NCBI GenBank assembly: GCA_021789215.1
Contig: JAJYJS010000004.1
Location: forward strand, 62,001-126,000
From: Nitrospirota bacterium
GTDB taxonomy: Bacteria; Nitrospirota; Thermodesulfovibrionia; Thermodesulfovibrionales; JdFR-88
DNA: 64,000 bases
Direction: 5' to 3'
Part shown: positions 1 through 64,000 of the stretch, one piece after another
Layout of the letters: every line of letters begins with the position of its first letter
Numbering within the stretch: the stretch's first letter is position 1
Notes under the pieces: model-generated
Databases searched by the model: none
Seen by the model: the letters and a program-made list of their open reading frames with translations, nothing else
What the model was told of the DNA's origin: nothing
Made by a program: the position numbers and the translations under genes

Positions 1-581
1 TTCCCCCGCTCAAACGCCTTATTGCTGACAAGCGATGGGTCGGCCCCTTCGAGCACTCCGCCGGACTCTATCCGCTCCAGGTCCGCCGCGTCTCCAAGCC
101 CCTGCCCGACCGCCCACCTTGCCCCCTCGACCATCACCTTTTTAAGGTCCTCGGCCCCGAACCTGAGCTTGCCCTTGGAGCCCACCCCGGAGGGTATCTC
201 CTGATAGAGCATCGCCACAAGCTCCCTTAAACGCGGCATTACGTCTTCCCGCCTCAGATTGCTCCGGAGCAGGCGCACGCCGCAGTTGATGTCATATCCG
301 ACGCCGCCCGGCGATATTATCCCGTCTTCCAGCCTGAATGCCGCAACCCCTCCGATGGCGAACCCGTAGCCCATGTGTATGTCCGGCATGGCCATGGACG
401 CCTTCACAATGCCCGGCAGCATGGCCACGTTTACCACCTGCTGTATGGATTTTTCCTCCAGCCCGGCCTCAAGCATCTCATCCAGGTAGATGACGCCCTT
501 CACCCTCATGCCGGGCTGATATGTCTGCGGTATTTCAAGCTTGTATTCGTTTATCCTTTTTATCGCGGTCTGCACAGCCAT
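1..581 (-). CDS. rtcB: RNA-splicing ligase RtcB, N-terminal part (cut by window edge)
   Basis: RtcB joins RNA 2',3'-cyclic phosphate or 3'-phosphate ends to 5'-OH ends using GTP and Mn2+. The ORF track misses this gene because it runs off the left edge. Reading the minus strand from the ATG at 579-581 gives 193 residues starting MAVQTAIKRINEYKLEIP. The family motifs are present: PDIHMGYGFAIGGV near residues 66-79 and the metal-binding DINCGV (Asp97, Cys100). It lies 15 nt downstream of the archease gene, the usual partner, so the two probably form one operon. The C-terminal catalytic His is outside the window. Confidence 0.93.
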   Translation of the reverse strand, partial: MAVQTAIKRINEYKLEIPQTYQPGMRVKGVIYLDEMLEAGLEEKSIQQVVNVAMLPGIVKASMAMPDIHMGYGFAIGGVAAFRLEDGIISPGGVGYDINCGVRLLRSNLRREDVMPRLRELVAMLYQEIPSGVGSKGKLRFGAEDLKKVMVEGARWAVGQGLGDAADLERIESGGVLEGADPSLVSNKAFERG

Positions 582-596
582 CCCGCACACCTCTTT

Positions 597-1010
597 TCAG
601 ATATCAAAGATTACTTCCATGCGCCACTTGCCGTCCGTGTTCTCCACCTTCAGATTATGGAACGTGGCGGCCTTTATAAGCAGCCCCCTTGCGTGCCTTC
701 CGGGGTCGAAGGTCTCGCCATACACGGTGGCGCGTATCCTGTCCCCGCCAAGTCCGTCAATTTTAACCCTTTTCGCTATAAAACCGTATGCGTCGAACCT
801 GAAAACAAGCTCGTTAAGGAATCCCACGAGAAGGCCCTCCAGGGTATCGTTCTCGTATGTTATGGCCTGGGACTCTTTTTCCTCGACCTTGTCCAGGTCC
901 GTAATGAGGCTGAACATCCCCATTGCCGCGGAGGCAAAGGCGTCCTCCGCGCTTCCAGCCGCCACCCGTATCCCGGCGTCGCCTGATACGTCCAAGACCT
1001 CGTATCCCAT
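597..1010 (-). CDS. Archease, RtcB activator
   Basis: Archease (137 aa) speeds guanylylation and turnover of RtcB. It is small and acidic with the family's typical length. It begins MGYEVLDVSGDAGIRV, matching the metal-binding Asp-containing N-terminus of archease, and ends KWRMEVIFDI, matching the conserved terminal beta strand with its Asp. The gene sits directly upstream of rtcB with a 15-nt gap, which is the standard archease-rtcB arrangement and supports the call. No separate promoter was recognised. Several long plus-strand ORFs across this region are shadows. Confidence 0.9.
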   Translation of the reverse strand: MGYEVLDVSGDAGIRVAAGSAEDAFASAAMGMFSLITDLDKVEEKESQAITYENDTLEGLLVGFLNELVFRFDAYGFIAKRVKIDGLGGDRIRATVYGETFDPGRHARGLLIKAATFHNLKVENTDGKWRMEVIFDI

Positions 1011-1095
1011 AATGTTAAACTATCATGCGTGTATATGGCGGTCAAGGAAAGGGGCCTCGGATTGACTTGGCGCGGCCTTTCTGTTATTTTTAGTG

Positions 1096-1186
1096 AGGCA
1101 ATGGGGTTCGCCTTGGACCGCTCCGGCAATTTTTTAACCGGGGCTGATACTCCTACTCTCCGGCCGAAGGGGGAGTAGGTTTTTTT
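1096..1186 (+). ncRNA. Fluoride riboswitch (crcB motif) ahead of uspA
   Basis: The stretch reads GGCAATGGGGTTCGCC, then a short variable stem, then GCTGATACTCCTAC. This closely follows the crcB/fluoride riboswitch consensus as I recall it (GGCGATGGNGTTCGCC ... CTGATGACTCCTAC), with one base missing in the second block. The conserved CTCCTAC strand also forms the left arm of an intrinsic terminator (1152-1186). This is the arrangement of transcription-terminating fluoride switches: bound fluoride ties that strand up in the aptamer pseudoknot and permits read-through. The gene controlled is the uspA at 1240. Sequence match is direct; the switching direction is inferred from the family. Confidence 0.85.
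1152..1186 (+). terminator. Intrinsic terminator of the fluoride riboswitch
   Basis: CCTACTCTCC pairs with GGGGAGTAGG around an 8-nt loop (one T-G pair) and is followed by seven T residues. No plus-strand gene ends upstream, so this is a leader terminator. Its left arm overlaps the riboswitch consensus block, as expected for an expression platform. Confidence 0.85.
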
Positions 1187-1239
1187 ATGCCTGGAAAAGA
1201 AAAAAAGGATTAAAAAGAAAAGTGTGAGGAGGATGTGAG

Positions 1240-1662
1240 ATGCTGAGAAGGATGCTCGTCGCCTTCGACGGCTCGCCAAAGTCATACGAGGCCTTTGAAT
1301 ACACGGTGGCCATTGCCGGAGCGTGCAAGCTGCGTTCTGAGATTTTCGTCATCTCGGTGGCGCAGCCTCCGGAACCGATAGACTTCGTGGAAATGGACGA
1401 TATTGTCGAGGCGGCCTCGAAGCATTACGAGGCGCTTCAAAAGGAGCTTGAAGACAAGGCGCACGAAAAAGGCATACACATCCGTTCCAAAATAGCCGTG
1501 GGGCACCCGGCCGACCAGATCGTCAAGTTCGCGAAGGAAAAGCACTGCGACATGATAATCCTGGGGCAGAGGGGCAAGTCCACCATAGAGGGCTGGCTGC
1601 TGGGTTCGGTCTCCAAAAGGGTGGCCTCACACGCCCATTGCGCGGTAACCATAATCAAGTAG
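1240..1662 (+). CDS. Universal stress protein, UspA family
   Basis: A 140-aa single Usp domain. It has the N-terminal strand MLRRMLVAFDGSPKS with the conserved Asp and the ATP-binding signature GQRGKSTIEGWLLGSVSKRV (G-x2-G-x9-G-S type) near residues 107-126, ending in a beta strand AHCAVTIIK. A strong Shine-Dalgarno GAGGAGG precedes the ATG. The gene stands alone behind a fluoride riboswitch, so it is likely induced by fluoride. UspA-type genes are, as I recall, among the less common genes associated with this riboswitch class. The biochemical role in fluoride tolerance is unknown. Confidence 0.93.
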   Translation: MLRRMLVAFDGSPKSYEAFEYTVAIAGACKLRSEIFVISVAQPPEPIDFVEMDDIVEAASKHYEALQKELEDKAHEKGIHIRSKIAVGHPADQIVKFAKEKHCDMIILGQRGKSTIEGWLLGSVSKRVASHAHCAVTIIK

Positions 1663-1762
1663 GAGAGGTTTTTACCCAGGTTCTGGTGATAGGCGCCTGA
1701 AGTTCCGCAAACCCTCCTGAAAGACAGGTTTACAAACCCCGCTTTTTTGATAAATTTGGGGT

Positions 1763-3163
1763 ATGGTCCTCAAGCGGATCTCGTTCATTGAGCCAAATAC
1801 ACCCGGACGGCACGTCTTCAGCAAGATAAGGATACCGAGGCTGGGGGCGCTGCTGCTGGCCACAATCCTTAAAGAGCGGGGCTACGAGACAAAAGTCTTC
1901 CTTGAAGACCTGGCGGAGCCCGACTGGTCTTATATAGAAAATTCGGACCTGCTGTGCATATCGGCCATCACCAACACCGCCCAGCGCTCCTATATGATAG
2001 GGGCAAAGGCCAGGAAACTGGGCATCCCGGTTATCATGGGAGGGGCGCACCCCTCTTTCATGCCTGAAGAGGCCCTTCAACACTCGGATTACGTCGTCAG
2101 GCAGGAAGGTGACGAAAGCCTTCCCGAGCTTCTGAAATATCTCGAAACAGGCAAGCCGGACATTGCAACCATAGCCGGGGTCTCTTACTGGAAAAACGGC
2201 AGCATCGTCCACAACGAGCCCAGGCCTTTCATCTCCGGGCTGCTCAATGTGCCGATGCCCGATTTCTCGCTGGCGCACGGCTGGAGGCCCGGCGACGTAT
2301 ACCCCGTCTCAAGCTCAAGGGGCTGCCCATTCCAGTGCCGCTTCTGCTCTGTCATCCAGATGTTCGGGAAAAAATACCGCTTCCGCTCGGTTGAGGCAAC
2401 CCTTAAAGACCTCAAGTCCCTGAAAGGCACCGAAAAGAACGTGTTCTTTGTTGACGACAACTTCACGGCCCACAAGCCGAGGGCCAAGGCGATACTCAGG
2501 GGGATGCTGGCCGAGGGCATAAAAATGAGGTGGTCGGCACAGACAAGGGTGGATGTCGCAAAGGACCCCGAGCTGCTGAAACTCCTTGCCGATACGGGGT
2601 GCTCCAAGCTCTTCATCGGATTTGAGTCCATTAATCCAAAAACACTTGAGCTTTACAACAAGAAACAGAACCTGGACGAGATAAAGACCTGCATCCGCGA
2701 GGTGAACTCCTACGGGATAGGCATCCACGGGATGTTCGTGCTGGGGGCGGACACCGACGACGTGGAGACGATAAGGAACACCGCCAAATTCGCGAAGGTG
2801 CTGGGCACAGGCACCCTGCAATTCATGATGCTCACGCCTTATCCGGGAACCCCCGTGTACGCCGAATTCGAATCCCAGGGCAGGCTCCTGCACAAAGACT
2901 GGACAAAGTACGACGGCCTGAACGCGGTATTCCGCCCGGCCCTCATGAGCCCCGAGACCCTTCAAATGGAGACGCTTAAAGGGCTTGCCCGGTTTTATTC
3001 GTGGAAATATATATTCACTCATATGAGGAAGCTCGATTTCTACCACGCGGCAATAGGCATTTACGGCAAGAACTCCGTGCGCCTTGCCCTGAAAAAGGCG
3101 AAGGAATACTTCGCGGAGATGATCAAGACGGCAACCCCGGACGACCTGGGAAGACAAGTCTGA
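1763..3163 (+). CDS. B12-binding-type radical SAM protein
   Basis: A 466-aa protein with an N-terminal Rossmann-like cobalamin-binding-type domain (about 1-150, including SAITN and GGAHPSF) and a radical SAM domain. The [4Fe-4S]/SAM-binding motif CPFQCRFC (Cys188, Cys192, Cys195, CxxxCxxC) is visible. The canonical DxHxxG base-off cobalamin motif is not apparent, as in many members of this group. Such proteins are methyltransferases, cyclases or oxidoreductases acting on unreactive carbons in lipids, hopanoids, antibiotics or tetrapyrroles. The substrate cannot be read from the sequence, and neighbours give no pathway clue. Confidence 0.88.
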   Translation: MVLKRISFIEPNTPGRHVFSKIRIPRLGALLLATILKERGYETKVFLEDLAEPDWSYIENSDLLCISAITNTAQRSYMIGAKARKLGIPVIMGGAHPSFMPEEALQHSDYVVRQEGDESLPELLKYLETGKPDIATIAGVSYWKNGSIVHNEPRPFISGLLNVPMPDFSLAHGWRPGDVYPVSSSRGCPFQCRFCSVIQMFGKKYRFRSVEATLKDLKSLKGTEKNVFFVDDNFTAHKPRAKAILRGMLAEGIKMRWSAQTRVDVAKDPELLKLLADTGCSKLFIGFESINPKTLELYNKKQNLDEIKTCIREVNSYGIGIHGMFVLGADTDDVETIRNTAKFAKVLGTGTLQFMMLTPYPGTPVYAEFESQGRLLHKDWTKYDGLNAVFRPALMSPETLQMETLKGLARFYSWKYIFTHMRKLDFYHAAIGIYGKNSVRLALKKAKEYFAEMIKTATPDDLGRQV

Positions 3164-3182
3164 TTGAAATGAAATTTCGACC

Positions 3183-3206
3183 TTCCCTGCGGCAAGCCGC
3201 AGGGAA
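3183..3206. repeat. Perfect inverted repeat between radical SAM gene and ssrA
   Basis: TTCCCTGCGG and CCGCAGGGAA form a perfect 10-bp stem around a CAAG loop. It lies between two convergent transcripts (the radical SAM gene and ssrA). There is no T-run directly after either arm, so it is either a weak bidirectional terminator or a REP-like extragenic palindrome. Confidence 0.6.
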
Positions 3207-3226
3207 TCCAATGTGAGGAATTTTTT

Positions 3227-3573
3227 TGGTGGAGGCGGCGGGAGTCGAACCCGCGTCCGAAAGCACTACTCTCAAGCCTCTACATGCTTAGGCCATTTAT
3301 TTGAGTCTCGGCAAGCGCCATGCGAATAGCCGCGCCCGGCGCACGCCCATCCCCCGTTTGGTTTTCGTCTTCCGTCAGAGGGCCCTCCGGAAGCTTATCC
3401 TGCTGCTTGCGTCCTGCCGGGCCGCAGGCGCACCCGGAAAGACGTGCTGCTTTAATTAAGCAGCGAGTGCCAGTTCGTTGTTGGCGTTTGTAAGTGTTCC
3501 ACCTTTTTACGTGGTGATGGAGCCACGGCATGCCACCTGAGCCTCATAACCCCCGTCGAGACCTTTCGCCCCC
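3227..3573 (-). ncRNA. ssrA: Transfer-messenger RNA (tmRNA)
   Basis: tmRNA rescues stalled ribosomes with SmpB. On the minus strand the 5' end GGGGGCG pairs with CGCCTCC before ACCA at the 3' end, forming the tRNA-like acceptor. The T-arm GGGTTCGACTCCC type sequence is present. The internal reading frame encodes the tag ANNELALAA followed by TAA, TAA, in the position and style of a proteolysis tag ending in ALAA-like residues. The 5' region GGTCTCGACGGGGG is typical of tmRNA. Length is about 347 nt with an encoded CCA. It follows smpB directly and in fact shares one base with its stop codon. Confidence 0.95.
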
Positions 3574-4019
3574 TAACGACGGCCTTTGATGGCCCGCTCT
3601 ATCTGGCGGTTGGCCTCCTTTTCCCTGATGGCCTCCCGCTTGTCAAAGAGCTTTTTGCCCTTCGCAAGAGCTATTTCTATTTTAACATAGGGCCCCTTGA
3701 AATACATCTTGGTGGGGATAAGCGTGTAGCCCCTCTGCGTCATCCTGCCCTTCAGGCGCTCAATCTCCTTCCTGTTGAGGAGGAGCTTCCGGGTCCTGAG
3801 CGGGTCGTGGTTCATGATGTTTCCGTGGCTGTAAGGGCTTATATGGCAGTTAAGGAGGAACACCTCGGAGTCCTTCACTATCACATAGCTGTCCTTCAGG
3901 TTGGCCTTGCCCTCCCTGATGGACTTCACCTCGGTGCCAAGGAGGACGACTCCAGCCTCCAGGGTCTCCTCGATGAAATAATCGTGGTATGCCTTTCTGT
4001 TTTCAGCGACAGGACGCAT
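3573..4019 (-). CDS. smpB: SsrA-binding protein SmpB
   Basis: SmpB binds tmRNA and brings it to stalled ribosomes. The product has the family core [25 protein letters not shown], the KxxLxxSYV-type segment and a basic C-terminal tail ([24 protein letters not shown]) that inserts into the mRNA channel. The start is placed at the ATG giving [15 protein letters not shown] (148 aa). The track start is an upstream GTG five codons earlier; neither has a clear Shine-Dalgarno. The TAG stop overlaps the first base of the mature tmRNA, so smpB and ssrA are probably co-transcribed. Confidence 0.95.
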
Positions 4020-4044
4020 TGTTAATTTTAGCACAAAGAGGAGA

Positions 4045-4070
4045 AACTCCCCGGCCGGGGGAGTTTTTTT
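4045..4070. terminator. Hairpin with T-run upstream of smpB
   Basis: AACTCCCC pairs with GGGGAGTT around a GGCC-rich loop, followed on the plus strand by a run of seven T. On the minus strand it lies between the end of the 82-aa ORF and the start of smpB, with a weaker GTTTCTC tail. It is likely a terminator, possibly bidirectional. Confidence 0.65.
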
Positions 4071-4094
4071 GAAACTTCCCGCACACGCCTGATG

Positions 4095-4343
4095 CTAATG
4101 CTTTTTGAACTTGTTGTCAAAAAGGCATTTTCTGAAATCGTCTATGTAGGGCTGCAATTCCTTTATCCGCTCCCTGAGCCCGCTCTCGCCGGAGCCGTTC
4201 ATCTTTTTGACGTACATCAGCAGGAGCACGCCAAGCTCCGCGGTCTTGAGTTTCATTTCCTCGATGGAAACGTCGCCTTTCACATAATTGCTGCCCCTTA
4301 ATGCCGCAAACTCCACAAGTCCATCCAAAGCCTTGTCTCTCAT
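4095..4343 (-). CDS. Small protein of unknown function
   Basis: I do not recognise this 82-aa protein. It is mostly helical by composition, with no signal peptide, no membrane segment and a basic C-terminus (CLFDNKFKKH). A good Shine-Dalgarno (GGGAGGG, about 6 nt before the ATG) and codon use like the neighbours support a real gene. It lies alone between smpB and the lipoprotein gene, with a terminator-like hairpin downstream. The upstream 213 bp are AT-rich and include a GTGCCC/GGGCAC hairpin without a T-run. Confidence 0.6.
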   Translation of the reverse strand: MRDKALDGLVEFAALRGSNYVKGDVSIEEMKLKTAELGVLLLMYVKKMNGSGESGLRERIKELQPYIDDFRKCLFDNKFKKH

Positions 4344-4556
4344 CTGGACCCTCCCTCTCCCGTAAGATGCCGGTTTTTTCGCTAAAACAGGCTCTTTTTA
4401 TGCGGCTTTTCCAAAGACTTGCGCCTTTTCACCCACCATTTCCACCCACTTTGTTAGTTTATTAACTCCGATACTATCCCATATCAGATAATATGCAATA
4501 TATGTGCCCCTGCCACGGGCACAATACGGCCAGCTAATCATTTAACATAAAAAAAG

Positions 4557-5459
4557 CTATTTGGGAAGGGAAATTTTGACGGGGTCCGATAGAGGCCCTT
4601 CGCTGACAGGCCCGATGGCACTGACCCTGTAAGTGCCCTGTTTCTCTCCTTCGTCCAGGAAGGTGGGGATGGAAGAGTCTGCGATATGGCTTGTACCGGC
4701 GCAGGTCTCCTTATAGATGCGGTAGCCCTTCACCCAAGCTTCCGGGTTGGGTTGCCAGATAAGCCTTACGCCCTCAGGGGTGGGTACCGCATCGAGGCCA
4801 ACGGGTTTGGAGGGCACAAAGTCCTCCGGAGTGACCGTTACCTGTGCCGCTTTCCCCTCGTACACATGGGGGCCGCCAAGCATGGCGGTAACCATGTAGG
4901 TTATCGCCTGATTGGGCATGGGCGCCACCTTAAAGGTGTTACCGCTGACCGGGGCCGGGTTTAAAAGCACCGTTCCGGAGGCGGTTTTCCGATAGACGTT
5001 ATAAATGATGTTTGGCTGGCTTTGCCATGAAAGGGTAATCAATTTGTCCCCTATGGAAAAGCCCGGATTCCCGGGCGGGGCCGGGGGCTCCATCGCCTTT
5101 ATCGAGACCCAGGCTTCATTGCCAAGGACGTTCGTGAATGACCTGGCGCGCACCCTGTAAACATATTTCCGGCCCGGCTCGATCCTGCCGGTATAAACCG
5201 TCGCATTGACTGCCCGGGCTATTACCCTGAAACCCTCTTCATCCTTTTCCCGCTCGATTATGGAGGATTTCACGTTTTTGGTGTTCTCGTAAGCCCATCT
5301 GAGCGTAACATAGTCCTCCCGCTGGATGGCGGAAATGTCCTTTGGCGTGGGGGGCTTTTCGTATTCCTTAAGAGAAAGAGGGGTCCTGTTCCCGCATCCG
5401 GCAAGCAAAAAAAGGACAATTATTAAACCCGCAGCCCCATGGGAAAAATTTTTTTTCAC
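4557..5459 (-). CDS. Lipoprotein with fibronectin type III repeats
   Basis: A 300-aa secreted lipoprotein. The signal peptide MKKNFSHGAAGLIIVLFLLAGC ends in the lipobox LAGC (Cys22). The rest is about three Ig-like fibronectin type III modules: VTLRWAYENT..., LITLSWQSQPNIIYNVYRK... and GVRLIWQPNPEAWVKGYRIYK..., each with the Trp strand and a Tyr-x-Tyr or Tyr-x-V strand. The start overlaps the argH stop by 4 nt, so the two are translationally coupled. A lipoprotein following argH is common in related anaerobes, where lysA often comes next; here that is absent. Function unknown, probably envelope-bound. Confidence 0.85.
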   Translation of the reverse strand: MKKNFSHGAAGLIIVLFLLAGCGNRTPLSLKEYEKPPTPKDISAIQREDYVTLRWAYENTKNVKSSIIEREKDEEGFRVIARAVNATVYTGRIEPGRKYVYRVRARSFTNVLGNEAWVSIKAMEPPAPPGNPGFSIGDKLITLSWQSQPNIIYNVYRKTASGTVLLNPAPVSGNTFKVAPMPNQAITYMVTAMLGGPHVYEGKAAQVTVTPEDFVPSKPVGLDAVPTPEGVRLIWQPNPEAWVKGYRIYKETCAGTSHIADSSIPTFLDEGEKQGTYRVSAIGPVSEGPLSDPVKISLPK

Positions 5460-6895
5460 CTGCCGGGGGCTTTCCTGTGTTTGCGTATCTGCCTGCTCAC
5501 CTGGGAATAGGCCGTCCCGCCATAGCTCTGCTTGGCGTTTACCGAAGCAGGGGCGGCAAGCACATCGAAGACGTCGGCCTCAAACAGGCGGCTGAAGCCC
5601 TTCAGCTCATCAAGGCCAAGGGCGGTAAGCATCTTGCAATTCTTTATGGCATACAGCACCACCCTGCCGCTTACGCCGTGCGCCTCCCGGAAAGGCATGC
5701 CCTTCCTGACCAGATATTCGGCCAAATCCGTAGCGGTGGAAAAACCCTCCTCGGCGGTGCCCTGAAGCCGCTCTTTTTTGAATCCAATCGCGGGCAGCAT
5801 CTCGGAAAGCACCCCAAGCGCCGCCTTTACCGTATCCACTGTGTCGAACAGGGGCATCTTGTCTTCCTGCAAATCCCTGTTATATGAGAGGGGGAGCCCC
5901 TTCATTATGGTGAGCATGTTCATAAGGTTACCGTAAACACGTCCCGTTTTGCCCCTCACAAGCTCCGCCACATCGGGGTTCTTCTTCTGGGGCATGATGC
6001 TGGAGCCCGTGGCGAAGGCATCAGGAAGCTCTATGAATGAAAATTCCTGGGAGGCCCAGAGGACTATTTCCTCAGAAAACCGTGAAAGGTGCATCATAAC
6101 GAGGGCAGAGGCCGCGATGAACTCTATGACAAAGTCCCTGTCGGAGACGGAATCCATGCTGTTGTCCGAGACGCTCTCGAAATGGAGCAGGTCTGCCACA
6201 AAATGCCTGTCTATCCGCAGGCTGGTGCCGGCCAGGGCGCAGGAGCCAAGCGGCAGGACGTTTATCCTCTTCATGGCGCCGGAAAGCCTTGCCAGGTCCC
6301 TGTCGGCCATCTCGGCATAGGCCAGCAGGTGATGGGACAGCAGCACCGGCTGCGCCCGCTGAAGGTGCGTATAGCCCGGCATTACGGTGTCCGCGTTCTT
6401 TTCGGCCGCCTGCACCAGGGCATCCTTGAAGCGTTTCAGCAGTCCGGTTATATTGGCCGCCTCCGCCCTCAGATAAAGCCTCAGATCGAGGGCTATCTGG
6501 TCATTCCTGCTCCTTGCGGTGTGGAGTTTGCCCCCGGCGGGGCCGATCCGTTCCGTAAGGGCGGACTCTATGTTCATGTGGATGTCCTCAAGCTCACGCC
6601 TGAAACTGAACCTGCCGGCCTCGATGTCATCGGCTATCTCACAAAGGCCCTTGGCGATGAGAGAGGCGTCTTTTTTTGAGATTATGCCCTGGCGGCCAAG
6701 CATTTTTGCATGGGCGATGCTGCCTTCAATGTCGTACTTCCAGAGCCTCCAGTCAAAGGAGATGGATTCGGTGAAGGCCTCCACAACGCCGGAGGTCCTT
6801 TCGGTAAACCTGCCGCCCCAGAGTTTTTTCCCGGCGGCGCCGCCGCCCTTCTTACCGGGTTTTTTCCTTTCTTTTTCTTTTCTTTTTGCAGGCAT
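5456..6895 (-). CDS. argH: Argininosuccinate lyase
   Basis: ArgH splits argininosuccinate into arginine and fumarate, the last step of arginine synthesis. The 479-aa product has the fumarase/aspartase superfamily signature GSSIMPQKKNP and the conserved TARSRNDQIALDLRLYLR and GYTHLQRAQP segments. It carries an unusual N-terminal extension of about 24 residues rich in Lys, Gly and Ala (MPAKRKEKERKKPGKKGGG) before the usual KLWGGRF start. An internal start would remove the extension, but no other ATG is well placed. The downstream lipoprotein gene overlaps it by 4 nt. Confidence 0.95.
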   Translation of the reverse strand: MPAKRKEKERKKPGKKGGGAAGKKLWGGRFTERTSGVVEAFTESISFDWRLWKYDIEGSIAHAKMLGRQGIISKKDASLIAKGLCEIADDIEAGRFSFRRELEDIHMNIESALTERIGPAGGKLHTARSRNDQIALDLRLYLRAEAANITGLLKRFKDALVQAAEKNADTVMPGYTHLQRAQPVLLSHHLLAYAEMADRDLARLSGAMKRINVLPLGSCALAGTSLRIDRHFVADLLHFESVSDNSMDSVSDRDFVIEFIAASALVMMHLSRFSEEIVLWASQEFSFIELPDAFATGSSIMPQKKNPDVAELVRGKTGRVYGNLMNMLTIMKGLPLSYNRDLQEDKMPLFDTVDTVKAALGVLSEMLPAIGFKKERLQGTAEEGFSTATDLAEYLVRKGMPFREAHGVSGRVVLYAIKNCKMLTALGLDELKGFSRLFEADVFDVLAAPASVNAKQSYGGTAYSQVSRQIRKHRKAPGR

Positions 6896-6928
6896 GATGG
6901 AAAGGATAAAATTTTACCGGCTGAATGG

Positions 6929-8284
6929 TCAAGCGCTTATATCGACAGCGCCTATCAGGATGGATGGCGAGCCGGTCTGGCCGTAAAACCTCAGGTCGTT
7001 TCCAACCGCCTCAACTTTACCGAAGAGGTCAAGGATATTTCCGGAGATAATGGCCTCCTTGACGGGGCGGGACAGCTTCCCGTTTTCTATGAGGAGCCCG
7101 GATATGCCCACGGAGAACTCCCCCGAAACCGGGTTTATCGTGTGCATGCCCATCGCCTCTATCACATAAATGCCTTTACCGGCCCTGGAGATAAGCTCGT
7201 CGCGCCCGAAATTCCTCCCATCGTGCGCGCCGAGAAAGAAGTTAAGCGGCTCAACTACCGGAGGCGAGGAAATCGACGGCTTCAATCCGTTTCCGGTGGA
7301 TTTTGTCCCGTCCTTGGCCGCGGTATAGGAGTTGTGCATGTACCCCTTGAGCACCCCGCCCTCTATAAGCACCTTTCTCCCGGCGGGCACGCCCTCATCG
7401 TCAAAGGGCCTTGTGCCAAGAGCATGGGACAGGAGGCCGTCGTCTATAATGTCCAGGTTTTTATGTATTACACTCTGGCCGGTCCTGCCCTTGAGCATGG
7501 ACTTGCCTTTCTGGACGGATTCCGCGGAGAGCATGGAGGCGAAGACGCCAAGAAACTCCGCTGCCACTCCGCTGTCCAGCACGACAAGGGCCTTCATCGG
7601 GGAGGTCCGGCCGGCCCCGAGCATCATCAACGCCTTTTGGGCGGCCTGCCTTCCTACCTGTTCGAACCGGACATCCGAAAGGAAACAGCCCCCCATGAAG
7701 TCCCATCCCATCTGGGACTCCTTGCCCTCCTCCGCGACGGCCATCAACTGCGCGGAGGCCGATGTCGATTCGAACCCTCCGGAAACGCCGTTTGAGTTCA
7801 CAATAAAGACTTCTTCCGTATTGAAAGAAGCCGTGCATCCGCGCACAAGCTTTATCCTGCCGTCGGATTCCATTGCGGAGCGCTCCATCGAAAGGGCCTT
7901 CTGGAACGCCAGTTCGGGTGTGATCTCTTCTATGAGCCTGTCGTAAATCTCAGGCGTGGGCGGGATGTTTTTTTCCGCGGGGCCGCTGAAAGAAGGGAGT
8001 GTAAAGAAAGGGTCTTCTTCGGTGTAGGCCGCGGCGCCAATCGCGTCCCTTGCCACATCCCGGAAGTCCTCCTGCCGGGTCGAATATGAAAAACCGGACC
8101 TGGAGCCCTTAATCACCCGGACGGAATAGCCGAAATCGCGCGAGGTCTTGACGGCCTCCAGCGCCCCTCCTTTGGATTCGGCGCTTACGCCCTTCCTGAC
8201 CCTTATAAATATTTCGGCCTTTTCAGCGCCCAGCCCAATGGCTTCCTTGAGCGCCAGGGAGGCGAATTCAGTGTCAATCCTCAT
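6929..8284 (-). CDS. pmbA: TldD/PmbA-family metalloprotease (PmbA/TldE type)
   Basis: A 451-aa TldD/PmbA family protein. The family processes small peptides, for example microcin precursors and CcdA, as a TldD-TldE heterodimer; the PmbA/TldE subunit usually lacks the zinc-binding HExxxH. No HExxxH is visible here, which fits the PmbA side. The pattern VRKGVSAESKGG...RDFGYSVRVIKGSRSGFSY at the N-terminus and the GNGLKPS and GMHTINPVSGEFSVGISGLLIENG segments at the C-terminus are family-typical. The start overlaps the end of queD by 11 nt. No tldD is in the window. Confidence 0.88.
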   Translation of the reverse strand: MRIDTEFASLALKEAIGLGAEKAEIFIRVRKGVSAESKGGALEAVKTSRDFGYSVRVIKGSRSGFSYSTRQEDFRDVARDAIGAAAYTEEDPFFTLPSFSGPAEKNIPPTPEIYDRLIEEITPELAFQKALSMERSAMESDGRIKLVRGCTASFNTEEVFIVNSNGVSGGFESTSASAQLMAVAEEGKESQMGWDFMGGCFLSDVRFEQVGRQAAQKALMMLGAGRTSPMKALVVLDSGVAAEFLGVFASMLSAESVQKGKSMLKGRTGQSVIHKNLDIIDDGLLSHALGTRPFDDEGVPAGRKVLIEGGVLKGYMHNSYTAAKDGTKSTGNGLKPSISSPPVVEPLNFFLGAHDGRNFGRDELISRAGKGIYVIEAMGMHTINPVSGEFSVGISGLLIENGKLSRPVKEAIISGNILDLFGKVEAVGNDLRFYGQTGSPSILIGAVDISA

Positions 8285-8642
8285 AATATGTCGCTGATGC
8301 GGAGTCCGACTCCCATACGGTGACAGCGGAGAGCTGGACCCCGTCGTTTATCTTTCTCTTAAGTGAATCATACACCCATTTCGCTATATTTTCACTCGAC
8401 GGGTTTTTCTCCGTGAACGGGAAAACATCGTTCAGGAACGAATGGTCCAGCGGGGCTATGCACTCGTTCAGTATTTTTTTTAGTTCGTGGAAATCCATTG
8501 CCAGGTCTATATCATTGAGCCTGTCGGCTGAGACGTGGACCTGTATCTTCCAGTTGTGGCCGTGGAGTCTTTCGCACTTGCCGCCATATCCCCTGAGCTG
8601 GTGGGCCGCCGCGAAAGATGATTCTACCATGAGCTCATACAT
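8274..8642 (-). CDS. queD: 6-carboxy-5,6,7,8-tetrahydropterin synthase / 6-pyruvoyl-tetrahydropterin synthase family
   Basis: QueD makes 6-carboxytetrahydropterin from dihydroneopterin triphosphate in queuosine (7-deazaguanine) synthesis. The 122-aa protein shows the zinc ligands His14, His27 and His29 and the catalytic Cys23 in SFAAAHQLRGYGGKCERLHGH, plus the substrate-binding Glu in VTVWES near the C-terminus and the DHSFLND segment. Length is typical. It lies between hpt and pmbA on the same strand. No other queuosine genes are in the window, so a related pterin function cannot be fully excluded. Confidence 0.92.
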   Translation of the reverse strand: MYELMVESSFAAAHQLRGYGGKCERLHGHNWKIQVHVSADRLNDIDLAMDFHELKKILNECIAPLDHSFLNDVFPFTEKNPSSENIAKWVYDSLKRKINDGVQLSAVTVWESDSASATYYED

Positions 8643-8679
8643 TAAATTCAGCTCCTTCTTGTCTTCGGATTAGCTTTTT

Positions 8680-9201
8680 TTAGGTCGATTTCTTGAAAAT
8701 CGCTATGTAGGGCAGGTTCCGGAACCTGTTGGAGTAGTCCAGGCCATAGCCGACCACATATTTATTGGGTATCGAAAAGCCGGCATAGTCAAGCGGGATT
8801 TCCGCTATGCGCCTCTCCTTCTTGTCCAGCAGGGCGCAGATTTTGATGCTTGCCGGACCTCTCTGCATCAGGTGTTCTCTCAGGAAATTGAGGGTCACCC
8901 CCGTGTCGGCTATGTCTTCCACCAGGAGGACGTGCTTGTCCTTTATGTCCTCGCGCAGGTCCTGATGTACCTTCACCTCCCCCGTGGTGTCCGTCTTCAC
9001 ATAACTGGAGCAGGAAACAAAATCCACCTTGAGCGGGACCCGTATATGCCTGACAAGGTCTGCAAAGAACATGAACGCGCCGTTCAGGATGCAGACCGCA
9101 ATAAGCTCCTTTCCGTTATAGTCCTTCGTTATCTTGTCGGCAAGCTCCCTGACCCTCTTTTGTATCTGCTCGACAGTAAGAAGCGGTTTCCCTATGACCA
9201 T
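8680..9201 (-). CDS. hpt: Hypoxanthine phosphoribosyltransferase
   Basis: Purine salvage enzyme converting hypoxanthine or guanine with PRPP to IMP or GMP. The PRPP-binding motif VLLVEDIADTGVTL is present, together with the family FVSCSSYVKTDTTGEV loop and the DYSNRFRNLPYIAIF C-terminus. The start is moved from the track's residue 1 to the ATG encoding MVIGKPLLT (173 aa): a GGAGGG Shine-Dalgarno lies 12 nt upstream and homologs begin in this region. It is followed by queD after about 37 nt. Confidence 0.94.
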   Translation of the reverse strand: MVIGKPLLTVEQIQKRVRELADKITKDYNGKELIAVCILNGAFMFFADLVRHIRVPLKVDFVSCSSYVKTDTTGEVKVHQDLREDIKDKHVLLVEDIADTGVTLNFLREHLMQRGPASIKICALLDKKERRIAEIPLDYAGFSIPNKYVVGYGLDYSNRFRNLPYIAIFKKST

Positions 9202-9314
9202 GTGAAAACAAATCCCTCCGGGTTGAATTTGAGACTGCATATATCATAACACACTGTTTATATATATTAAATTTTGAAATTGGGCGAAAAAACCTTTTTG
9301 AAAGGCATAAAAAC

Positions 9315-9338
9315 GGATTCCCGCCTGCGCGGGAACGA
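9315..9338. repeat. REP-like extragenic palindrome
   Basis: TTCCCGCctgCGCGGGAA is a palindrome of the type GGATTCCCGCNTGCGCGGGAAcGAC that is scattered between genes in many environmental genomes. Only this copy was noticed in the window. The gap 9241-9434 otherwise holds the terminator listed next. Confidence 0.5.
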
Positions 9339-9361
9339 CTGGCTTCAGGCTTTACGATTAT

Positions 9362-9402
9362 AAAAAAAGCAGGGGCATCCCGCGTTTAACGCAGGCTGCC
9401 CC
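9362..9402 (-). terminator. Terminator after the small membrane protein gene
   Basis: On the minus strand GGGGCA...TGCCCC with an inner GCGTTTAACGC hairpin is followed by GC and seven T. It ends the transcript running through the Crp/Fnr regulator and the DUF2892 gene. Confidence 0.75.
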
Positions 9403-9434
9403 ATATTCATTCGGCAAGGGCCTTTAACCGGGCC

Positions 9435-9626
9435 TTAGCTGCATTTTTTGCAGGTTGAAATGCCAAAGATGGCATAAGGCGGGCACCAGCCCAGAAGCCC
9501 AGTCAGAAGCGGCACAACACCCAGGTACGCCCACAGGGATTTCGGCCCGGCAAAGGCCAGGGAAAGGATGCCGATTCCCGCGATGACCCTTATTGCCCTC
9601 TCAGCCGGTCCTATGTTCTTCTTCAT
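9435..9626 (-). CDS. DUF2892 (YgaP-like) small inner-membrane protein
   Basis: A 63-aa protein with the DUF2892 pattern: MKKNIGPAERAIRVIAGI at the N-terminus, two hydrophobic segments (about 12-28 and 32-52) and the GLLGWCPPYAIFGISTCKK end. The C-terminal Cys residues (GWCPPY, CKKC) are typical and may bind metal or react with sulfur species; this is inferred. A Shine-Dalgarno AAAGGAGG lies upstream. A Crp/Fnr-type palindrome sits about 62-76 bp upstream, suggesting control by the adjacent regulator. Confidence 0.85.
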   Translation of the reverse strand: MKKNIGPAERAIRVIAGIGILSLAFAGPKSLWAYLGVVPLLTGLLGWCPPYAIFGISTCKKCS

Positions 9627-9687
9627 CCCGTCTGCCTCCTTTTTCCAAGTACTGATTAAATCTTAACTGGAATGGGGCCGGGATGTA

Positions 9688-9702
9688 TGTGACTTTATCA
9701 CA
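9688..9702. promoter_or_regulatory. Possible Crp/Fnr-family binding site
   Basis: TGTGA-CTTTA-TCACA is a perfect dyad with a 5-nt centre. The Crp consensus has a 6-nt centre, so the fit is imperfect. It overlaps the stop codon of the Crp/Fnr gene and lies upstream of the DUF2892 gene. Confidence 0.4.
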
Positions 9703-10345
9703 AAAGCCGGATGGAGCTTCTGGAAAGAGATGCCCTGCCCTTCCGCTCGAAGTCCTTGAGAATCCGGCTTACGACCTCCCTTGACGTGCCAAGGCCGTCC
9801 GCTATTTTCTGGTGGGTCGTATTGAGGACGCCGTCCGCCGCCCTCTCTTTAATGTACTCGTATATCCTTTCGTCCATCTTCCCGAAGGCAACCTCCTCCA
9901 CAAGGGCCATCACGGAAGAAAGACGGCTGCTGACAAGAGAAAAGACAAAATCCCTCATCGCTTCGGACTCCCTCATCAGGGAGCGGAAAGAGGATGCCGG
10001 GACGAGCAGCGCTTCCGTTTCCTCGATAGTAACGGCATTTGCCGGATAAGAGAGCCCTGAAAGGATACACGACGCGTTAAGTATGCAGGTCTCTCCGGGG
10101 CCTATTTCGTAAAGCGTTATCTCGCGCCCGTTCTCTCCCGCCTTGTAAACGCGTATTGCTCCTGAGAGGACAAACGCTATGGATGAGCAGGGGTCTCCTT
10201 CGGAATAAATGAGGGCGCCCGCAGGTAAATTGCCCGGCCTTGCCGTTTCAAGGAGCCTGTCCGCCAGAAAAAAACGCTCCGGCCCCTCGCCGAATGCCGG
10301 GAAAAGAGCCAGAAACCTGTCCTTTTGAACGCTGCCTGTTCGCAT
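9698..10345 (-). CDS. Crp/Fnr-family transcriptional regulator
   Basis: A 215-aa regulator. It has a cyclic-nucleotide-binding-like jelly roll (about 30-130, with GALIYSEGDPCSSIAFVLSGAIRVYK) and a C-terminal winged helix with recognition helix TSREVVSRILKDFERKG. It lacks the N-terminal Cys cluster of Fnr, so an oxygen-sensing Fe-S cluster is unlikely; heme, cAMP or another ligand is possible. It lies 8 nt downstream of the lipoprotein gene and probably shares a transcript with it and the HD-GYP gene. Two TGTGA/TCACA-type dyads near the ends of this cluster may be its sites. Confidence 0.9.
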   Translation of the reverse strand: MRTGSVQKDRFLALFPAFGEGPERFFLADRLLETARPGNLPAGALIYSEGDPCSSIAFVLSGAIRVYKAGENGREITLYEIGPGETCILNASCILSGLSYPANAVTIEETEALLVPASSFRSLMRESEAMRDFVFSLVSSRLSSVMALVEEVAFGKMDERIYEYIKERAADGVLNTTHQKIADGLGTSREVVSRILKDFERKGRASLSRSSIRLL

Positions 10346-10353
10346 TGATTCGG

Positions 10354-10953
10354 CTACTGCTTCAGGTTCCGCATCTGCACCCTGGCCACATTAACGGCTT
10401 TTTTTACCTCTTCATCATCCGGGGCAAACTTGAGGACGCCCTCCCAAACGGCGACGGCCAGCTCCAGCTTGCCCTCGCGGTATAGGGCGAGGCCCTGCTC
10501 CGTGAGGGCCTTGGCGCAGGCCTTAATCCTGCCGTCAAGGAAGCCCGGACCGAAGGTCAATCCAATGCCAAGTGACTTCGCGTGACCGTAGTATCTGAAC
10601 AGGAGGCTGTAAAGCTCTCCCGCGTACATGAACCTTTTTTTCTGGTTGAAAGATTCCTCAGCCGTGTTCTTTATCCGCTCGAATGCGCCTGCATACGCGG
10701 CCAGAAGCTTAGGCTCATCCGGGTGGGCTGAAACCGCCGTCTTGTAGACCTCCATCGCCTTCCCGTACTCGCCGCTTGAAAGCAGACCGGCCCCATCCGC
10801 AATCACCATGTCCGGGCTGAACTTTGGCTTTGGGGGGACGCTCACAACCGGGGAAGGAGACTTGACAGGCTCCTGCCTGTTAAAAAAGCATGAAGTCAGG
10901 GAAAAAAAAGAAATTAAAACAAGCAGGATGACAGCGGCTCCCGGCCGACGCAT
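10354..10953 (-). CDS. Lipoprotein with TPR-like helices
   Basis: A 199-aa lipoprotein with signal MRRPGAAVILLVLISFFSLTSC (lipobox LTSC, Cys22), a short Pro-rich linker, then helical repeats resembling tetratricopeptide units (GAGLLSSGEYGKAMEVYKTAVSAHPDEP and QGLALYREGKLELAVAVWEGVLKFAPDDE). TPR lipoproteins usually act as scaffolds in the periplasm or outer membrane. It is 3 nt from the HD-GYP gene and 8 nt from the Crp/Fnr gene, so the three form a likely signalling operon. Partner unknown. Confidence 0.8.
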   Translation of the reverse strand: MRRPGAAVILLVLISFFSLTSCFFNRQEPVKSPSPVVSVPPKPKFSPDMVIADGAGLLSSGEYGKAMEVYKTAVSAHPDEPKLLAAYAGAFERIKNTAEESFNQKKRFMYAGELYSLLFRYYGHAKSLGIGLTFGPGFLDGRIKACAKALTEQGLALYREGKLELAVAVWEGVLKFAPDDEEVKKAVNVARVQMRNLKQ

Positions 10954-10956
10954 CGG

Positions 10957-12288
10957 CTAAATTACCTCCGGGAGGATGAAACCCTCGTGCTCGTTCCTGA
11001 AGACCTGGATGAATACCTGCACGAGACCGGGATTGAACTGCGTGCCGGAGCAGCGGACCAGCTCTTTCAGGGCTTCCGCCTCGGAGCGGGCGTTCCTGTA
11101 CGGCCTTGTTGAGGTCATAGCGTCGAAGGAGTCGGCAATCGTTATTATGGCGGCTGAAAGCGGTATCGCGTCACCGGAGAGCCCGTCAGGATAGCCGTTG
11201 CCGTTGTACCACTCGTGATGGTGCTTCACCGCGGGTATGTATTTCATGAGCATGGGGGCCTTGGCAAGTATCTCCGCCCCGTCTTCCGTATGCCTGGACA
11301 TCTCCCTGAATTCGCTGTTGTCCAGGCGTCCCGCCTTGAGCAGGACGTGGTCCGGGGTCTTAATCTTGCCCACGTCATGGAGCAGGCAGGCTATCTCAAG
11401 CTCCTCAAGCTCCTCTTTTGAAAGCCCTATGGCCTCGCCAAGCTTCAGTGACAGTGAAGCGACCCTGGCTGAATGCCCCAATGTATAGGCGTCCCTTGCG
11501 TCAATGGCCGCGGCAAGCACCCTCAAAGTGGATATGTAGGCCTCTTCAAGCTCTCCGGCATACCTGCCCAGCTTGTCCTTCTGCTCCACGATGAGGGCCG
11601 ACATCTCGTTAAAGCTCTCTGTAAGTTTCCCAAGCTCGTCCCTTGAATAGACCTTGAGCGGGCGGTTCTTCCCCTTTTTCAGCTCCATGACGCCCGCCGA
11701 CAGCTCCGCGATGGGCTTGGTCACTATAGAGGTAAGGAGCAGCACGCCCGCGACGCCAAAAAAGAAAGCGGCCGCAAACCCTTTCAGGATGCTGTTGCGT
11801 GCCCTCTTCTGGGCGTTGAAGAGAATGGACTTGTTCAGGCCGAGCATGACATATCCCAGTTGCTTGTGGACAAAGGAAATCGGGGTCAGCACCTCGAACT
11901 CACCGGCAAGCCCTTTCAAGACCGCGCCGTAGCGGTCCATGCTCACAAGCTGCCCGGTAAGGGGGCCAAGGCTTTCCCCCCTCTTGCTGATATCACTGTG
12001 GGCTATGGCCTTCATGGCGTTGTCCGCGACGGCTATGAAGTCCACATCCGTGTGCTGGTCCTTGACCCTCGAAACAACATTGTCCGTGCCCAGCAGGTCG
12101 TCCGCCGCAATGCTGTACGCGGCGGTGGCGGCCGCGCTCCTGCCTACGGTTTCCGCTCTCTTGAGGACCTCATTCAAAATGTAGTCGTCAACGGCCCTCA
12201 CGGTAAAGACGGAAAAAAGGAATGTAGCTACAGCCAGAAGAAAAAGGATAACAACGGAAATCTTGAAGCGCAAGCTTTGAAATAACAT
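10957..12288 (-). CDS. HD-GYP-type c-di-GMP phosphodiesterase with HAMP domain
   Basis: A 443-aa membrane sensor. TM1 spans about 11-30, a periplasmic sensing region follows to about 165, TM2 is near 170-188, then HAMP (to about 240) and an HD-GYP domain. The HD pair is in LLHDVGKIKTPDHVLLK and the GYP-type loop in HHEWYNGNGYPDGLSGDAIPL; RPYRNA is also present. HD-GYP proteins hydrolyse c-di-GMP or related dinucleotides. First gene of a probable operon with the TPR lipoprotein and Crp/Fnr regulator. A Crp-like dyad lies 38 bp upstream of the start. Confidence 0.9.
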   Translation of the reverse strand: MLFQSLRFKISVVILFLLAVATFLFSVFTVRAVDDYILNEVLKRAETVGRSAAATAAYSIAADDLLGTDNVVSRVKDQHTDVDFIAVADNAMKAIAHSDISKRGESLGPLTGQLVSMDRYGAVLKGLAGEFEVLTPISFVHKQLGYVMLGLNKSILFNAQKRARNSILKGFAAAFFFGVAGVLLLTSIVTKPIAELSAGVMELKKGKNRPLKVYSRDELGKLTESFNEMSALIVEQKDKLGRYAGELEEAYISTLRVLAAAIDARDAYTLGHSARVASLSLKLGEAIGLSKEELEELEIACLLHDVGKIKTPDHVLLKAGRLDNSEFREMSRHTEDGAEILAKAPMLMKYIPAVKHHHEWYNGNGYPDGLSGDAIPLSAAIITIADSFDAMTSTRPYRNARSEAEALKELVRCSGTQFNPGLVQVFIQVFRNEHEGFILPEVI

Positions 12289-12325
12289 ATTTTTTACATC
12301 CCGTCACCCTTTCGAGCTGCACTAT

Positions 12326-12341
12326 TGTAACATAAATCACA
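12326..12341. promoter_or_regulatory. Crp/Fnr-type site between divergent genes
   Basis: TGTAA-CATAAA-TCACA fits the Crp-type dyad TGTGA-N6-TCACA with one mismatch. It lies in the divergent promoter region of the HD-GYP operon (which encodes a Crp/Fnr protein) and the AddB-like gene. Autoregulation is an inference. Confidence 0.45.
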
Positions 12342-12429
12342 GGTTCCAGAGGATAGTTTCATTCTGTGGCGACACCCTGGCTCCCGTTTCATTTGAAACT
12401 TGCCTCAGGCTTGATTTAATCTTTTAATA

Positions 12430-15096
12430 ATGAAGATCATCTATTGCCCTCCCGGAGCAAGGAATATTACAAAAGGGCTGCTCGAACGGGCCCTTTCCGC
12501 TGTGGGTGGGCAAAAGGACTTCTCCCGGCTCGTTTATACTGCGCCGACCCATTTAAAATGCAGGGAGGCGCTCGGCGTCTTTCATTCGATAAAGGGCGGC
12601 AGCTATGTCCCCCCCGTGGCGCTCACGCTTAACCGTCTGGCCAAAAAACTCTGCCAAAACCATCTGGAGGGCCAGCTCGTTTTTCCCTCGCACCTGAGGG
12701 TCCCCCTTATCATGCGGATTTCCGGCAGGGGCGCGGGGCATGCCGGTCTCCTTGCCGATTTTTATACTGAGCTGAAAAGCCATTTCCCGCACAGAAGGGC
12801 GCCGGAGATAATGGAGGAGATGAAGCCCGCCCTGGACAGGCTTGGCATCGCGATGGAGATAGCCGGCCGGCTCGAAAACTCTCTTGAGATAATGGGCCGC
12901 TATGAAGAAGCCCTGCGTGCGGGCAATTTCATAGATGAGGCGGAAACTTTGGAGACCGCGGCCGCGCTTGCCGGCGGCATCGAGGCGGATACCCTGATAC
13001 TGGACGGTTTTTATGAGCTTTCACGGGCCGGGGAGGTCTTTGTGAAATCCCTTGCGGGCCGGTTCACCGATGCTTTCGCTTCCATCCCTCTCACCGGCAG
13101 GCAGACGGAGACGGCCCAGGGCTATATAGAGTTCCTGAAGGGCCTCTCTCCTTTTGAAGAGGAAACATTAGCCGCGGAGCAGGGAAAATCCGCTGACACG
13201 GCCTATTACGCATACCCCTCACGGGAAGAGGAAGTGGAGGGCGCGGCAAGGAGGATAAAGTCCAGCTATATATCGGGCCACTTCCCCGACCTCACAAAGG
13301 TGTCGGTCTGCCTGCCGGGGACAGGCAAAAAAGATTATTCCGCAATGGTGGAAAGGGTCTTCACCAAGTACGGCATCCCCTGCAACATGCCATCGGGCTC
13401 CAGCCCGGCGGAGTCGCGCAGGGCGCTGGACCTTATGAGCGTGATCGAAACCGCGGCAAACAATTATCCGGCAAAAAAACTTTCCCGCCTGTTGAACTCG
13501 CCCTTCTTCACGGGAATTCCGGATGCGCTCCGCGGATGGGCGCCCAATATCACGCTGTCCGGAATATCCGGGGGGCCATTCAGCCAATGGCTGGCGCTTG
13601 AAGGGGCCCCGGCAGACGAGCTGAAACGGACCGGGAAAAAACTGGAGCCCCTGGAGAAAACGCTTTCAAGGCCCTGCGGCTATCCAGAAATGGTTTCAGC
13701 GTATCTCGATGCGCTGAAGGCGCTTGGCTTTTCCTCAAAAGGCTTTGATGAGGAGCTTGAAGACAGGCTCCAGGGGCTTGCGCTGGCCGGCGCGCTCGCC
13801 GGGGATTGCGGCAGCGTATCCAAAAAGGAATTCGCGGAGGCGGCCGATTACATAATAAGCACCATCAGCGAGGACGAAGAGCGCTCAGGGGTCCAGGTAT
13901 TCGGGTTTTCGGATGCCCTCGGGCTGGAACCCGGCTGCCTGTACATGCTGGGACTCAAGGACGGAGACCTGCCCCGGCACCCCGAAACGGATTTCTTCCT
14001 GCCCGAAAGGCTCAGGGCGGAACTCGGCATGGCCACAATGAAAAAGCGCCTCTCTGAGGAGGAATTTCTCTTCAGGAGGATTGTTGCCTCGTGCAGGTCC
14101 GTGCACCTTTCGTACCCGGAGATGGAGGCGGACAAGATGTTCATCCCCAGCATCTTCATCTCCGAGGGGCAGAAGCTCAAGGACAGCCTCTACGGCATCT
14201 TCTCGAAGGAAGAGGAGCTTGCCAGGAAGGGGAGACTGCCCTATTGCGTTTTCCTTAAAGAGATAAAAAATATCCCGTTCAGGAGCAAAAACGGGCTAAG
14301 GGTGACCCAGATAGACGCCTGCCGGAACTGCCCAAGGTTCTTCTACATAGACAACATCCTCTCCATGACGCCGCTTGAGGCCAAAAGGTACGGCCTTGAG
14401 CCAAAAACTGCCGGCACCCTGCTCCATGAGATAATGGAAAAGCTCCTTCCCCTGGGGCCGGGGGATTTCGAGCTTGAGGGCTTTGAAAAAAAGGCGCGGC
14501 GGGTACTCGATGACGTCCTTGGGCGCGCTCCGTCGCCCGCATACTGGAGGGAACTCCTGAAAGAGGTGTTCCTTGACAGCCTGCCCGAAATCCACGAAAA
14601 GGAGCTTGGGTTCATATCGGAGGGGTTCACTTTTTTGAGGGCCGAGCATTCCATCGAAGGCGAACTGAAGGGGATAAAACTGCGGGGAAAGATAGACAGG
14701 ATAGACCGGCACGAAAACGGCGGCTTCCAGATAATAGATTACAAGACCGGCCCGCTCGCCCTCACGCCCGGAGACGTCCTCAAGAAGGGCGCGAACCTTC
14801 AGCTCTTCCTGTACGCGGCCCTTTCGGCGCAGAAAGGGGCCGGCGCGATGCGGGTTGGCATATATTCGCTCAAGGACCTCAAAACTAAGTTCGTGCCCGG
14901 AAAGACTGACATCAGGGCTGGCAGGACCATCGACGATTATGTGAGCGCATCCCTGGGCTACCTGGAGGAGACCGTCCGCAGACTGGAAGCAGGCGATTTC
15001 AGGGCCATGCCCATCGGCGAGCAGAATTGCAGGCGCTGCCATGAAAAACCGTATTGCCCATACATTCACGGCGAACCCGGTGAAAAAGGGGATTAG
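12430..15096 (+). CDS. AddB/RexB-like PD-(D/E)XK exonuclease subunit
   Basis: An 888-aa partner of the helicase-nuclease encoded next door; such pairs process double-strand DNA ends for recombination. The C-terminal RecB-type nuclease domain shows IDRIDRHENGGFQIIDYKTGP (D...DYK). The AddB-type Fe-S cysteines are visible: CRNCPRFFY near residue 633 and CRRCHEKPYCPY near 869. The N-terminal region (YCPPGARNITKGL) occupies the place of a Walker A but lacks a G-K-S/T, so this subunit is probably not an active ATPase. The stop codon abuts the ATG of the next gene. Confidence 0.85.
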   Translation: MKIIYCPPGARNITKGLLERALSAVGGQKDFSRLVYTAPTHLKCREALGVFHSIKGGSYVPPVALTLNRLAKKLCQNHLEGQLVFPSHLRVPLIMRISGRGAGHAGLLADFYTELKSHFPHRRAPEIMEEMKPALDRLGIAMEIAGRLENSLEIMGRYEEALRAGNFIDEAETLETAAALAGGIEADTLILDGFYELSRAGEVFVKSLAGRFTDAFASIPLTGRQTETAQGYIEFLKGLSPFEEETLAAEQGKSADTAYYAYPSREEEVEGAARRIKSSYISGHFPDLTKVSVCLPGTGKKDYSAMVERVFTKYGIPCNMPSGSSPAESRRALDLMSVIETAANNYPAKKLSRLLNSPFFTGIPDALRGWAPNITLSGISGGPFSQWLALEGAPADELKRTGKKLEPLEKTLSRPCGYPEMVSAYLDALKALGFSSKGFDEELEDRLQGLALAGALAGDCGSVSKKEFAEAADYIISTISEDEERSGVQVFGFSDALGLEPGCLYMLGLKDGDLPRHPETDFFLPERLRAELGMATMKKRLSEEEFLFRRIVASCRSVHLSYPEMEADKMFIPSIFISEGQKLKDSLYGIFSKEEELARKGRLPYCVFLKEIKNIPFRSKNGLRVTQIDACRNCPRFFYIDNILSMTPLEAKRYGLEPKTAGTLLHEIMEKLLPLGPGDFELEGFEKKARRVLDDVLGRAPSPAYWRELLKEVFLDSLPEIHEKELGFISEGFTFLRAEHSIEGELKGIKLRGKIDRIDRHENGGFQIIDYKTGPLALTPGDVLKKGANLQLFLYAALSAQKGAGAMRVGIYSLKDLKTKFVPGKTDIRAGRTIDDYVSASLGYLEETVRRLEAGDFRAMPIGEQNCRRCHEKPYCPYIHGEPGEKGD

Positions 15097-17946
15097 ATGG
15101 ATTATACGGACGTAAAAAAGAGTTTCATCATCTCTTCCCCGGCGGGCTCCGGAAAGACGGAAAAGCTCGCGCGAAGGTACATAAGCCTCCTGGATTCGGG
15201 CGGCGAGGTGGAGAGGATACTTGCCATCACCTTCACCGAAAAGGCCGCATCGGAGATGAAGCAGAGGATACTTAAAATACTCTCCTCGGAAAAACCGGGG
15301 CTGTACGGCAAGGTGAAGCCCCGCGTGCCGCTGATGAGGATATCCACCATACACGCCTTCTGCCTGAGGCTTTTGAAGAGGTTTTCCCTTGAGCTTGGGC
15401 TGGACCCGGACCTGAGCGTGGCCGATGAGGGGGCGGCCAATTCCCTCTGGCAGGAGGCGGTTGCCGATGCGCTGCGGAGCGAGGCCGTCCGCCCCGCGCT
15501 CTTTTTCGAGATGATGAAGGACCGGGGTATAAGGGGATGGGACGGGCTCCTGGCCCAGCTTGAGGATATGTACAGGCAGCGCCCGCTTTCGGAGCTTATC
15601 CTCAAGGAAAGGCTGGACCTCCGCTCCGGCGGCGAGGAAAGGTTTTTGGAGCTTTTCAACACTTGCCTGAACGCATACAGGCTTAAAAAGCGGGACGCGA
15701 GGCTCATAGATTTCAGCGACCTGGAGCTGCTTGCGTACAAGGCTCTCCTGAAGAGCCCGGACTGGCAAAACATCCTCTACTCATTCGACGAGCATACCGA
15801 CCACATACTCGTTGACGAGTTCCAGGACACGAGCGCCCTCCAGTGGCGGCTCCTTGACAAGCTCACGGAGGAATGGCGCTCCGGCATGGGCGCAAAGAGG
15901 GAGTCCGGGGCCGTGCCGACCATCTTCCTGGTGGGAGACGAAAAACAGTCCATATACTTCTTCCGGGGCGCGGATGTCTCAGTGGTGAAGAAGGCGCGGG
16001 AGCGCCTTTCCAGCTTCATGGGCCCTGAATACGAGTTCCATGAGGTAAAAGACAACTACCGGAGCCTGCCGGAGATAATCAGGTTCACGAACGCGCTCTT
16101 TGAAAGGCTCATGCCCAGAGGGCTGGGCGAGTCTTGGCAGGTGGACTATTCGCCCTTCGAGGCAAGGAGGGCGGGGGAAGGCAAGGTGCAACTCCTCCTG
16201 CTTGAGCCGGAGCAGGGGTTTTTCCACACCAAGGAAAAACGCGCAGCCGAGGCAAAAATCCTTGCCAGGAGGATAAAGACCCTCAGAAGAAACCATGAGA
16301 TTTACGGCGCTGACGGAAACAGGAGGTTATGCGATTACGCCGACATGGCCATACTGCTCAGGCAGCGGACCCACCTGGCCGCCTTCGAAGAGGCGCTGAG
16401 GAAAGAGGGCGTGCCGTTTCTGGTGCTGAAGGGGATGGGGTTTTACGACGAGCCGGAGGTTGCCGCACTGAGGGAATTCGCAAGCTTTATCGCCGACCCC
16501 GCGGACGACTACAGCCTCTTCTGCCTGCTGAGGAGCCCCCTTTTCGGCATGGGTTACAAAAACCTGCTCGGCCTGCGGAAAAAAGGCGTTTCGCTGATGG
16601 AGAGCCTGGGGCAAAGCGGCGCGAAAAAGGCCAAAGAGGCGGCAGGGCTGCTTGGCAGCCTGGCCGCATCCAGCGCACAGATCCCGATTGCAAGGCTCAT
16701 GGAAAAACTGCTGGTTTCCACCTCCGGCTGGATGCATTTCTGGGAGGGCCAGAGGCATGCCAACGTGAAAAAATTCATAGCGATGGTGGAGGCCATGGAG
16801 GCCCAGGGCATGAACCCGGTGGAGATAAGGGACAAGCTGATGGCCGAGCGCTACAAAGGGGAGGTCTCCAAGGCCAACGTGAACTCGGAGGGCATGGACG
16901 CCGTGAAGCTCATGACCGTGCATGCCGCAAAGGGGCTGCAGTTCCCGATGGTCTTCCTGCCGTGCCTCGATGAGGACATAGGCCCCAAAAGCTCCGCCAT
17001 GGTCATAGAGGAGATTCCGGCGGGGAAAACAACCGAAGAGCCGGTGTTCAGCTTCAGGTACGAGCCGGAGGCGGCAAAGAGAAAAGACATACCTGCATTC
17101 GAAAGGAACAAGCGCAAGGAGCTTGAGGAGGAAAAGAGGCTTTTCTATGTGGCTGTGACAAGGGCGATGGATTACATCTTCATGAGCGGCTTCAGGGAGG
17201 AAAAGATAAAAGGCAGGCTCCTGTACCTCGAAGAGGCATTCGGGCTTGACCCGGAGAAAAGCGGAGGCGAAAAACGGCCCTTTGAACTTGTTGCGAGAGA
17301 GGAAATCGAGGGCCTGCATGAGGGGGCGCAAGGCATAGAGCTGAAAGAGGAAAGGCACTTCCTGGACGAGCCTGTCTATGCCGAACCGTTTGACTACGAG
17401 CCTTCGCTCCACATGAGGGACGTTACCGAGGACATACTCGTCAAAACCAGGCACGGCAAGGACTGGGTGCTGCTGGGCAGGCTGATTCACCAGGTGCTTG
17501 AGGAGCTGTCACGCGGCACGCTGAAGCCCTCCGGCACCGAAAAGAGGGCTTCGCTCCTGCTCTCGGCGCTTGCCCTTGAGCCCGCCCGGAGGGAAAAATT
17601 CCTGAGGACAATAAATGAAGATATCGAAAAACTGGCCAATAAAGGCATCCTCGGGGAGGTCATACTCCCCAGGGAAAATGCGTACTCCGAACTCCCGTTC
17701 GCCCACGAGCGCGGAAAGACCCTTTACAAAGGCAGGATAGACAGGCTCATATTAAAAGACGGAGAGGCGCTGGTTTACGATTACAAGAGCTTCCCGGCCA
17801 AAAACTCCGATATCGGGGAGCTTACGGAGAAATACCGCTATCAGATGGAGCTTTACAGGGAGGCCGCTGGGCAGATATACGGGCTCCCCGCGAGGGCCTT
17901 CATCATCTTCACGCACATGCCGCTTGTCATAGAACTTGCGCCATGA
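15097..17946 (+). CDS. AddA/UvrD-family helicase-nuclease
   Basis: A 949-aa superfamily 1 helicase with a C-terminal nuclease domain. Helicase motifs: Walker A SSPAGSGKTEKLARR (about residues 13-27), TFTEKAASEMKQRI, Walker B VDEFQDTSALQWRLL, GDEKQSIYFFRGAD, VKLMTVHAAKGLQFPMVFLP and LFYVAVTRAMDY. The C-terminus has a RecB-type nuclease signature (GRIDRLILKDGEALVYDYKSF ... YRYQMELYREA). Together with the upstream AddB-like subunit it forms a DNA-end resection complex analogous to AddAB/RecBCD. Its start codon directly follows the upstream stop. Confidence 0.92.
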   Translation: MDYTDVKKSFIISSPAGSGKTEKLARRYISLLDSGGEVERILAITFTEKAASEMKQRILKILSSEKPGLYGKVKPRVPLMRISTIHAFCLRLLKRFSLELGLDPDLSVADEGAANSLWQEAVADALRSEAVRPALFFEMMKDRGIRGWDGLLAQLEDMYRQRPLSELILKERLDLRSGGEERFLELFNTCLNAYRLKKRDARLIDFSDLELLAYKALLKSPDWQNILYSFDEHTDHILVDEFQDTSALQWRLLDKLTEEWRSGMGAKRESGAVPTIFLVGDEKQSIYFFRGADVSVVKKARERLSSFMGPEYEFHEVKDNYRSLPEIIRFTNALFERLMPRGLGESWQVDYSPFEARRAGEGKVQLLLLEPEQGFFHTKEKRAAEAKILARRIKTLRRNHEIYGADGNRRLCDYADMAILLRQRTHLAAFEEALRKEGVPFLVLKGMGFYDEPEVAALREFASFIADPADDYSLFCLLRSPLFGMGYKNLLGLRKKGVSLMESLGQSGAKKAKEAAGLLGSLAASSAQIPIARLMEKLLVSTSGWMHFWEGQRHANVKKFIAMVEAMEAQGMNPVEIRDKLMAERYKGEVSKANVNSEGMDAVKLMTVHAAKGLQFPMVFLPCLDEDIGPKSSAMVIEEIPAGKTTEEPVFSFRYEPEAAKRKDIPAFERNKRKELEEEKRLFYVAVTRAMDYIFMSGFREEKIKGRLLYLEEAFGLDPEKSGGEKRPFELVAREEIEGLHEGAQGIELKEERHFLDEPVYAEPFDYEPSLHMRDVTEDILVKTRHGKDWVLLGRLIHQVLEELSRGTLKPSGTEKRASLLLSALALEPARREKFLRTINEDIEKLANKGILGEVILPRENAYSELPFAHERGKTLYKGRIDRLILKDGEALVYDYKSFPAKNSDIGELTEKYRYQMELYREAAGQIYGLPARAFIIFTHMPLVIELAP

Positions 17947-17967
17947 AAAAATGATAAAATAATCCTC

Positions 17968-18948
17968 ATGTTTGCTTTCATAGGTAAACGCCTTGCCCAG
18001 ATGGTCCCTCTGCTCTTTGGAATAACCATCATCACGTTTGCGGTAATCCACCTTGCCCCGGGCAGTCCCGTTGAGGCGGAGACCGCCATGTCTCTCAAGG
18101 TGTCCGCGCAGGCAAGGGAAAACCTGAAAAAGCTCTACGGTCTGGACAAGCCCGTTTACGTCCAGTACGGGCAATGGCTTGGCAGGTTCGTGAGGCTGGA
18201 CTTCGGCAAGTCCTTCGTTGACGGCAGGGACGTGATAAAAAAGATCGCGGAGCGGATACCTGTTACGCTTGCAATAAACATCCTTTCGCTTTTCCTGATA
18301 ATCGTCGTGGCCATACCCCTTGGGGTCATCTCCGCCACAAAACAGTATTCCCTTTTCGACAAGATAAGCACCGTATTCGTATTTGTGGGCTTTTCCACGC
18401 CCACTTTCTGGCTGGCACTCCTGCTGATGATATTCTTCGGCGTCCAGCTTGGCATCCTCCCCATTTCCGGCATCCAGAGGATAGACGTAAGCGGCATGGA
18501 CCCGGCCGCCAGGGTGCTGGACTGGGGCAGGCACCTGCTGCTGCCAGTTTTCGTTTCGGCCTTCGGGGGCATAGCAGGGCTTTCAAGGTACAGCCGTTCA
18601 AGCATGCTCGAAGTGATAAGGCAGGACTACATAAGGACGGCAAGGGCAAAGGGGCTCCCTGAAAAAATAGTGATAAGGAGGCATGCGCTGAGGAACGCCC
18701 TCCTGCCTGTGGTGACTATACTCGGCCTTGCCGTGCCAGGACTGATCGGCGGGGGCGTCATATTCGAGACCATATTCGCCATACCCGGCATGGGACAGCT
18801 CTATTACCAGTCCGTCATGGCGAGGGATTACCCCACAATAATGGGGATAATGGTGATATTTGCGGTATTGACGCTCCTTGGCAACCTGCTCGCGGACGTT
18901 TCATACGGCCTTGTTGACCCGAGGATAAGGGTTTCGGGAAGGAAATGA
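17968..18948 (+). CDS. Peptide/nickel-type ABC transporter permease (DppB-like)
   Basis: A 326-aa inner-membrane permease of the DppB/OppB/NikB type with about six transmembrane segments. The N-terminus [34 protein letters not shown] is typical, and the cytoplasmic EAA loop ([23 protein letters not shown]) that contacts the ATPase is clear. It overlaps the DppC-like gene by 4 nt (ATGA). No substrate-binding protein or ATPase is adjacent, so the other components must be encoded elsewhere. Substrate is probably a di- or oligopeptide, or nickel. Confidence 0.9.
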
Positions 18949-19844
18949 GCCTCAAAAAAATCATATGGAAGAGGTTCAGCCGGAACACGCTGGCAGTTGG
19001 CGGGGCCGTTGTCATCGCCTGTATAATCGCGACGGCCCTGCTTGCGCCCTACATAGCCCCTTACGGGCCGACCCACATAGACATAGACAACGTCCTTTCC
19101 TCTCCGTCAGCGCGGCACCCGCTTGGCACGGATGAGCTTGGGCGGGACGTGCTCTCCAGGATGATCTACGGGAGCCGCGTGTCTTTGGAGGTCGGGTTCA
19201 TCGCGATGGGGATAGCCGTATCCATAGGCGTCATAATCGGCTCGGCCGCGGGTTTTTACGGCGGCAGGGTGGACTCCATCCTGATGCGGTTCGTGGACGT
19301 GATGCTCGCGTTTCCCTCCTTTGTCCTCATACTTGCCGTAATAGCCATACTAGAGCCCTCCATAGTGACGATAATGGCCGTGATAGGGGTCACCGGGTGG
19401 ATGGATGTGGCAAGGCTTGTCCGGGCGGAGTTCCTTTCTTTGAAGGAGCGAGACTTCGTGCTTGCCGCCAAGTCCTCCGGGGCCGGCAACTTGCGGCTTA
19501 TCTTCAAGGAAATACTTCCAAACGCTCTTTCACCCGTCTTTATCGCCGCGACCTTCGGGGTCGCGGGGGCGATACTCATAGAATCGAGTCTCTCTTTTCT
19601 TGGCATCGGGGTGCAGCCCCCGGACCCTAGCTGGGGCAATATACTCAGCTCCGGGAAGGACTACATCGAGACCGCGTGGTGGCTTTCGGTCTTTCCGGGG
19701 ATGGCCATCCTCGTTACAGTCCTGAGCTATAACCTTGTGGGCGAAGGGCTGAGGGACGCCCTGGACCCAAGGCTCTGGCAGGCCGAGAGCTTCGAGAAAA
19801 TAGAAAAGCCCGGGCAAGCGGCGGCGAAAATACTTACGGAATAG
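18945..19844 (+). CDS. Peptide/nickel-type ABC transporter permease (DppC-like)
   Basis: A 299-aa permease with the DppC-type N-terminal segment (TM near 15-35), the [27 protein letters not shown] signature before the core, and the EAA loop ([25 protein letters not shown]). The C-terminus shows the family [20 protein letters not shown] and [10 protein letters not shown]-like ([13 protein letters not shown]) segments. The start overlaps the DppB-like stop by 4 nt, so the subunits are co-translated. The cassette stops here, with a gap of 127 bp before the convergent pyrE. Confidence 0.9.
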
Positions 19845-19971
19845 TTATTAATGTTCTCACAATAGTCTGAACATCCCATGCCGTCATTGACCCGAAAATA
19901 CAAAGTATGACCGGATGTGCGGCATAATGCCTATTCTATTTCAGGAAGATTAATATTTTATTTATTTCTGT

Positions 19972-20532
19972 TCAGGAAAAATCTTCCATGCGGAAGATGC
20001 TGTAAAGCGGCACGCCAAGGGACTCCACGTTTTTCTTTCCTTCGTGCTCTCCCCTGTCCAGAAGGACTATCGCCGCAAGGACTTGAAGCCCGGCGGCCCT
20101 GGCCGCCTCTATGGCCTTTATAGTGGATTTGCCCGTTGTGAGCACGTCGTCGAGGATGACAACCCTGTCCCCCTCCTCCACGTTCCCCTCCACCTGCTTC
20201 ATCGTGCCGTGGGCCTTGGGCTCCTTCCTTATGACAAACGCCTCAAGGGGTCTTTCACGCAAATACGAGCAATACGCCGTCGCGGTGGCTATCGGGTCCG
20301 CGCCCATCGTGAGCCCGCCAACGGCCTTTGGCGATAATTTCAGCCCCTCTATTTTTTCGAACACCAGGTTGCCGATGAGGTACTGGCCTTCGGGAGAAAG
20401 CGTCGCCCTCCTCAGGTCGAAATAGAAATTGCTCATCTTGCCGGAGGTGAGCCTGAATATGGGCTTGCCGCTTTTTAAAAAGCAGTTCTTTTTTATGAAG
20501 CCGGCAAGTTCTTTCCTGAAATCCATGGCCAT
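19972..20532 (-). CDS. pyrE: Orotate phosphoribosyltransferase
   Basis: PyrE converts orotate and PRPP to OMP in pyrimidine synthesis. The 186-aa product has the PRPP-binding motif VVILDDVLTTGKSTIKAI and the orotate-site region FRLTSGKMSNFYFDLRR, where the Lys after SG and FYFDLR match the family pattern TSGKxSxxYxDxR. AVGGLTMGADPIATA is also typical. Single gene, convergent with the permease gene and divergent from hldE1. Confidence 0.94.
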   Translation of the reverse strand: MAMDFRKELAGFIKKNCFLKSGKPIFRLTSGKMSNFYFDLRRATLSPEGQYLIGNLVFEKIEGLKLSPKAVGGLTMGADPIATATAYCSYLRERPLEAFVIRKEPKAHGTMKQVEGNVEEGDRVVILDDVLTTGKSTIKAIEAARAAGLQVLAAIVLLDRGEHEGKKNVESLGVPLYSIFRMEDFS

Positions 20533-20597
20533 TGATTCTAGCAGAGCCGGGAGCTTAAAAACAACGACCTGTGATAAAATAATCCAGGTTTTTTGAA

Positions 20598-21563
20598 ATG
20601 GGCCTCTTGGGGATAATAAATCAATTCAGGCGCAGGCGGATACTCGTCATCGGGGACCTCATACTGGACAGGTACATCTGGGGAAAGGTGAGCAGGATAT
20701 CCCCGGAGGCCCCTGTCCCTGTCGTCGAGGTGGTGGACGACGAATTCATGCTTGGCGGGGCCGCAAACGTCGCCAATAACATAATCTCACTGGGCGGCAA
20801 GGCCACCATACTCGGCATAGCCGGAAGGGATGCGGCGGGAGAGGAACTCAGAACACTGCTCGCCAAACATTCCATAGACTCCGCCCTTATTGAGGACTCC
20901 AGGCCCACTTCGGTAAAGACCAGGGTCGTAGCACACAACCAGCAGGTTGTCCGCTTCGACATGGAAAGAAGGGACCACCTCACGGGAAGGGAATTCAAGC
21001 GCATGACGGAACTGCTCGATGAACATATGGCCAAATGCGACGCGGTAATCGTTTCTGATTACAGGAAGGGTGTAATCTCCGCCCCCTTGATGAAGCACCT
21101 GCTCAGGAGGGCAAAAGGGCAGAAATTCATTGCGGTCGACCCCAAAGTCGGGCACTTCCATCTTTACAGGAAAGTCTCCCTGATCACGCCAAACGTGCTT
21201 GAGGCGTCGCAGGGTTCCCTGACAGACATAAAAGACGAGGCCACCCTGCTCAGGGCCGGAAACACCCTCCTCAGGAAACTGGGCGCGGGCGCAATCCTCA
21301 TTACCCGGGGAGAGGAAGGGATGAGCCTCTTCAGCCGTGAAGGGGTAAAGCACATCCCCACGGCCGCCAGAAAGGTCTTCGATGTAACAGGGGCCGGAGA
21401 CACGGTTATAGCCGCGTTCACCCTCGCCTACGCGTCCGGGGCCGCGATGGAAGAGGCCGCGGCAATCTCCAACCATGCGGCGGGCATTGTAGTGGGCCGG
21501 GTGGGCACCACAACGGCAACGCCTGAGGAGCTTAGAAAATCCCTCAGGGGAAACCGCGTCTAG
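20598..21563 (+). CDS. rfaE1: D-glycero-beta-D-manno-heptose-7-phosphate kinase
   Basis: The kinase half of HldE, which phosphorylates heptose 7-phosphate at C1 for LPS inner-core synthesis. The 321-aa PfkB-fold protein has the N-terminal signature GDLILDRYIWGKVSRISPEAPVPVV and the C-terminal PfkB anion-hole motif FDVTGAGDTVIAAFTLA with the catalytic Asp. The nucleotidyltransferase domain of bifunctional HldE is absent, so an independent HldC-type enzyme would be needed. It indicates a Gram-negative cell with heptose-containing LPS. The next gene begins 10 nt downstream. Confidence 0.93.
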   Translation: MGLLGIINQFRRRRILVIGDLILDRYIWGKVSRISPEAPVPVVEVVDDEFMLGGAANVANNIISLGGKATILGIAGRDAAGEELRTLLAKHSIDSALIEDSRPTSVKTRVVAHNQQVVRFDMERRDHLTGREFKRMTELLDEHMAKCDAVIVSDYRKGVISAPLMKHLLRRAKGQKFIAVDPKVGHFHLYRKVSLITPNVLEASQGSLTDIKDEATLLRAGNTLLRKLGAGAILITRGEEGMSLFSREGVKHIPTAARKVFDVTGAGDTVIAAFTLAYASGAAMEEAAAISNHAAGIVVGRVGTTTATPEELRKSLRGNRV

Positions 21564-21573
21564 GGGCTGTTTT

Positions 21574-22614
21574 ATGGCCAAGGCTATTGCGCTTCTTTCA
21601 GGTGGACTGGACAGCACGCTGGCCATCCTGCTGGTCAAAAAGCAGGGCATAGACGTAACCGCGATAACATTCCTCACCCATTTTGGATGCGACATATCAG
21701 ACAGTTCCTCCTGCTCCAGGGACCCGTTCCCCGCGTCTGAAAAATTCGGCTTCAGGGTAAAACTCTGCCACCTGGCGGACAAGTTCGTAGACATCGTCAA
21801 GAACCCCAAATACGGCCATGGCAAAAACATGAACCCCTGCATAGACTGCCGGATACTGATGTTGAAAGAGGCAAAGGAGCTGATGAGGCTCACGGGGGCC
21901 GATTTTGTGGTTACGGGCGAGGTGCTTGGGCAGAGGCCCATGAGTCAGCGCAAGGAGACCTTCCCGCTCATAGACAGGGAGGCCGGGCTTTCCGGCTATG
22001 TGCTGAGGCCGCTAAGCGCAAAGCTCCTGAAGCCCACTGTGCCGGAAACAAACGGGCTGGTGGACAGGGAGCGGCTCTGCGATATAAGCGGCAGGACCAG
22101 AAAACCCCAGATTAGGCTTGCCGAGGAGTTTGGCCTCACCGATTACCCCAACCCGGCCGGGGGATGCCTTCTGACAGAGCCCAATTTCGCCTGGAGGCTT
22201 AAAGAGCTGCTCAGGTTCAACCCGGAGCCTTCCATGAAGGAATTGAACCTTCTAAGGGTGGGCAGGCATTTCAGGATGGGCCCTTCAATAAAAATAATAG
22301 CCGGGCGGGACGAGGCCGAAAACAACCGCATAGAGGCGCTCTGCTCTAATGATGACATTCTGCTGAGGGCTGAGGGATGCGGGAGCCCGCTTGTGCTCGT
22401 TACAGGGGAGGGAAAACCCTCCGAAGAAGACATAAAATCGGCCGCCTCCATATGCGCCAGGTATTCCGATGAAAAGACCGCCCCCAAGGTGAGGGTTTCG
22501 GTTCAGAAAAACGGCTCCAGTTTTGAAGTTGAAGCGGCCCCCGCCGACGAGGCCTTTCTTGAGCTTTACAGGGTGCAGAAAAGACCTGAAAAGCCAAAAC
22601 GCATCAAAGCTTGA
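21574..22614 (+). CDS. PP-loop ATPase related to MnmA/ThiI tRNA thiolation enzymes
   Basis: A 346-aa protein with an N-terminal adenine-nucleotide alpha-hydrolase PP-loop (ALLSGGLDSTLA, residues 6-17) and a Cys pair motif NPCIDCR resembling the thiolation-site region of MnmA-like enzymes. The second conserved Cys may be in PAGGCLL near residue 190, as in MnmA (catalytic Cys pair). The C-terminal 150 residues form an additional domain. Family members are annotated as tRNA thiouridylases or ThiI-like proteins, but the exact tRNA target of this group is uncertain. Its 3' end overlaps the convergent phosphodiesterase gene by 11 nt. Confidence 0.8.
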   Translation: MAKAIALLSGGLDSTLAILLVKKQGIDVTAITFLTHFGCDISDSSSCSRDPFPASEKFGFRVKLCHLADKFVDIVKNPKYGHGKNMNPCIDCRILMLKEAKELMRLTGADFVVTGEVLGQRPMSQRKETFPLIDREAGLSGYVLRPLSAKLLKPTVPETNGLVDRERLCDISGRTRKPQIRLAEEFGLTDYPNPAGGCLLTEPNFAWRLKELLRFNPEPSMKELNLLRVGRHFRMGPSIKIIAGRDEAENNRIEALCSNDDILLRAEGCGSPLVLVTGEGKPSEEDIKSAASICARYSDEKTAPKVRVSVQKNGSSFEVEAAPADEAFLELYRVQKRPEKPKRIKA

Positions 22615-23089
22615 TTATCTCTGCCTTCATTGTCCCGGTATCAAGGAGCGCCACCGTCGATTCGCCCTTGTGCAGTCTGGCGACCTTGCCGGGGCTCAGT
22701 ATCAGCGCGCCTGTTTTTTCATGAAACCTGATGTCGGGCCTGTGCAGGTGGCCGTAGATAACGGCATCGAAATCCCCGCTTGCCGCAAGGGACTCCACAA
22801 TCACCGGCTCGTGCATGAGGACGAGCCTTTTGCCCCCGGCCTGAAGAAGGTGGGGCTGGTTGTGGACCCTGCCGCGGGCCTTTTCCTCAAGGAGGAGCTT
22901 GTCTCCGTCGTTATTGCCAAAGATGCCTGCGAATTCAGCCTCAAGGAGGTCAATGGCCTCGAACGTAAACGGCGACACCATATCGCCAGCGTGGAGCACA
23001 AGCCCCGCGTTTTTTGAATTGAAAAAGGAAACCGCCTTCCTTATGGACTCCATGTCGTCATGGGTGTCTGACATTATTCCTATGAGCAC
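22604..23089 (-). CDS. MJ0936/YfcE-type metallophosphoesterase
   Basis: A 161-aa calcineurin-like phosphoesterase. Metal-binding motifs: GIMSDTHDD (D-x-H), LHAGDMV (GD), FGNNDG (GNxD in the form GNND) and YGHLHRPDI (GH-x-H). The size matches single-domain YfcE/MJ0936 enzymes that hydrolyse phosphodiesters such as bis-pNPP or 2',3'-cAMP in vitro. In vivo substrate unknown. Convergent with the PP-loop gene, overlapping by 11 nt. Confidence 0.9.
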   Translation of the reverse strand: MLIGIMSDTHDDMESIRKAVSFFNSKNAGLVLHAGDMVSPFTFEAIDLLEAEFAGIFGNNDGDKLLLEEKARGRVHNQPHLLQAGGKRLVLMHEPVIVESLAASGDFDAVIYGHLHRPDIRFHEKTGALILSPGKVARLHKGESTVALLDTGTMKAEIIKL

Positions 23090-23203
23090 GGATTGCTTCC
23101 TCCCCGATTTTTTCCTGACTACAAATTATACTTCACAACCGCTAGTCAAATGAATACTTTTTGCTAGACTATAAACGGATATGGACGCTCCACGGAGGAA
23201 GAC

Positions 23204-24529
23204 ATGGACGTAGTTGCGCTGAGCAGGCTTCAGTTTGCGGCAACTGCCGGTTTCCATTTCATCTTCGTGCCGCTTACCCTTGGCCTTTCAGTCCTGACCG
23301 CATATATGGAAACCCGCTATGTTGTTACCAGGGACAATCTTTATCTTGGGATGGCAAAATTCTGGGGCAGGCTTTTCCTCATCAATTTCGCCCTGGGCGT
23401 GGTTACCGGCATTACGATGGAGTTCCAGTTCGGGATGAACTGGGCGGAGTATTCGAAATACGTGGGCGACATATTCGGCGCGCCCCTGGCGGTGGAGGCC
23501 CTTATCGCGTTCTTCCTTGAGTCCACCTTCATCGGCCTCTGGGTCTTCGGCTGGGACCGGGTCTCAAAAAAGGTGCACGCATGGTCGATATGGCTTGTCG
23601 CGATCGCGACCAACCTCTCGGCCCTCTGGATACTCCTGGCAAACGGCTGGATGCAGCACCCGGTGGGCTATGCGCTGAGGGGGGGCCGTGCAGAGATGGT
23701 AAACTTCGGCGCGCTTGTTTCCAACCACTACGGATGGCTGGAATTCCTGCACACGCTTTCGGCGGGATACCTGCTTTCGGCTTTTTTTGTAATGGGCGTT
23801 TCGGCATATCACCTGTTGAGGAAAAATCACCTTTCATTTTTCCGGAGGTCGTTCAGGGCGGCGGCGTCATTCGCGCTTGCCAGTTCGCTTCTTGTCTTCC
23901 TTTTCGGGGACCTGCAGGGTGTTATGGTGGCAAAGACACAGCCGGCCAAATTCGCGGCGATGGAGTCCGTATGGGAAACGAAGACGGGCGCGCCGTACAA
24001 CCTGCTGGTAATCCCGGACACGGCAAACGAGCGCAACAGGGTAGAGACGCTGGGGATACCAAAATTCCTGAGCTTCATGGCCACACACGATTTTAACGGC
24101 AAGGTGAGGGGGCTGAAGGAGTTCCCGCCGGATGAAAGGGCGCCCCTGCTGCCTGTTTTCTGGAGTTTCAGGGCCATGATCGCCCTCGGCGTGCTCTTCA
24201 TACTGCTTTCAGCCGCCGCTTTCATAAAGTCCAGGAAAGAAACCGGCCTTGAATCAAAGAGGCTTTTTTTAAGGACCATGTTCTTTGCCCTGTTCCTTCC
24301 GTATGTGACCGTCCAGCTTGGCTGGATAGTGACCGAAATGGGCAGGCAGCCATGGATAGTGTACGGGCTCCTTAAAACATCCGATGCGGTCTCGAAATCC
24401 ATATCAGTCTGGCATGTGGCCGGCTCGCTTGCCGGGTTCACGCTTTTATACGGTTTCCTTGTGATAATCGACGTCTATCTTCTGGCCAGGTATTCCAGGA
24501 AGGGGCCGGAGGAGTATGCGGGATATTAG
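23204..24529 (+). CDS. cydA: Cytochrome bd ubiquinol oxidase subunit I
   Basis: CydA binds hemes b558, b595 and d and oxidises quinol while reducing O2 at high affinity. The 441-aa protein has about nine transmembrane helices. Diagnostic segments: LSRLQFAATAGFHFIFVPLTLG with the proximal His near residue 19, EFQFGMNW, LEFLHTLSAGYLL, and the Q-loop-flanking motif TEMGRQPW. It has the short Q-loop form typical of non-enterobacterial enzymes. A Shine-Dalgarno GGAGGAAG precedes the start. cydB follows after 16 nt. In an otherwise anaerobic gene set it points to oxygen tolerance or detoxification. Confidence 0.96.
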   Translation: MDVVALSRLQFAATAGFHFIFVPLTLGLSVLTAYMETRYVVTRDNLYLGMAKFWGRLFLINFALGVVTGITMEFQFGMNWAEYSKYVGDIFGAPLAVEALIAFFLESTFIGLWVFGWDRVSKKVHAWSIWLVAIATNLSALWILLANGWMQHPVGYALRGGRAEMVNFGALVSNHYGWLEFLHTLSAGYLLSAFFVMGVSAYHLLRKNHLSFFRRSFRAAASFALASSLLVFLFGDLQGVMVAKTQPAKFAAMESVWETKTGAPYNLLVIPDTANERNRVETLGIPKFLSFMATHDFNGKVRGLKEFPPDERAPLLPVFWSFRAMIALGVLFILLSAAAFIKSRKETGLESKRLFLRTMFFALFLPYVTVQLGWIVTEMGRQPWIVYGLLKTSDAVSKSISVWHVAGSLAGFTLLYGFLVIIDVYLLARYSRKGPEEYAGY

Positions 24530-24545
24530 AGGAGAGAAATAAAAA

Positions 24546-25541
24546 ATGTTCCAGACCATCTGGTTCATTCTATGGGGTGTCCTTTGGGCCGTGTATTTTG
24601 CGCTCGATGGGTTTGACCTTGGCATAGGGGTCCTCCGCCCGGCCATAGGCAAAACGGATGAGGAGAAAAGGCAGATACTCTCCAGCATAAGTCCGCTCTG
24701 GAACGGCAACGAAGTTTGGCTCATAACGGCAGGCGGAGCGACTTTCGCGGCGTTTCCGGTGACATACGCCCTCATGTTCAGTTATCTGTATACCCCCCTG
24801 CTCCTGATATTGTTTTCGCTCATACTGAGGGGGGTGGCGGTGGAGTTCATCGGGAAATCGGAAAAGCCCCAGTGGCAAAGCGGCTGGTCCGCCGCATTGT
24901 TTTTGGGCAGCCTCGCCCCGGCCCTGCTCTTTGGCGTCGCATTCGGCAACATCTTCCAGGGACTGCCGATGGATGCCCAGGGCTATCATGGTTCTCTCCT
25001 CATGCTCCTGAACCAGTACGGCATACTGACGGGCGCCCTGTTTGTGCTGATGTTCCTTGTTCATGGCGCACTCTGGCTTTCCATGAGGACGGAGGGCGGG
25101 ATTTCGCGCAAGGCAGCAGGGGTCGCGGGAAGGCTCTGGTATCCGCTCCTCGCGGCAACACTCCTTTTCCTGATAGACACGGCCTTTGCCACAAACCTTT
25201 ACGCCAATTACCTGCGTTATCCCGCTTTGCTGATATTGCCGCTTGCTGCCGCCATCTCCCTGCTTGCGATAAAGCTCTTCCAGCTTAAAGAGCGGCATGC
25301 AAAGGCTTTTTACGCCTCTCTCGCATTCATCCTCACGCTTGTGCTGACGGGAGTGGGGGGGCTTTACCCGGAGCTTATCCCTTCCAGCATCGACCCCGCA
25401 TACGGGCTCAATATCAACAACTCTTCCTCAAGCGTCTACACGCTCAGGATAATGACCATAGTTGCCGTTCTTTTTGTCCCGGTTGTAATCGCCTACCAGG
25501 CCTGGGTCTACCGGGTGTTCGGGCGTAAAACCGGGCAATAG
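24546..25541 (+). CDS. cydB: Cytochrome bd ubiquinol oxidase subunit II
   Basis: CydB (331 aa) is the second integral subunit. Its N-terminus MFQTIWFILWGVLWAVYFALDGFDLGIGVL is the classic CydB start, with ALDGFDLG conserved. The WNGNEVWLI segment follows and about eight membrane helices are apparent. It ends with a YQAWVYRVF tail. Translation starts 16 nt after cydA, one operon. No cydX small subunit was recognised downstream. Confidence 0.95.
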   Translation: MFQTIWFILWGVLWAVYFALDGFDLGIGVLRPAIGKTDEEKRQILSSISPLWNGNEVWLITAGGATFAAFPVTYALMFSYLYTPLLLILFSLILRGVAVEFIGKSEKPQWQSGWSAALFLGSLAPALLFGVAFGNIFQGLPMDAQGYHGSLLMLLNQYGILTGALFVLMFLVHGALWLSMRTEGGISRKAAGVAGRLWYPLLAATLLFLIDTAFATNLYANYLRYPALLILPLAAAISLLAIKLFQLKERHAKAFYASLAFILTLVLTGVGGLYPELIPSSIDPAYGLNINNSSSSVYTLRIMTIVAVLFVPVVIAYQAWVYRVFGRKTGQ

Positions 25542-25645
25542 CCCGGCAAAAAAACGCCAGCCTGCCCCGATTGCCGTCTTATTTGACAACTTTTTTATTT
25601 AAGGTAAACATTTTTACAGGAGGGGGAGTGGAAAGGAGAGCACGC

Positions 25646-25930
25646 ATGGCGACATATGTTATCCTTAGTACTCTGACCGATGAGGGAAGGAAGACGCTGA
25701 AGAACAACCCTCACAGGGTAATGGAAGTGAACAAGGAACTGGAAAGCATGGGGGTCAAGGTGAAAGAGCAGTTCGCGGTGCTGGGCCCTTACGATTTCGT
25801 CAATATCGTCGAAGCCCCGGACAACGAAACAGTCCTCAGGATGTCCGTTGAGCTTGGCTCAAGGGGAAGCGTCCAGATGGTCTCGCTTGCGGCCATCCCC
25901 ATGGAGGAATTCATAACAAAGTTCAAATAA
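25646..25930 (+). CDS. GYD-domain protein
   Basis: A 94-aa protein of the GYD family: MATYVILSTLTDEGRKTLKNNPHR and FAVLGPYDFVNIVEAPDNETVLRMSVELGSRGSVQMVSLAAIPMEEF are characteristic. The start is set at the internal ATG (MATYV) because GGAAAGGAG lies just upstream; the track start 25 codons earlier has no support. GYD proteins are small alpha/beta ferredoxin-like folds of unknown function. It lies between cydB and a TusA-like gene; the three may be linked to redox or sulfur metabolism, but this is context only. Confidence 0.85.
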   Translation: MATYVILSTLTDEGRKTLKNNPHRVMEVNKELESMGVKVKEQFAVLGPYDFVNIVEAPDNETVLRMSVELGSRGSVQMVSLAAIPMEEFITKFK

Positions 25931-25971
25931 TAAAAAGTCCCCCTCCAGAAAAGATAAAAACGGGAAGGAAG

Positions 25972-26205
25972 ATGGCCGGAAAAAAGACCGAAACACTGGA
26001 TGTGAGCAGGCTCGCCTGCCCCGTCAACGTGCTCCAGACCAAGAAGATGCTGAACGGGATGCCCCCCGGAAAGCTGCTTGAGGTAATAACAACGGATGAA
26101 TACGAGATGGATATGGTCTCTTTCTTCAAGCGCACAGGCCACAAGCTGGTCGGCACGAGCAGGAAGGCAGGCAAGGTCTACCTGATGGTGAGGAAGACAG
26201 AGTAA
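25972..26205 (+). CDS. TusA-family sulfur carrier protein
   Basis: A 77-aa TusA-like protein: LDVSRLACPVNVLQTKKMLNGMPPGKLLEVITTDE followed by the FFKRTGHKLVGTS second half. The conserved catalytic Cys of the CPxP motif is present (Cys17 in ACPVN), but the second Pro is replaced by Asn. TusA proteins carry persulfide sulfur for tRNA thiolation, molybdopterin synthesis or dissimilatory sulfur oxidation. With no tusBCD or dsrE-like partner here, the pathway is open. Upstream is the GYD gene, 41 nt away. Confidence 0.88.
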   Translation: MAGKKTETLDVSRLACPVNVLQTKKMLNGMPPGKLLEVITTDEYEMDMVSFFKRTGHKLVGTSRKAGKVYLMVRKTE

Positions 26206-26221
26206 TCTCCCTTAAAATAAT

Positions 26222-28138
26222 TTACCTGAACCCCTTTATGGCGGATGCGGCCTCTTCGGGGTCGTGCAGGACGGTCTCCCTGAGGCGCTTGAACCTTATC
26301 ATCTTTTCCTTGTCAAACCCTGCCGATTCCCTTTGAAGCCTCTCAAGCCCCTTCGCGCTTTCATCCGAAAGCCCAAGCATGCGCCTGTATTTGGCCGGGT
26401 CCGTCTTTATGGAAAAATCCCCTGGGGCCTTCCATTTGTCCCTGAAGTAAAGCCATGACGCGAAATCGCCTATCTTGTAACCGTCAAGCAGTTTTATCGG
26501 GGTTGTATTATGGAGCCCCTCTATCCTGAGCCCTTTTGCATCGGCCACTATCCTGTGTGTGCCATTAAACGGCTCCGCGCCCTGATTGTCCATGAACTGC
26601 CACGTGGACACCGACACCTGGCTCTTTCCTCCGTGGCAGCTCTTGCAGCTCCTGGCCTTGCCGAAGGGATGCGCCGCCTGTTCTATCTCAAGCCAGAGCA
26701 GGTGCTTGTTGTCACTGGGCGTGTTGTCTATGGTGCCCACTATGTAATAGGCGTCCCTGGTCTGCCCGTCCGGCCAGCGGAACATGATTCCAGGCGAAGA
26801 AGGGACGTCTTTCCTGAAATTCGAAAGGCTGTGCGGCCATATCTTGACCGGCATCCACTGCCCCTTCTGGTCTTTCATGATGATGGGCGGGCTTTGAATG
26901 CCGTAATAAAGCGAATACTTATTGAACGGGTTGGGTTTCTCAGCAACGTAGCCCGGCCCCCAAATGGTGAGCTGGTAGCCTCTCAACTGGGTGATATGGC
27001 AGGCCGCGCAGTCCAGTTTCCTGTGGACGCTCCTTGCGAGCGCGTCCTCGGCCTCTATGTGGCAGTCCTGGCAGGTGGCCTTCCGCATCATGTCTCCCAT
27101 GCCAGCCGGGCCCTGGAGGTGGCAGTCCACGCAGAGGATGCCCTTTTTGTAATGCACGTCCGGTTTCATGCCCTCCGGGATGGAGTAGTCGCCACCGATG
27201 TATGTCTCCCCCCTTCTGCTCTGCATGGCCCCCGGATGGCAGATGCTCGTGCCCCTGCCGTAGCCTCCGCACGATTCGGGGAGCGGCCGCCTCACGAAGC
27301 GGTGGGCACCCAGCTTCCTGTCCGGCGCGTAGTGGCAGTCCAGGCAGCCCGCGTGGCAGATATTGCAGAACTTCTGTTTGTCTTCGGCCTGCGCCTTTGA
27401 AAAAGGGACATTTACCTCGTCCATTATCTTTCTGGTGTTACTGTAATCAAATCCGGCGCTGTCAAGCTCCCTGGTGGCTGGAAGGTCGGCGAATGACGGG
27501 CCGCAGTTGTGCGGGCCATAGGGCCGAAGCCAGGTCTTCATTGTGCGCTGCCGGAAGTTCCTGCCCATTATGCTGGTCCTGAACTGCGCCAGTTCCTGAG
27601 GGTGGCAGTCCGGCTTGCCGCATGTCTTTGCCGCAATAGCGGGGTCGAAATTGAAGGTCCTGGGGTTCCTGTCCTGCCACAGGAGGTTCCTCACCTCTGG
27701 CAGGACGTATCCGTCTGGCCCCTTTGGGAGCATCTCCCGTATATGGTCGCTGCCGGTTGGGACAAGCGCCTTCTTGTAAAGCGCGGCACGGTTCAGCACC
27801 TCTCCGGCCTCGCTGATGAACATCGCCTTGAGCATCCCCTTATGCGCCTCGTCTGGGTCTTTCGCCCTCCCGTTTCCCAGATGGCAGTCCCGGCAGGTCA
27901 CGTTAGGGTGGTTGCTCTCCTTCTCCACCATCCCGGGAGTGACATAAAGCTCCGGGTAGCCCAGCCTGGCGAGCTTTTCCCTGTCTCCGTGGCAGGCGAC
28001 GCATTCCGCGCTTGAATCAAGCCACGCCCTGTAAGCCAGCAAGGGGACAACGATAAGGAATTGGCATAAAACGATAACCAGGAACGTTTTGCTTGTAAAA
28101 ATACGTTCCAGAGGACCAGTGCCGGATAACTTTCGCAT
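26222..28138 (-). CDS. Membrane-anchored multiheme cytochrome c, about 8-10 hemes
   Basis: A 638-aa cytochrome with an N-terminal membrane anchor (TFLVIVLCQFLIVVPLLAYRAW, about 14-35). Eight standard CxxCH heme sites are visible (CVACH, CRDCH, CNICH, CLDCH, CVDCH, CQDCH, CAACH, CKSCH). Two expanded candidates are CGKPDCH (CX4CH) and CGGYGRGTSICH (CX9CH). Heme sites fall across the protein, leaving a C-terminal region from about residue 530 without hemes. It probably moves electrons between the quinone pool and periplasmic acceptors, or is itself a reductase. I cannot assign it to a named family. It diverges from the SBBP gene. Confidence 0.85.
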   Translation of the reverse strand: MRKLSGTGPLERIFTSKTFLVIVLCQFLIVVPLLAYRAWLDSSAECVACHGDREKLARLGYPELYVTPGMVEKESNHPNVTCRDCHLGNGRAKDPDEAHKGMLKAMFISEAGEVLNRAALYKKALVPTGSDHIREMLPKGPDGYVLPEVRNLLWQDRNPRTFNFDPAIAAKTCGKPDCHPQELAQFRTSIMGRNFRQRTMKTWLRPYGPHNCGPSFADLPATRELDSAGFDYSNTRKIMDEVNVPFSKAQAEDKQKFCNICHAGCLDCHYAPDRKLGAHRFVRRPLPESCGGYGRGTSICHPGAMQSRRGETYIGGDYSIPEGMKPDVHYKKGILCVDCHLQGPAGMGDMMRKATCQDCHIEAEDALARSVHRKLDCAACHITQLRGYQLTIWGPGYVAEKPNPFNKYSLYYGIQSPPIIMKDQKGQWMPVKIWPHSLSNFRKDVPSSPGIMFRWPDGQTRDAYYIVGTIDNTPSDNKHLLWLEIEQAAHPFGKARSCKSCHGGKSQVSVSTWQFMDNQGAEPFNGTHRIVADAKGLRIEGLHNTTPIKLLDGYKIGDFASWLYFRDKWKAPGDFSIKTDPAKYRRMLGLSDESAKGLERLQRESAGFDKEKMIRFKRLRETVLHDPEEAASAIKGFR

Positions 28139-28274
28139 AAGGTTTATTTAACCATAAACGCCCGGACCTGGACAAATCCGGGGCTTTGTTGCCCAACCCC
28201 CCTTTTTAATCTACAATTTGCTTAACCGGCGGCATCTTTACGCTTTTTTTTCAATGCGAAAACGGGAGGGGACG

Positions 28275-30887
28275 ATGGGAAAATTTTTCTTCTCGGGAAA
28301 GAAAAAAAACCTGTTTTGTTTCATTTTTCTGGTTTTCATATCGCTTTCCGGCGCGGCATATCTTCTGGTCAAGAACCTGTCTCATCTCAATTTGAAGGGC
28401 CGGCCCCTGGAGCGGCAGAAGGCACAAGCGCCCACAAAAGCGGTTTTTTCACCGGCAGGGTTTTTCTTCACGGGTTTTGAGCCCAATATGGGTCAGACCG
28501 TCCAGCCGGTAAAATTTCTGATGAGGGGGAACGGCTATAACCTGTTCCTGACCCCTGACGAGGCGGTGTTCGCCTTCTTTAAAAAAACGAAAGCAGGACG
28601 GGTTTTTCCCGGCTCCGGCGTCATCCGGATGAGCTTCGAGGGGGCGAAAAAAAAGGCAAGTATCGCGGGAGCAGGCGAACTCTCCGGGAAAACCAGTTAC
28701 TTCATTGGAAGGGACAAGGAGAAATGGCTCTCCGGCATACCGCTCTTTTCGGATGTGGTTTACAACGGCATTTACCGGGATATCGACCTTGTCTTTCATT
28801 CGGGCAAAAAAAGGCTTGAATACGACTTCGTGGTCCATCCGGGGGCAGATCCGGGGGACATCGCGCTCCGGCTTGAAGGCGCAAAGGCCGTAAACATGGA
28901 CGGGAAAGGCGACCTGGCCATCTCCGGCAGCGCCGGGGAAAAAATGGTCTTTATCAAGCCGGAGGTGTATGAGGAGGCCCGCGGCGTCAAAAAGAAGGTA
29001 GAGGGACATTTTATTATTGAAGGAGATACAATCGGCTTCAGGGTGGCGGGCTATGACCGCAGGAAAACGCTGGTAATAGACCCCTCCATCGCCTACTCCA
29101 CCTTCCTTGGCGGCAGCCAGAACGACGAGGGGCACGGGATAAGGGTGGACGCGCAGGGGAACGTCTTTGTAACGGGGTTCACGATGTCGCCCGATTTCCC
29201 CACGAAGGCCCCGGAGCAGCCGGTGTGGGGCGGGGGGACTTCCACCGGGGACGTGTTTGTCACAAAACTTAACACGGCTGGAAACGCATTGATTTACTCC
29301 ACCTTCATTGGCGGAGCGTCCGATGACGCGGGCAAGGCGATTGAGATAGACCCTGCCGGAGAAGCATATATAACCGGGGTTACAGCCTCCAGCAATTTCC
29401 CCGTGCTCACCCCGTTCCAGGGCACGCTCAAAGGGGCGAGCAACGCCTTTATCGTAAAGCTCTCGGCAAGCGGCACACAGCTTTTGTATGCAAGTTATCT
29501 GGGCGGCGGGAGCACCGACGAAGGGGAAGACATTGCGCTGGACCCCTCCGGCAATATCTATATAACAGGTTTCACCAGTTCAGCCGATTTCCCCCTGCTC
29601 AAGCCTGTAAAGGCCAGTATAGGCGGGGCTTACGACGCATTCATAACGAAGCTGGACCCCACCGGGCGCAAGCTCATCTACTCGACCTTTCTTGGCGGCG
29701 GCAGCAATGACGAAGGCATGGGCATAAAGGCTGACGCAAACGGCGATGCCTATGTTACAGGTGCGACGGCATCCAGCGATTTCATGACCGTAAATCCGGA
29801 GCAGGCCAGTTTAGCCGGGAGCACGAACGCCTTCCTGTCCAAGTTCGACCCGAACGGCGTGCTCTTGTTTTCCACTTATCACGGGGGGGCGGCAGCAGAC
29901 GCCGGGACGGCCATTGCCCTGGATTCAAGCGAAAACGCGTATATAACCGGAAGCACCACCTCTCCGGATTTCCCTGTGCTGGGCCCGGTACGGTCTTACA
30001 GCGGCGCAAACGACGCCTTCGTAAGCAAATTCAGCCCGCAAGGCCGGATAATCTACTCCACATTTCTGGGCGGGAGCGCTGACGACTTCGGATACGGCAT
30101 AGCGGTCGACATCTTCGGAAACACCTACGTGGCGGGACAGACGATTTCTTCGGACTTTCCGTTAGTCAACCCCGTCCAGACGCTGAAGCCTGGCCAAAAC
30201 GCATTCCTGACCGAAATAAACTCAACCGGAACGGCCTTCGTATTCTCCACATTCCTGGGCGGAGGCGGCAACGACGCCGGGTTCGCGGTCATAACGGACG
30301 GATCCGGCTCGGCCTATCTCACCGGACGGACGAATTCACCCGATTTCGCCACCGTCAATTCCATCCAGCCCTATACCGGCGGATATGACGCATTTGTTGC
30401 AAAGATCCGGAGCGCGGCAAACCAGCCCCCCTCGCCTCCGGTGCTTGTAAGCCCGGCAAGCGGCCAGACCGGGGTTGACACGACCGTGACATTCACATGG
30501 GAAAAATCGACCGACCCCGATGGAGACCCCGTGACCTATAACTTCTTCCTCTGCACAAACCCGGACTTTACGGGCTGTTCCCCCTCCGTAGTCTCAAAAA
30601 ACGGCAATGGAGGAAAAATCAGGCTTGCCTCCGTGTTATTATTAAGCATGCCGGTTGCGGGCATATTCTGGGGGAGGAAGAAGAAAAAGGCCTTGTCCTT
30701 CATCGCTCTGGCCGCTTTAGTCGTAGTGGCGGCATCATGCGGCGGAGGGCAAAAAGCCCCGCCCAACCAGGTACAGATAAAGATTACAGGGCTTGCCCAT
30801 AACACAACCTATTACTGGAAGGTTGTGGCCCTGGACGGGAAAGGAGGCTCCGCACAGAGCGAGACCCGCTCTTTCACGACCGGATGA
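28275..30887 (+). CDS. SBBP-repeat beta-propeller protein with interrupted fibronectin-like domain
   Basis: An 870-aa exported protein. The start is the ATG preceded by GGGAGGGG (MGKFFFSG), not the track start 19 codons earlier. An N-terminal hydrophobic segment (about 11-32) anchors or exports it. A DUF7948-like region (FEPNMGQTVQPVKFLMRG...) is followed by roughly nine SBBP repeats, each with a STFLGG...DEG...D..GN.Y.TG core, expected to fold as beta-propeller blades. A fibronectin type III domain comes last, split by two hydrophobic stretches separated by RKKKK; the second ends VVVAASC, like a lipobox. Overlaps the next gene by 4 nt. Confidence 0.85.
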   Translation: MGKFFFSGKKKNLFCFIFLVFISLSGAAYLLVKNLSHLNLKGRPLERQKAQAPTKAVFSPAGFFFTGFEPNMGQTVQPVKFLMRGNGYNLFLTPDEAVFAFFKKTKAGRVFPGSGVIRMSFEGAKKKASIAGAGELSGKTSYFIGRDKEKWLSGIPLFSDVVYNGIYRDIDLVFHSGKKRLEYDFVVHPGADPGDIALRLEGAKAVNMDGKGDLAISGSAGEKMVFIKPEVYEEARGVKKKVEGHFIIEGDTIGFRVAGYDRRKTLVIDPSIAYSTFLGGSQNDEGHGIRVDAQGNVFVTGFTMSPDFPTKAPEQPVWGGGTSTGDVFVTKLNTAGNALIYSTFIGGASDDAGKAIEIDPAGEAYITGVTASSNFPVLTPFQGTLKGASNAFIVKLSASGTQLLYASYLGGGSTDEGEDIALDPSGNIYITGFTSSADFPLLKPVKASIGGAYDAFITKLDPTGRKLIYSTFLGGGSNDEGMGIKADANGDAYVTGATASSDFMTVNPEQASLAGSTNAFLSKFDPNGVLLFSTYHGGAAADAGTAIALDSSENAYITGSTTSPDFPVLGPVRSYSGANDAFVSKFSPQGRIIYSTFLGGSADDFGYGIAVDIFGNTYVAGQTISSDFPLVNPVQTLKPGQNAFLTEINSTGTAFVFSTFLGGGGNDAGFAVITDGSGSAYLTGRTNSPDFATVNSIQPYTGGYDAFVAKIRSAANQPPSPPVLVSPASGQTGVDTTVTFTWEKSTDPDGDPVTYNFFLCTNPDFTGCSPSVVSKNGNGGKIRLASVLLLSMPVAGIFWGRKKKKALSFIALAALVVVAASCGGGQKAPPNQVQIKITGLAHNTTYYWKVVALDGKGGSAQSETRSFTTG

Positions 30888-31549
30888 ACCTTGAGCTTAC
30901 ACTTCTGATACTGGAGTCCGTCCTGCTTGCGTTCACGGTGGTGCTGCTCCTTTTCAGCATCAGGGAGGGCAGGAGCCGGGAAAAGCTGATACGAGGGGTG
31001 GACAAGGCCGCGAAAACGTTTACCCGGCTGGAGTATTTCCTTGCCGTAGTCGATTCCATGTCAGATGCCAAGGTTGAGATTGCCGGGCTTATAACTGGCA
31101 GGCCGCCCTCCGGGAGCGATATAAAAAGGTCGCGGGACATAATCGATGCTATAGAGAAAATGAGCAAGTCTCAGGTGCGGATAAGATACCTTCTTCCCCA
31201 GTTCCACGACAGGCTGCACATAGGATATCTGTACTCGAAAGCCGGGGCCCAGATAAGGTTCAGCACATGCCCCATCCTGCACGACCTGCGCTATATGACC
31301 GTGGATGAAGGGGTCACCATCATCGGCATACCGGAGAGCGTCGGGCAAAAGGAAGCCACAAAGAAGGGCTACAAAATAGCTTCCGAGGGGCTCAATTCCA
31401 TCCTGAAGGAGCACTTCGAGTCCTGCTGGGCGGCAGCGGTGCCCTTTGAGGAATACCTGAAAGAGGTCATAAGCCAGACAAAAGCGACCGCCAGGCATCT
31501 TTCAAAGGAGCTCAATATAGACGAGGCCGAGCTTGAGCGGTTTTATTGA
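30884..31549 (+). CDS. Membrane-anchored protein of unknown function
   Basis: A 221-aa protein with one N-terminal transmembrane helix (LTLLILESVLLAFTVVLLLF, about 5-24) and a soluble cytoplasmic-type domain. The region HDRLHIGYLYSKAGAQIRFS followed by VDEGVTIIGIPES resembles the strand layout of phospholipase-D-like folds. No HxKxxxxD motif is present, so enzymatic activity is not claimed. Its ATG overlaps the SBBP stop codon (ATGA), so it is co-translated with that protein and may act with it. It ends 5 nt before the promoter of the split tRNA-Leu. Confidence 0.7.
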   Translation: MNLELTLLILESVLLAFTVVLLLFSIREGRSREKLIRGVDKAAKTFTRLEYFLAVVDSMSDAKVEIAGLITGRPPSGSDIKRSRDIIDAIEKMSKSQVRIRYLLPQFHDRLHIGYLYSKAGAQIRFSTCPILHDLRYMTVDEGVTIIGIPESVGQKEATKKGYKIASEGLNSILKEHFESCWAAAVPFEEYLKEVISQTKATARHLSKELNIDEAELERFY

Positions 31550-31554
31550 CTGAA

Positions 31555-31584
31555 TTGACCTCCCCCCAAGCCATCATATAAAAT
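31555..31584 (+). promoter_or_regulatory. Promoter in front of the truncated tRNA-Leu
   Basis: TTGACC, an 18-nt spacer, then TAAAAT, ending 9 nt before the tRNA 5' end. The intact tRNA copy at 33624 has the same layout (TTGACG-18-TAAAAT) with unrelated flanking sequence. Confidence 0.65.
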
Positions 31585-31592
31585 CGTATTCC

Positions 31593-31633
31593 TGCCGGAG
31601 TGGCGGAACTGGCAGACGCAAGGGACTTAAAAT
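31593..31633 (+). repeat. Truncated tRNA-Leu 5' half, left end of island
   Basis: These 41 nt are identical to 33623-33663, covering the tRNA-Leu(UAA) from its first base through the anticodon loop (GGGACTTAAAAT). The copy then ends in a run of eight T and unrelated sequence. It is the left attachment-site remnant of the element between the two copies. Confidence 0.9.
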
Positions 31634-31832
31634 TTTTTTTGGGCTAATTTCGTAACTTGGCCTCTGGTCTGGATATTTAGCAAAGTACTCGATTTTTAAG
31701 GGCAAAAACCGCTTCTGTTTTTTATAGCTGTTCCCATATTTTCTGCCCTTCCGGATATTTTCCGCTACAATTCTGCTACAGTCAAAAAGGAAGGCGAGAG
31801 AACAACTGCGATTCTGATTCTGCCCATTTGCA

Positions 31833-31862
31833 TTGACAAATATACGGCATCGCCGTATATTT
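31833..31862 (+). promoter_or_regulatory. Consensus promoter overlapped by palindromic operator of the HigBA-type module
   Basis: TTGACA (31833-31838), 17-nt spacer, TATATT (31856-31861) is a near-perfect sigma-70 promoter. A perfect palindrome, arms AAATATACGGC and GCCGTATATTT around ATC (31838-31862), covers the spacer and -10. This is the expected layout for autorepression by the HTH antitoxin. The predicted start point falls at the toxin ATG (31867), so the toxin message may be leaderless. Confidence 0.8.
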
Positions 31863-31866
31863 AATT

Positions 31867-32190
31867 ATGTCATGGGAGCTTATAGAACTGCCTCCCTTTG
31901 CAGAGCTTAGGGATAAGTTGTTTTCTGATGAGGAGTTTCGGGATTTACAGATATTTTTGATCGATCAACCCAAAGCGGGCGACGTTATCCCTGAAACGGG
32001 TGGCTGCCGTAAGTTGCGTTGGGCAGCTAAAGGGAAAGGTAAGCGTGGCGGTGCGCGAGTGATCTATTTTCTCCGTATGACGGATGATCAGATTGTGCTG
32101 GTCGCCGCATACGGTAAAGGAGAACGGGACGACGTGCCGCGAGCATGGCTTAAACGAATCAAGGAGGTATTTGAACATGAGCAGAGCTAA
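31867..32190 (+). CDS. RelE/HigB-family toxin
   Basis: A 107-aa type II toxin of the RelE superfamily: an mRNA interferase that cuts mRNA on the ribosome. Typical features are the N-terminal PFAELRDKLFSDEEFRDLQIFL helices, the core GGCRKLRWAAKGKGKRGGARVIYFLR with basic residues for RNA contact, and the final beta strand IVLVAAYGKGERDDV. No Shine-Dalgarno precedes the ATG and the predicted transcription start lies at it, so initiation may be leaderless and weak. It overlaps the antitoxin gene by 14 nt. Confidence 0.88.
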   Translation: MSWELIELPPFAELRDKLFSDEEFRDLQIFLIDQPKAGDVIPETGGCRKLRWAAKGKGKRGGARVIYFLRMTDDQIVLVAAYGKGERDDVPRAWLKRIKEVFEHEQS

Positions 32191-32533
32191 AGAATCAGTC
32201 CGCCGCCTCATGGAAACTATAGATAAGGGCGGCAAAGTCGAATGGGCCCGTAAAACCCGGTTTATTCCGCAGCGCGACGGATCGCTCCGGCGGCTGGTAC
32301 AGCGCAAGGATGGAACTGTGGAGAAAGACGAGATCATTTCCGAAGATCGTATGCTGGTGGCCGAAGCCCGCGCAAAGACTGGCCTGTCCCAGGATAAATT
32401 CGCGGCGCTGCTCGGAATTTCCGCACGCACCCTCCGCGATTGGGAGCAAGGCCGTAGAACACCTTCGGGAGCCGCCAAAACACTTCTCCAAATAGCGGCG
32501 AAACATCCCGACGTGCTTCAGGAAGTGGTCTGA
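32177..32533 (+). CDS. HTH-type antitoxin (HigA-like)
   Basis: A 118-aa antitoxin-repressor. The C-terminal XRE helix-turn-helix reads RAKTGLSQDKFAALLGISARTLRDWEQGRRTPSGAAKTLL (about 60-100). The N-terminal half is basic and probably wraps the toxin. The start is the internal ATG (MSRAKESV), which has a perfect AAGGAGGT 8 nt upstream; the track start is 31 codons too early. The strong ribosome site, against a poor one for the toxin, favours antitoxin excess. It likely binds the 25-bp palindrome upstream of the toxin. Confidence 0.88.
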   Translation: MSRAKESVRRLMETIDKGGKVEWARKTRFIPQRDGSLRRLVQRKDGTVEKDEIISEDRMLVAEARAKTGLSQDKFAALLGISARTLRDWEQGRRTPSGAAKTLLQIAAKHPDVLQEVV

Positions 32534-32616
32534 ACACCATAGGTGGTGTGTTTATGACTGTAAAGCTTGATATAGCGCCGAAGAGGTAAATTCGTTCATC
32601 TCTCATATCCATTCAG

Positions 32617-32657
32617 TTGACTCGAGAGACATTTGTGTACATAATAAAGTATACAAA
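32617..32657 (+). promoter_or_regulatory. Promoter and inverted-repeat operator of the Phd/PIN module
   Basis: TTGACT (32617-32622), 17-nt spacer, CATAAT (32640-32645). An inverted repeat TTTGTGTAC (32632-32640) and GTATACAAA (32649-32657), 8 of 9 matching, flanks the -10 region. It resembles the TGTAC-type operators bound by Phd/YefM antitoxins. Confidence 0.65.
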
Positions 32658-32670
32658 GGAGGACACGATT

Positions 32671-32958
32671 ATGAAATTTCTGAGCGTTCGGGACCTGAGG
32701 GGCAAGTCCGCCCAGGTCTGGAAAGAGCTTCCCAAGGAGAGGGAGATGATAGTTACTAGCAACGGGCGGCCAATCGCAATCCTTGCGGCGATAAACGAAT
32801 CGAACATTGAAGAATCTCTGGCGGCCTTCCGGCAGGCACGCGCGGCCGAAGCGGTCTTGTCGCTCCAGCGCGGCTCCGTGGCGCGCGGAAAAGACAAACT
32901 GACGATGGAGGACATAGACGCCCAAATCAAGGCCGTCCGCAAGCAGCGGAACCGATGA
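32671..32958 (+). CDS. Phd/YefM-type antitoxin
   Basis: A 95-aa antitoxin. The N-terminal DNA-binding fold reads MKFLSVRDLRGKSAQVWKELPKEREMIVTSNGRPIAILAAI, the Phd/YefM pattern, followed by an Ala- and Arg-rich tail expected to wrap the toxin. The ATG at 32671 is chosen over the track start because AAAGGAGG lies 8 nt upstream and the operator occupies the earlier sequence. It overlaps the PIN toxin gene by 4 nt. Confidence 0.88.
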   Translation: MKFLSVRDLRGKSAQVWKELPKEREMIVTSNGRPIAILAAINESNIEESLAAFRQARAAEAVLSLQRGSVARGKDKLTMEDIDAQIKAVRKQRNR

Positions 32959-33368
32959 ATATCGTCCTGGACACCAATGTCCTTGTTGCCGGCCTTCTGT
33001 CTCCCTTTGGCGCCTGCGGCGAGATCGTCCGCATGGTTTCCTCGGGCAAGCTGACACTCTCTTTCGACGCCAGAATTCTTGCCGAGTATGACGAGGTCTT
33101 GCGACGGCCCTGGTTCGGGTTTGAGGAGGAAAAGGTGGCGGCGCTTATGGAATACATTGTCCACAGCGGGAAGGCGGCAGCGTCGCTGCCCTGCGCGGAC
33201 CCACTGCCGGATGCCGATGATATGCCGTTCCTTGAGGCTGCCACGGCCAATAAAGCGGCATGCATAGTTACCGGAAATCAAAAACATTTTCCGGCTGGCC
33301 TGTGCCAGGGCGTTAAGGTTTTTTCTCCGAAGGAATTTCTTGTGTTTTACAAAAAACAAAAGCAATAA
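32955..33368 (+). CDS. PIN-domain ribonuclease toxin
   Basis: A 137-aa PIN toxin of the COG1569 type. Acidic Mg2+-binding residues: Asp6 in MNIVLDTNVLVAGLL, Glu in LAEYDEVLRRPWF, Asp in PLPDADDMPFLEAA. The strand CIVTGNQKHFP has Asn where many PIN domains have Asp, as is usual in this subfamily. PIN toxins cleave tRNA or other RNA. Start overlaps the antitoxin stop (ATGA), a standard VapBC-like layout. Confidence 0.9.
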   Translation: MNIVLDTNVLVAGLLSPFGACGEIVRMVSSGKLTLSFDARILAEYDEVLRRPWFGFEEEKVAALMEYIVHSGKAAASLPCADPLPDADDMPFLEAATANKAACIVTGNQKHFPAGLCQGVKVFSPKEFLVFYKKQKQ

Positions 33369-33439
33369 AAAGCATGGCTCCCTTTTTTGGATAATTTTGT
33401 ACCTATATATTGATAAATGATGACATTCTTATCCATTCT

Positions 33440-33530
33440 TTAAACCCTGAAAATACTCACGCTGCCCACCTTCTCCTTGCCGCTTTCCCATCTGGATACC
33501 GTAACCGGACTGACGGAGAGGAACCATAAA
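33440..33530 (-). pseudogene. Remnant of an XRE-type HTH gene
   Basis: On the minus strand the end of a longer ORF reads SVSPVTVSRWESGKEKVGS, which is an XRE/HigA recognition-helix motif. The residues before it are out of character, and it stops soon after. Upstream sequence matches no start of an HTH gene, so this is a truncated relic, probably of a third antitoxin or regulator. The remainder of 33369-33623 has no gene; it holds the 3' arm-like repeat and the promoter of tRNA-Leu. Confidence 0.5.
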
Positions 33531-33586
33531 AGACAGGATTTCTCTCGATGCCAGTTACAATCTGCTACACTAAGGTTGTTTCTTTG

Positions 33587-33616
33587 TTGACGGAAATCCG
33601 AAAAATCCTTTAAAAT
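33587..33616 (+). promoter_or_regulatory. Promoter of intact tRNA-Leu
   Basis: TTGACG, 18-nt spacer, TAAAAT, ending 7 nt before the tRNA. It lies inside the island and so appears to be element-supplied. Confidence 0.65.
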
Positions 33617-33623
33617 CAACCAT

Positions 33624-33709
33624 GCCGGAGTGGCGGAACTGGCAGACGCAAGGGACTTAAAATCCCTCGGGGGGGAACCCCCGTACGGGTTCAATTCCCG
33701 TCTCCGGCA
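33624..33709 (+). tRNA. tRNA-Leu (anticodon UAA)
   Basis: Complete 86-nt class II tRNA. The acceptor arms GCCGGAG and CTCCGGC pair perfectly; the anticodon stem AGGGA/TCCCT encloses CTTAAAA (anticodon TAA). There is a long variable arm (CGGGGGGGAACCCCCG type) and a GTTCAATTC T-loop. CCA is not encoded. A T-rich stretch follows. The 5' half is duplicated at 31593. Confidence 0.95.
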
Positions 33710-33800
33710 TTTTTGTTTTTAATTATTCGTCGAGTTACGGCAGCAGCATCTTTTAGAACATGTTTTGTAGCATCGGAAGGTAAAAAGAATCAGGAGCGGT

Positions 33801-34565
33801 TCAAATCCTGAACCTTCCCAACACCCTGTTTAGAAACTCCCTTGTCCTCGGGACTTTCGGGTCGGTGAATATCTCCGTTGGCGGGCCGGTCTCTATGATA
33901 TTTCCTTTATCGAATACCACCACCCTGTCGGCCGCTTCGTGCGCAAATCCCATCTCGTGAGTGGCAATAATGGTGGTCATCCCCCCGTCCACAAGTTTCC
34001 TTATCACGGAGAGCACCTCTCCGGCCATCTCCGGGTCAAGAGAGGACGTGGGTTCGTCAAAAAGCATCGCCTCCGGACGCATGGCAAGCGCCCTGGCTAT
34101 CGCGACGCGCTGCTGCTCGCCGCCTGAGAGCTGGCCTGGATAGCTGTTTATCTTGCCCTCAAGGTTTATCTGCCTCAATATCTCTCTCGCGTCCGCCACG
34201 GATTGCTCCCTGCTCATCCCAAGCACTCTCACAGGGGCCTCGATTATATTTTGCAGCACGGTCATATGCGGAAAAAGATTGAACTGCTGAAAGACCATTC
34301 CCAGCTTTAGCCTTACATTCCTTATCCTTTCAGCCTCCTGTTTCGAAGGCCGTTTGGAGTTTATGGAATGGAGCTCAATTCCGTCGACTATGACCTCGCC
34401 CCGCTCGAAAGTTTCGAGCCCGTTTATGCAGCGGAGCATCGTGCTCTTTCCACTTCCCGAAGGGCCGATAAGGACCACAGCCTCCCCTTTTTCCACCTGA
34501 ATGGAAATGCCCTGGAAGAGCGGGTGCGCCCCGTAGGATTTATAAAGGCCGTGGACGGTTATCAT
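33801..34565 (-). CDS. Polar amino-acid ABC transporter ATP-binding protein (GlnQ-like)
   Basis: A 254-aa ATPase. Walker [10 protein letters not shown] (about 33-41), Q-loop in [14 protein letters not shown], signature [15 protein letters not shown], Walker [15 protein letters not shown] and the switch His in [15 protein letters not shown] are all intact. The sequence is of the GlnQ/HisP type. Its start overlaps the upstream fused receptor-permease gene by 4 nt, so the two encode a complete importer. It powers uptake of an amino acid; the exact substrate is not readable. Confidence 0.93.
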
Positions 34566-36058
34566 CTCTGGTCTTTTTTAAGCCTTTTCTCCAGCCTCCG
34601 GGCCAGCAAGGAGAGCGGATAGCTCATCCCGAAGTAAAGGAGCGCGGTTATAAGCCCAAGCTGGAAGAAACGGAGCGTGCTTGCGGCAAGCATGCTGTAG
34701 GTCTTGGTAAGCTCCACCATCGCAATCACGGATACGAGGGAAGAGTCCTTGAACAGGGCGATGAAGTCGTTGGTTATGCCCGGAAGGGCAATCTTTACAG
34801 CCTGGGGCAGGATGACGCGCCTTACGGCGAGCCCCCTGGTCATGCCAAGTGTGAGCGCGGCCTCCATCTGGCCATTGGGCACGGCGTTTATCCCGGCCCG
34901 GTAAAGCTCGGCCTCATAAGCGGCGTAATTCATCCCAAGCCCCAGGAAAGCGGCCATCACGGGATTAAGAGAGATGCCGACGTTGGGCAGGCCATAATAA
35001 AGGATGAAAAGCTGTATGAGGAGCGGGGTCCCCCTGTAGACCTCTATATAAGACGTGGCAAGCCATTCAAAGGGCGGCCCGGCATAAAGACGCATCAGCG
35101 TAAGCAGAAGCCCAAGCCCAATGGCCAGGGCCATAGATGAAACTGAAATGAGCACCGTGACCCCGGCGCCCTTTAAAAGCATCGGGAAGAAGTTCTTTAC
35201 AGGCGCCCGCCGGCCCTCCTCCAGTGTCGTGGCGCCGGAATCCTCGAAAAAAGAGGCAAGCTTCTCCTGTTTTTTATTCCAGAGGCCCCATTTTTCATAG
35301 ATTTTTTTAAGCTCGCCCGTGCTGTAAAGTTTTGCCAGTATGCCGTCCAGCTTCTTTTTCAGCTCCGTATCGTTCTTGCGGACGGCTATTGCATAAAGCC
35401 CCTCCCCCACCGGCGGCCCGGCGTATTTCAGCTTTGGGTTGGGCTTTGCGTAATAGGCCGCTATCGGGAGGTCAAGCAGAACGGCATCCAGCCGGGAGAG
35501 CGCAAGGTCCTGATAGGGCTCCACCTGCCCGGAGTAAATCTTTACGTTCACGCCCCCCATGCCCATTAAAATATCCTGGGCCACCGTCCCTGAGAGCGTG
35601 CCAACCCTCCTGCCCTTCAGGTCCACGATGCTTTTTATATCCGTATTGTCCTTTTGCACTACAAGCTGTTCGGTGTAGATGTAATACGGCTCGCTGAAGA
35701 GGACATGGTTTTTTCTTCCTTCCGTAACCTCTATCCCGTTCATGGCGAAATCGAAGTCCCCGCGTTCGAGCGCCGGGATGAGGCTGTCCCAGGCATTCTG
35801 GGACTGCACGGCTTTAACGCCAAGTTCGTGGGCTATGGCATCAGCGAGGTCCACCTCGAAACCTATGATTTTAGAAGGGTCCCCGGGGTCCGGAAAAGCG
35901 TATGGCGCGCCGCCCTCGGCGTCAGCTCCCCAGAGAAGATAGCCGCGCTCTTTTATCCTTTCCAGCGTGCCCTCTTTTGGCTTCGGGGGCGCGGCCATGT
36001 ACATAATTACCCCTACCCCTGCCAGCAGAGAAAGAATCTTAAAAAAACGCCGCCGCAT
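34562..36058 (-). CDS. Fused substrate-binding protein and permease of an amino-acid ABC importer
   Basis: A 498-aa fusion. After an N-terminal signal or anchor (FFKILSLLAGVGVIMYMAA), a GlnH/HisJ-type receptor domain occupies about 30-250 (GYLLWGADAEGGAPYAFPDP..., IGFEVDLADAIAHELG). Then comes a GlnP/HisM-type permease with GVTVLISVSSMALAIGLGLLL and the EAA loop (EAALTLGMTRGLAVRRVILPQ). The start is taken at the ATG of MRRRFFK; the track's TTG start 12 codons earlier is unlikely. Fusing receptor and permease removes the need for a free periplasmic protein. Confidence 0.9.
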   Translation of the reverse strand: MRRRFFKILSLLAGVGVIMYMAAPPKPKEGTLERIKERGYLLWGADAEGGAPYAFPDPGDPSKIIGFEVDLADAIAHELGVKAVQSQNAWDSLIPALERGDFDFAMNGIEVTEGRKNHVLFSEPYYIYTEQLVVQKDNTDIKSIVDLKGRRVGTLSGTVAQDILMGMGGVNVKIYSGQVEPYQDLALSRLDAVLLDLPIAAYYAKPNPKLKYAGPPVGEGLYAIAVRKNDTELKKKLDGILAKLYSTGELKKIYEKWGLWNKKQEKLASFFEDSGATTLEEGRRAPVKNFFPMLLKGAGVTVLISVSSMALAIGLGLLLTLMRLYAGPPFEWLATSYIEVYRGTPLLIQLFILYYGLPNVGISLNPVMAAFLGLGMNYAAYEAELYRAGINAVPNGQMEAALTLGMTRGLAVRRVILPQAVKIALPGITNDFIALFKDSSLVSVIAMVELTKTYSMLAASTLRFFQLGLITALLYFGMSYPLSLLARRLEKRLKKDQR

Positions 36059-36189
36059 CGGTTTACGGTAAACCAATCCGGCCAAAAGCGTCAAGCAGGA
36101 GAGAGAGGGAATTCAGGACATTAATAATGCAAGGGTTTTTGAGTGATTCTTCGGTTCGCTCTGAATGACGTGCGAAAGCGCAAACGCAT

Positions 36190-36234
36190 GGGGAAGGGGA
36201 AAAGGCGGAAAACGCCCTTTCCCCTTCCCCTTTT
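36190..36234. terminator. Long hairpin, possible terminator
   Basis: An 18-bp inverted repeat, GGGGAAGGGG...CCCCTTCCCC with one mismatch and a 5-nt loop, is followed by TTTT on the plus strand. It lies downstream of the small lipoprotein gene (minus strand) and upstream of the ABC transporter operon. Confidence 0.6.
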
Positions 36235-36269
36235 GGAAATTACTTCCGGCCCTCTGCGGGAGCGGCCTT

Positions 36270-36428
36270 CTACTTGCCGGGCGCGTTGGTTGCGCCGGGG
36301 GCATTCGATGGCGCGGCAGGCGCGGGCGCTTCAGTCGGCGCCGGGGCCTCCTTCTTTTTGCAGGAAGTGAATGTCAGGAGTGAAAAAGCCATCAAAATGC
36401 TCAGGAACAGACTTACCAGATACTTCAT
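36270..36428 (-). CDS. Small Ala/Pro-rich lipoprotein, 52 aa (not in ORF track)
   Basis: The minus strand encodes a 52-aa protein: signal MKYLVSLFLSILMAFSLLTF, then TSC as the lipobox Cys (Cys23), KKKE, and a tail of alternating Pro, Ala, Thr and Asn (APAPTEAPAPAAPSNAPG). A perfect AAAAAGGAGGG lies about 6 nt upstream of the ATG, which strongly supports translation. The gene is below the track's length cut-off. Such short disordered lipoproteins are often envelope spacers; its function is unknown. The three long plus-strand ORFs here are shadows. Confidence 0.8.
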   Translation of the reverse strand: MKYLVSLFLSILMAFSLLTFTSCKKKEAPAPTEAPAPAAPSNAPGATNAPGK

Positions 36429-36606
36429 ATCATCCCTCCTTTTTATGCTGCGTTCAGATATCTCATCTCCGCGCAGATTTTTTATTTCATTATTTATGTG
36501 CCTGAATAAGGATTCACCACCTCCTCTTTTCAGGGCCGGAAAGAACAGGCATTTCTTTTTTCAGCGTTTTTTCCTTTTCAAAAGATTAGCAGAATCCAGC
36601 GGCAAG

Positions 36607-37110
36607 TCAAGAACGGGGGAGGAAGGCATCGGCGGGCCGGTCCAGGAGCGAATGATAATATTCCATGTCCAGTATCCGCCTCTTTATCTCCACGCTTGGA
36701 GAGTAGCCGCCCAGACCGCCGTTGGACTCTATAACCCTGTGGCACGGAAGCACAAGCGGTATGGGGTTCCTGGAGAGCGCCTGGCCGACGGCCCTCGATG
36801 CGCCGGGCCTGCCGACCCTTTCGGAAACCCACTTGTAAGTCCTGGTGCCGCCATAGGGTATCTCCCGCAGGCAAAGCCAGACGTCCTGCTCAAATTGGGT
36901 GCCGGAGAGCAGGACAACCGGGGACTTGAATTCCCTCAGTCCTCCGGCGAAATACGCATTGAATTCACTTATCAAAAGGGCCGGGGCCGCGCCCCTCTTG
37001 ACCCCCTGCGGCCTCTGGCCAAACGAAACGCCCGCAAGTTTTTTCCCGTCTTTAAGCAGAAGGTATATGACGCCAAATGGACTCTCTATGCGGTCAAAGA
37101 AGGTGTTCAT
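36607..37110 (-). CDS. ogt: Methylated-DNA-protein cysteine methyltransferase
   Basis: A suicide DNA-repair protein that moves the alkyl group from O6-alkylguanine to its own Cys. The 167-aa product has the active site LPCHRVIESNGGLGGYSPSVEIKRRILDME, with PCHRV being diagnostic, and the winged helix GTQFEQDVWLCLREIPYGGTRTYKWVSERVGRPGASRAVGQAL. Its N-terminus overlaps the upstream 77-aa gene by 17 nt. No ada-type regulatory domain is present. Confidence 0.95.
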   Translation of the reverse strand: MNTFFDRIESPFGVIYLLLKDGKKLAGVSFGQRPQGVKRGAAPALLISEFNAYFAGGLREFKSPVVLLSGTQFEQDVWLCLREIPYGGTRTYKWVSERVGRPGASRAVGQALSRNPIPLVLPCHRVIESNGGLGGYSPSVEIKRRILDMEYYHSLLDRPADAFLPRS

Positions 37111-37327
37111 CGCAAAGCCTCAGCCCGGCATAATAGCAGCAGAGTTCGCTGTCCAGGTCGTTTATGAATGATCTCTCTTCTCCATCCTCGAAGAGCACCC
37201 GCACAAGGCACGTCCCCCCCTCCAAAGCCGAGTGCTTCTCTTCCACCACCTCACCTATTCCCCAGAAACTGTACCTTATGTGCTGGACCTTGTCGCCCGG
37301 CCTGAGATACAGCCTTTTCCTGCGCAT
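37094..37327 (-). CDS. Small protein, DUF3553/CarD-like beta fold
   Basis: A 77-aa protein whose core (PGDKVQHIRYSFWGIGEVVEEKHS...CLVRVLFEDGEERSF) resembles the G-x-x-V-x-H...G-x-G-x-V pattern of DUF3553, CarD and UvrD-tail type SH3-like modules. The assignment is by pattern only. It ends inside the start of ogt (17-nt overlap), so it is probably co-transcribed with that repair gene, and a role in nucleic-acid binding would fit. Confidence 0.65.
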   Translation of the reverse strand: MRRKRLYLRPGDKVQHIRYSFWGIGEVVEEKHSALEGGTCLVRVLFEDGEERSFINDLDSELCCYYAGLRLCDEHLL

Positions 37328-37429
37328 GATACCTATTATAACAGTTGCAAACAGGCGGCTAAAAGCTTTCCAAAACGGCGTATTCTATGGTATAAAGTAA
37401 AGATGCCTTACCAACCCAAGGAGGAATGA

Positions 37430-38041
37430 ATGAAGAAAATAATGCTGGTTTTTTTGATGATGGCGCTCGCCCTCATCTCCTGCAACAGGCAGAAAACAGG
37501 GACCGAAACATCCGGGAGCGCCCCGTCCGCCAGCAGCCAGGCGTACCTGGCCAAGGTAAACGATGTGGTGATAACAAAACAGATGTATGACGAGGAGCTG
37601 AATGCGCTCCCCGAACAGCTCCGCCAAGTTTTCCTGAGGCAGGGCGGCCCGGAGGCATTCCTGAACGAGCTTGTGAACAAGGAGCTTCTCTACCAGGAGG
37701 CCAGGAAGAAAGGGCTTGATAAAGACCAGCGCCTTGCCAAGGCGGTTGAGGACTACAGGAAAATAACCATGGTAAAACTCCTGCTCCAGGACCAGATAGA
37801 GAACAAGACATCCGTATCCGATGACGATGTGAAGAAGTTCTACGACCAGAACAAGCAGGACTTCAAGGTGCTCTCAGGCAAGGACAAGGGCAAGACGGTA
37901 GATTTCGACATGGTAAAGGAGCTTATACGCCAGCGGCTCAATTCCAGGAGGCAGGAACAGGCGTTCAACGACTACCTGAACGGCCTCAAGAAATCCAACA
38001 AGGTGGAGATAAACCAGCAGGAAGTGAGCAAATTAAAGTAA
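37430..38041 (+). CDS. Lipoprotein with SurA-like chaperone N-domain
   Basis: A 203-aa lipoprotein: signal MKKIMLVFLMMALALISC (Cys18 lipobox LISC), a Ser/Gly linker, then a SurA-N type helical chaperone domain (YLAKVNDVVITKQMYDEELNALPEQLRQVFL..., ELVNKELLYQEARKKGLDKDQRL). The peptidyl-prolyl isomerase (rotamase) domain of full SurA/PrsA proteins is missing; the C-terminal part resumes with the usual final helix. It is likely a periplasmic holdase assisting outer-membrane proteins. A GGAGG Shine-Dalgarno lies before the ATG. Confidence 0.85.
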   Translation: MKKIMLVFLMMALALISCNRQKTGTETSGSAPSASSQAYLAKVNDVVITKQMYDEELNALPEQLRQVFLRQGGPEAFLNELVNKELLYQEARKKGLDKDQRLAKAVEDYRKITMVKLLLQDQIENKTSVSDDDVKKFYDQNKQDFKVLSGKDKGKTVDFDMVKELIRQRLNSRRQEQAFNDYLNGLKKSNKVEINQQEVSKLK

Positions 38042-38054
38042 AAAAAGCTTTTTT

Positions 38055-38681
38055 TCAGGCAAGCGGGATGCGGAAGCCGCAGGACGTGTCGCCCCGGGAA
38101 AGAGACGTCTGCTGCACGACCGGCGCTCCAAGCAGGTCTTTAAGGAGCTCTACCTCATAGAAGCAGGCCTCGTTGTATACGCTGGCAATCCTTGAAAGAG
38201 GGCAGTTGTACTTGCTAAGGACATAGTCGCTGCCCTCGGTCTTCAGCTCAACTATATAACCGTCGTTTTCAAGCAGCCTGGAAAGGGCCTTCAGCCTTTC
38301 GGAAAGAGGGCCGGCCCCGTTCAACTGGGAGCTTTTCTCCTTTAAAAGCCTTTCTTTCCTCATCCTGAAGAGCTCTTTTATCTTGCCCCGGCCGTCAAGG
38401 GCCTCGAGGTCCCTGAGCATGTCGATGGAAAACTGGTGGTAGCCTTTCGGGAAGATCTCGTCCGCCTTGTCGGTGAGCTTGTAGATGAAGACCGGACGGC
38501 CGATGCCGTGCTTCCTGGCCTCGTATTCGACCATGCCCTTGCGTTCAAGCGCCAGCAGGTGCTGCCTTATGCCCATGGGTGTAATTCCAACGTGTCTGCT
38601 TAAATCCTCCGCAGTGAGCCCCCCGGTCTTTTTAAGCAGCATGATAATCCGGTCCTTGGTTTGACCCTCTTCCATGCGCAT
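38055..38681 (-). CDS. SufR-like winged-helix regulator with C-terminal cysteines
   Basis: A 208-aa regulator. Residues 8-75 form a winged helix (GGLTAEDLSRHVGITPMGIRQHLLALERKGMVEYE). The C-terminal half carries Cys160, Cys173 and Cys201 in KYNCPLSRIASVYNEACFYE and GDTSCGFRI. SufR regulators bind an Fe-S cluster through four Cys spaced about C-x12-C-x13-C-x14-C. Here the first spacing fits, the third Cys position (about 187) is not Cys, and the last is close. It probably senses Fe-S status or another redox signal. Its target genes are not evident. Confidence 0.8.
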   Translation of the reverse strand: MRMEEGQTKDRIIMLLKKTGGLTAEDLSRHVGITPMGIRQHLLALERKGMVEYEARKHGIGRPVFIYKLTDKADEIFPKGYHQFSIDMLRDLEALDGRGKIKELFRMRKERLLKEKSSQLNGAGPLSERLKALSRLLENDGYIVELKTEGSDYVLSKYNCPLSRIASVYNEACFYEVELLKDLLGAPVVQQTSLSRGDTSCGFRIPLA

Positions 38682-38828
38682 GACGAAAAATTAACATAAT
38701 TTTATATTTTTGTAAATATTTTTTAAAAAAAAGCGAAAATCGCCTTTTTAGGCCGTTTTTGAGGTGGTATAATATTACAGGGAAAAAAAGGGGCAAAATA
38801 CGCGCAGAAAAATGACCCGGAGGTGCTG

Positions 38829-39620
38829 ATGATAGTCATAGCCGACAACCTGAACACCAGAAACAAGGCTTACATGTCCGCACTCGATGGCAGGGATGAA
38901 AAATACCTCCGGTCGATGGCCGGGAAGCTTGCAAGCGCCCATGCCGACGTGATAAATGTGCAGTGTTCGCTGGACGGCGCAGGCGACGAGGAAAGGCTGC
39001 CATGGGCCATTGAGGTAATCGAGAAGGCCGCCGGGGACCTGGTAATTTCCATAGACTCCAGAAATCTTGAGGCGGTAAGAAAATCGCTTAGCGTGGTCAG
39101 GAAGCCACCGCTTATTAATTATATGTCTGAAACGGAACCCGTGGACAGGGGAGAGCTTTTTTCGATAGTGCAAAGGGCGAAGGCTTATCTTGTGCTCAGG
39201 GCCTCAAGGGGCACCGTGCCGACCTCCTTTGAGGCGAAACTCCAGATACTGGAGGGACTGCTCGAAGAGGCCAACCGGAGCGACATCCCCAACGAAAGGC
39301 TTTTCCTCGACCCCTCCATAATCCATCTTGGAAGAGGCGCCGGGCAGGACCATATAGTGAACTCGCACGAATGCCTGCTTGCAATAAGAGAGATGGTAGA
39401 CCCTCCGGCAAGCACTATCGCCTGGATATCCAACATCTCTTCCGGCCTGCCCCGGAAGACAAAAAAGGCCGCGGAGACCAGCCTGCTCATATATCTTGCC
39501 GGGGCCGGGCTCGATGCTGCAATGGTGGACGTGCTGGATCCCGGCATCCAGAAGGCCCTCTACTTCATTAAATCATTCAGGGACGAGATAGTGTTCTCCC
39601 CTTCGGAATTGACTGCATAG
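38829..39620 (+). CDS. Pterin-binding methyltransferase (AcsE/MtrH-like)
   Basis: A 263-aa TIM-barrel protein of the methyltetrahydrofolate methyltransferase/DHPS-like family. Signs are N-terminal MIVIADNLNTRNKAYMSALDGRD, the barrel strands DVINVQCSL, DLVISIDSR, PLINYMS, YLVLRAS, RLFLDPSI and TIAWISNISSGLP, each with the pterin-contact Asp/Asn. The ATG at 38829 is used because CGGAGG lies 5 nt before it. Such enzymes move the methyl from CH3-THF to a corrinoid protein in the acetyl-CoA pathway. The role fits fhs and formate dehydrogenase in this window, but no corrinoid partner is nearby. Confidence 0.82.
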   Translation: MIVIADNLNTRNKAYMSALDGRDEKYLRSMAGKLASAHADVINVQCSLDGAGDEERLPWAIEVIEKAAGDLVISIDSRNLEAVRKSLSVVRKPPLINYMSETEPVDRGELFSIVQRAKAYLVLRASRGTVPTSFEAKLQILEGLLEEANRSDIPNERLFLDPSIIHLGRGAGQDHIVNSHECLLAIREMVDPPASTIAWISNISSGLPRKTKKAAETSLLIYLAGAGLDAAMVDVLDPGIQKALYFIKSFRDEIVFSPSELTA

Positions 39621-39624
39621 AGAC

Positions 39625-40470
39625 ATGCTCAGGCTTCATGACGGATTAAAGGAGATCATCAAAAAGGTCGCCACGACCCTCCCCAGGGACGTGGAGGAGG
39701 CGCTTGTTGCCGCATGCGAAAGAGAGCCCGAAGACAGCCCCTCAAGAAAGGCGCTCGAAAATATCCTTGAAAACGTGCGCACCGCAAAGAAAAACCAGCT
39801 CCCGTTGTGCCAGGACACGGGCACCCCTGTGTTCTACGCCAGCGTGCCCAAGGACCTGAGCTTCGATACGGTCGGGAAGTCCATATACGATGCCGTAAGG
39901 CTTGCCACCGAAAGCATACCTCTCAGGCCGAACGCGGTTGACGTGCTCACCGAGAAAAACAGCGGCGACAACACGGGCATTGCCTTCCCCGAGGTGCATT
40001 TTGAACAATCGGAGGAAGGGACGCTTTCAATAGACGTTGCCCTGAGAGGGGCGGGATGCGAGAACGCGGGCATGTTCTATAAACTGCCCGACGAAGGGCT
40101 CAAGGCCGAAAGGGACCTGGACGGGGTGCGCAGGTGCGTCCTCGACGCCATATACAGGATACAAGGCAGGGCCTGCCCGCCCTATACAGTAGGCGTGGGC
40201 ATCGCCGGGACAAGGCTGACAGCCGTGCGGCTCTCCAGAAAGGCACTGATGCGGAAGCTCGATGATGAATCCGGTGTGGGGGCGATACGGGAGCTTGAAC
40301 GCAGGCTGCTTGCCGGCATCAACAGGCTTGGCATAGGCGTAATGGGTTTTGGCGGCAACTGCACGGCCCTTGGCGTAAAGATAAACCATGCCCACAGGCA
40401 CACGGGCTCATATTTTGTCGATGTCTCCGTCGCCTGCTGGGCAAACAGGCGCGGAAGGCTGGTCTGGTAA
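39625..40470 (+). CDS. Class I fumarate hydratase, alpha subunit
   Basis: A 281-aa alpha subunit of the two-subunit, oxygen-sensitive [4Fe-4S] fumarase/L(+)-tartrate dehydratase family, interconverting fumarate and malate. The three cluster cysteines are in LPLCQDTGTPVFY, GAGCENAGMF and GFGGNCTALG. The beta subunit gene follows after 4 nt. Fumarase or tartrate dehydratase activity cannot be told apart by sequence; fumarase is more likely in a central-metabolism setting. It begins 4 nt after the methyltransferase gene. Confidence 0.93.
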   Translation: MLRLHDGLKEIIKKVATTLPRDVEEALVAACEREPEDSPSRKALENILENVRTAKKNQLPLCQDTGTPVFYASVPKDLSFDTVGKSIYDAVRLATESIPLRPNAVDVLTEKNSGDNTGIAFPEVHFEQSEEGTLSIDVALRGAGCENAGMFYKLPDEGLKAERDLDGVRRCVLDAIYRIQGRACPPYTVGVGIAGTRLTAVRLSRKALMRKLDDESGVGAIRELERRLLAGINRLGIGVMGFGGNCTALGVKINHAHRHTGSYFVDVSVACWANRRGRLVW

Positions 40471-40474
40471 AGCA

Positions 40475-41077
40475 ATGACAGGCAAACCAGCCATAAATAT
40501 AAAGATACCTATAAGCAAGGAGACGGCCAGAGGACTCCGCGTGGGGCAGTATGTCCTCCTGAACGGCATCGTCCTCACCGCAAGGGACAAGGTGCATAAA
40601 TACCTGTTCAGCAAAAGACCGGATGCCGGAGCGATGCCTTTCTCCCTTGAAGGCGGGGTAATCTACCATTGCGGCCCGATTATAAGGCAGTCGCCGGAGG
40701 GGGCAAGGGTAATAGCCGCCGGACCTACGACCAGCGCCCGGATGCAGATGTACGAGCCTTTCATCATAGAGCATTACAATGTAAGGGGCATAATGGGCAA
40801 GGGCGGGATGTCCGGCGCCGTGGCCAATGCGATGAAGGAGTCCGGCTGTGTATATTTTCACGCCATCGGGGGCGCGGGGGCGCTCCTGGCGCAGAGGATA
40901 AAAAAGGTCTCAGGCGTATGGCTGCTTGAGGAATTCGGCCCGGCGGAGGCCATGTGGGCATTTGAGGTGGAAGATTTCCCTGCCGTCGTGACCATAGACT
41001 CCCAGGGAAACAGCATGCACCGGCAGATAGAAGACCTGTCCAGGCAGAGACTGGAAGAGATCCTCATCTCAGGCTAG
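40475..41077 (+). CDS. Class I fumarate hydratase, beta subunit
   Basis: A 200-aa beta subunit that closes the active site. Typical elements are GQYVLLNGIVLTARDKVHKYL, GVIYHCGPIIRQ, the AAGPTTSARMQMYEPFIIEHYNVRGIMGKGGM core and the FPAVVTIDSQGNSMH C-terminus. The start at 40475 (MTGKPAINIKIP) places it 4 nt after the alpha gene; the track start 29 codons earlier lies inside the alpha gene. Together they form one class I fumarase. Confidence 0.93.
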   Translation: MTGKPAINIKIPISKETARGLRVGQYVLLNGIVLTARDKVHKYLFSKRPDAGAMPFSLEGGVIYHCGPIIRQSPEGARVIAAGPTTSARMQMYEPFIIEHYNVRGIMGKGGMSGAVANAMKESGCVYFHAIGGAGALLAQRIKKVSGVWLLEEFGPAEAMWAFEVEDFPAVVTIDSQGNSMHRQIEDLSRQRLEEILISG

Positions 41078-41097
41078 AAGGAAAAAGAGGGGGCAAA

Positions 41098-42015
41098 ATG
41101 CTGCTTTTTATCGCCGGAGGCACCGGTTTCATCGGCAGGAACCTTGTGTCCTTTTTGAGACAGCAGGGGATAAACGCCCGCTGCCTCGTGCGCAACCCGC
41201 AAAAAAGCGCCCCGCTCTGTTCGGGTTTCGAGATGGTTGCGGGAGACCTGAACAACATCCCTTCTGGCGCGCTTGACGGCGTCGATATGGTAATCCACCT
41301 GGTGGGGATCATCAGGGAGGAAGGCCGGGAGACGTTCCAGTCCGTCCATGTGAACGGCACTCATAACCTCGTGAATGAATCCCTGAAGGCGGGGGTAAGG
41401 CGTTTTTTTTACCAGAGCAGCCTCGGCGCCTCACTCGAATCGCAAAGCATGTACCAGAAGACAAAGGCCATGGCCGAAAGCTTCGTGAAGGACTCGGGAA
41501 TGCACTACATCATATTCCGCCCCTCTCTTGTGCTCGGCGAGGACGACGGCTTCACCAGGCAGATGATATCGCTTATCAGGACGGCTCCTGTCGTGCCAGT
41601 GCCTGGGAACGGAAAGGCCAAATTCCAGCCTTTATACATCAAGGACTGGCTGAAATGCTTCCAAGCCGTGCTGGATAAATCCGGACACGAGGACAGGACA
41701 TACGAAATGGGCGGGCCGGAGCACCTGGAATATAACCAGATGCTTGAAAAGTACATGGACGCACTGGGCATTCATAAAAAGCTCACCCACATGCCGATGG
41801 CGCTGGTGAAGACCGGGGTCAGCATAATGGGCATTGCGGCGCTTGTACCGGGGCTGAAAGGGCATATCCCTCCGGTCAGCGCGGAGCAACTGGAATTACT
41901 GGGCACCGATAACATCACTGATATAGACTCAATAAGGAAGCAGTTCGGGTTTGAACCCCTGAAGATGGAAGACTACCTTAAGGAATTTATTTCACCACAA
42001 GCACAGGACAGGTAG
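41098..42015 (+). CDS. NAD(P)-binding protein, complex I NDUFA9-like
   Basis: A 305-aa atypical short-chain dehydrogenase with Rossmann signature LLFIAGGTGFIGRNLVSFLR. The sequence resembles bacterial NDUFA9-type and NAD-dependent epimerase proteins (VNGTHNLVNESLKAG, GASLESQSMYQKTKAMAES). The Tyr-x-x-x-Lys active site is present as MYQKTKA, so a residual enzymatic role is possible. Substrate unknown. Its 3' end overlaps the convergent usp gene by 29 nt. Confidence 0.85.
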   Translation: MLLFIAGGTGFIGRNLVSFLRQQGINARCLVRNPQKSAPLCSGFEMVAGDLNNIPSGALDGVDMVIHLVGIIREEGRETFQSVHVNGTHNLVNESLKAGVRRFFYQSSLGASLESQSMYQKTKAMAESFVKDSGMHYIIFRPSLVLGEDDGFTRQMISLIRTAPVVPVPGNGKAKFQPLYIKDWLKCFQAVLDKSGHEDRTYEMGGPEHLEYNQMLEKYMDALGIHKKLTHMPMALVKTGVSIMGIAALVPGLKGHIPPVSAEQLELLGTDNITDIDSIRKQFGFEPLKMEDYLKEFISPQAQDR

Positions 42016-42406
42016 AATAGTCCACAATCCTGGAGGAGACGCTTCCAAGCAGGAATTTTTTCGCCCCGTGCCTCCCGTGAGAACCGGTAACGATCAGGTC
42101 GACCTTCATTTTTTTTGCGGTTTCCAGTATCTTCTCGGCGGGGTCGCCCTGCCTCAGGATGATCTTGGCGTCTATGGACTTGCCCGACAGCGAAGACCTG
42201 ATCTTTTCCATCGCGTTCTGCGTCTCTTCAGTCATGACCTGCACGATGCGCTCCCTGTCCACATCGGACAGCTCGGTCAGGTAAAGCTCCGGTATTACTG
42301 AAAGGACGGTGATCGAGGCACCGAATTTCAACCCAATCTCGACGGCCTTTTTCAACGCCTTGTCAGAGGCCTTCGAGCCATCGTGCGTCACCAGGATCCT
42401 GTTCAC
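41987..42406 (-). CDS. Universal stress protein, UspA family
   Basis: A 139-aa Usp domain: VNRILVTHDGSKASDKALKKAVEIG at the N-terminus and the ATP-binding GSHGRHGAKKFLLGSVSSRIVDYSTCPVLVVK at the C-terminus. The start is taken as the GTG at 42404-42406, because AGGAGG lies upstream and the track's longer N-terminus would add a hydrophobic stretch foreign to the family. Unlike the uspA at 1240, no riboswitch was seen upstream. Convergent overlap of 29 nt with the NDUFA9-like gene. Confidence 0.9.
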   Translation of the reverse strand: MNRILVTHDGSKASDKALKKAVEIGLKFGASITVLSVIPELYLTELSDVDRERIVQVMTEETQNAMEKIRSSLSGKSIDAKIILRQGDPAEKILETAKKMKVDLIVTGSHGRHGAKKFLLGSVSSRIVDYSTCPVLVVK

Positions 42407-42492
42407 TTTGCATTTCCTCCAAAGGAAAAAGATAAGCTCTATAAATTTTAACAGTATTGGAGCGAAAAATAAAGGAAATTCAGGCACAAACA

Positions 42493-42520
42493 AAAGGGGG
42501 AGCCATATGGCTCCCCCTTT
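42493..42520 (-). terminator. Terminator after the 11-heme cytochrome gene
   Basis: A perfect 28-nt palindrome (AAAGGGGGAGCCAT and its complement) 21 nt after the cytochrome stop codon. On the minus strand it runs into TTTTGTTTGT. Confidence 0.8.
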
Positions 42521-42540
42521 CTCAAGGCCTGATGCCTTTT

Positions 42541-43497
42541 TTACTCAAGGAACTTGGAAGGCGCCCTGTACTCGTGACAGGTGACGCATTTCTTCTTTGC
42601 CACCTGGGGCGTTACCCTCCAGAGATGGGGTTCGTGGCACTGCGTGCACTGCATCTTCATCATCCCGACGTGTATCGGGTGCTTGCCGGTATTGGGCACG
42701 TTCTTGTGGCACCTCAGGCAGTCAGCCGATGTTGGCATGATGTTTTTCTGGTGGGGCTTATGGCACTCGTAGCAGTAGAACTGCATCGGCGAGTCCTCGG
42801 CCACCTTTATCTTCACGGCCTTTTTGACAAGGCCCGGGTCCGGCTGATAATGAGTAACATCCAGGACGTCTTCTTCCTTGAGCTGTTTCCTCACGTTATC
42901 GCCGCCATGGCAGTAGAGGCATTTGAGCCTGTCGGGCTTCAGGTTAAGGGTCCTGTCCGTATGGCAGTTCAGGCAGGCAAGCCCTTCCATTCCCGTCCCA
43001 TGCACTTCCTTGCCCTGGTGGCACCTGACGCAGAACCTGGGCTCCGGCGTGAACCTGTGGATTATATAGCCGTGGCACTTGGTGCACTCTATCTTGGACG
43101 CGAAGAAGTGCCTGGAGTGGAAAGGCGAGTTGTTTATCTTCGGCGCGTTCGGATACTCCTTGTTCGTATCATAGTGGCAGTTGACGCAGAGCTTCCACGG
43201 GACTATCACCTCGCCGTGCCTGGGCGGTACAGTCTTGGGGTTCTTGAACACGAAGCTGATGAGGAGCTTGTTCTGGTCCATCAGGCTCAGGTGATGGCAG
43301 TTGTGGCAGTTGATGCCAGCGTGCTCGCTGGTGGCCCATGCGTTGTAGGCCGGGGTCATCAGGTGGCAGGCGATGCAGAACTTTGGGTTGTTTTCCTTGA
43401 AGTCCCAGAACTTCCACGCGCCAAACCCGCCTATTGCGATAAAGGCGATTACGGCAATGACCAACGTCGTTTTCATCTTCCCTGAAATCGATGCCAT
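42541..43497 (-). CDS. Membrane-anchored 11-heme cytochrome c
   Basis: A 318-aa c-type cytochrome with one N-terminal membrane anchor (TTLVIAVIAFIAIGGFGAWKFW, about 9-30). It has eleven CxxCH sites: CIACH, CHNCH, CVNCH, CTKCH, CVRCH, CLNCH, CLYCH, CYECH, CLRCH, CTQCH and CVTCH. The first part resembles NapC/NirT-type quinol dehydrogenases (FCIACHLMTPAYNAWATSEHAGINCHNCH); the extra hemes extend it into a wire-like module. It probably passes electrons from the menaquinol pool to periplasmic or extracellular acceptors. It stands alone with its own terminator. Confidence 0.9.
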   Translation of the reverse strand: MASISGKMKTTLVIAVIAFIAIGGFGAWKFWDFKENNPKFCIACHLMTPAYNAWATSEHAGINCHNCHHLSLMDQNKLLISFVFKNPKTVPPRHGEVIVPWKLCVNCHYDTNKEYPNAPKINNSPFHSRHFFASKIECTKCHGYIIHRFTPEPRFCVRCHQGKEVHGTGMEGLACLNCHTDRTLNLKPDRLKCLYCHGGDNVRKQLKEEDVLDVTHYQPDPGLVKKAVKIKVAEDSPMQFYCYECHKPHQKNIMPTSADCLRCHKNVPNTGKHPIHVGMMKMQCTQCHEPHLWRVTPQVAKKKCVTCHEYRAPSKFLE

Positions 43498-43535
43498 TTA
43501 AATGAGACCTCCCCGTAATTCTAAATGTGGTTTAT

Positions 43536-44825
43536 TCAAAACTGTATGCTTTTAAGAGTTTCATATGCCGCTTTGGCAGTTTTTTCCACATCAGCGCCCG
43601 TATGAGCAAGACTCATGAAGCCAGCCTCGAACTGGCTCGGAGCCAGGTTGATGCCCCTCTCCAGCATGCCCTTGAAGAACAACCCGAACCTGGCGGTGTC
43701 GGCGGTCTTCGCGCTTTCATAATCGAACACTTCTCTATCTGTGAAATAAGTGCAGAACATCGTGCCCGCCCTGTAGAACCTGACGGTGGCGCCCGCCCTG
43801 ATAGCGGCATCCCCCAATGTCTCTTCAAGCTGGGCCGCCCTGTCCAGTATCTTTTTATAAACACCCTTTGAGGAAAGCACCTTCAGGGTCTCGATGCCCG
43901 CCGTCATCGCAAGCGGATTGCCCGAGAGGGTCCCTGCCTGATAAACAGGCCCCTCCGGCGCTATCATATCCATTATCTCCTTCTTTCCGCCATATGCGCC
44001 CACGGGAAGGCCCCCTCCGATGACCTTGCCAAGGCAGGTCATGTCGGGGTCTATCCCGTAATGCTCCTGGGCCCCGCCATAGGAGACGCGGAAGCCAGTC
44101 ATTACCTCATCGAATATAAGCACTACGCCGTATTTTCTGGTCAGCTTCCTCAGGGCCTCAAGAAAACCGGGCCTGGGCAGAACGCAGCCTATGTTGCCTA
44201 CCACAGGCTCGGTGATGACACACGCTATCTGCCGCCACTCTTTTTCTATTGTGCTTTTAAGCGCTCTGGTGTCGTTGAAGGGAAGAGTTATGGTGTTTTT
44301 TGCATATGATTTTGGGACGCCGGGGCTGTCCGGAACCCCGAAAGTGGTCGCGCCGGAGCCCGCCTTTACAAGCAGGCCGTCCGCATGCCCGTGATAGCAC
44401 CCCTCGAATTTTATTATCCTGTCCCTTCCGGTAAACCCTCTTGCGGCCCTTATGGCGCTCATGGTGGCCTCGGTCCCGGAGTTCACCATGCGCAGCTTTT
44501 CCATCGAGGGATAGGCACCAAGCACAAGCTCCGCCAGCCGGACTTCCAGTCCGGTGGGCGCTCCAAAGCTTGTCCCATTGTCTATGGCTTTTTTCAGGGC
44601 CCGTGTCACCCTCGGATGGGCATGGCCCAGTATCATCGGCCCCCATGAAAGGACGTAATCTATATACCGGTTCCCGTCGGCGTCATAGAGCTTTGAGCCA
44701 TTGGCCCTCTTTATGAAAAGAGGGTTCCCGCCGACTGCCTTGAATGCCCGGACGGGGCTGTTGACGCCGCCTGGCATCAGGGCCTGCGCCTTCCTGAAAA
44801 GATTCCTGGACCGGGTAGTTCTCAT
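43536..44825 (-). CDS. hemL: Glutamate-1-semialdehyde 2,1-aminomutase
   Basis: HemL converts glutamate-1-semialdehyde to 5-aminolevulinate using PLP, supplying heme for the many cytochromes. Motifs: [14 protein letters not shown] at the N-terminus, [39 protein letters not shown] and the PLP lysine in [17 protein letters not shown]. The start is set at the seventh codon ([10 protein letters not shown], 429 aa): a TATAAT element overlaps the earlier ATG used in the track, so transcription should begin past it. Confidence 0.95.
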
Positions 44826-44891
44826 GCCATTACCAAAAAGCATTATAATCTAACATAAAATTAGCGAAAAAGAAAACCTGCTAAGTATAGA

Positions 44892-44919
44892 TTGACATCC
44901 CGCCCCCGGATGATAAAAT
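44892..44919 (+). promoter_or_regulatory. Sigma-70-type promoter upstream of nfu
   Basis: TTGACA, 16-nt spacer, TAAAAT. It lies about 120 bp upstream of the nfu start, leaving a roughly 110-nt leader with a GC-rich hairpin region. A second TATAAT is nearer to the gene. Confidence 0.55.
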
Positions 44920-45037
44920 CCGAAAAAGGACAAATACCAAAAAGACGCCTCTTTCCCCCGGTATGATCTGCATCAGTGCGTCCCGCACCCGGGCGCTGAT
45001 ATTGTTATAATAAAACAAAGGAGGTGCGGGAAAGAAA

Positions 45038-45262
45038 ATGATCCAGGAAGACGTTAAAAAAGTAATAGAGGAAATAAGGCCCTTCCTGAAGGCCGACGGC
45101 GGAGACGCCGAGCTTGTAGAGGTCACGGAGCAGGGCGTGGTGAAGCTGAAACTCCTTGGCGCTTGCGGACATTGCCCGATGTCGATAATGACATTGAAGA
45201 TGGGCATCGAAAAGCGCATCAAGGAAAAGGTCCCCGGAGTAAAAGAAGTAGTCGCGGTCTGA
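45038..45262 (+). CDS. NifU C-terminal domain Fe-S scaffold/carrier (Nfu)
   Basis: A 74-aa Nfu-type protein that carries [4Fe-4S] clusters to target enzymes. The fold-typical [17 protein letters not shown] and the cluster ligands in [21 protein letters not shown] (CxxC) are present. Strong Shine-Dalgarno AAAGGAGGTGCGGG. A useful function given the many Fe-S enzymes here (formate dehydrogenase, fumarase). The next small ORF follows after 43 nt. Confidence 0.93.
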
Positions 45263-45305
45263 AGGGCTAAAAAATTGCCTGTGCCGCTTTTGAGGTCGGG
45301 GGAAA

Positions 45306-45569
45306 ATGCCTGCTTATCTCAACAGCATAAGGGACATCGCGAACAAGTACTCGCCGGAGCAGATTGAGGAGTGCATAATCCAGCAGGTGGAGACCGGCGC
45401 GAATGTCTGCCTCGAAGACGAAGCACATGAGAAGGTCGTCGCCGACCTGGCAAAGGCGGCCTTCGTAAAGACCCTGATGGAAGAGGAAGGCCTTTCGCTT
45501 CCCGAAGCGCTGAGGGAACTCGCCAGGCGCATGCGGCTGATAACCAGCCACGCCAGGCCCCATCGCTGA
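45306..45569 (+). CDS. Small hypothetical protein next to nfu
   Basis: I do not recognise this 87-aa protein. It is alpha-helical by composition, acidic in the middle (CLEDEAHEKVVADLAKAAF) and basic at the end, with two Cys (ECIIQQ, VCLEDE) and no membrane or signal segment. Codon use matches the neighbours. Likely co-transcribed with nfu and ended by the bidirectional terminator at 45591. Confidence 0.6.
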   Translation: MPAYLNSIRDIANKYSPEQIEECIIQQVETGANVCLEDEAHEKVVADLAKAAFVKTLMEEEGLSLPEALRELARRMRLITSHARPHR

Positions 45570-45590
45570 AGGGCCGGGGGCTTTTAATAT

Positions 45591-45634
45591 AAAAAGGGCT
45601 TAAGGTTTTTGTTTTTTACCTTAAGCCCTTTTTG
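45591..45634. terminator. Bidirectional terminator between convergent genes
   Basis: AAAAAGGGCTTAAGGT pairs with ACCTTAAGCCCTTTTT around an 11-nt T-rich loop. With A-runs and T-runs on both sides it can serve the nfu side (plus) and fhs (minus). Confidence 0.85.
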
Positions 45635-45659
45635 GTTGCTGCAAATTCTCTATTCTGTC

Positions 45660-47423
45660 CTAGAACAGTCCCTTAACCTTTCCGGTCTCGCCGTCAACAT
45701 CTATGCGTCTGTAGGCTGGGTCTGAGCTTGTGCCGGGCATAAGCTTTATGGCCCCTGCGACAGGGACGACGAAGCCCGCGCCCTTGTAGGTGAGTATGTC
45801 CCGCACGTGGAGCTTCCAGCCCTTGGGAACGCCCTTTAAGTTCGGGTTGTCCGAAAGGCTCAGGTGCGTTTTCACCATGCAGGTGCCCAGCTTCGAGGTC
45901 TCCGGGTCGGCCTCCAGGCGTTTCGCCTTGGCCAGCGCCTCGGGGGAGTATTCCACGCCGTCGGCCCCGTAGACCTCTTTCGCCATGAGGTCTATGCGCT
46001 CCCTGAGCGGGGTGCTGAGGTCGTAGAGGAACTTGAAATCGTTGGGCTCGTTGCAGGCGTCCACAACGGCGTCGGCCAGCTCAAGCGCGCCATCGCCGCC
46101 AAACTGCCAATGCCTGGAGACAGCCACCCTCGCCCCGGCCGCCTCGGCAAGCCTCTTGACGGCCTTTATCTCGTTTTCCGTATCCGTATAGAAGGCGTTT
46201 ATGCAAACGACGGGGTTGATGCCCGCCTTCTTCACCGTATTGATGTGGTGTATCAGGTTCGCCGTTCCTGCTTCCACCCAGCCCACGTTCTCCTGGCCGT
46301 ACTCCGCCGGGATAGGCTTGCCGGGCACCGGTATCGGCGCCCCGCCGTGGCACTTGAGCGCCCTGATGGTCGCAACGACGACGGCAGCGTGCGGCTTGAG
46401 GCCGGAGAACCTGCATTTCAGGTTCCAGAACTTCTCGAAGCCTATGTCCGCGCCGAAGCCGCTTTCGGTGATGTGGTAGTCGGCCAGCTTGAGCCCTACC
46501 CTGTCCGCTATAATCGAGGACTGCCCTATCGCGATGTTCGCGAAAGGCCCCGCGTGCACAAGCACGGGCTGGCCCTCTATCGTCTGCATCAGGTTGGGGT
46601 TTATCGCCTCGACCATCCACGCCGTCATCGCGCCAGCCACCTGGAGGTCTTCCGTGGTGACGGGGTTGCCAGCCTTGTCATAGGCGGCCACTATCTTGCC
46701 CATGCGTTCGCGCATGTCTGCAAGGTCCTTGGCCACGGCCAGTATCGCCATGACCTCGGAGGAGACGGCTATTGCGAAGCCGGAATTCATCATGAAGCCG
46801 TCCTGCTTGCCGCCAAGGCCGATTACGATGTCCCTCAGCGCCTGGGCGCAAAAATCCATTATCCACTTCATCTCCACGTTCCTGGGGTCGATGCCGAGCC
46901 TCTTGAGCTTCCTTTTGGCGAGCTGGTCGTCGTTGTAGTTGAACTCGTGCTGCATGCGGGACGTAAGGGCCACCATCGCAAGGTTGTGGGCGTTCATTAT
47001 CGCGTTGATGTCGCCCGTCAGGCCCAGGGAAAAAGGCGTAAGCGGTATGCACTGCGAGAGGCCGCCGCCAGCCGCGGAACCCTTGATGTTCATGGTGGGG
47101 CCGCCGGAAGGCTGCCTGATTGCGGCGATGACCTTCTTGCCCCTCTTGCCGAGGCCCTCGGTAAGGCCCATCGTGGTGGTGGATTTCCCCTCTCCAAGCG
47201 GCGTGGGGGTTATCGCTGTGACGTCGACGTACTTGGCGTCGGGCCTGCCGGAGAGACGTTTGATTATCTTCTTGAAATCGAGTTTGGCCACGTAATGGCC
47301 GTGGGGGAGAAGCTCTTCCTTCTCAAGGCCCAGCTCCTCGGCGAGCTGGTAAACAGTCTTCATGCTCTTTTCGGAATCCTCTGCAATCTGCCAGTCGGGG
47401 TGCTTGGTAGGATCAAGCGGCAT
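45660..47423 (-). CDS. fhs: Formate-tetrahydrofolate ligase
   Basis: Fhs uses ATP to join formate and THF to 10-formyl-THF, the second step of the methyl branch of the Wood-Ljungdahl pathway. The 587-aa enzyme has the P-loop [20 protein letters not shown], the [17 protein letters not shown] active-site region and the [17 protein letters not shown] segment. It is slightly longer than the usual 555-560 aa owing to the N-terminal [18 protein letters not shown]. It lies 59 nt downstream of the formate dehydrogenase alpha gene, suggesting one operon from CO2 or formate to formyl-THF. Confidence 0.96.
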
Positions 47424-47482
47424 AGTTTTTAAGACCTCCTATATTAAGATGTTGTTGCCGTGAAAAAGAAAACAAAAAATCC

Positions 47483-50143
47483 TCAAGCCGTTTTTTTCTC
47501 GATTCTCGCCGCACAGGCCTTGAACTCCGGTATCTTGGCCACAGGGTCCAGCGCGTTGTTGGTTATGACGTTTGCGGCCGCCTCAGCGTAGTGCATCGGT
47601 ATGAAGACGATGCCCTTCCTGATGCCGCCGGTCACCCTGGCGCTGATGTCAATCGTCCCCCTCCTGGAAGTAATGCTGATCACGTCCCCTTCCTTCACGC
47701 CGAGCGCCGCGGCGTCCGCGGGGCTTATCTCCGCGTACGCCCTGCCCGCGTGCTCCTCTATCTGGCGCACCCGCCTGGTCATCGAGCCCGAATGGTACTG
47801 GAAGAGGTTCCTGCCCGTTGTAAGCAGATACGGGTACTGGGCGTCAGGCAGTTCGGCCGGAGGCGTAAACGGCACCACCGTGAAAGGCGGCCTGCCCACA
47901 GGGAAGCCCGTTTTGTAAAGATACCGTGTGCCGGGGTGGTCTTTCGAGGGGCATGGCCATTGAATGCCTCCCCTCCGGAGCCTGCCGTATGTGATGCCCT
48001 GCACGCCCTGCCAGAGCGAGCCCATCTCAGCAAACACGTCCTCCGCTCCACAATAGGAGGCAGGCAGGCCGATGCGGCCGGCGATACCCATCAGTATGGA
48101 AAGGTCTTCCCTGGCCTCTCCGGGAGGGTTTACGGCCTTTCTCACAAGCTGCACCCTTCTTTCGGTATTGGTGAATGTGCCTTCCTTTTCAGCGAAGCAC
48201 GCGGCGGGGAGCACCACGTCCGCAAGCTTAGCCGTCTCGGTCATGAATATGTCCTGGACCACGATGAACTCCATCCCCTCGAGCGCGTGGACGACATGGC
48301 CCTGGTTTGCGTCCGTGAGGACGGGGTTTTCCCCCATTATGTAAAGGGCCTTTATGCTGCCGTTAAACATCTCGGTCGCCGTAAGCCCGGGTTTGTCCGG
48401 GAGCGCCGGGCCCCAGGCCTTTTCGAACTTCTCCCTGTTTTCAGGGGCGTTCACCTTCTGGTAACCCGGATAGACATTCGGCAGCGCGCCGGAGTCGCAG
48501 GCCCCCTGGACGTTGTTTTGTCCCCTGAGCGGGTTTATGCCGGTAGATTCCCTGCCGATGTTTCCGGTAACCAGCGCAAGGTTGGCCACCGCGCTCACGT
48601 TGTCCGTGCCGTGGGTGTGCTGGGTGATGCCCATCGTGTAAAAGAGCCCGGCCTTCCTTGAGCCCCCGTAAAGGCGCGCGGCCTTCACTATGAGTCCCGC
48701 GGGCACGCCCGTTACGCTCTCAACGTATTCCGGCGTGAACGGCTCCAGGGATTTTTCCCACTCTTCGAATTTTTGTGTATTGTCCCTTATGAACTCCGTG
48801 TTTTTGAGCCCCTCTTTGACGATGACGCGGGCTATCCCGTTCAGGAGCGCCAAATCCGTGCCCGGCCTCAATTGCAGGTGGACCTCAGCGAACCTGGCCA
48901 TCGGGATGCCGCGCGGGTCGGCAAGGATTATCCTTGCCCCATTCCTGTACGCCTTTATCATCCTGTTTGCTATGACGGGGTGGGACTCCTTCGTATTGGA
49001 GCCTATTATGAATATGACCTCCATGCCCTCTATCTCCGGTATGGAATTGGTCATGGAGCCGGAGCCCAGTATCGCGGCCAGACTGGCCACGGTGGGGGCG
49101 TGTCAGAGACGCGCGCAGTGGTCAACGTTGTTGGTGCCGAACCCCGCGCGTATTATCTTCTGGAAGAGGTAGTTTTCCTCGTTGGTGCACCGCGCCGAAG
49201 AGAGCCCGCCTATGGCGTCAGGGCCGTATTTGCCCTTTATCTCCATCAGCCGGTCCGTGGCGTACTGAAGGGCCTCGTCCCAGCCTGCCTCTACGAATTT
49301 GCCGTCCTTCTTTATGAGCGGGGTGGTCAGCCTGTCCGGGCTGTTCACGAACTTGTACCCGAACCTGCCCTTCACGCAAAGCCAGCCCTCGTTCCATGTG
49401 TCTTCCCTGGAGGTTACCCTTGCGATCTCGTTGCCCTTAACATTGAGCGTAAGGTTGCATCCCACGCCGCAGTACCCGCAGACGGTGTCGACCTCGTTCA
49501 CCTCCACCTGTCTGCCCTTCTTAGCCCATCCCTTTCCGGTCAAGGCCCCGGTGGGGCATACGGACACGCACTGTCCGCAGAACTCGCAGTTCAGGTCGTG
49601 TTCGAACGGGGTGGATATCTTTGCCTGGAACCCCCTGTAAGCGAAATCTATCGCGCTTACGCCCTGCACCTCCTTGCAGACCTTTACGCACCGCCCGCAG
49701 AGGATGCACTTTTCCAGGTCGCGCTCTATGAACGGGTTTGCGTCTCGCTTCGCATACGTCCTCCTCTCGCCCCTGAACCTGTTCTCCCTCATGCCGTAGG
49801 AATAGGCAAGCTCCTGAAGGGTGCAGTTGCCGGCCTTCTCGCATGTCATACAGTCGTCAGGATGGTCGGAGAGAATAAGCTCAAGCACCGTCTTCCTGAG
49901 CCCTTCAAGCTGAGGGGTGGAGGTCGTTACCTCCATGCCTTCCGCAGCAGGCGTCGTACAGGAGGCCAGAGGCCTTGGGACCCCTTTCACCTCCACGATG
50001 CAGAGCCTGCACCCGCCAAAGGGCGTTAGTTTGGGGTGCTGGCAGAGCGTTGGGATGTAAACACCCAGTTTCCTGGCCGCCTCCAGGACAGTAGCGCCTC
50101 CGACAACCTGCGTCTTTTTCCCGTCTATCGTAAGTGTAATCAT
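47483..50143 (-). CDS. fdhA: Selenocysteine formate dehydrogenase, catalytic subunit (read through UGA)
   Basis: The ORF track splits this gene at an in-frame TGA (49103-49105). The residues around it, DHCARL-U-HAPTVASL, match the Sec site of FdhF-type formate dehydrogenases, and both halves continue the family. Full length is 886 aa with Sec347. Order: [2Fe-2S] (TLCQHPKLTPFGGCRLC), His/Cys cluster, two [4Fe-4S] ferredoxin motifs (CILCGRCVKVCKE, CEFCGQCVSVCP), the molybdopterin-domain cluster (CGYCGVGC) and the Mo/W-bisPGD domains. Start at the ATG giving MITLTIDGKK. A SECIS-like hairpin follows the TGA. Partners NuoF and NuoE lie upstream. Confidence 0.93.
49070..49105 (-). promoter_or_regulatory. 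bSECIS-like hairpin at the Sec codon
   Basis: After the TGA, the minus strand folds GGCCA-GTC-TGGCC, an apical loop containing GU, starting 19 nt after the UGA. From memory E. coli fdhF has its GU-loop at the same distance. It should bind SelB and direct Sec insertion. Confidence 0.7.
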
Positions 50144-50160
50144 TTTTTCTTCTACTCCGC

Positions 50161-51939
50161 TTACTCCTTCACTACAGCCTTGAACTTGCATACGTCGAAA
50201 CAGCTCCCGCATTTAATGCACAATGCCTGGTTCAGCTTGTGAGGCTGTTTCTTCTCTCCTGTTATGGCCCCTGCCGGACACGCCCTCATGCACGCGCCGC
50301 ATCCCTTGCAAAGCGCCTCGCTAATGCTGAAGGTGATCAGCGCCCTGCACGCCTTGGCCGGACATTTCCTGTCCCTTATATGGGCCTCGTATTCATGCCT
50401 GAAATACTTCAGCGTGCTCAGGACGGGGTTCGGGGCCGTCTGCCCCAGTCCGCAAAGGGAGGTGAGCTTAATGTCCTGAGAGAGCTTTTCAAGGAGCTCT
50501 ATGTCTCCTTCCCTGCCCTCCCCTTTTGTGATGCGGTCCAGTATCTCAAGGAGCCTCTTGGTCCCTACTCTGCATGGCACGCACTTGCCGCAGGACTCCG
50601 ACTGGGTGAAGTTGAGGAAATAACGCGCCACGTTCACCATGCAGTCGTCCTCATCGAGCACTATCATGCCGCCAGAGCCCACAATCGCGCCAAGCTGCAT
50701 GAGGCTCTCGTAATCTATCTTCACGTCAAGGCAGTCCTCCGGGATGCAGCCGCCTGACGGACCTCCCGTCTGCACCGCCTTGTATTTCTTCCCGTTCTCG
50801 ATCCCTCCGCCTATCTCGAACACGATGTCCCTTAGCGGAATGCCCATCGGTATCTCTATGAGGCCCGTATTCTTCACCTTTCCGGTGAGCGCGAAGACCT
50901 TCGTGCCCCTGGACTTTTCAGTCCCCAGAGAGGCGAACCATTCCGCCCCCTTCCTTATGATGCAGGGGATGTTGGCAAGGGTCTCCACGTTATTGATGAC
51001 GGTGGGCTTTCCCCAAAGGCCGCTCGCCACCGGAAACGGCGGCTTCGCCCGCGGCATGCCCCTTTCGCCCTCTATCGAGGCTATGAGCGCCGTCTCCTCG
51101 CCGCATACGAATGCGCCCGCCCCAAGCTTGACCTTTATGTCGAAGTCCAGCCCGGAGCCAAGTATGTTTTTACCAAGCAGGTTTTTCTGCCTCGCGGCAT
51201 CCAGCGCAATCCTGAGCCGCTCCACCGCAAGCGGGTACTCCGCCCTGATATATACATATCCGTTGCTGGCGCCCACCGAATACGCCGCGATAATCATGCC
51301 CTCTATAACCGAGTGGGGATTGCCCTCTATGACCGAGCGGTCCATGAATGCGCCGGGGTCCCCCTCGTCCGCGTTGCAGATTATGTATTTGACATCCCCG
51401 GGGGACTTCCTCGCGGCCTCCCATTTCACGCCCGTGGGGAAGCCCGCTCCCCCGCGGCCCCTGAGGCCCGATTTCTTGACAAGCTCTATGACGTCCGCCG
51501 GGCCAAGCTCCGAGAGGACCTTCTTTGCCGCCTCGTAGCCGCCCCTTTCGATATAGGCCCCTATGTCTTCGGGGTCTATCTCCCCGCAGTCGTGGAGGAC
51601 GACCTTTATCTGCTTGTCATGAAATATGTGGTAGTCTTCCTTCACTTCCCATTCGGCAACGGGCCTGCCCTCCATGATGTGCTCTTTAACAATCCTGGAC
51701 ACCATCTCGGGCTTTATGTACTGGTAAGTGGTCTTCTGCCCGTCCACTATGACATCCACAAGGACGTCCCTCGCGCAAAAGCCCCTGCAGCCGACTTTTC
51801 CGGAAGAGCATTTGCCGAAGCCGGCTTCAAGCCCGTTATGTTTGAGTTCGGCCTCGAAGGCCTTGAGCACGCCTTCGCCCCCGGCGGCCATGCCGCCCGT
51901 GCCCATGCAAACCTTTATTTCCAGGTTCATGGCCATCAT
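50161..51939 (-). CDS. NuoF-like NADH-binding subunit of the formate dehydrogenase
   Basis: A 592-aa diaphorase subunit of the HydB/NuoF type. Order: thioredoxin-like [2Fe-2S] N-domain (VCMGTGGMA..., GKCSSGKVGCRGFCARDV), FMN/NADH-binding GLRGRGGAGFPTGVKWE and AGAFVCGEETALIASIEG, the [4Fe-4S] site ESCGKCVPCRVGTKR, and a C-terminal two-cluster ferredoxin (CKGCGACMRACPAGAI, CIKCGSCFDVCKF). The ATG at 51937-51939 overlaps the NuoE stop (ATGA), so the start is moved 33 codons downstream of the track's. It links formate oxidation to NAD(P)+ reduction, possibly with ferredoxin. Confidence 0.92.
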   Translation of the reverse strand: MMAMNLEIKVCMGTGGMAAGGEGVLKAFEAELKHNGLEAGFGKCSSGKVGCRGFCARDVLVDVIVDGQKTTYQYIKPEMVSRIVKEHIMEGRPVAEWEVKEDYHIFHDKQIKVVLHDCGEIDPEDIGAYIERGGYEAAKKVLSELGPADVIELVKKSGLRGRGGAGFPTGVKWEAARKSPGDVKYIICNADEGDPGAFMDRSVIEGNPHSVIEGMIIAAYSVGASNGYVYIRAEYPLAVERLRIALDAARQKNLLGKNILGSGLDFDIKVKLGAGAFVCGEETALIASIEGERGMPRAKPPFPVASGLWGKPTVINNVETLANIPCIIRKGAEWFASLGTEKSRGTKVFALTGKVKNTGLIEIPMGIPLRDIVFEIGGGIENGKKYKAVQTGGPSGGCIPEDCLDVKIDYESLMQLGAIVGSGGMIVLDEDDCMVNVARYFLNFTQSESCGKCVPCRVGTKRLLEILDRITKGEGREGDIELLEKLSQDIKLTSLCGLGQTAPNPVLSTLKYFRHEYEAHIRDRKCPAKACRALITFSISEALCKGCGACMRACPAGAITGEKKQPHKLNQALCIKCGSCFDVCKFKAVVKE

Positions 51940-52424
51940 TGCCCGCCCTTCAGCTTCTTTATCTCTTTGTTCAATTTGTCGGTTGTCATCTTGCCGTGGA
52001 CTTCCTTGTTTATGATGATGACCGGCGCTATGCTGCACGCGCCGACACAGTTCACCTTCTCCAGCGTGAACCTCATGTCCGCCGAGGTGTCTTCGCCCTC
52101 AGGCAAGCCAAACTCCCTCACCATGTTGTCTATGAGCCTGTCGGAGCCCTTGACGTGACAGGCCGTGCCGGAACAGGCCGTTATGATGTTCCTGCCCCTG
52201 GGCTTGAAATGGAACTGCGCATAAAAGGTCGCCACGCCATAAAAATGGCTCCTCGGCATCTCCATCTTGTCTGCCACAAAATTCACCGCCTTTTCAGCTA
52301 CATAGCCGAATGAGCTTTCAAGCTCCTGGAGGACGGCTATCACGCTGCCCTTCTGGCCGGCGTATTTCGCGCAGATGCCTTCAAGTTTCTCTATTTCTGC
52401 TTCGGTAAGCGCTGTTTCTGGCAT
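51936..52424 (-). CDS. NuoE-like [2Fe-2S] subunit of the formate dehydrogenase
   Basis: A 162-aa thioredoxin-like ferredoxin. [2Fe-2S] ligands: CSGTACHVKGSDRL (C-x4-C) and CVGACSIAPVI (C-x3-C), the NuoE pattern. Start at the ATG giving MPETALTEAEIEKL, preceded by GGAGAG; the track's start is 14 codons earlier. First gene of the operon nuoE-nuoF-fdhA(-fhs). Such trimeric NuoEFG-like formate dehydrogenases reduce NAD(P)+, and some bifurcate electrons with ferredoxin. Confidence 0.92.
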   Translation of the reverse strand: MPETALTEAEIEKLEGICAKYAGQKGSVIAVLQELESSFGYVAEKAVNFVADKMEMPRSHFYGVATFYAQFHFKPRGRNIITACSGTACHVKGSDRLIDNMVREFGLPEGEDTSADMRFTLEKVNCVGACSIAPVIIINKEVHGKMTTDKLNKEIKKLKGGQ

Positions 52425-52612
52425 TTTTCTATTTGCTCTCCTTGTTTTTGATGCGGAAACCAGCAAGTTTATTATTTTACCAGCGGAAAAAATACAAATT
52501 CAATCCACTATCGTATTATAAATATTTCAAATAGATTTCAGCCATTTTTAAACTAAAAACCTTATAAAAGCCCTACAAGGCCTTTTTAGCTCGGCCTGTT
52601 TTATAATCTAAT

Positions 52613-53776
52613 ATGGTCTACCTGGACAATAACGCAAGCACCCGGCCCGCGCCGGAGGTGACGGAGTTGATTTGCGGGCTCCTGAACGGTTCTTATGGGA
52701 ACCCCTCAAGCAGCCATATACCGGGAATTGAAGCAAGAAAGGCCATCGAAAATGCGCGGGAGCAGACGGCGGCCCTGATAGGGGCGTCCTCGCCGGGCGA
52801 GGTGTATTTCACATCCGGCGGTACGGAATCCAACAACATCGCCATATCCGGGGCTGCGGCGCTCGCAGGGCGCGGCCATATAATAAGCACGGTGATAGAG
52901 CACCCCGCTGTGCTGAACCCTTTAAAGGCGCTTAAAGACGCAGGATTTTTTGAGATAACTCTTGTCCCGGTGGACGGAAACGGCATTGCCAGCGTACGGG
53001 AGATAGAAAAGGCCATGAGGAAAGACACCGCGCTCATTACCGTAATGCACGCCAACAACGAGACCGGGACTATAGAGCCGGTTGAAGAGATAGGGGCCCT
53101 GGCCAGGCAAAGGGGCATCCTCTTCCATACGGACGCCGCGCAGTCCGTGGGCAAGATCGCCGTCGACGTGCGGAAGATGAATGTAGACATGCTCTCGATA
53201 GCGGGACACAAGTTCCACGCCCCAAAGGGTATTGGCGCGCTCTACGTAAGAGAGGGCGTGAAGATAAAAAATACAATAATGTACGGGGCCGGGCATGAGC
53301 GCGGAATGAGGCCGGGCACCGAGAACACCCCTTACATCGCGGGGCTTGGAAAGGCCTGCGAACTGGCGGGAAAGGCTTTTTTATCCGGCAGCCCGGAGGC
53401 CGTCTCAAGGCTGGGAGAGCTTCTTTTCAGCCTGCTGAAAAAAGAGATGCCGGATATTGCGGTGAACTGCGAAGGAGCGGGAAGGCTTCCCAATACGCTC
53501 AGCCTCCGCATCCCCGGGATTGACGGCCCCGCGCTCGTTTCTGCCCTGAAGGAGAGCGTTGCCATTTCCGCGGGCTCGGCCTGCCATGAGGGGACCAAAA
53601 GCCCGTCCGGCGTGCTGAAGGCGATAGGTCTGTCAGATGAGGAAGCATTTTCAACTGTGAGGATAAGCCTCGGCAGATACACGACGGAGGAGGAAATCAG
53701 AGAGGCGGCAGGACATCTCCAAAGGGCTTGTCTTCAACTGGCCCAAGCACGGTCAGGACGGGGCTTCTGCCTGTAA
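52613..53776 (+). CDS. Cysteine desulfurase, NifS/IscS family
   Basis: A 387-aa PLP enzyme that removes sulfur from cysteine for Fe-S clusters, tRNA thiolation or selenium metabolism. Motifs: VYLDNNASTRPAPEV, FTSGGTESNNIAI, THANNETGTI-like MHANNETGTIEPVEEIG, PLP lysine in DMLSIAGHKFHAPKGIGALYVREG, and the active-site Cys in ISAGSACHEGTKSPSGVLKAIG. It diverges from the nuoE operon. Its last 80 nt overlap the convergent M16 peptidase gene. Confidence 0.94.
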   Translation: MVYLDNNASTRPAPEVTELICGLLNGSYGNPSSSHIPGIEARKAIENAREQTAALIGASSPGEVYFTSGGTESNNIAISGAAALAGRGHIISTVIEHPAVLNPLKALKDAGFFEITLVPVDGNGIASVREIEKAMRKDTALITVMHANNETGTIEPVEEIGALARQRGILFHTDAAQSVGKIAVDVRKMNVDMLSIAGHKFHAPKGIGALYVREGVKIKNTIMYGAGHERGMRPGTENTPYIAGLGKACELAGKAFLSGSPEAVSRLGELLFSLLKKEMPDIAVNCEGAGRLPNTLSLRIPGIDGPALVSALKESVAISAGSACHEGTKSPSGVLKAIGLSDEEAFSTVRISLGRYTTEEEIREAAGHLQRACLQLAQARSGRGFCL

Positions 53777-55034
53777 ACAACTTCTCAGCGGCCTCTTTCA
53801 GCCCTGAAAGGCTCACTGCATCTATGTCCCTGATTATCTCCTGCGGCGTAAAGTGTTTCTGGAAGTAGATCTCCTGCTTGGCTATGTTCTGCATCCTGCT
53901 GTTTGTGGACTCAAGCCCCAGGATGAGGTTCCCCTTCAACTGCTCCTTTGCCCTGTCCAGTTCCGCCTGCTCAAGGCTTTCGGGCAGGCCAGAGAGGTCT
54001 TTCAAGACCAGCGAGACGACCTCCTCGAAATTCTTCTTCCCGGTGCCCGCGTAAATCCCGAAGGTGCCCGTATCGACGTAGGATGAAATGAAGGAATATA
54101 TGGTATAGACAAGCCCGCGCTTCTCCCTTATCTCCTGGAAAAGCCTGGAGCTTATGCCTGCCCCAATGATGGTGTTCAGCACATAGTACTCGTAGCGGAG
54201 CGGGTGTGCCTGCGAAAACCCCTGGACGCCAAAACAGAGGTGCACCTCGGAGAGGTCTTTCCTGTGCATGAAGACACCCTTGCCGAAGGCCGGCGCGTGC
54301 GGGGCCGCAGGCTCGGAGCCCCTCCTGAGCCCGCCAAGCTTCTCGTTCAGGATGCCCAGCAGCCTGTCGTGGTCGAAGCTTCCGGCGCAGGAGACTATGG
54401 TGTCCTTGGTGCCATAGAACTTCTTGATGTGGTTCAGGAAATCCTGCCTTTTCATGGCCTTTATGGTGGCCCTTGTGCCAAGCACCGGCTGGCCCACACC
54501 CTCCGCTCCCCATACGTCCCGGCTGAAGAGGTCGTGGACGAGGTCGTCCGGCGTGTCCTCCACCATCTTTATCTCTTCCTTGATTACGCCGCGCTCCTTC
54601 TCGATGTCCTCTTCGGAAAGCGTGGAATGGCAGAAAATGTCCGAGAGAAGGTCGATGCCGGTCTCTATGTGCTCGTCCAGCACCTTCACGTAAAACGTGG
54701 TGTTTTCCTTGGCGGTGAAGGCGTTGAGGTCGCCGCCTATCCCGTCTATGGTCACGGCTATGTCCCTGGCCGAGCGCCTTTTCGTGCCCTTGAAGAACAT
54801 GTGCTCAAGGAAATGGGAGATGCCGTTTTTGCCCTGGGCCTCGTGCCTGGAACCCACCTTCACCCATATGCCCACGGCAAAGGAGCGCACCCCTTTCAAC
54901 TGCTCGGACACAACGGTTATCCCGTTTTCGAGATGCTCTTTCCTGAACACTTCTTTTCTTTTTCCCTTCCCCGGTTTTTCCTTGCTCTTTATCTTTGAAG
55001 ACAGGGGGACAGACCTGAAAAAAAATCCGCCCAT
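53697..55034 (-). CDS. M16-family zinc peptidase
   Basis: A 445-aa peptidase of the processing-peptidase type. The inverted zinc motif HFLEHMFFKGT (HxxEH) is present, with the downstream Glu in the E-x-x-x-V-I-K-E-E region (KERGVIKEEIKMVEDTPDDLVHDLF). The C-terminal half is the non-catalytic M16 repeat (FGVQGFSQAHPLRYEYYVLNTIIGAG). The N-terminal about 30 Lys-rich residues before VFRKEHLENGITVV lack homology and the true start may be a downstream GTG. The gene follows pnp, as in many bacteria, and its 3' end overlaps nifS by 80 nt. Confidence 0.9.
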   Translation of the reverse strand: MGGFFFRSVPLSSKIKSKEKPGKGKRKEVFRKEHLENGITVVSEQLKGVRSFAVGIWVKVGSRHEAQGKNGISHFLEHMFFKGTKRRSARDIAVTIDGIGGDLNAFTAKENTTFYVKVLDEHIETGIDLLSDIFCHSTLSEEDIEKERGVIKEEIKMVEDTPDDLVHDLFSRDVWGAEGVGQPVLGTRATIKAMKRQDFLNHIKKFYGTKDTIVSCAGSFDHDRLLGILNEKLGGLRRGSEPAAPHAPAFGKGVFMHRKDLSEVHLCFGVQGFSQAHPLRYEYYVLNTIIGAGISSRLFQEIREKRGLVYTIYSFISSYVDTGTFGIYAGTGKKNFEEVVSLVLKDLSGLPESLEQAELDRAKEQLKGNLILGLESTNSRMQNIAKQEIYFQKHFTPQEIIRDIDAVSLSGLKEAAEKLFTGRSPVLTVLGPVEDKPFGDVLPPL

Positions 55035-55065
55035 GTTGTGATTCAGCGCTGCCTGGGATTTTTTC

Positions 55066-55094
55066 CGGGGGCGTTTTTTATCTCAGCGCCCCCG
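55066..55094. terminator. Hairpin between pnp and the peptidase gene
   Basis: CGGGGGCG and CGCCCCCG form a perfect 8-bp stem with a 13-nt loop. T-runs are weak on both sides, so it may be a processing or attenuation site within the pnp-peptidase transcript. Confidence 0.45.
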
Positions 55095-55107
55095 TTTATT
55101 CGCCGGA

Positions 55108-57189
55108 CTATTCGTCCTGCTTAAGAAGCTCTTTCCTTGAAAGCCTGACGCGGCCCTGCTTGTCTATCTCTATCACCTTCACGTCCACCTCGTCGCCCAC
55201 CTGGAGGACGTCGGTGACCTTCGCTATGCGCTTATGGGCTATCTGGGATATGTGCACGAGCCCGTCAACGCCGGGCAGTATCTCCACGAACGCGCCAAAG
55301 TCGGTTATCCGCACGACCTTGCCCTTGTAGACCTTGCCAAGCTCGGCCTCGGCAACGATGCCCAGAATTATCTCCTTGGCCTTCATGGCGGAGGCCTCAT
55401 CGGCGGAGGCGATGTTCACGAGGCCGGAATCGTCGATATCTATTTTGACGCCCGTCTCCTCCACAATGCCCCTTATGACCTTGCCGCCCGTGCCGATTAC
55501 TTCCCTTATCTTGTCGGGCTTTATCTGCATGGTATAAATGCGCGGCGCGTGCGGCGCAAGGTTTTCTCTCGGGGCCGAAAGCACCTCGCTCATCTTGCCG
55601 AGGATGTGCAGCCTGCCAGCGCGGGCCCTCTCCAGGGCCTGAGCCATAATGTCCCTGTTGATCCCGGCTTTTTTCACATCCATCTGGAATGCTGTTATAC
55701 CCTTGTCCGTTCCGGTCACCTTGAAGTCCATGTCCCCAAGGTGGTCCTCAAGGCCAAGGATGTCCGTAAGGATGACTATCTTTTCGCCCTCGATAACGAG
55801 CCCCATCGCTATGCCCGCAACGGGCGCCTTTATGGGGATGCCCCCGTCCATCAGCGCAAGCGTTGACGCGCAGACCGTGGCCATCGACGAGGAGCCGTTG
55901 GACTCCAGGATGTCGGAAACTATCCTTATCGTATAGGGAAATGTCTCCTTGGGCGGTATCATCGGCCTTATCGCCCTTTCGGCAAGCGCGCCGTGGCCGA
56001 TCTCCCTCCTGCCGGGCCCCCTCAGGAATTTCACTTCGCCCACGCTGAACGGCGGGAAATTGTAGTGGAGCATGAAAGTCTTGTAGCTCTCGCCCTCGAG
56101 GGCGTCTATCTTCTGCTCGTCTTCCGAGGTGCCAAGGGTGGCAACGCAGAGCGCCTGGGTCTCGCCCCTCACGAACAGGGCCGAGCCATGCGCCCTGGGA
56201 AGGAACCCGGCCTTTCCGTAAATGGGCCTTATCTCGTCGGGCCTTCTGCCGTCGGCCCTCTTGTTCTCGTTTATTATCATGGCCCGCACCAGCTCCTTCT
56301 CTATGTCGAAGAAGAGGTCGGATATCTCGCGGCTCCTGTCATTCTCAGGGTCGTTCAGCTTTTCGATGGCCTCGGCCCTTATCTGGTCAAGCGCCGTCTG
56401 CCTCTTGAGCTTGTCCGGTATCACAAGGCACTCGGACATCTGTCCAAGCACCAGATCCTTTATCTTCTGCTTGAACTCCTCGTCCTTGGCCGGAGGGACG
56501 ACCTCCCTCTTGGGCTTGCCGGCCTTTTCGCGCAGTTCGTGCTGGAAACGGCATATCTTCCTTATCTCGGCGTGGGCCGTGTCTATGGCCTCAAGCAGCA
56601 GCGATTCGGAAATCTCGTTCGCCCCGCCCTCGACCATGACTATGAACTCCTCCGTCCCGGCCACCGTGATGTTCAGGTCGAGGCCCTCGGCCTCGGCCAG
56701 CGTGGGGTTGACTATGAGCTGGCCCTCCTTCGAGCCTATCTTCACGGCCCCGACCGGCCCGTTGAACGGGATGTCGGAGAGCATGAGCGCCGAGGACATG
56801 CCTATTATGCCCAGGACATCGGAGATGTTCTCCTCTCCAAAGGACAGGAGCGAGGCTATGCCCTGCGTTTCGGAGAAGAACCCCTTGGGGAAGAGCGGCC
56901 TTATCGGCCTGTCTATGAGCCTCGATGTAAGCACCTCTTTTTCGGAGGGCTTCCCCTCTCTCTTGAAAAAGCCGCCGGGTATCTTTCCCGCGGCATACGC
57001 CTTTTCCTGGTAATCTATGGTAAGCGGGAAGAAATCGAGCCCTTCCTTTACCCTTTTTTCGGCCACGACTGTCGCAAGCACCACGGTGTCCCCGTATCTT
57101 GCCACGACCGCGCCATCAGACTGTCTCGCCATTTCGCCGGTTTCGATTACAAGCTTGCCCCGGCCGATTTCGGTCTCTAATCTTGTCAT
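55108..57189 (-). CDS. pnp: Polyribonucleotide nucleotidyltransferase (PNPase)
   Basis: PNPase degrades RNA 3' to 5' by phosphorolysis. The 693-aa protein has two RNase PH domains (AVVARYGDTVVLATVVAEK..., GKIPGGFFKREGKPSEKEVLTSRLIDRPIRPLFPKGF; second copy ESNGSSSMATVCASTLALMDGGIPI), a KH domain (KPDKIREVIGTGGKVIRGIVEETGVKIDI) and an S1 domain (GKVYKGKVVRITDFGAFVEILPGVDGLVHIS). Length and order are standard. It follows rpsO by 15 nt, the classic rpsO-pnp pair. Confidence 0.97.
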   Translation of the reverse strand: MTRLETEIGRGKLVIETGEMARQSDGAVVARYGDTVVLATVVAEKRVKEGLDFFPLTIDYQEKAYAAGKIPGGFFKREGKPSEKEVLTSRLIDRPIRPLFPKGFFSETQGIASLLSFGEENISDVLGIIGMSSALMLSDIPFNGPVGAVKIGSKEGQLIVNPTLAEAEGLDLNITVAGTEEFIVMVEGGANEISESLLLEAIDTAHAEIRKICRFQHELREKAGKPKREVVPPAKDEEFKQKIKDLVLGQMSECLVIPDKLKRQTALDQIRAEAIEKLNDPENDRSREISDLFFDIEKELVRAMIINENKRADGRRPDEIRPIYGKAGFLPRAHGSALFVRGETQALCVATLGTSEDEQKIDALEGESYKTFMLHYNFPPFSVGEVKFLRGPGRREIGHGALAERAIRPMIPPKETFPYTIRIVSDILESNGSSSMATVCASTLALMDGGIPIKAPVAGIAMGLVIEGEKIVILTDILGLEDHLGDMDFKVTGTDKGITAFQMDVKKAGINRDIMAQALERARAGRLHILGKMSEVLSAPRENLAPHAPRIYTMQIKPDKIREVIGTGGKVIRGIVEETGVKIDIDDSGLVNIASADEASAMKAKEIILGIVAEAELGKVYKGKVVRITDFGAFVEILPGVDGLVHISQIAHKRIAKVTDVLQVGDEVDVKVIEIDKQGRVRLSRKELLKQDE

Positions 57190-57204
57190 TTTTTCCTTTT
57201 TCTC

Positions 57205-57474
57205 TTATTTCCGGAGGCCCAGGCTCTCGACTACCTTTTCGTAGCGCGGGCGGTTGCTGGACTTGAGGTAATCAAGCAGCTTCCTGCGCTTGCCGACGAG
57301 CATCAGAAGGCCCCTTCTGGAGTGGTGATCTTTAGCGTGAGTCTTGAAATGTTCAGTGAGATAGCTTATACGCTCGCTGAGGAGCGCTATCTGGACCTCG
57401 GCTGAACCGGTGTCCGTTTCGTGGATTTTATATTGTCCGATTATATCCTGTTTTTTCTCCTTGTCGAGTGCCAT
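57205..57474 (-). CDS. rpsO: Ribosomal protein S15
   Basis: An 89-aa uS15 protein of the small ribosomal subunit. [36 protein letters not shown] and [26 protein letters not shown] are fully typical and include the 16S rRNA contact helices. It is followed by pnp. The 206 bp upstream to tRNA-Arg hold its own promoter and the tRNA promoter but no gene. Confidence 0.97.
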
Positions 57475-57634
57475 CTGTACTCCTTTTAAGCTCCTTTCCT
57501 GCTTTTCAGTTTATATTCTATTTTACCTTCAATTTGATACAATAGCACAACTGCAGTATCCCTGTAAAGGACATTGCAGCAAAAGTTTTTTTAAAATTCA
57601 TAAGTTAGCGCAGGCACGGGCGGAAAGAAATCCG

Positions 57635-57663
57635 TTCACCCTTGCCGCCGCATATGTTAGAAT
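57635..57663 (+). promoter_or_regulatory. Promoter of tRNA-Arg
   Basis: TTCACC, 17-nt spacer, TAGAAT, ending 17 nt before the tRNA. Confidence 0.5.
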
Positions 57664-57680
57664 AGAAAAACCCGTCATGT

Positions 57681-57754
57681 GCGCCCATAGCTCAGCTGGA
57701 TAGAGCGTCGGACTACGAATCCGCAGGTCGGGGGTTCGAATCCCTCTGGGCGCG
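57681..57754 (+). tRNA. tRNA-Arg (anticodon ACG)
   Basis: Acceptor arms GCGCCCA and TGGGCGC pair; D-loop AGCTCAGCTGGATAGAGC; anticodon loop CTACGAA (anticodon ACG); T-loop GGTTCGAATCC. CCA is not encoded. The 3' half overlaps the end of the integrase gene and is the likely attachment site. Confidence 0.95.
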
Positions 57755-58939
57755 CTTTATTTTCAAGGAGTTTCCCTCATACGTCTCCACTCCCCTGCCG
57801 CCCAACGTGATAAAATCGTGATAATCACGCCCTGCCTCCAGCGCATCGACCAGGCCCCGCAGGCTCTCGGCATTGTGCCTGGCGTATCTCATGGTCGTCT
57901 GAAGCTGCGAATGATCGAGCACAGAGGCAATCGCGTAAATATCCTTGCCCGCGCGTCCCAGGCGGGTACCCACGGTATGCCTTAGGTCATGAAACCGGAG
58001 CCTGCCGACTTTCGCCAGCTTCAGCGCCTTGTACCACTCCCTTAGCATGTTCCGGGCGATAAAAGGGGTCCCTGCGGATGTTGTAAACACATAACCCGAA
58101 ATTGATCGGGTTTTCGCCTTCTCGTTAAGCAGGCGGCAGACGGTCTCATTCATGGGCACCGCCCTCCAGGAGTTCGTCTTTTCGTTATAGGACTCGAAAG
58201 CCCTGCCCGGAAGATCGATCTTCTCCCAACGCATCTTAAGGACCTCTCCTTCTCTTATCCCGGTGTTCAGGGCAATGATAGCCATCTCCGCCAATTGACC
58301 GCCAAGAAAGCCCTTACAGGCCTCCAAAAGCCTGTTTTCTTCCTCTAGGGTTAGGCATCTGCCGGTATTGTCATTGTCCTCTTTCTCCCGTGGAACGAGC
58401 TGGCAGGGATTCTCTTTTACCCACCTCCAAAGCCGCGCCAGATTAAAGGCCTTGCTGAGCATGGCAAGCTCCCTGTTTCTAGTTCCGGGCCGGCACTTTC
58501 GCTCTTGCCGCAATTCCAGGCAATCTTCCGTCTGCGGTTCATGCCTGCAATTCCCGCATTGCCCGGAGCCCGGCACGCACGTCTGCTCCCGGCGATAGGA
58601 AACATACCGCATTACAAGGTCGGTATCGATCTTGTCCAGGGTCAGACCGGAAAAGAAGCTGTCCAGATGGGGCAGCATGCTTTTATACCGCCTTTGAGTC
58701 ATCGGCTCTTTTGTTGGGGCATGTTCCGCCATGAATCTTTCCATCATGTCCTTAAAGGTGTACTGTTTGGCCCTGTCGACCTCAAACCATCTGCCCTCAA
58801 CAATTTGGGTCTCGACCTTGGCAAGTATCTTTTCCGCCAGCTTTTTATTGGCAGTGCCGGTGCTTTGCCGGTGCTGTTTCCCATCGGCTGAAAAACTCAT
58901 CCACCAGATCGGCGAATCAGGCCGCCTGTATAGTCCCAT
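57713..58939 (-). CDS. Tyrosine recombinase/integrase with cysteine-rich insertion
   Basis: A 408-aa phage-type integrase. Catalytic residues: Arg229 (LNTGIREGEVLKMRW), His317 and Arg320 (RFHDLRHTVGTRL), His343 (VLDHSQL) and nucleophile Tyr352 (TMRYARHN). The core-binding domain is interrupted at residues 121-149 by C-x6-C-x2-C-x8-C-x8-C, likely a metal-binding knuckle, absent from ordinary integrases. The last codons (RDSNPRPADS) lie inside tRNA-Arg, the usual sign of integration there. A good Shine-Dalgarno AAAGGAGGGCAG precedes the ATG. Preceded by a 38-aa ORF. Confidence 0.92.
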   Translation of the reverse strand: MGLYRRPDSPIWWMSFSADGKQHRQSTGTANKKLAEKILAKVETQIVEGRWFEVDRAKQYTFKDMMERFMAEHAPTKEPMTQRRYKSMLPHLDSFFSGLTLDKIDTDLVMRYVSYRREQTCVPGSGQCGNCRHEPQTEDCLELRQERKCRPGTRNRELAMLSKAFNLARLWRWVKENPCQLVPREKEDNDNTGRCLTLEEENRLLEACKGFLGGQLAEMAIIALNTGIREGEVLKMRWEKIDLPGRAFESYNEKTNSWRAVPMNETVCRLLNEKAKTRSISGYVFTTSAGTPFIARNMLREWYKALKLAKVGRLRFHDLRHTVGTRLGRAGKDIYAIASVLDHSQLQTTMRYARHNAESLRGLVDALEAGRDYHDFITLGGRGVETYEGNSLKIKRAQRDSNPRPADS

Positions 58940-58963
58940 GTTAAACTGCCCTCCTTTCCGGGA

Positions 58964-59080
58964 CTAAACAAGGCTTGAAAATACCGACAATATTATAGCA
59001 CTGCCGTTCAGGCAGGCGTCATCGACCACGAACTGCTCTTTTCCCCTTATGTTCCGGATTTCAAGTACTTTTTCGCTCAT
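58964..59080 (-). CDS. 38-aa ORF upstream of integrase (not in ORF track)
   Basis: The minus strand carries a 38-codon frame starting MSEKVLEIRNIRGKEQFVVDD and ending AIILSVFSSLV. An AAGGAGG lies 5 nt before its ATG. It ends 24 nt before the integrase ATG. It has no clear DNA-binding helix, so an excisionase role is not supported; a leader peptide or small regulator is possible. Confidence 0.5.
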   Translation of the reverse strand: MSEKVLEIRNIRGKEQFVVDDACLNGSAIILSVFSSLV

Positions 59081-59122
59081 ATTGCCTCCTTGGCTTTTTC
59101 CCCCTTATAGAGATATAGACAT

Positions 59123-59226
59123 GGGGGCAACCCCCTCCTCTCAAAAACACAGGGTTTTCCGTGGGTATTTCCGGGTTATTTCCGTGGGTTTTCCGGCCAT
59201 TTTCAGAAGGCAAGGGGGTTGCCCCC
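59123..59226. repeat. Inverted repeat flanking iteron-like repeats
   Basis: GGGGGCAACCCCC (59123-59135) and GGGGGTTGCCCCC (59214-59226) are exact reverse complements about 80 bp apart, enclosing the direct repeats listed next. Region 59081-59374 has no gene. It also holds two copies of TGAAAATGTGAGAATT/TGAAATTGTGAGATT near 59285 and 59321. Confidence 0.7.
59155..59196. repeat. Short tandem TTTCCGTGGGT/TTTCCGGG repeats (iteron-like)
   Basis: Four units in tandem with a spacing of 11-13 nt: TTTTCCGTGGGTA, TTTCCGGGTTA, TTTCCGTGGGTT, TTTCCGG. Helical phasing suggests binding of a protein on one DNA face, as in plasmid or ICE origins or integrase arm sites. Confidence 0.6.
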
Positions 59227-59374
59227 CCTGCTATTTATATATGGAGGGTTTGAAAGAGACCAATAACGAACGTTTGTTCTTTTTTGAAAATGTGAGAATT
59301 GATAACCTTGTTATTTTTTTGAAATTGTGAGATTCCGGGCAACCATTTGCCGGTGAATGAAAGGAGAACAAAAA

Positions 59375-59884
59375 ATGCTAGAAGAAATTGCCTGGCACTA
59401 CGGCATGACGGAGGCCTCCTTGAGGTTTCTAATCAGGCACGGGATCATCCAGGAAGATTTGACCGAAAGGAATCTGGATTTTCTTTCGGATTTGGGCCAG
59501 ATATGGCAGGACCTGGACTGGCTGAAGATAAGCCTCCGGAGGCGGATCAAGTCAAAGGCGCTAAGGGAAAAATTTATCCGAGAACTGGACCTGACCAAGC
59601 CCGAGCGGTACGTCCTGAACCGTTACCTGAACGCCAAGGGGCGGCTTTCGATTGGGACGGTAGCCGCAGAGCTTTCAATGAATTACGGCATGCCTGAAGG
59701 TATAGCCAAGGGAGTAGTCAGGAAAATGCGGGGGCAGGTCTATATGACAAGGTATAGGCAAAAGCCGGGCAAGAACGGGCAGAGAAGGCCTCGGGCTGAA
59801 AACCGGGCGGCCGCCCGGCAGGGTGGCCGCAGCTCATTCGACGAACAGACCGCGACCAGAAACATTTTTGGTCTTCAGCCATGA
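59375..59884 (+). CDS. Unknown protein of the tRNA-Arg element
   Basis: I do not recognise this 169-aa protein. It starts MLEEIAWHYGMTEASLRFLIRHGIIQEDLTERNLDFL, which looks like a helix-turn-helix, and a second HTH-like stretch reads RLSIGTVAAELSMNYGMPEGIAKGVVRKMRGQV. The C-terminus is basic and Gly/Arg-rich (NGQRRPRAENRAAARQGGRSS) and probably disordered. The ATG at 59375 is used because GGAG lies 8 nt upstream. Its place by the integrase and repeats suggests a DNA-binding control or maintenance protein, which is inference. Confidence 0.65.
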   Translation: MLEEIAWHYGMTEASLRFLIRHGIIQEDLTERNLDFLSDLGQIWQDLDWLKISLRRRIKSKALREKFIRELDLTKPERYVLNRYLNAKGRLSIGTVAAELSMNYGMPEGIAKGVVRKMRGQVYMTRYRQKPGKNGQRRPRAENRAAARQGGRSSFDEQTATRNIFGLQP

Positions 59885-59983
59885 AGGGCTTGATAATGCC
59901 GTTAATGCCGTGCGGTCGTGATCGAAAGCTCTGCTGATGGTATAATTTGAAGGTATTTTAAGATTCGGCATAGGAGAGAATAT

Positions 59984-60189
59984 ATGGCGAAAGAATTTAC
60001 CGTAATCATCGAGCAGGATGAAGAAGGCTACTACGTTTCGGAAGTGCCGGAGCTGCCCGGATGCCACACCCAGGCTAAATCCCTCGATAAACTCATGGAG
60101 AGGACCAGGGAGGCCATTCAACTCTGCCTTGAGGTTGCAGGGAAAGGCCGTCCTTCAACTCACCTTGTAGGCGTACAGAAAATCGCCAT

Positions 60190-60193
<4 letters not shown>
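59984..60193 (+). CDS. HicB-family antitoxin
   Basis: A 69-aa partial-RNase-H-fold antitoxin: FTVIIEQDEEGYYVSEVPELPGCHTQAKSLDKLMERTREAIQLCLE is the HicB core. It is short and lacks the C-terminal HTH or ribbon-helix-helix DNA-binding part of longer HicBs. A TATAAT lies at 59941 and AGGAGAG upstream of the ATG. It overlaps hicA by the ATGA junction, in the hicB-hicA order. Confidence 0.88.
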
Positions 60194-63025
<2,832 letters not shown>

Positions 63026-63208
63026 TGTACAGCTATAACTTCTTGAAAAAAAAGACAGAAAATTAAGACGATCCGCGAAGGCGGTTTTTGCTTCCCGCGA
63101 ATCTTTCGTTGTCAAAGAGCTTAAAAACCTAAGTACGTGTTTTTCAATAAATTTCCGTCTGCTGCGAACCTTCAGGCAAAATCATGTGCGCTGCAGGTTC
63201 GCACCGGC
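63026..63208 (-). promoter_or_regulatory. CRISPR leader
   Basis: AT-rich region between the newest repeat and cas2. It includes an inverted repeat GCGAACCT (63164-63171) and AGGTTCGC (63195-63202) near the cas2 end. Leader, promoter of the array and Cas1-Cas2 integration site are expected here by position. Confidence 0.7.
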
Positions 63209-63499
63209 CTAAATAAGCAATGGTCCTTCCTGGTCCAAAGGCTCTTTAGCGCCAACGTGCTCTACCCGGTTTTTCCAGTTGGCGCCTAAATAATAAAATC
63301 TCAGACTGTCTTTTTTGGGGTCTATTTCCTTAATCAACCGGTTTTTCAGCACGGTCCACTGTGCCGGGTCCACAATACATTCAAACACGGAATACTGAAC
63401 CCTCTGGCCGTAATCCTGGCAGGCCCTGGCCACCCGGCGCAGGCGGCGCTGGCCCTTCCCCTCGTCTTCGGCAACATCATAGCTTACAAGCACAAACAT
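63209..63499 (-). CDS. cas2: CRISPR-associated protein Cas2
   Basis: A 96-aa I-C type Cas2 that with Cas1 inserts new spacers. MFVLVSYDVAEDEGKGQRRLRRVARACQDYGQRVQYSVFEC is diagnostic, including the YDV Asp and RVQYSVFE strand. It lies 9 nt downstream of cas1 and is the last cas gene before the array leader, the usual I-C order. Confidence 0.95.
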   Translation of the reverse strand: MFVLVSYDVAEDEGKGQRRLRRVARACQDYGQRVQYSVFECIVDPAQWTVLKNRLIKEIDPKKDSLRFYYLGANWKNRVEHVGAKEPLDQEGPLLI

Positions 63500-63508
63500 G
63501 TTTTATCC

Positions 63509-64000
63509 TCATCTCCAGATAAAAGGCGGATAACCATCAAGGTCTCCACGCAGATACCGGGCCATCAACATGGCTTGTATATGAGGCAACAGGCCAATCG
63601 TGACCTTCTCATTGGTAAACGGGTGCAATATCTCTTCCTGCTTGCGTTTCTGATAAGCGATGAGGACAGCCTTTCTAGTATCGCCATCCATCCATACGGC
63701 CCCGGACTCTTTCTTCTGGAAACATTTGTCCTGCACCTGGCAAAGATTTATCAAAGAGAGAGTCAGCCGGTCGGCTAAAAACGGACGGAATTCCTCCATC
63801 ATGTCAAGTGCCAGGCCATATCGCCCCGGACGGTCCCTGTGCAGAAAGCCAACGGCTGGGTCCAGCCCTACCGTTTCCAGGGCGGACCGGACATCGTGCA
63901 TCAAAATGGTGTAAAGAAACGAAAGAAGGCAGTTTACATTATCCAGAGGGGGTCTGCGGTTGCGCTCACAGAAAACAAAATCGTCTTTCTGCGCTGTGAT
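63509..64000 (-). CDS. cas1: CRISPR-associated endonuclease Cas1, C-terminal part (cut by window edge)
   Basis: The last 164 residues of Cas1, the spacer integrase. Reading to the edge gives [73 protein letters not shown], which contains the metal-binding Glu/His/Asp region (VGFLHRD and LDMMEEFRP). The N-terminal part, and the I-C genes cas3, cas5, cas8c, cas7 and cas4 expected upstream, lie beyond the window. Confidence 0.95.

Follow-up and report, generated by a model that had tools for sequence, protein, structure and literature searches.

The described systems closest to the locus considered here are the fluoride riboswitches collected under RF01734 and the operons that they control. In E. 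cloacae FRM, a fluoride riboswitch governs the ppaC-uspA-eno-gpmA-crcB-orf5249 operon, in which uspA is induced 120-fold by fluoride, and strains without uspA, crcB, or both show growth with fluoride (MIC 3,000 mg/L) (PMC5533749). After exporters, Na+/H+ antiporters are described as the next most common class of riboswitch-associated genes (PMC11139923). Hertz et al. 2024 (PMC11077080) assign position 42 (U17-G42 in B. cereus) to pair 1 of the aptamer pseudoknot; this pair is described there as having the most influence on function and as critical for switching, a wobble at pair 1 being needed for switching in their assays and a strengthened pair giving mostly read-through.

The window, a stretch of 64,000 nucleotides from a Nitrospirota bacterium, carries an element homologous to these riboswitches directly before a universal stress protein gene (usp), in the order promoter-like site, aptamer, terminator, and usp. 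The element resembles RF01734 riboswitches in P1, P2, most of the pseudoknot, the linchpin pair, the overlapping terminator, and its placement at the transcript start, but differs from them in its sub-threshold score, in an A for G5, in the lack of position 42 and hence of pseudoknot pair 1, and in a terminator overlap limited to the linchpin U and the two final bases of the pseudoknot. Aptamer positions follow the T. petrophila numbering. The locus shares with the E. cloacae FRM operon a uspA-type gene downstream of a fluoride-riboswitch element, whereas that operon has six genes including crcB and the window has a lone usp.

The element and its expression platform

The features at and around the locus are as follows.

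3-596, minus strand: N-terminal part of an RtcB-like RNA ligase gene, after the Archease gene (named by eye from the translation)
597-1010, minus strand: Archease gene (PF01951), divergent from usp
1062-1090, plus strand: promoter-like site, TTGACT-17-TATTTT, whose second hexamer is preceded by TG (consensus scan)
1097-1156, plus strand: divergent fluoride-riboswitch aptamer (RF01734 and R1 matches; pairs read from sequence)
1152-1186, plus strand: intrinsic terminator, a 10-bp stem (1152-1161/1170-1179) followed by seven T (sequence and terminator scan)
1226-1232, plus strand: ribosome-binding-site-like GAGGAGG, 7 bases 5′ of the ATG (sequence)
1240-1662, plus strand: universal stress protein gene, 140 aa (PF00582)
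1763-3163, plus strand: B12-binding radical-SAM protein gene, 100 bases 3′ of usp
3227-3573, minus strand: tmRNA gene (RF00023)
3573-4034, minus strand: SmpB-like gene, adjoining the tmRNA gene (by eye)

In a focused scan, RF01734 matches positions 1088-1162 over the full length of the model (1-64 of 64) with 26.6 bits and E = 1.5e-5, which misses the curated Rfam cut-off of 34 bits, and the fluoride element is absent from the output of a whole-window Rfam scan at the gathering threshold. When the same model is run over the source genome, the window element ranks first (E = 2.6e-5; runner-up 0.12). R1, a lineage model that covers the aptamer together with its terminator and was built from 24 related sequences with the window excluded, gives 40 bits and E = 1.5e-8 (runner-up within the window, 0.3), which places the element well above chance, and over the genome it again returns the window element as the sole credible match. 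These E-values and the uniqueness in the genome led us to reject chance similarity. The second-best R1 match, at G000:C28:7517, was rejected as a second riboswitch, lying inside an ABC-transporter permease-like reading frame; on the aptamer stretch itself, the Rfam sRNA families anti-hemB and Pseudomon-1 give weak matches far under their own cut-offs.

Descent of the element from a fluoride riboswitch is very likely on the strength of these model matches. The crcB-type aptamer blocks noticed in the preliminary description, GGCAATGGGGTTCGCC (1097-1112) and GCTGATACTCCTAC (1143-1156), are thus confirmed by both models, and its expectation of a hit to the Rfam fluoride covariance model is borne out by the E-value and by genome uniqueness, though not at the cut-off. 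Full RF01734 membership is not claimed because the element, when tested, falls below that cut-off and lacks both G5-C14 and pair 1 of the pseudoknot; that it works like a fluoride riboswitch is proposed as the best mechanism.

The promoter-like site lies 6 bases from the aptamer (median 7 in relatives), and the terminator, at -17.3 kcal/mol, is close to the median for 48 relatives (-16.4). Aptamer and expression platform are mutually exclusive, the terminator taking C1152 and C1153, the last two pseudoknot bases, together with the linchpin base U1154; in most relatives, the terminator stem additionally includes C44 and U45. The terminator itself is therefore present as first described, but of the CTCCTAC strand said to be shared with it, only CCTAC is common to the aptamer.

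The usp gene, its relatives, and fluoride exporters

The product of usp matches PF00582 with 108.2 bits (E = 6.5e-31; cut-off 24 bits), carries the ATP-binding-type motif of the family, G-x2-G-x9-G-S, at residues 109-123 (read from sequence), and has TeaD (3hgm, E = 6e-13) as its closest solved structure. A second Usp is encoded in the genome (L056, G000:C13:12695-13114); it is 60% identical and has no riboswitch upstream. The preliminary description regarded the UspA-type gene as the only gene controlled: usp is indeed directly downstream, but "only" is uncertain because the radical-SAM gene follows 100 bases on and the window scan found no terminator-like site between the two. A promoter-like site lies in this gap at 1729-1756.

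RF01734 exceeds its cut-off in 91 of 200 related genomes. Within the same order, 18 genomes have a riboswitch followed, about 1.3 kb downstream and in the same orientation, by a gene for a Usp homologue, with a reading frame (about 0.9-1.3 kb) in the interval; the intervening protein is a Na_H_Exchanger (PF00999) in G029 and is visibly homologous in G033 and G037. These riboswitch-antiporter-usp operons (G029, G022, G033, G037, and others) share with the window a homologous riboswitch and terminator, and their Usp proteins are 55-61% identical to that of the window (49-51% in a few), but the window has no frame between switch and usp. When 39 Usp proteins are placed in a tree, the window Usp and the fluoride-operon Usps share one side of a 97/92 branch, but the window Usp is outside the 99/98 clade that the operon proteins form; its paralogue from the same genome is on the other side of the branch. 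The riboswitch-usp pair would most economically be read as a riboswitch-antiporter-usp operon that has lost its antiporter. A deletion-scar comparison of the usp leader with four antiporter-usp junctions, over an A/G-rich stretch, gave p = 0.01, 0.06, 0.24, and 0.93.

Since both the E. cloacae FRM operon (PMC5533749) and the antiporter-usp operons of the order provide precedent, fluoride control of a Usp is not new, and Usps in fluoride-riboswitch operons are widespread in this order; the lone arrangement, which in the preliminary description pointed to a poorly understood Usp role in fluoride stress, resembles a reduced antiporter-usp operon more than it suggests a new role. What is new is a single divergent switch placed directly on usp.

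The statement that crcB and eriC exporters are absent locally extends to the whole assembly, which comprises 50 contigs and is 89% complete: it yields no CRCB match, no homologue of the antiporter of the relatives, and no fluoride-associated GTPase, and both of its CLC proteins resemble ClcA far more than the fluoride/proton antiporter CLC-F (L066, ClcA 3e-25 vs CLC-F 9e-12; L065, ClcA-type 7e-47 vs CLC-F 3e-8). Because of this level of completeness, the absences beyond the locus are suggestive only. The unusual part is a lone usp under the switch in a genome where neither an antiporter, a CrcB, nor a CLC-F-like exporter was found.

Two deviations in the aptamer and the predicted switch

P1 retains three pairs (G1097-C1112, G1098-C1111, and C1099-G1110), followed by an A1100.C1109 mismatch where relatives have G-C, so that G5 is replaced by A and the G5-C14 pair is broken. 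P2 is made of seven pairs (1120-1126 with 1138-1144), and the A1101/U1145 (A6/U38) and linchpin A1147-U1154 (A40-U48) pairs are kept. The pseudoknot (1103-1107/1149-1153) consists of five pairs rather than six, one of them G.U: G1103-C1153, G1104-C1152, G1105.U1151, G1106-C1150, and U1107-A1149. Position 42, the 3′ base of pair 1, is missing between 1148 and 1149, which leaves U1108 without a partner. The one-base gap reported earlier in the second block is therefore real; the G5-to-A change had gone unremarked.

Both deviations are confined to the window in the data at hand. Of the 66 distinct aptamers compared, only that of the window has A at position 5 and only it lacks position 42, G5 and position 42 being invariant in all 65 related aptamers. 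A pattern blind to both positions has matches in 57 of 396 phylum genomes, and among the matches listed, all but the window have a purine at 42. In exact-pattern scans, which more divergent variants would escape, the window is the only match of an A5 pattern, and a pattern without position 42 has no match across 84,980 species (genome_contigs), a collection that may not include the genome of the window; the latter pattern does match that genome.

On balance, the element, very likely a divergent descendant of the transcriptional fluoride riboswitch that stands before antiporter-usp operons in related bacteria but here directly precedes usp, probably still responds to fluoride. As to fluoride binding, the direction of the response, and the job of the Usp, we infer the following scheme. 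Without fluoride, the linchpin and the 3′ portion of the pseudoknot would give way to the terminator stem, and transcription would end ahead of usp; when fluoride is present, the Mg-fluoride-bound aptamer would hold the pseudoknot and A1147-U1154, the terminator would fail, and usp would be made as part of protection against fluoride or acid stress. With pair 1 of the pseudoknot and one pair of P1 gone, this switch probably requires a higher fluoride level than those of relatives, or else responds less strongly than they do. This reading draws on the RF01734 and R1 matches, on a promoter-like site and a terminator placed as in relatives, with similar terminator strength, on the retained linchpin, A6/U38, P2, and five pseudoknot pairs, on the switches preceding antiporter-usp in 18 genomes, on the place of the window Usp beside fluoride-operon Usps (97/92), and on the fluoride induction of uspA in E. 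cloacae. Against it stand the score under the Rfam cut-off, the otherwise invariant position 42 and G5, with pair 1 called critical for switching (PMC11077080), and the occurrence in one genome, with no congener in which to look for conservation. The predicted probability of P1 before the pseudoknot strand is made is also weak (0.56, vs a median of 0.995 in relatives), and the MFE fold of 1092-1192, which cannot model a pseudoknot, favours a hairpin competing with P1. Of the preliminary description, the homology to the fluoride riboswitch and the direct usp target find support; control of usp by fluoride is likely but predicted only, because the element scores below the Rfam cut-off and a pseudoknot pair found critical in experiments is missing.

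Without pair 1, the response could be reduced or the switch locked in its off state, and the main rival to a fluoride-responsive switch, which we regard as rather unlikely though not negligible, is a decaying riboswitch that no longer binds fluoride usefully and whose leftover terminator holds usp expression steady at a low level. Two altered positions that are otherwise invariant, the failure of the exact pattern to find a copy lacking position 42 elsewhere, the weak P1, and the lack of other fluoride genes found in the genome all fit decay, yet the terminator is strong and fully paired, and the promoter spacing, P2, the linchpin, and the greater part of the core have been preserved. Furthermore, the smaller terminator overlap might compensate for the loss of pair 1. 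If so, the element could be a working fluoride-riboswitch subtype with a five-pair pseudoknot, without pair 1 or G5, serving a bacterium that has no fluoride exporter and in which a lone Usp makes up the fluoride response detected, a bolder proposal that we consider doubtful. It is also improbable that the missing base, A5, or both are sequence or assembly errors in an ordinary fluoride riboswitch: the fragmented, incomplete assembly, the loss of a base beside an A, a common type of error, and the restriction of both changes to the window would agree with this, but two independent changes and a terminator of different register that still pairs resemble real divergence. A new subtype, with an altered core sensing another ligand, or fluoride with clearly changed affinity, is very improbable, since the absence of the exact position-42-less aptamer from the species scanned and usp as the only detected target are set against a single instance, with no conservation to indicate selection, and an adjoining Usp group that is the one found in fluoride operons.

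As pair 1 is reported to be the key determinant of switching, a natural element without it provides a test of whether the pair is essential or is compensated by terminator overlap. Since usp is the only target detected, the part that the Usp plays in fluoride stress would be testable without exporters in the same operon.

Other riboswitch targets among the relatives

In the window's own family, the riboswitches found precede, instead of antiporter-usp, crcB-like, dynamin-like GTPase, and hydrogenase-like membrane subunit genes (target names by eye, one crcB checked by Pfam). One genome, G005, has six RF01734 matches, and at L072 (G005:C48) a fluoride riboswitch lies 5′ of hydrogenase/complex-I-like membrane subunits. 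At L072-L074, L077, and L078 (G005, G006, and G007), fluoride riboswitches stand directly 5′ of dynamin-like GTPase genes, which are followed by ATPase-like and zinc-ribbon/HEAT-like genes (all by eye); these loci may represent a fluoride-linked membrane module. The same dynamin-like GTPase, again identified by eye, comes after antiporter-usp in G033 and G022.
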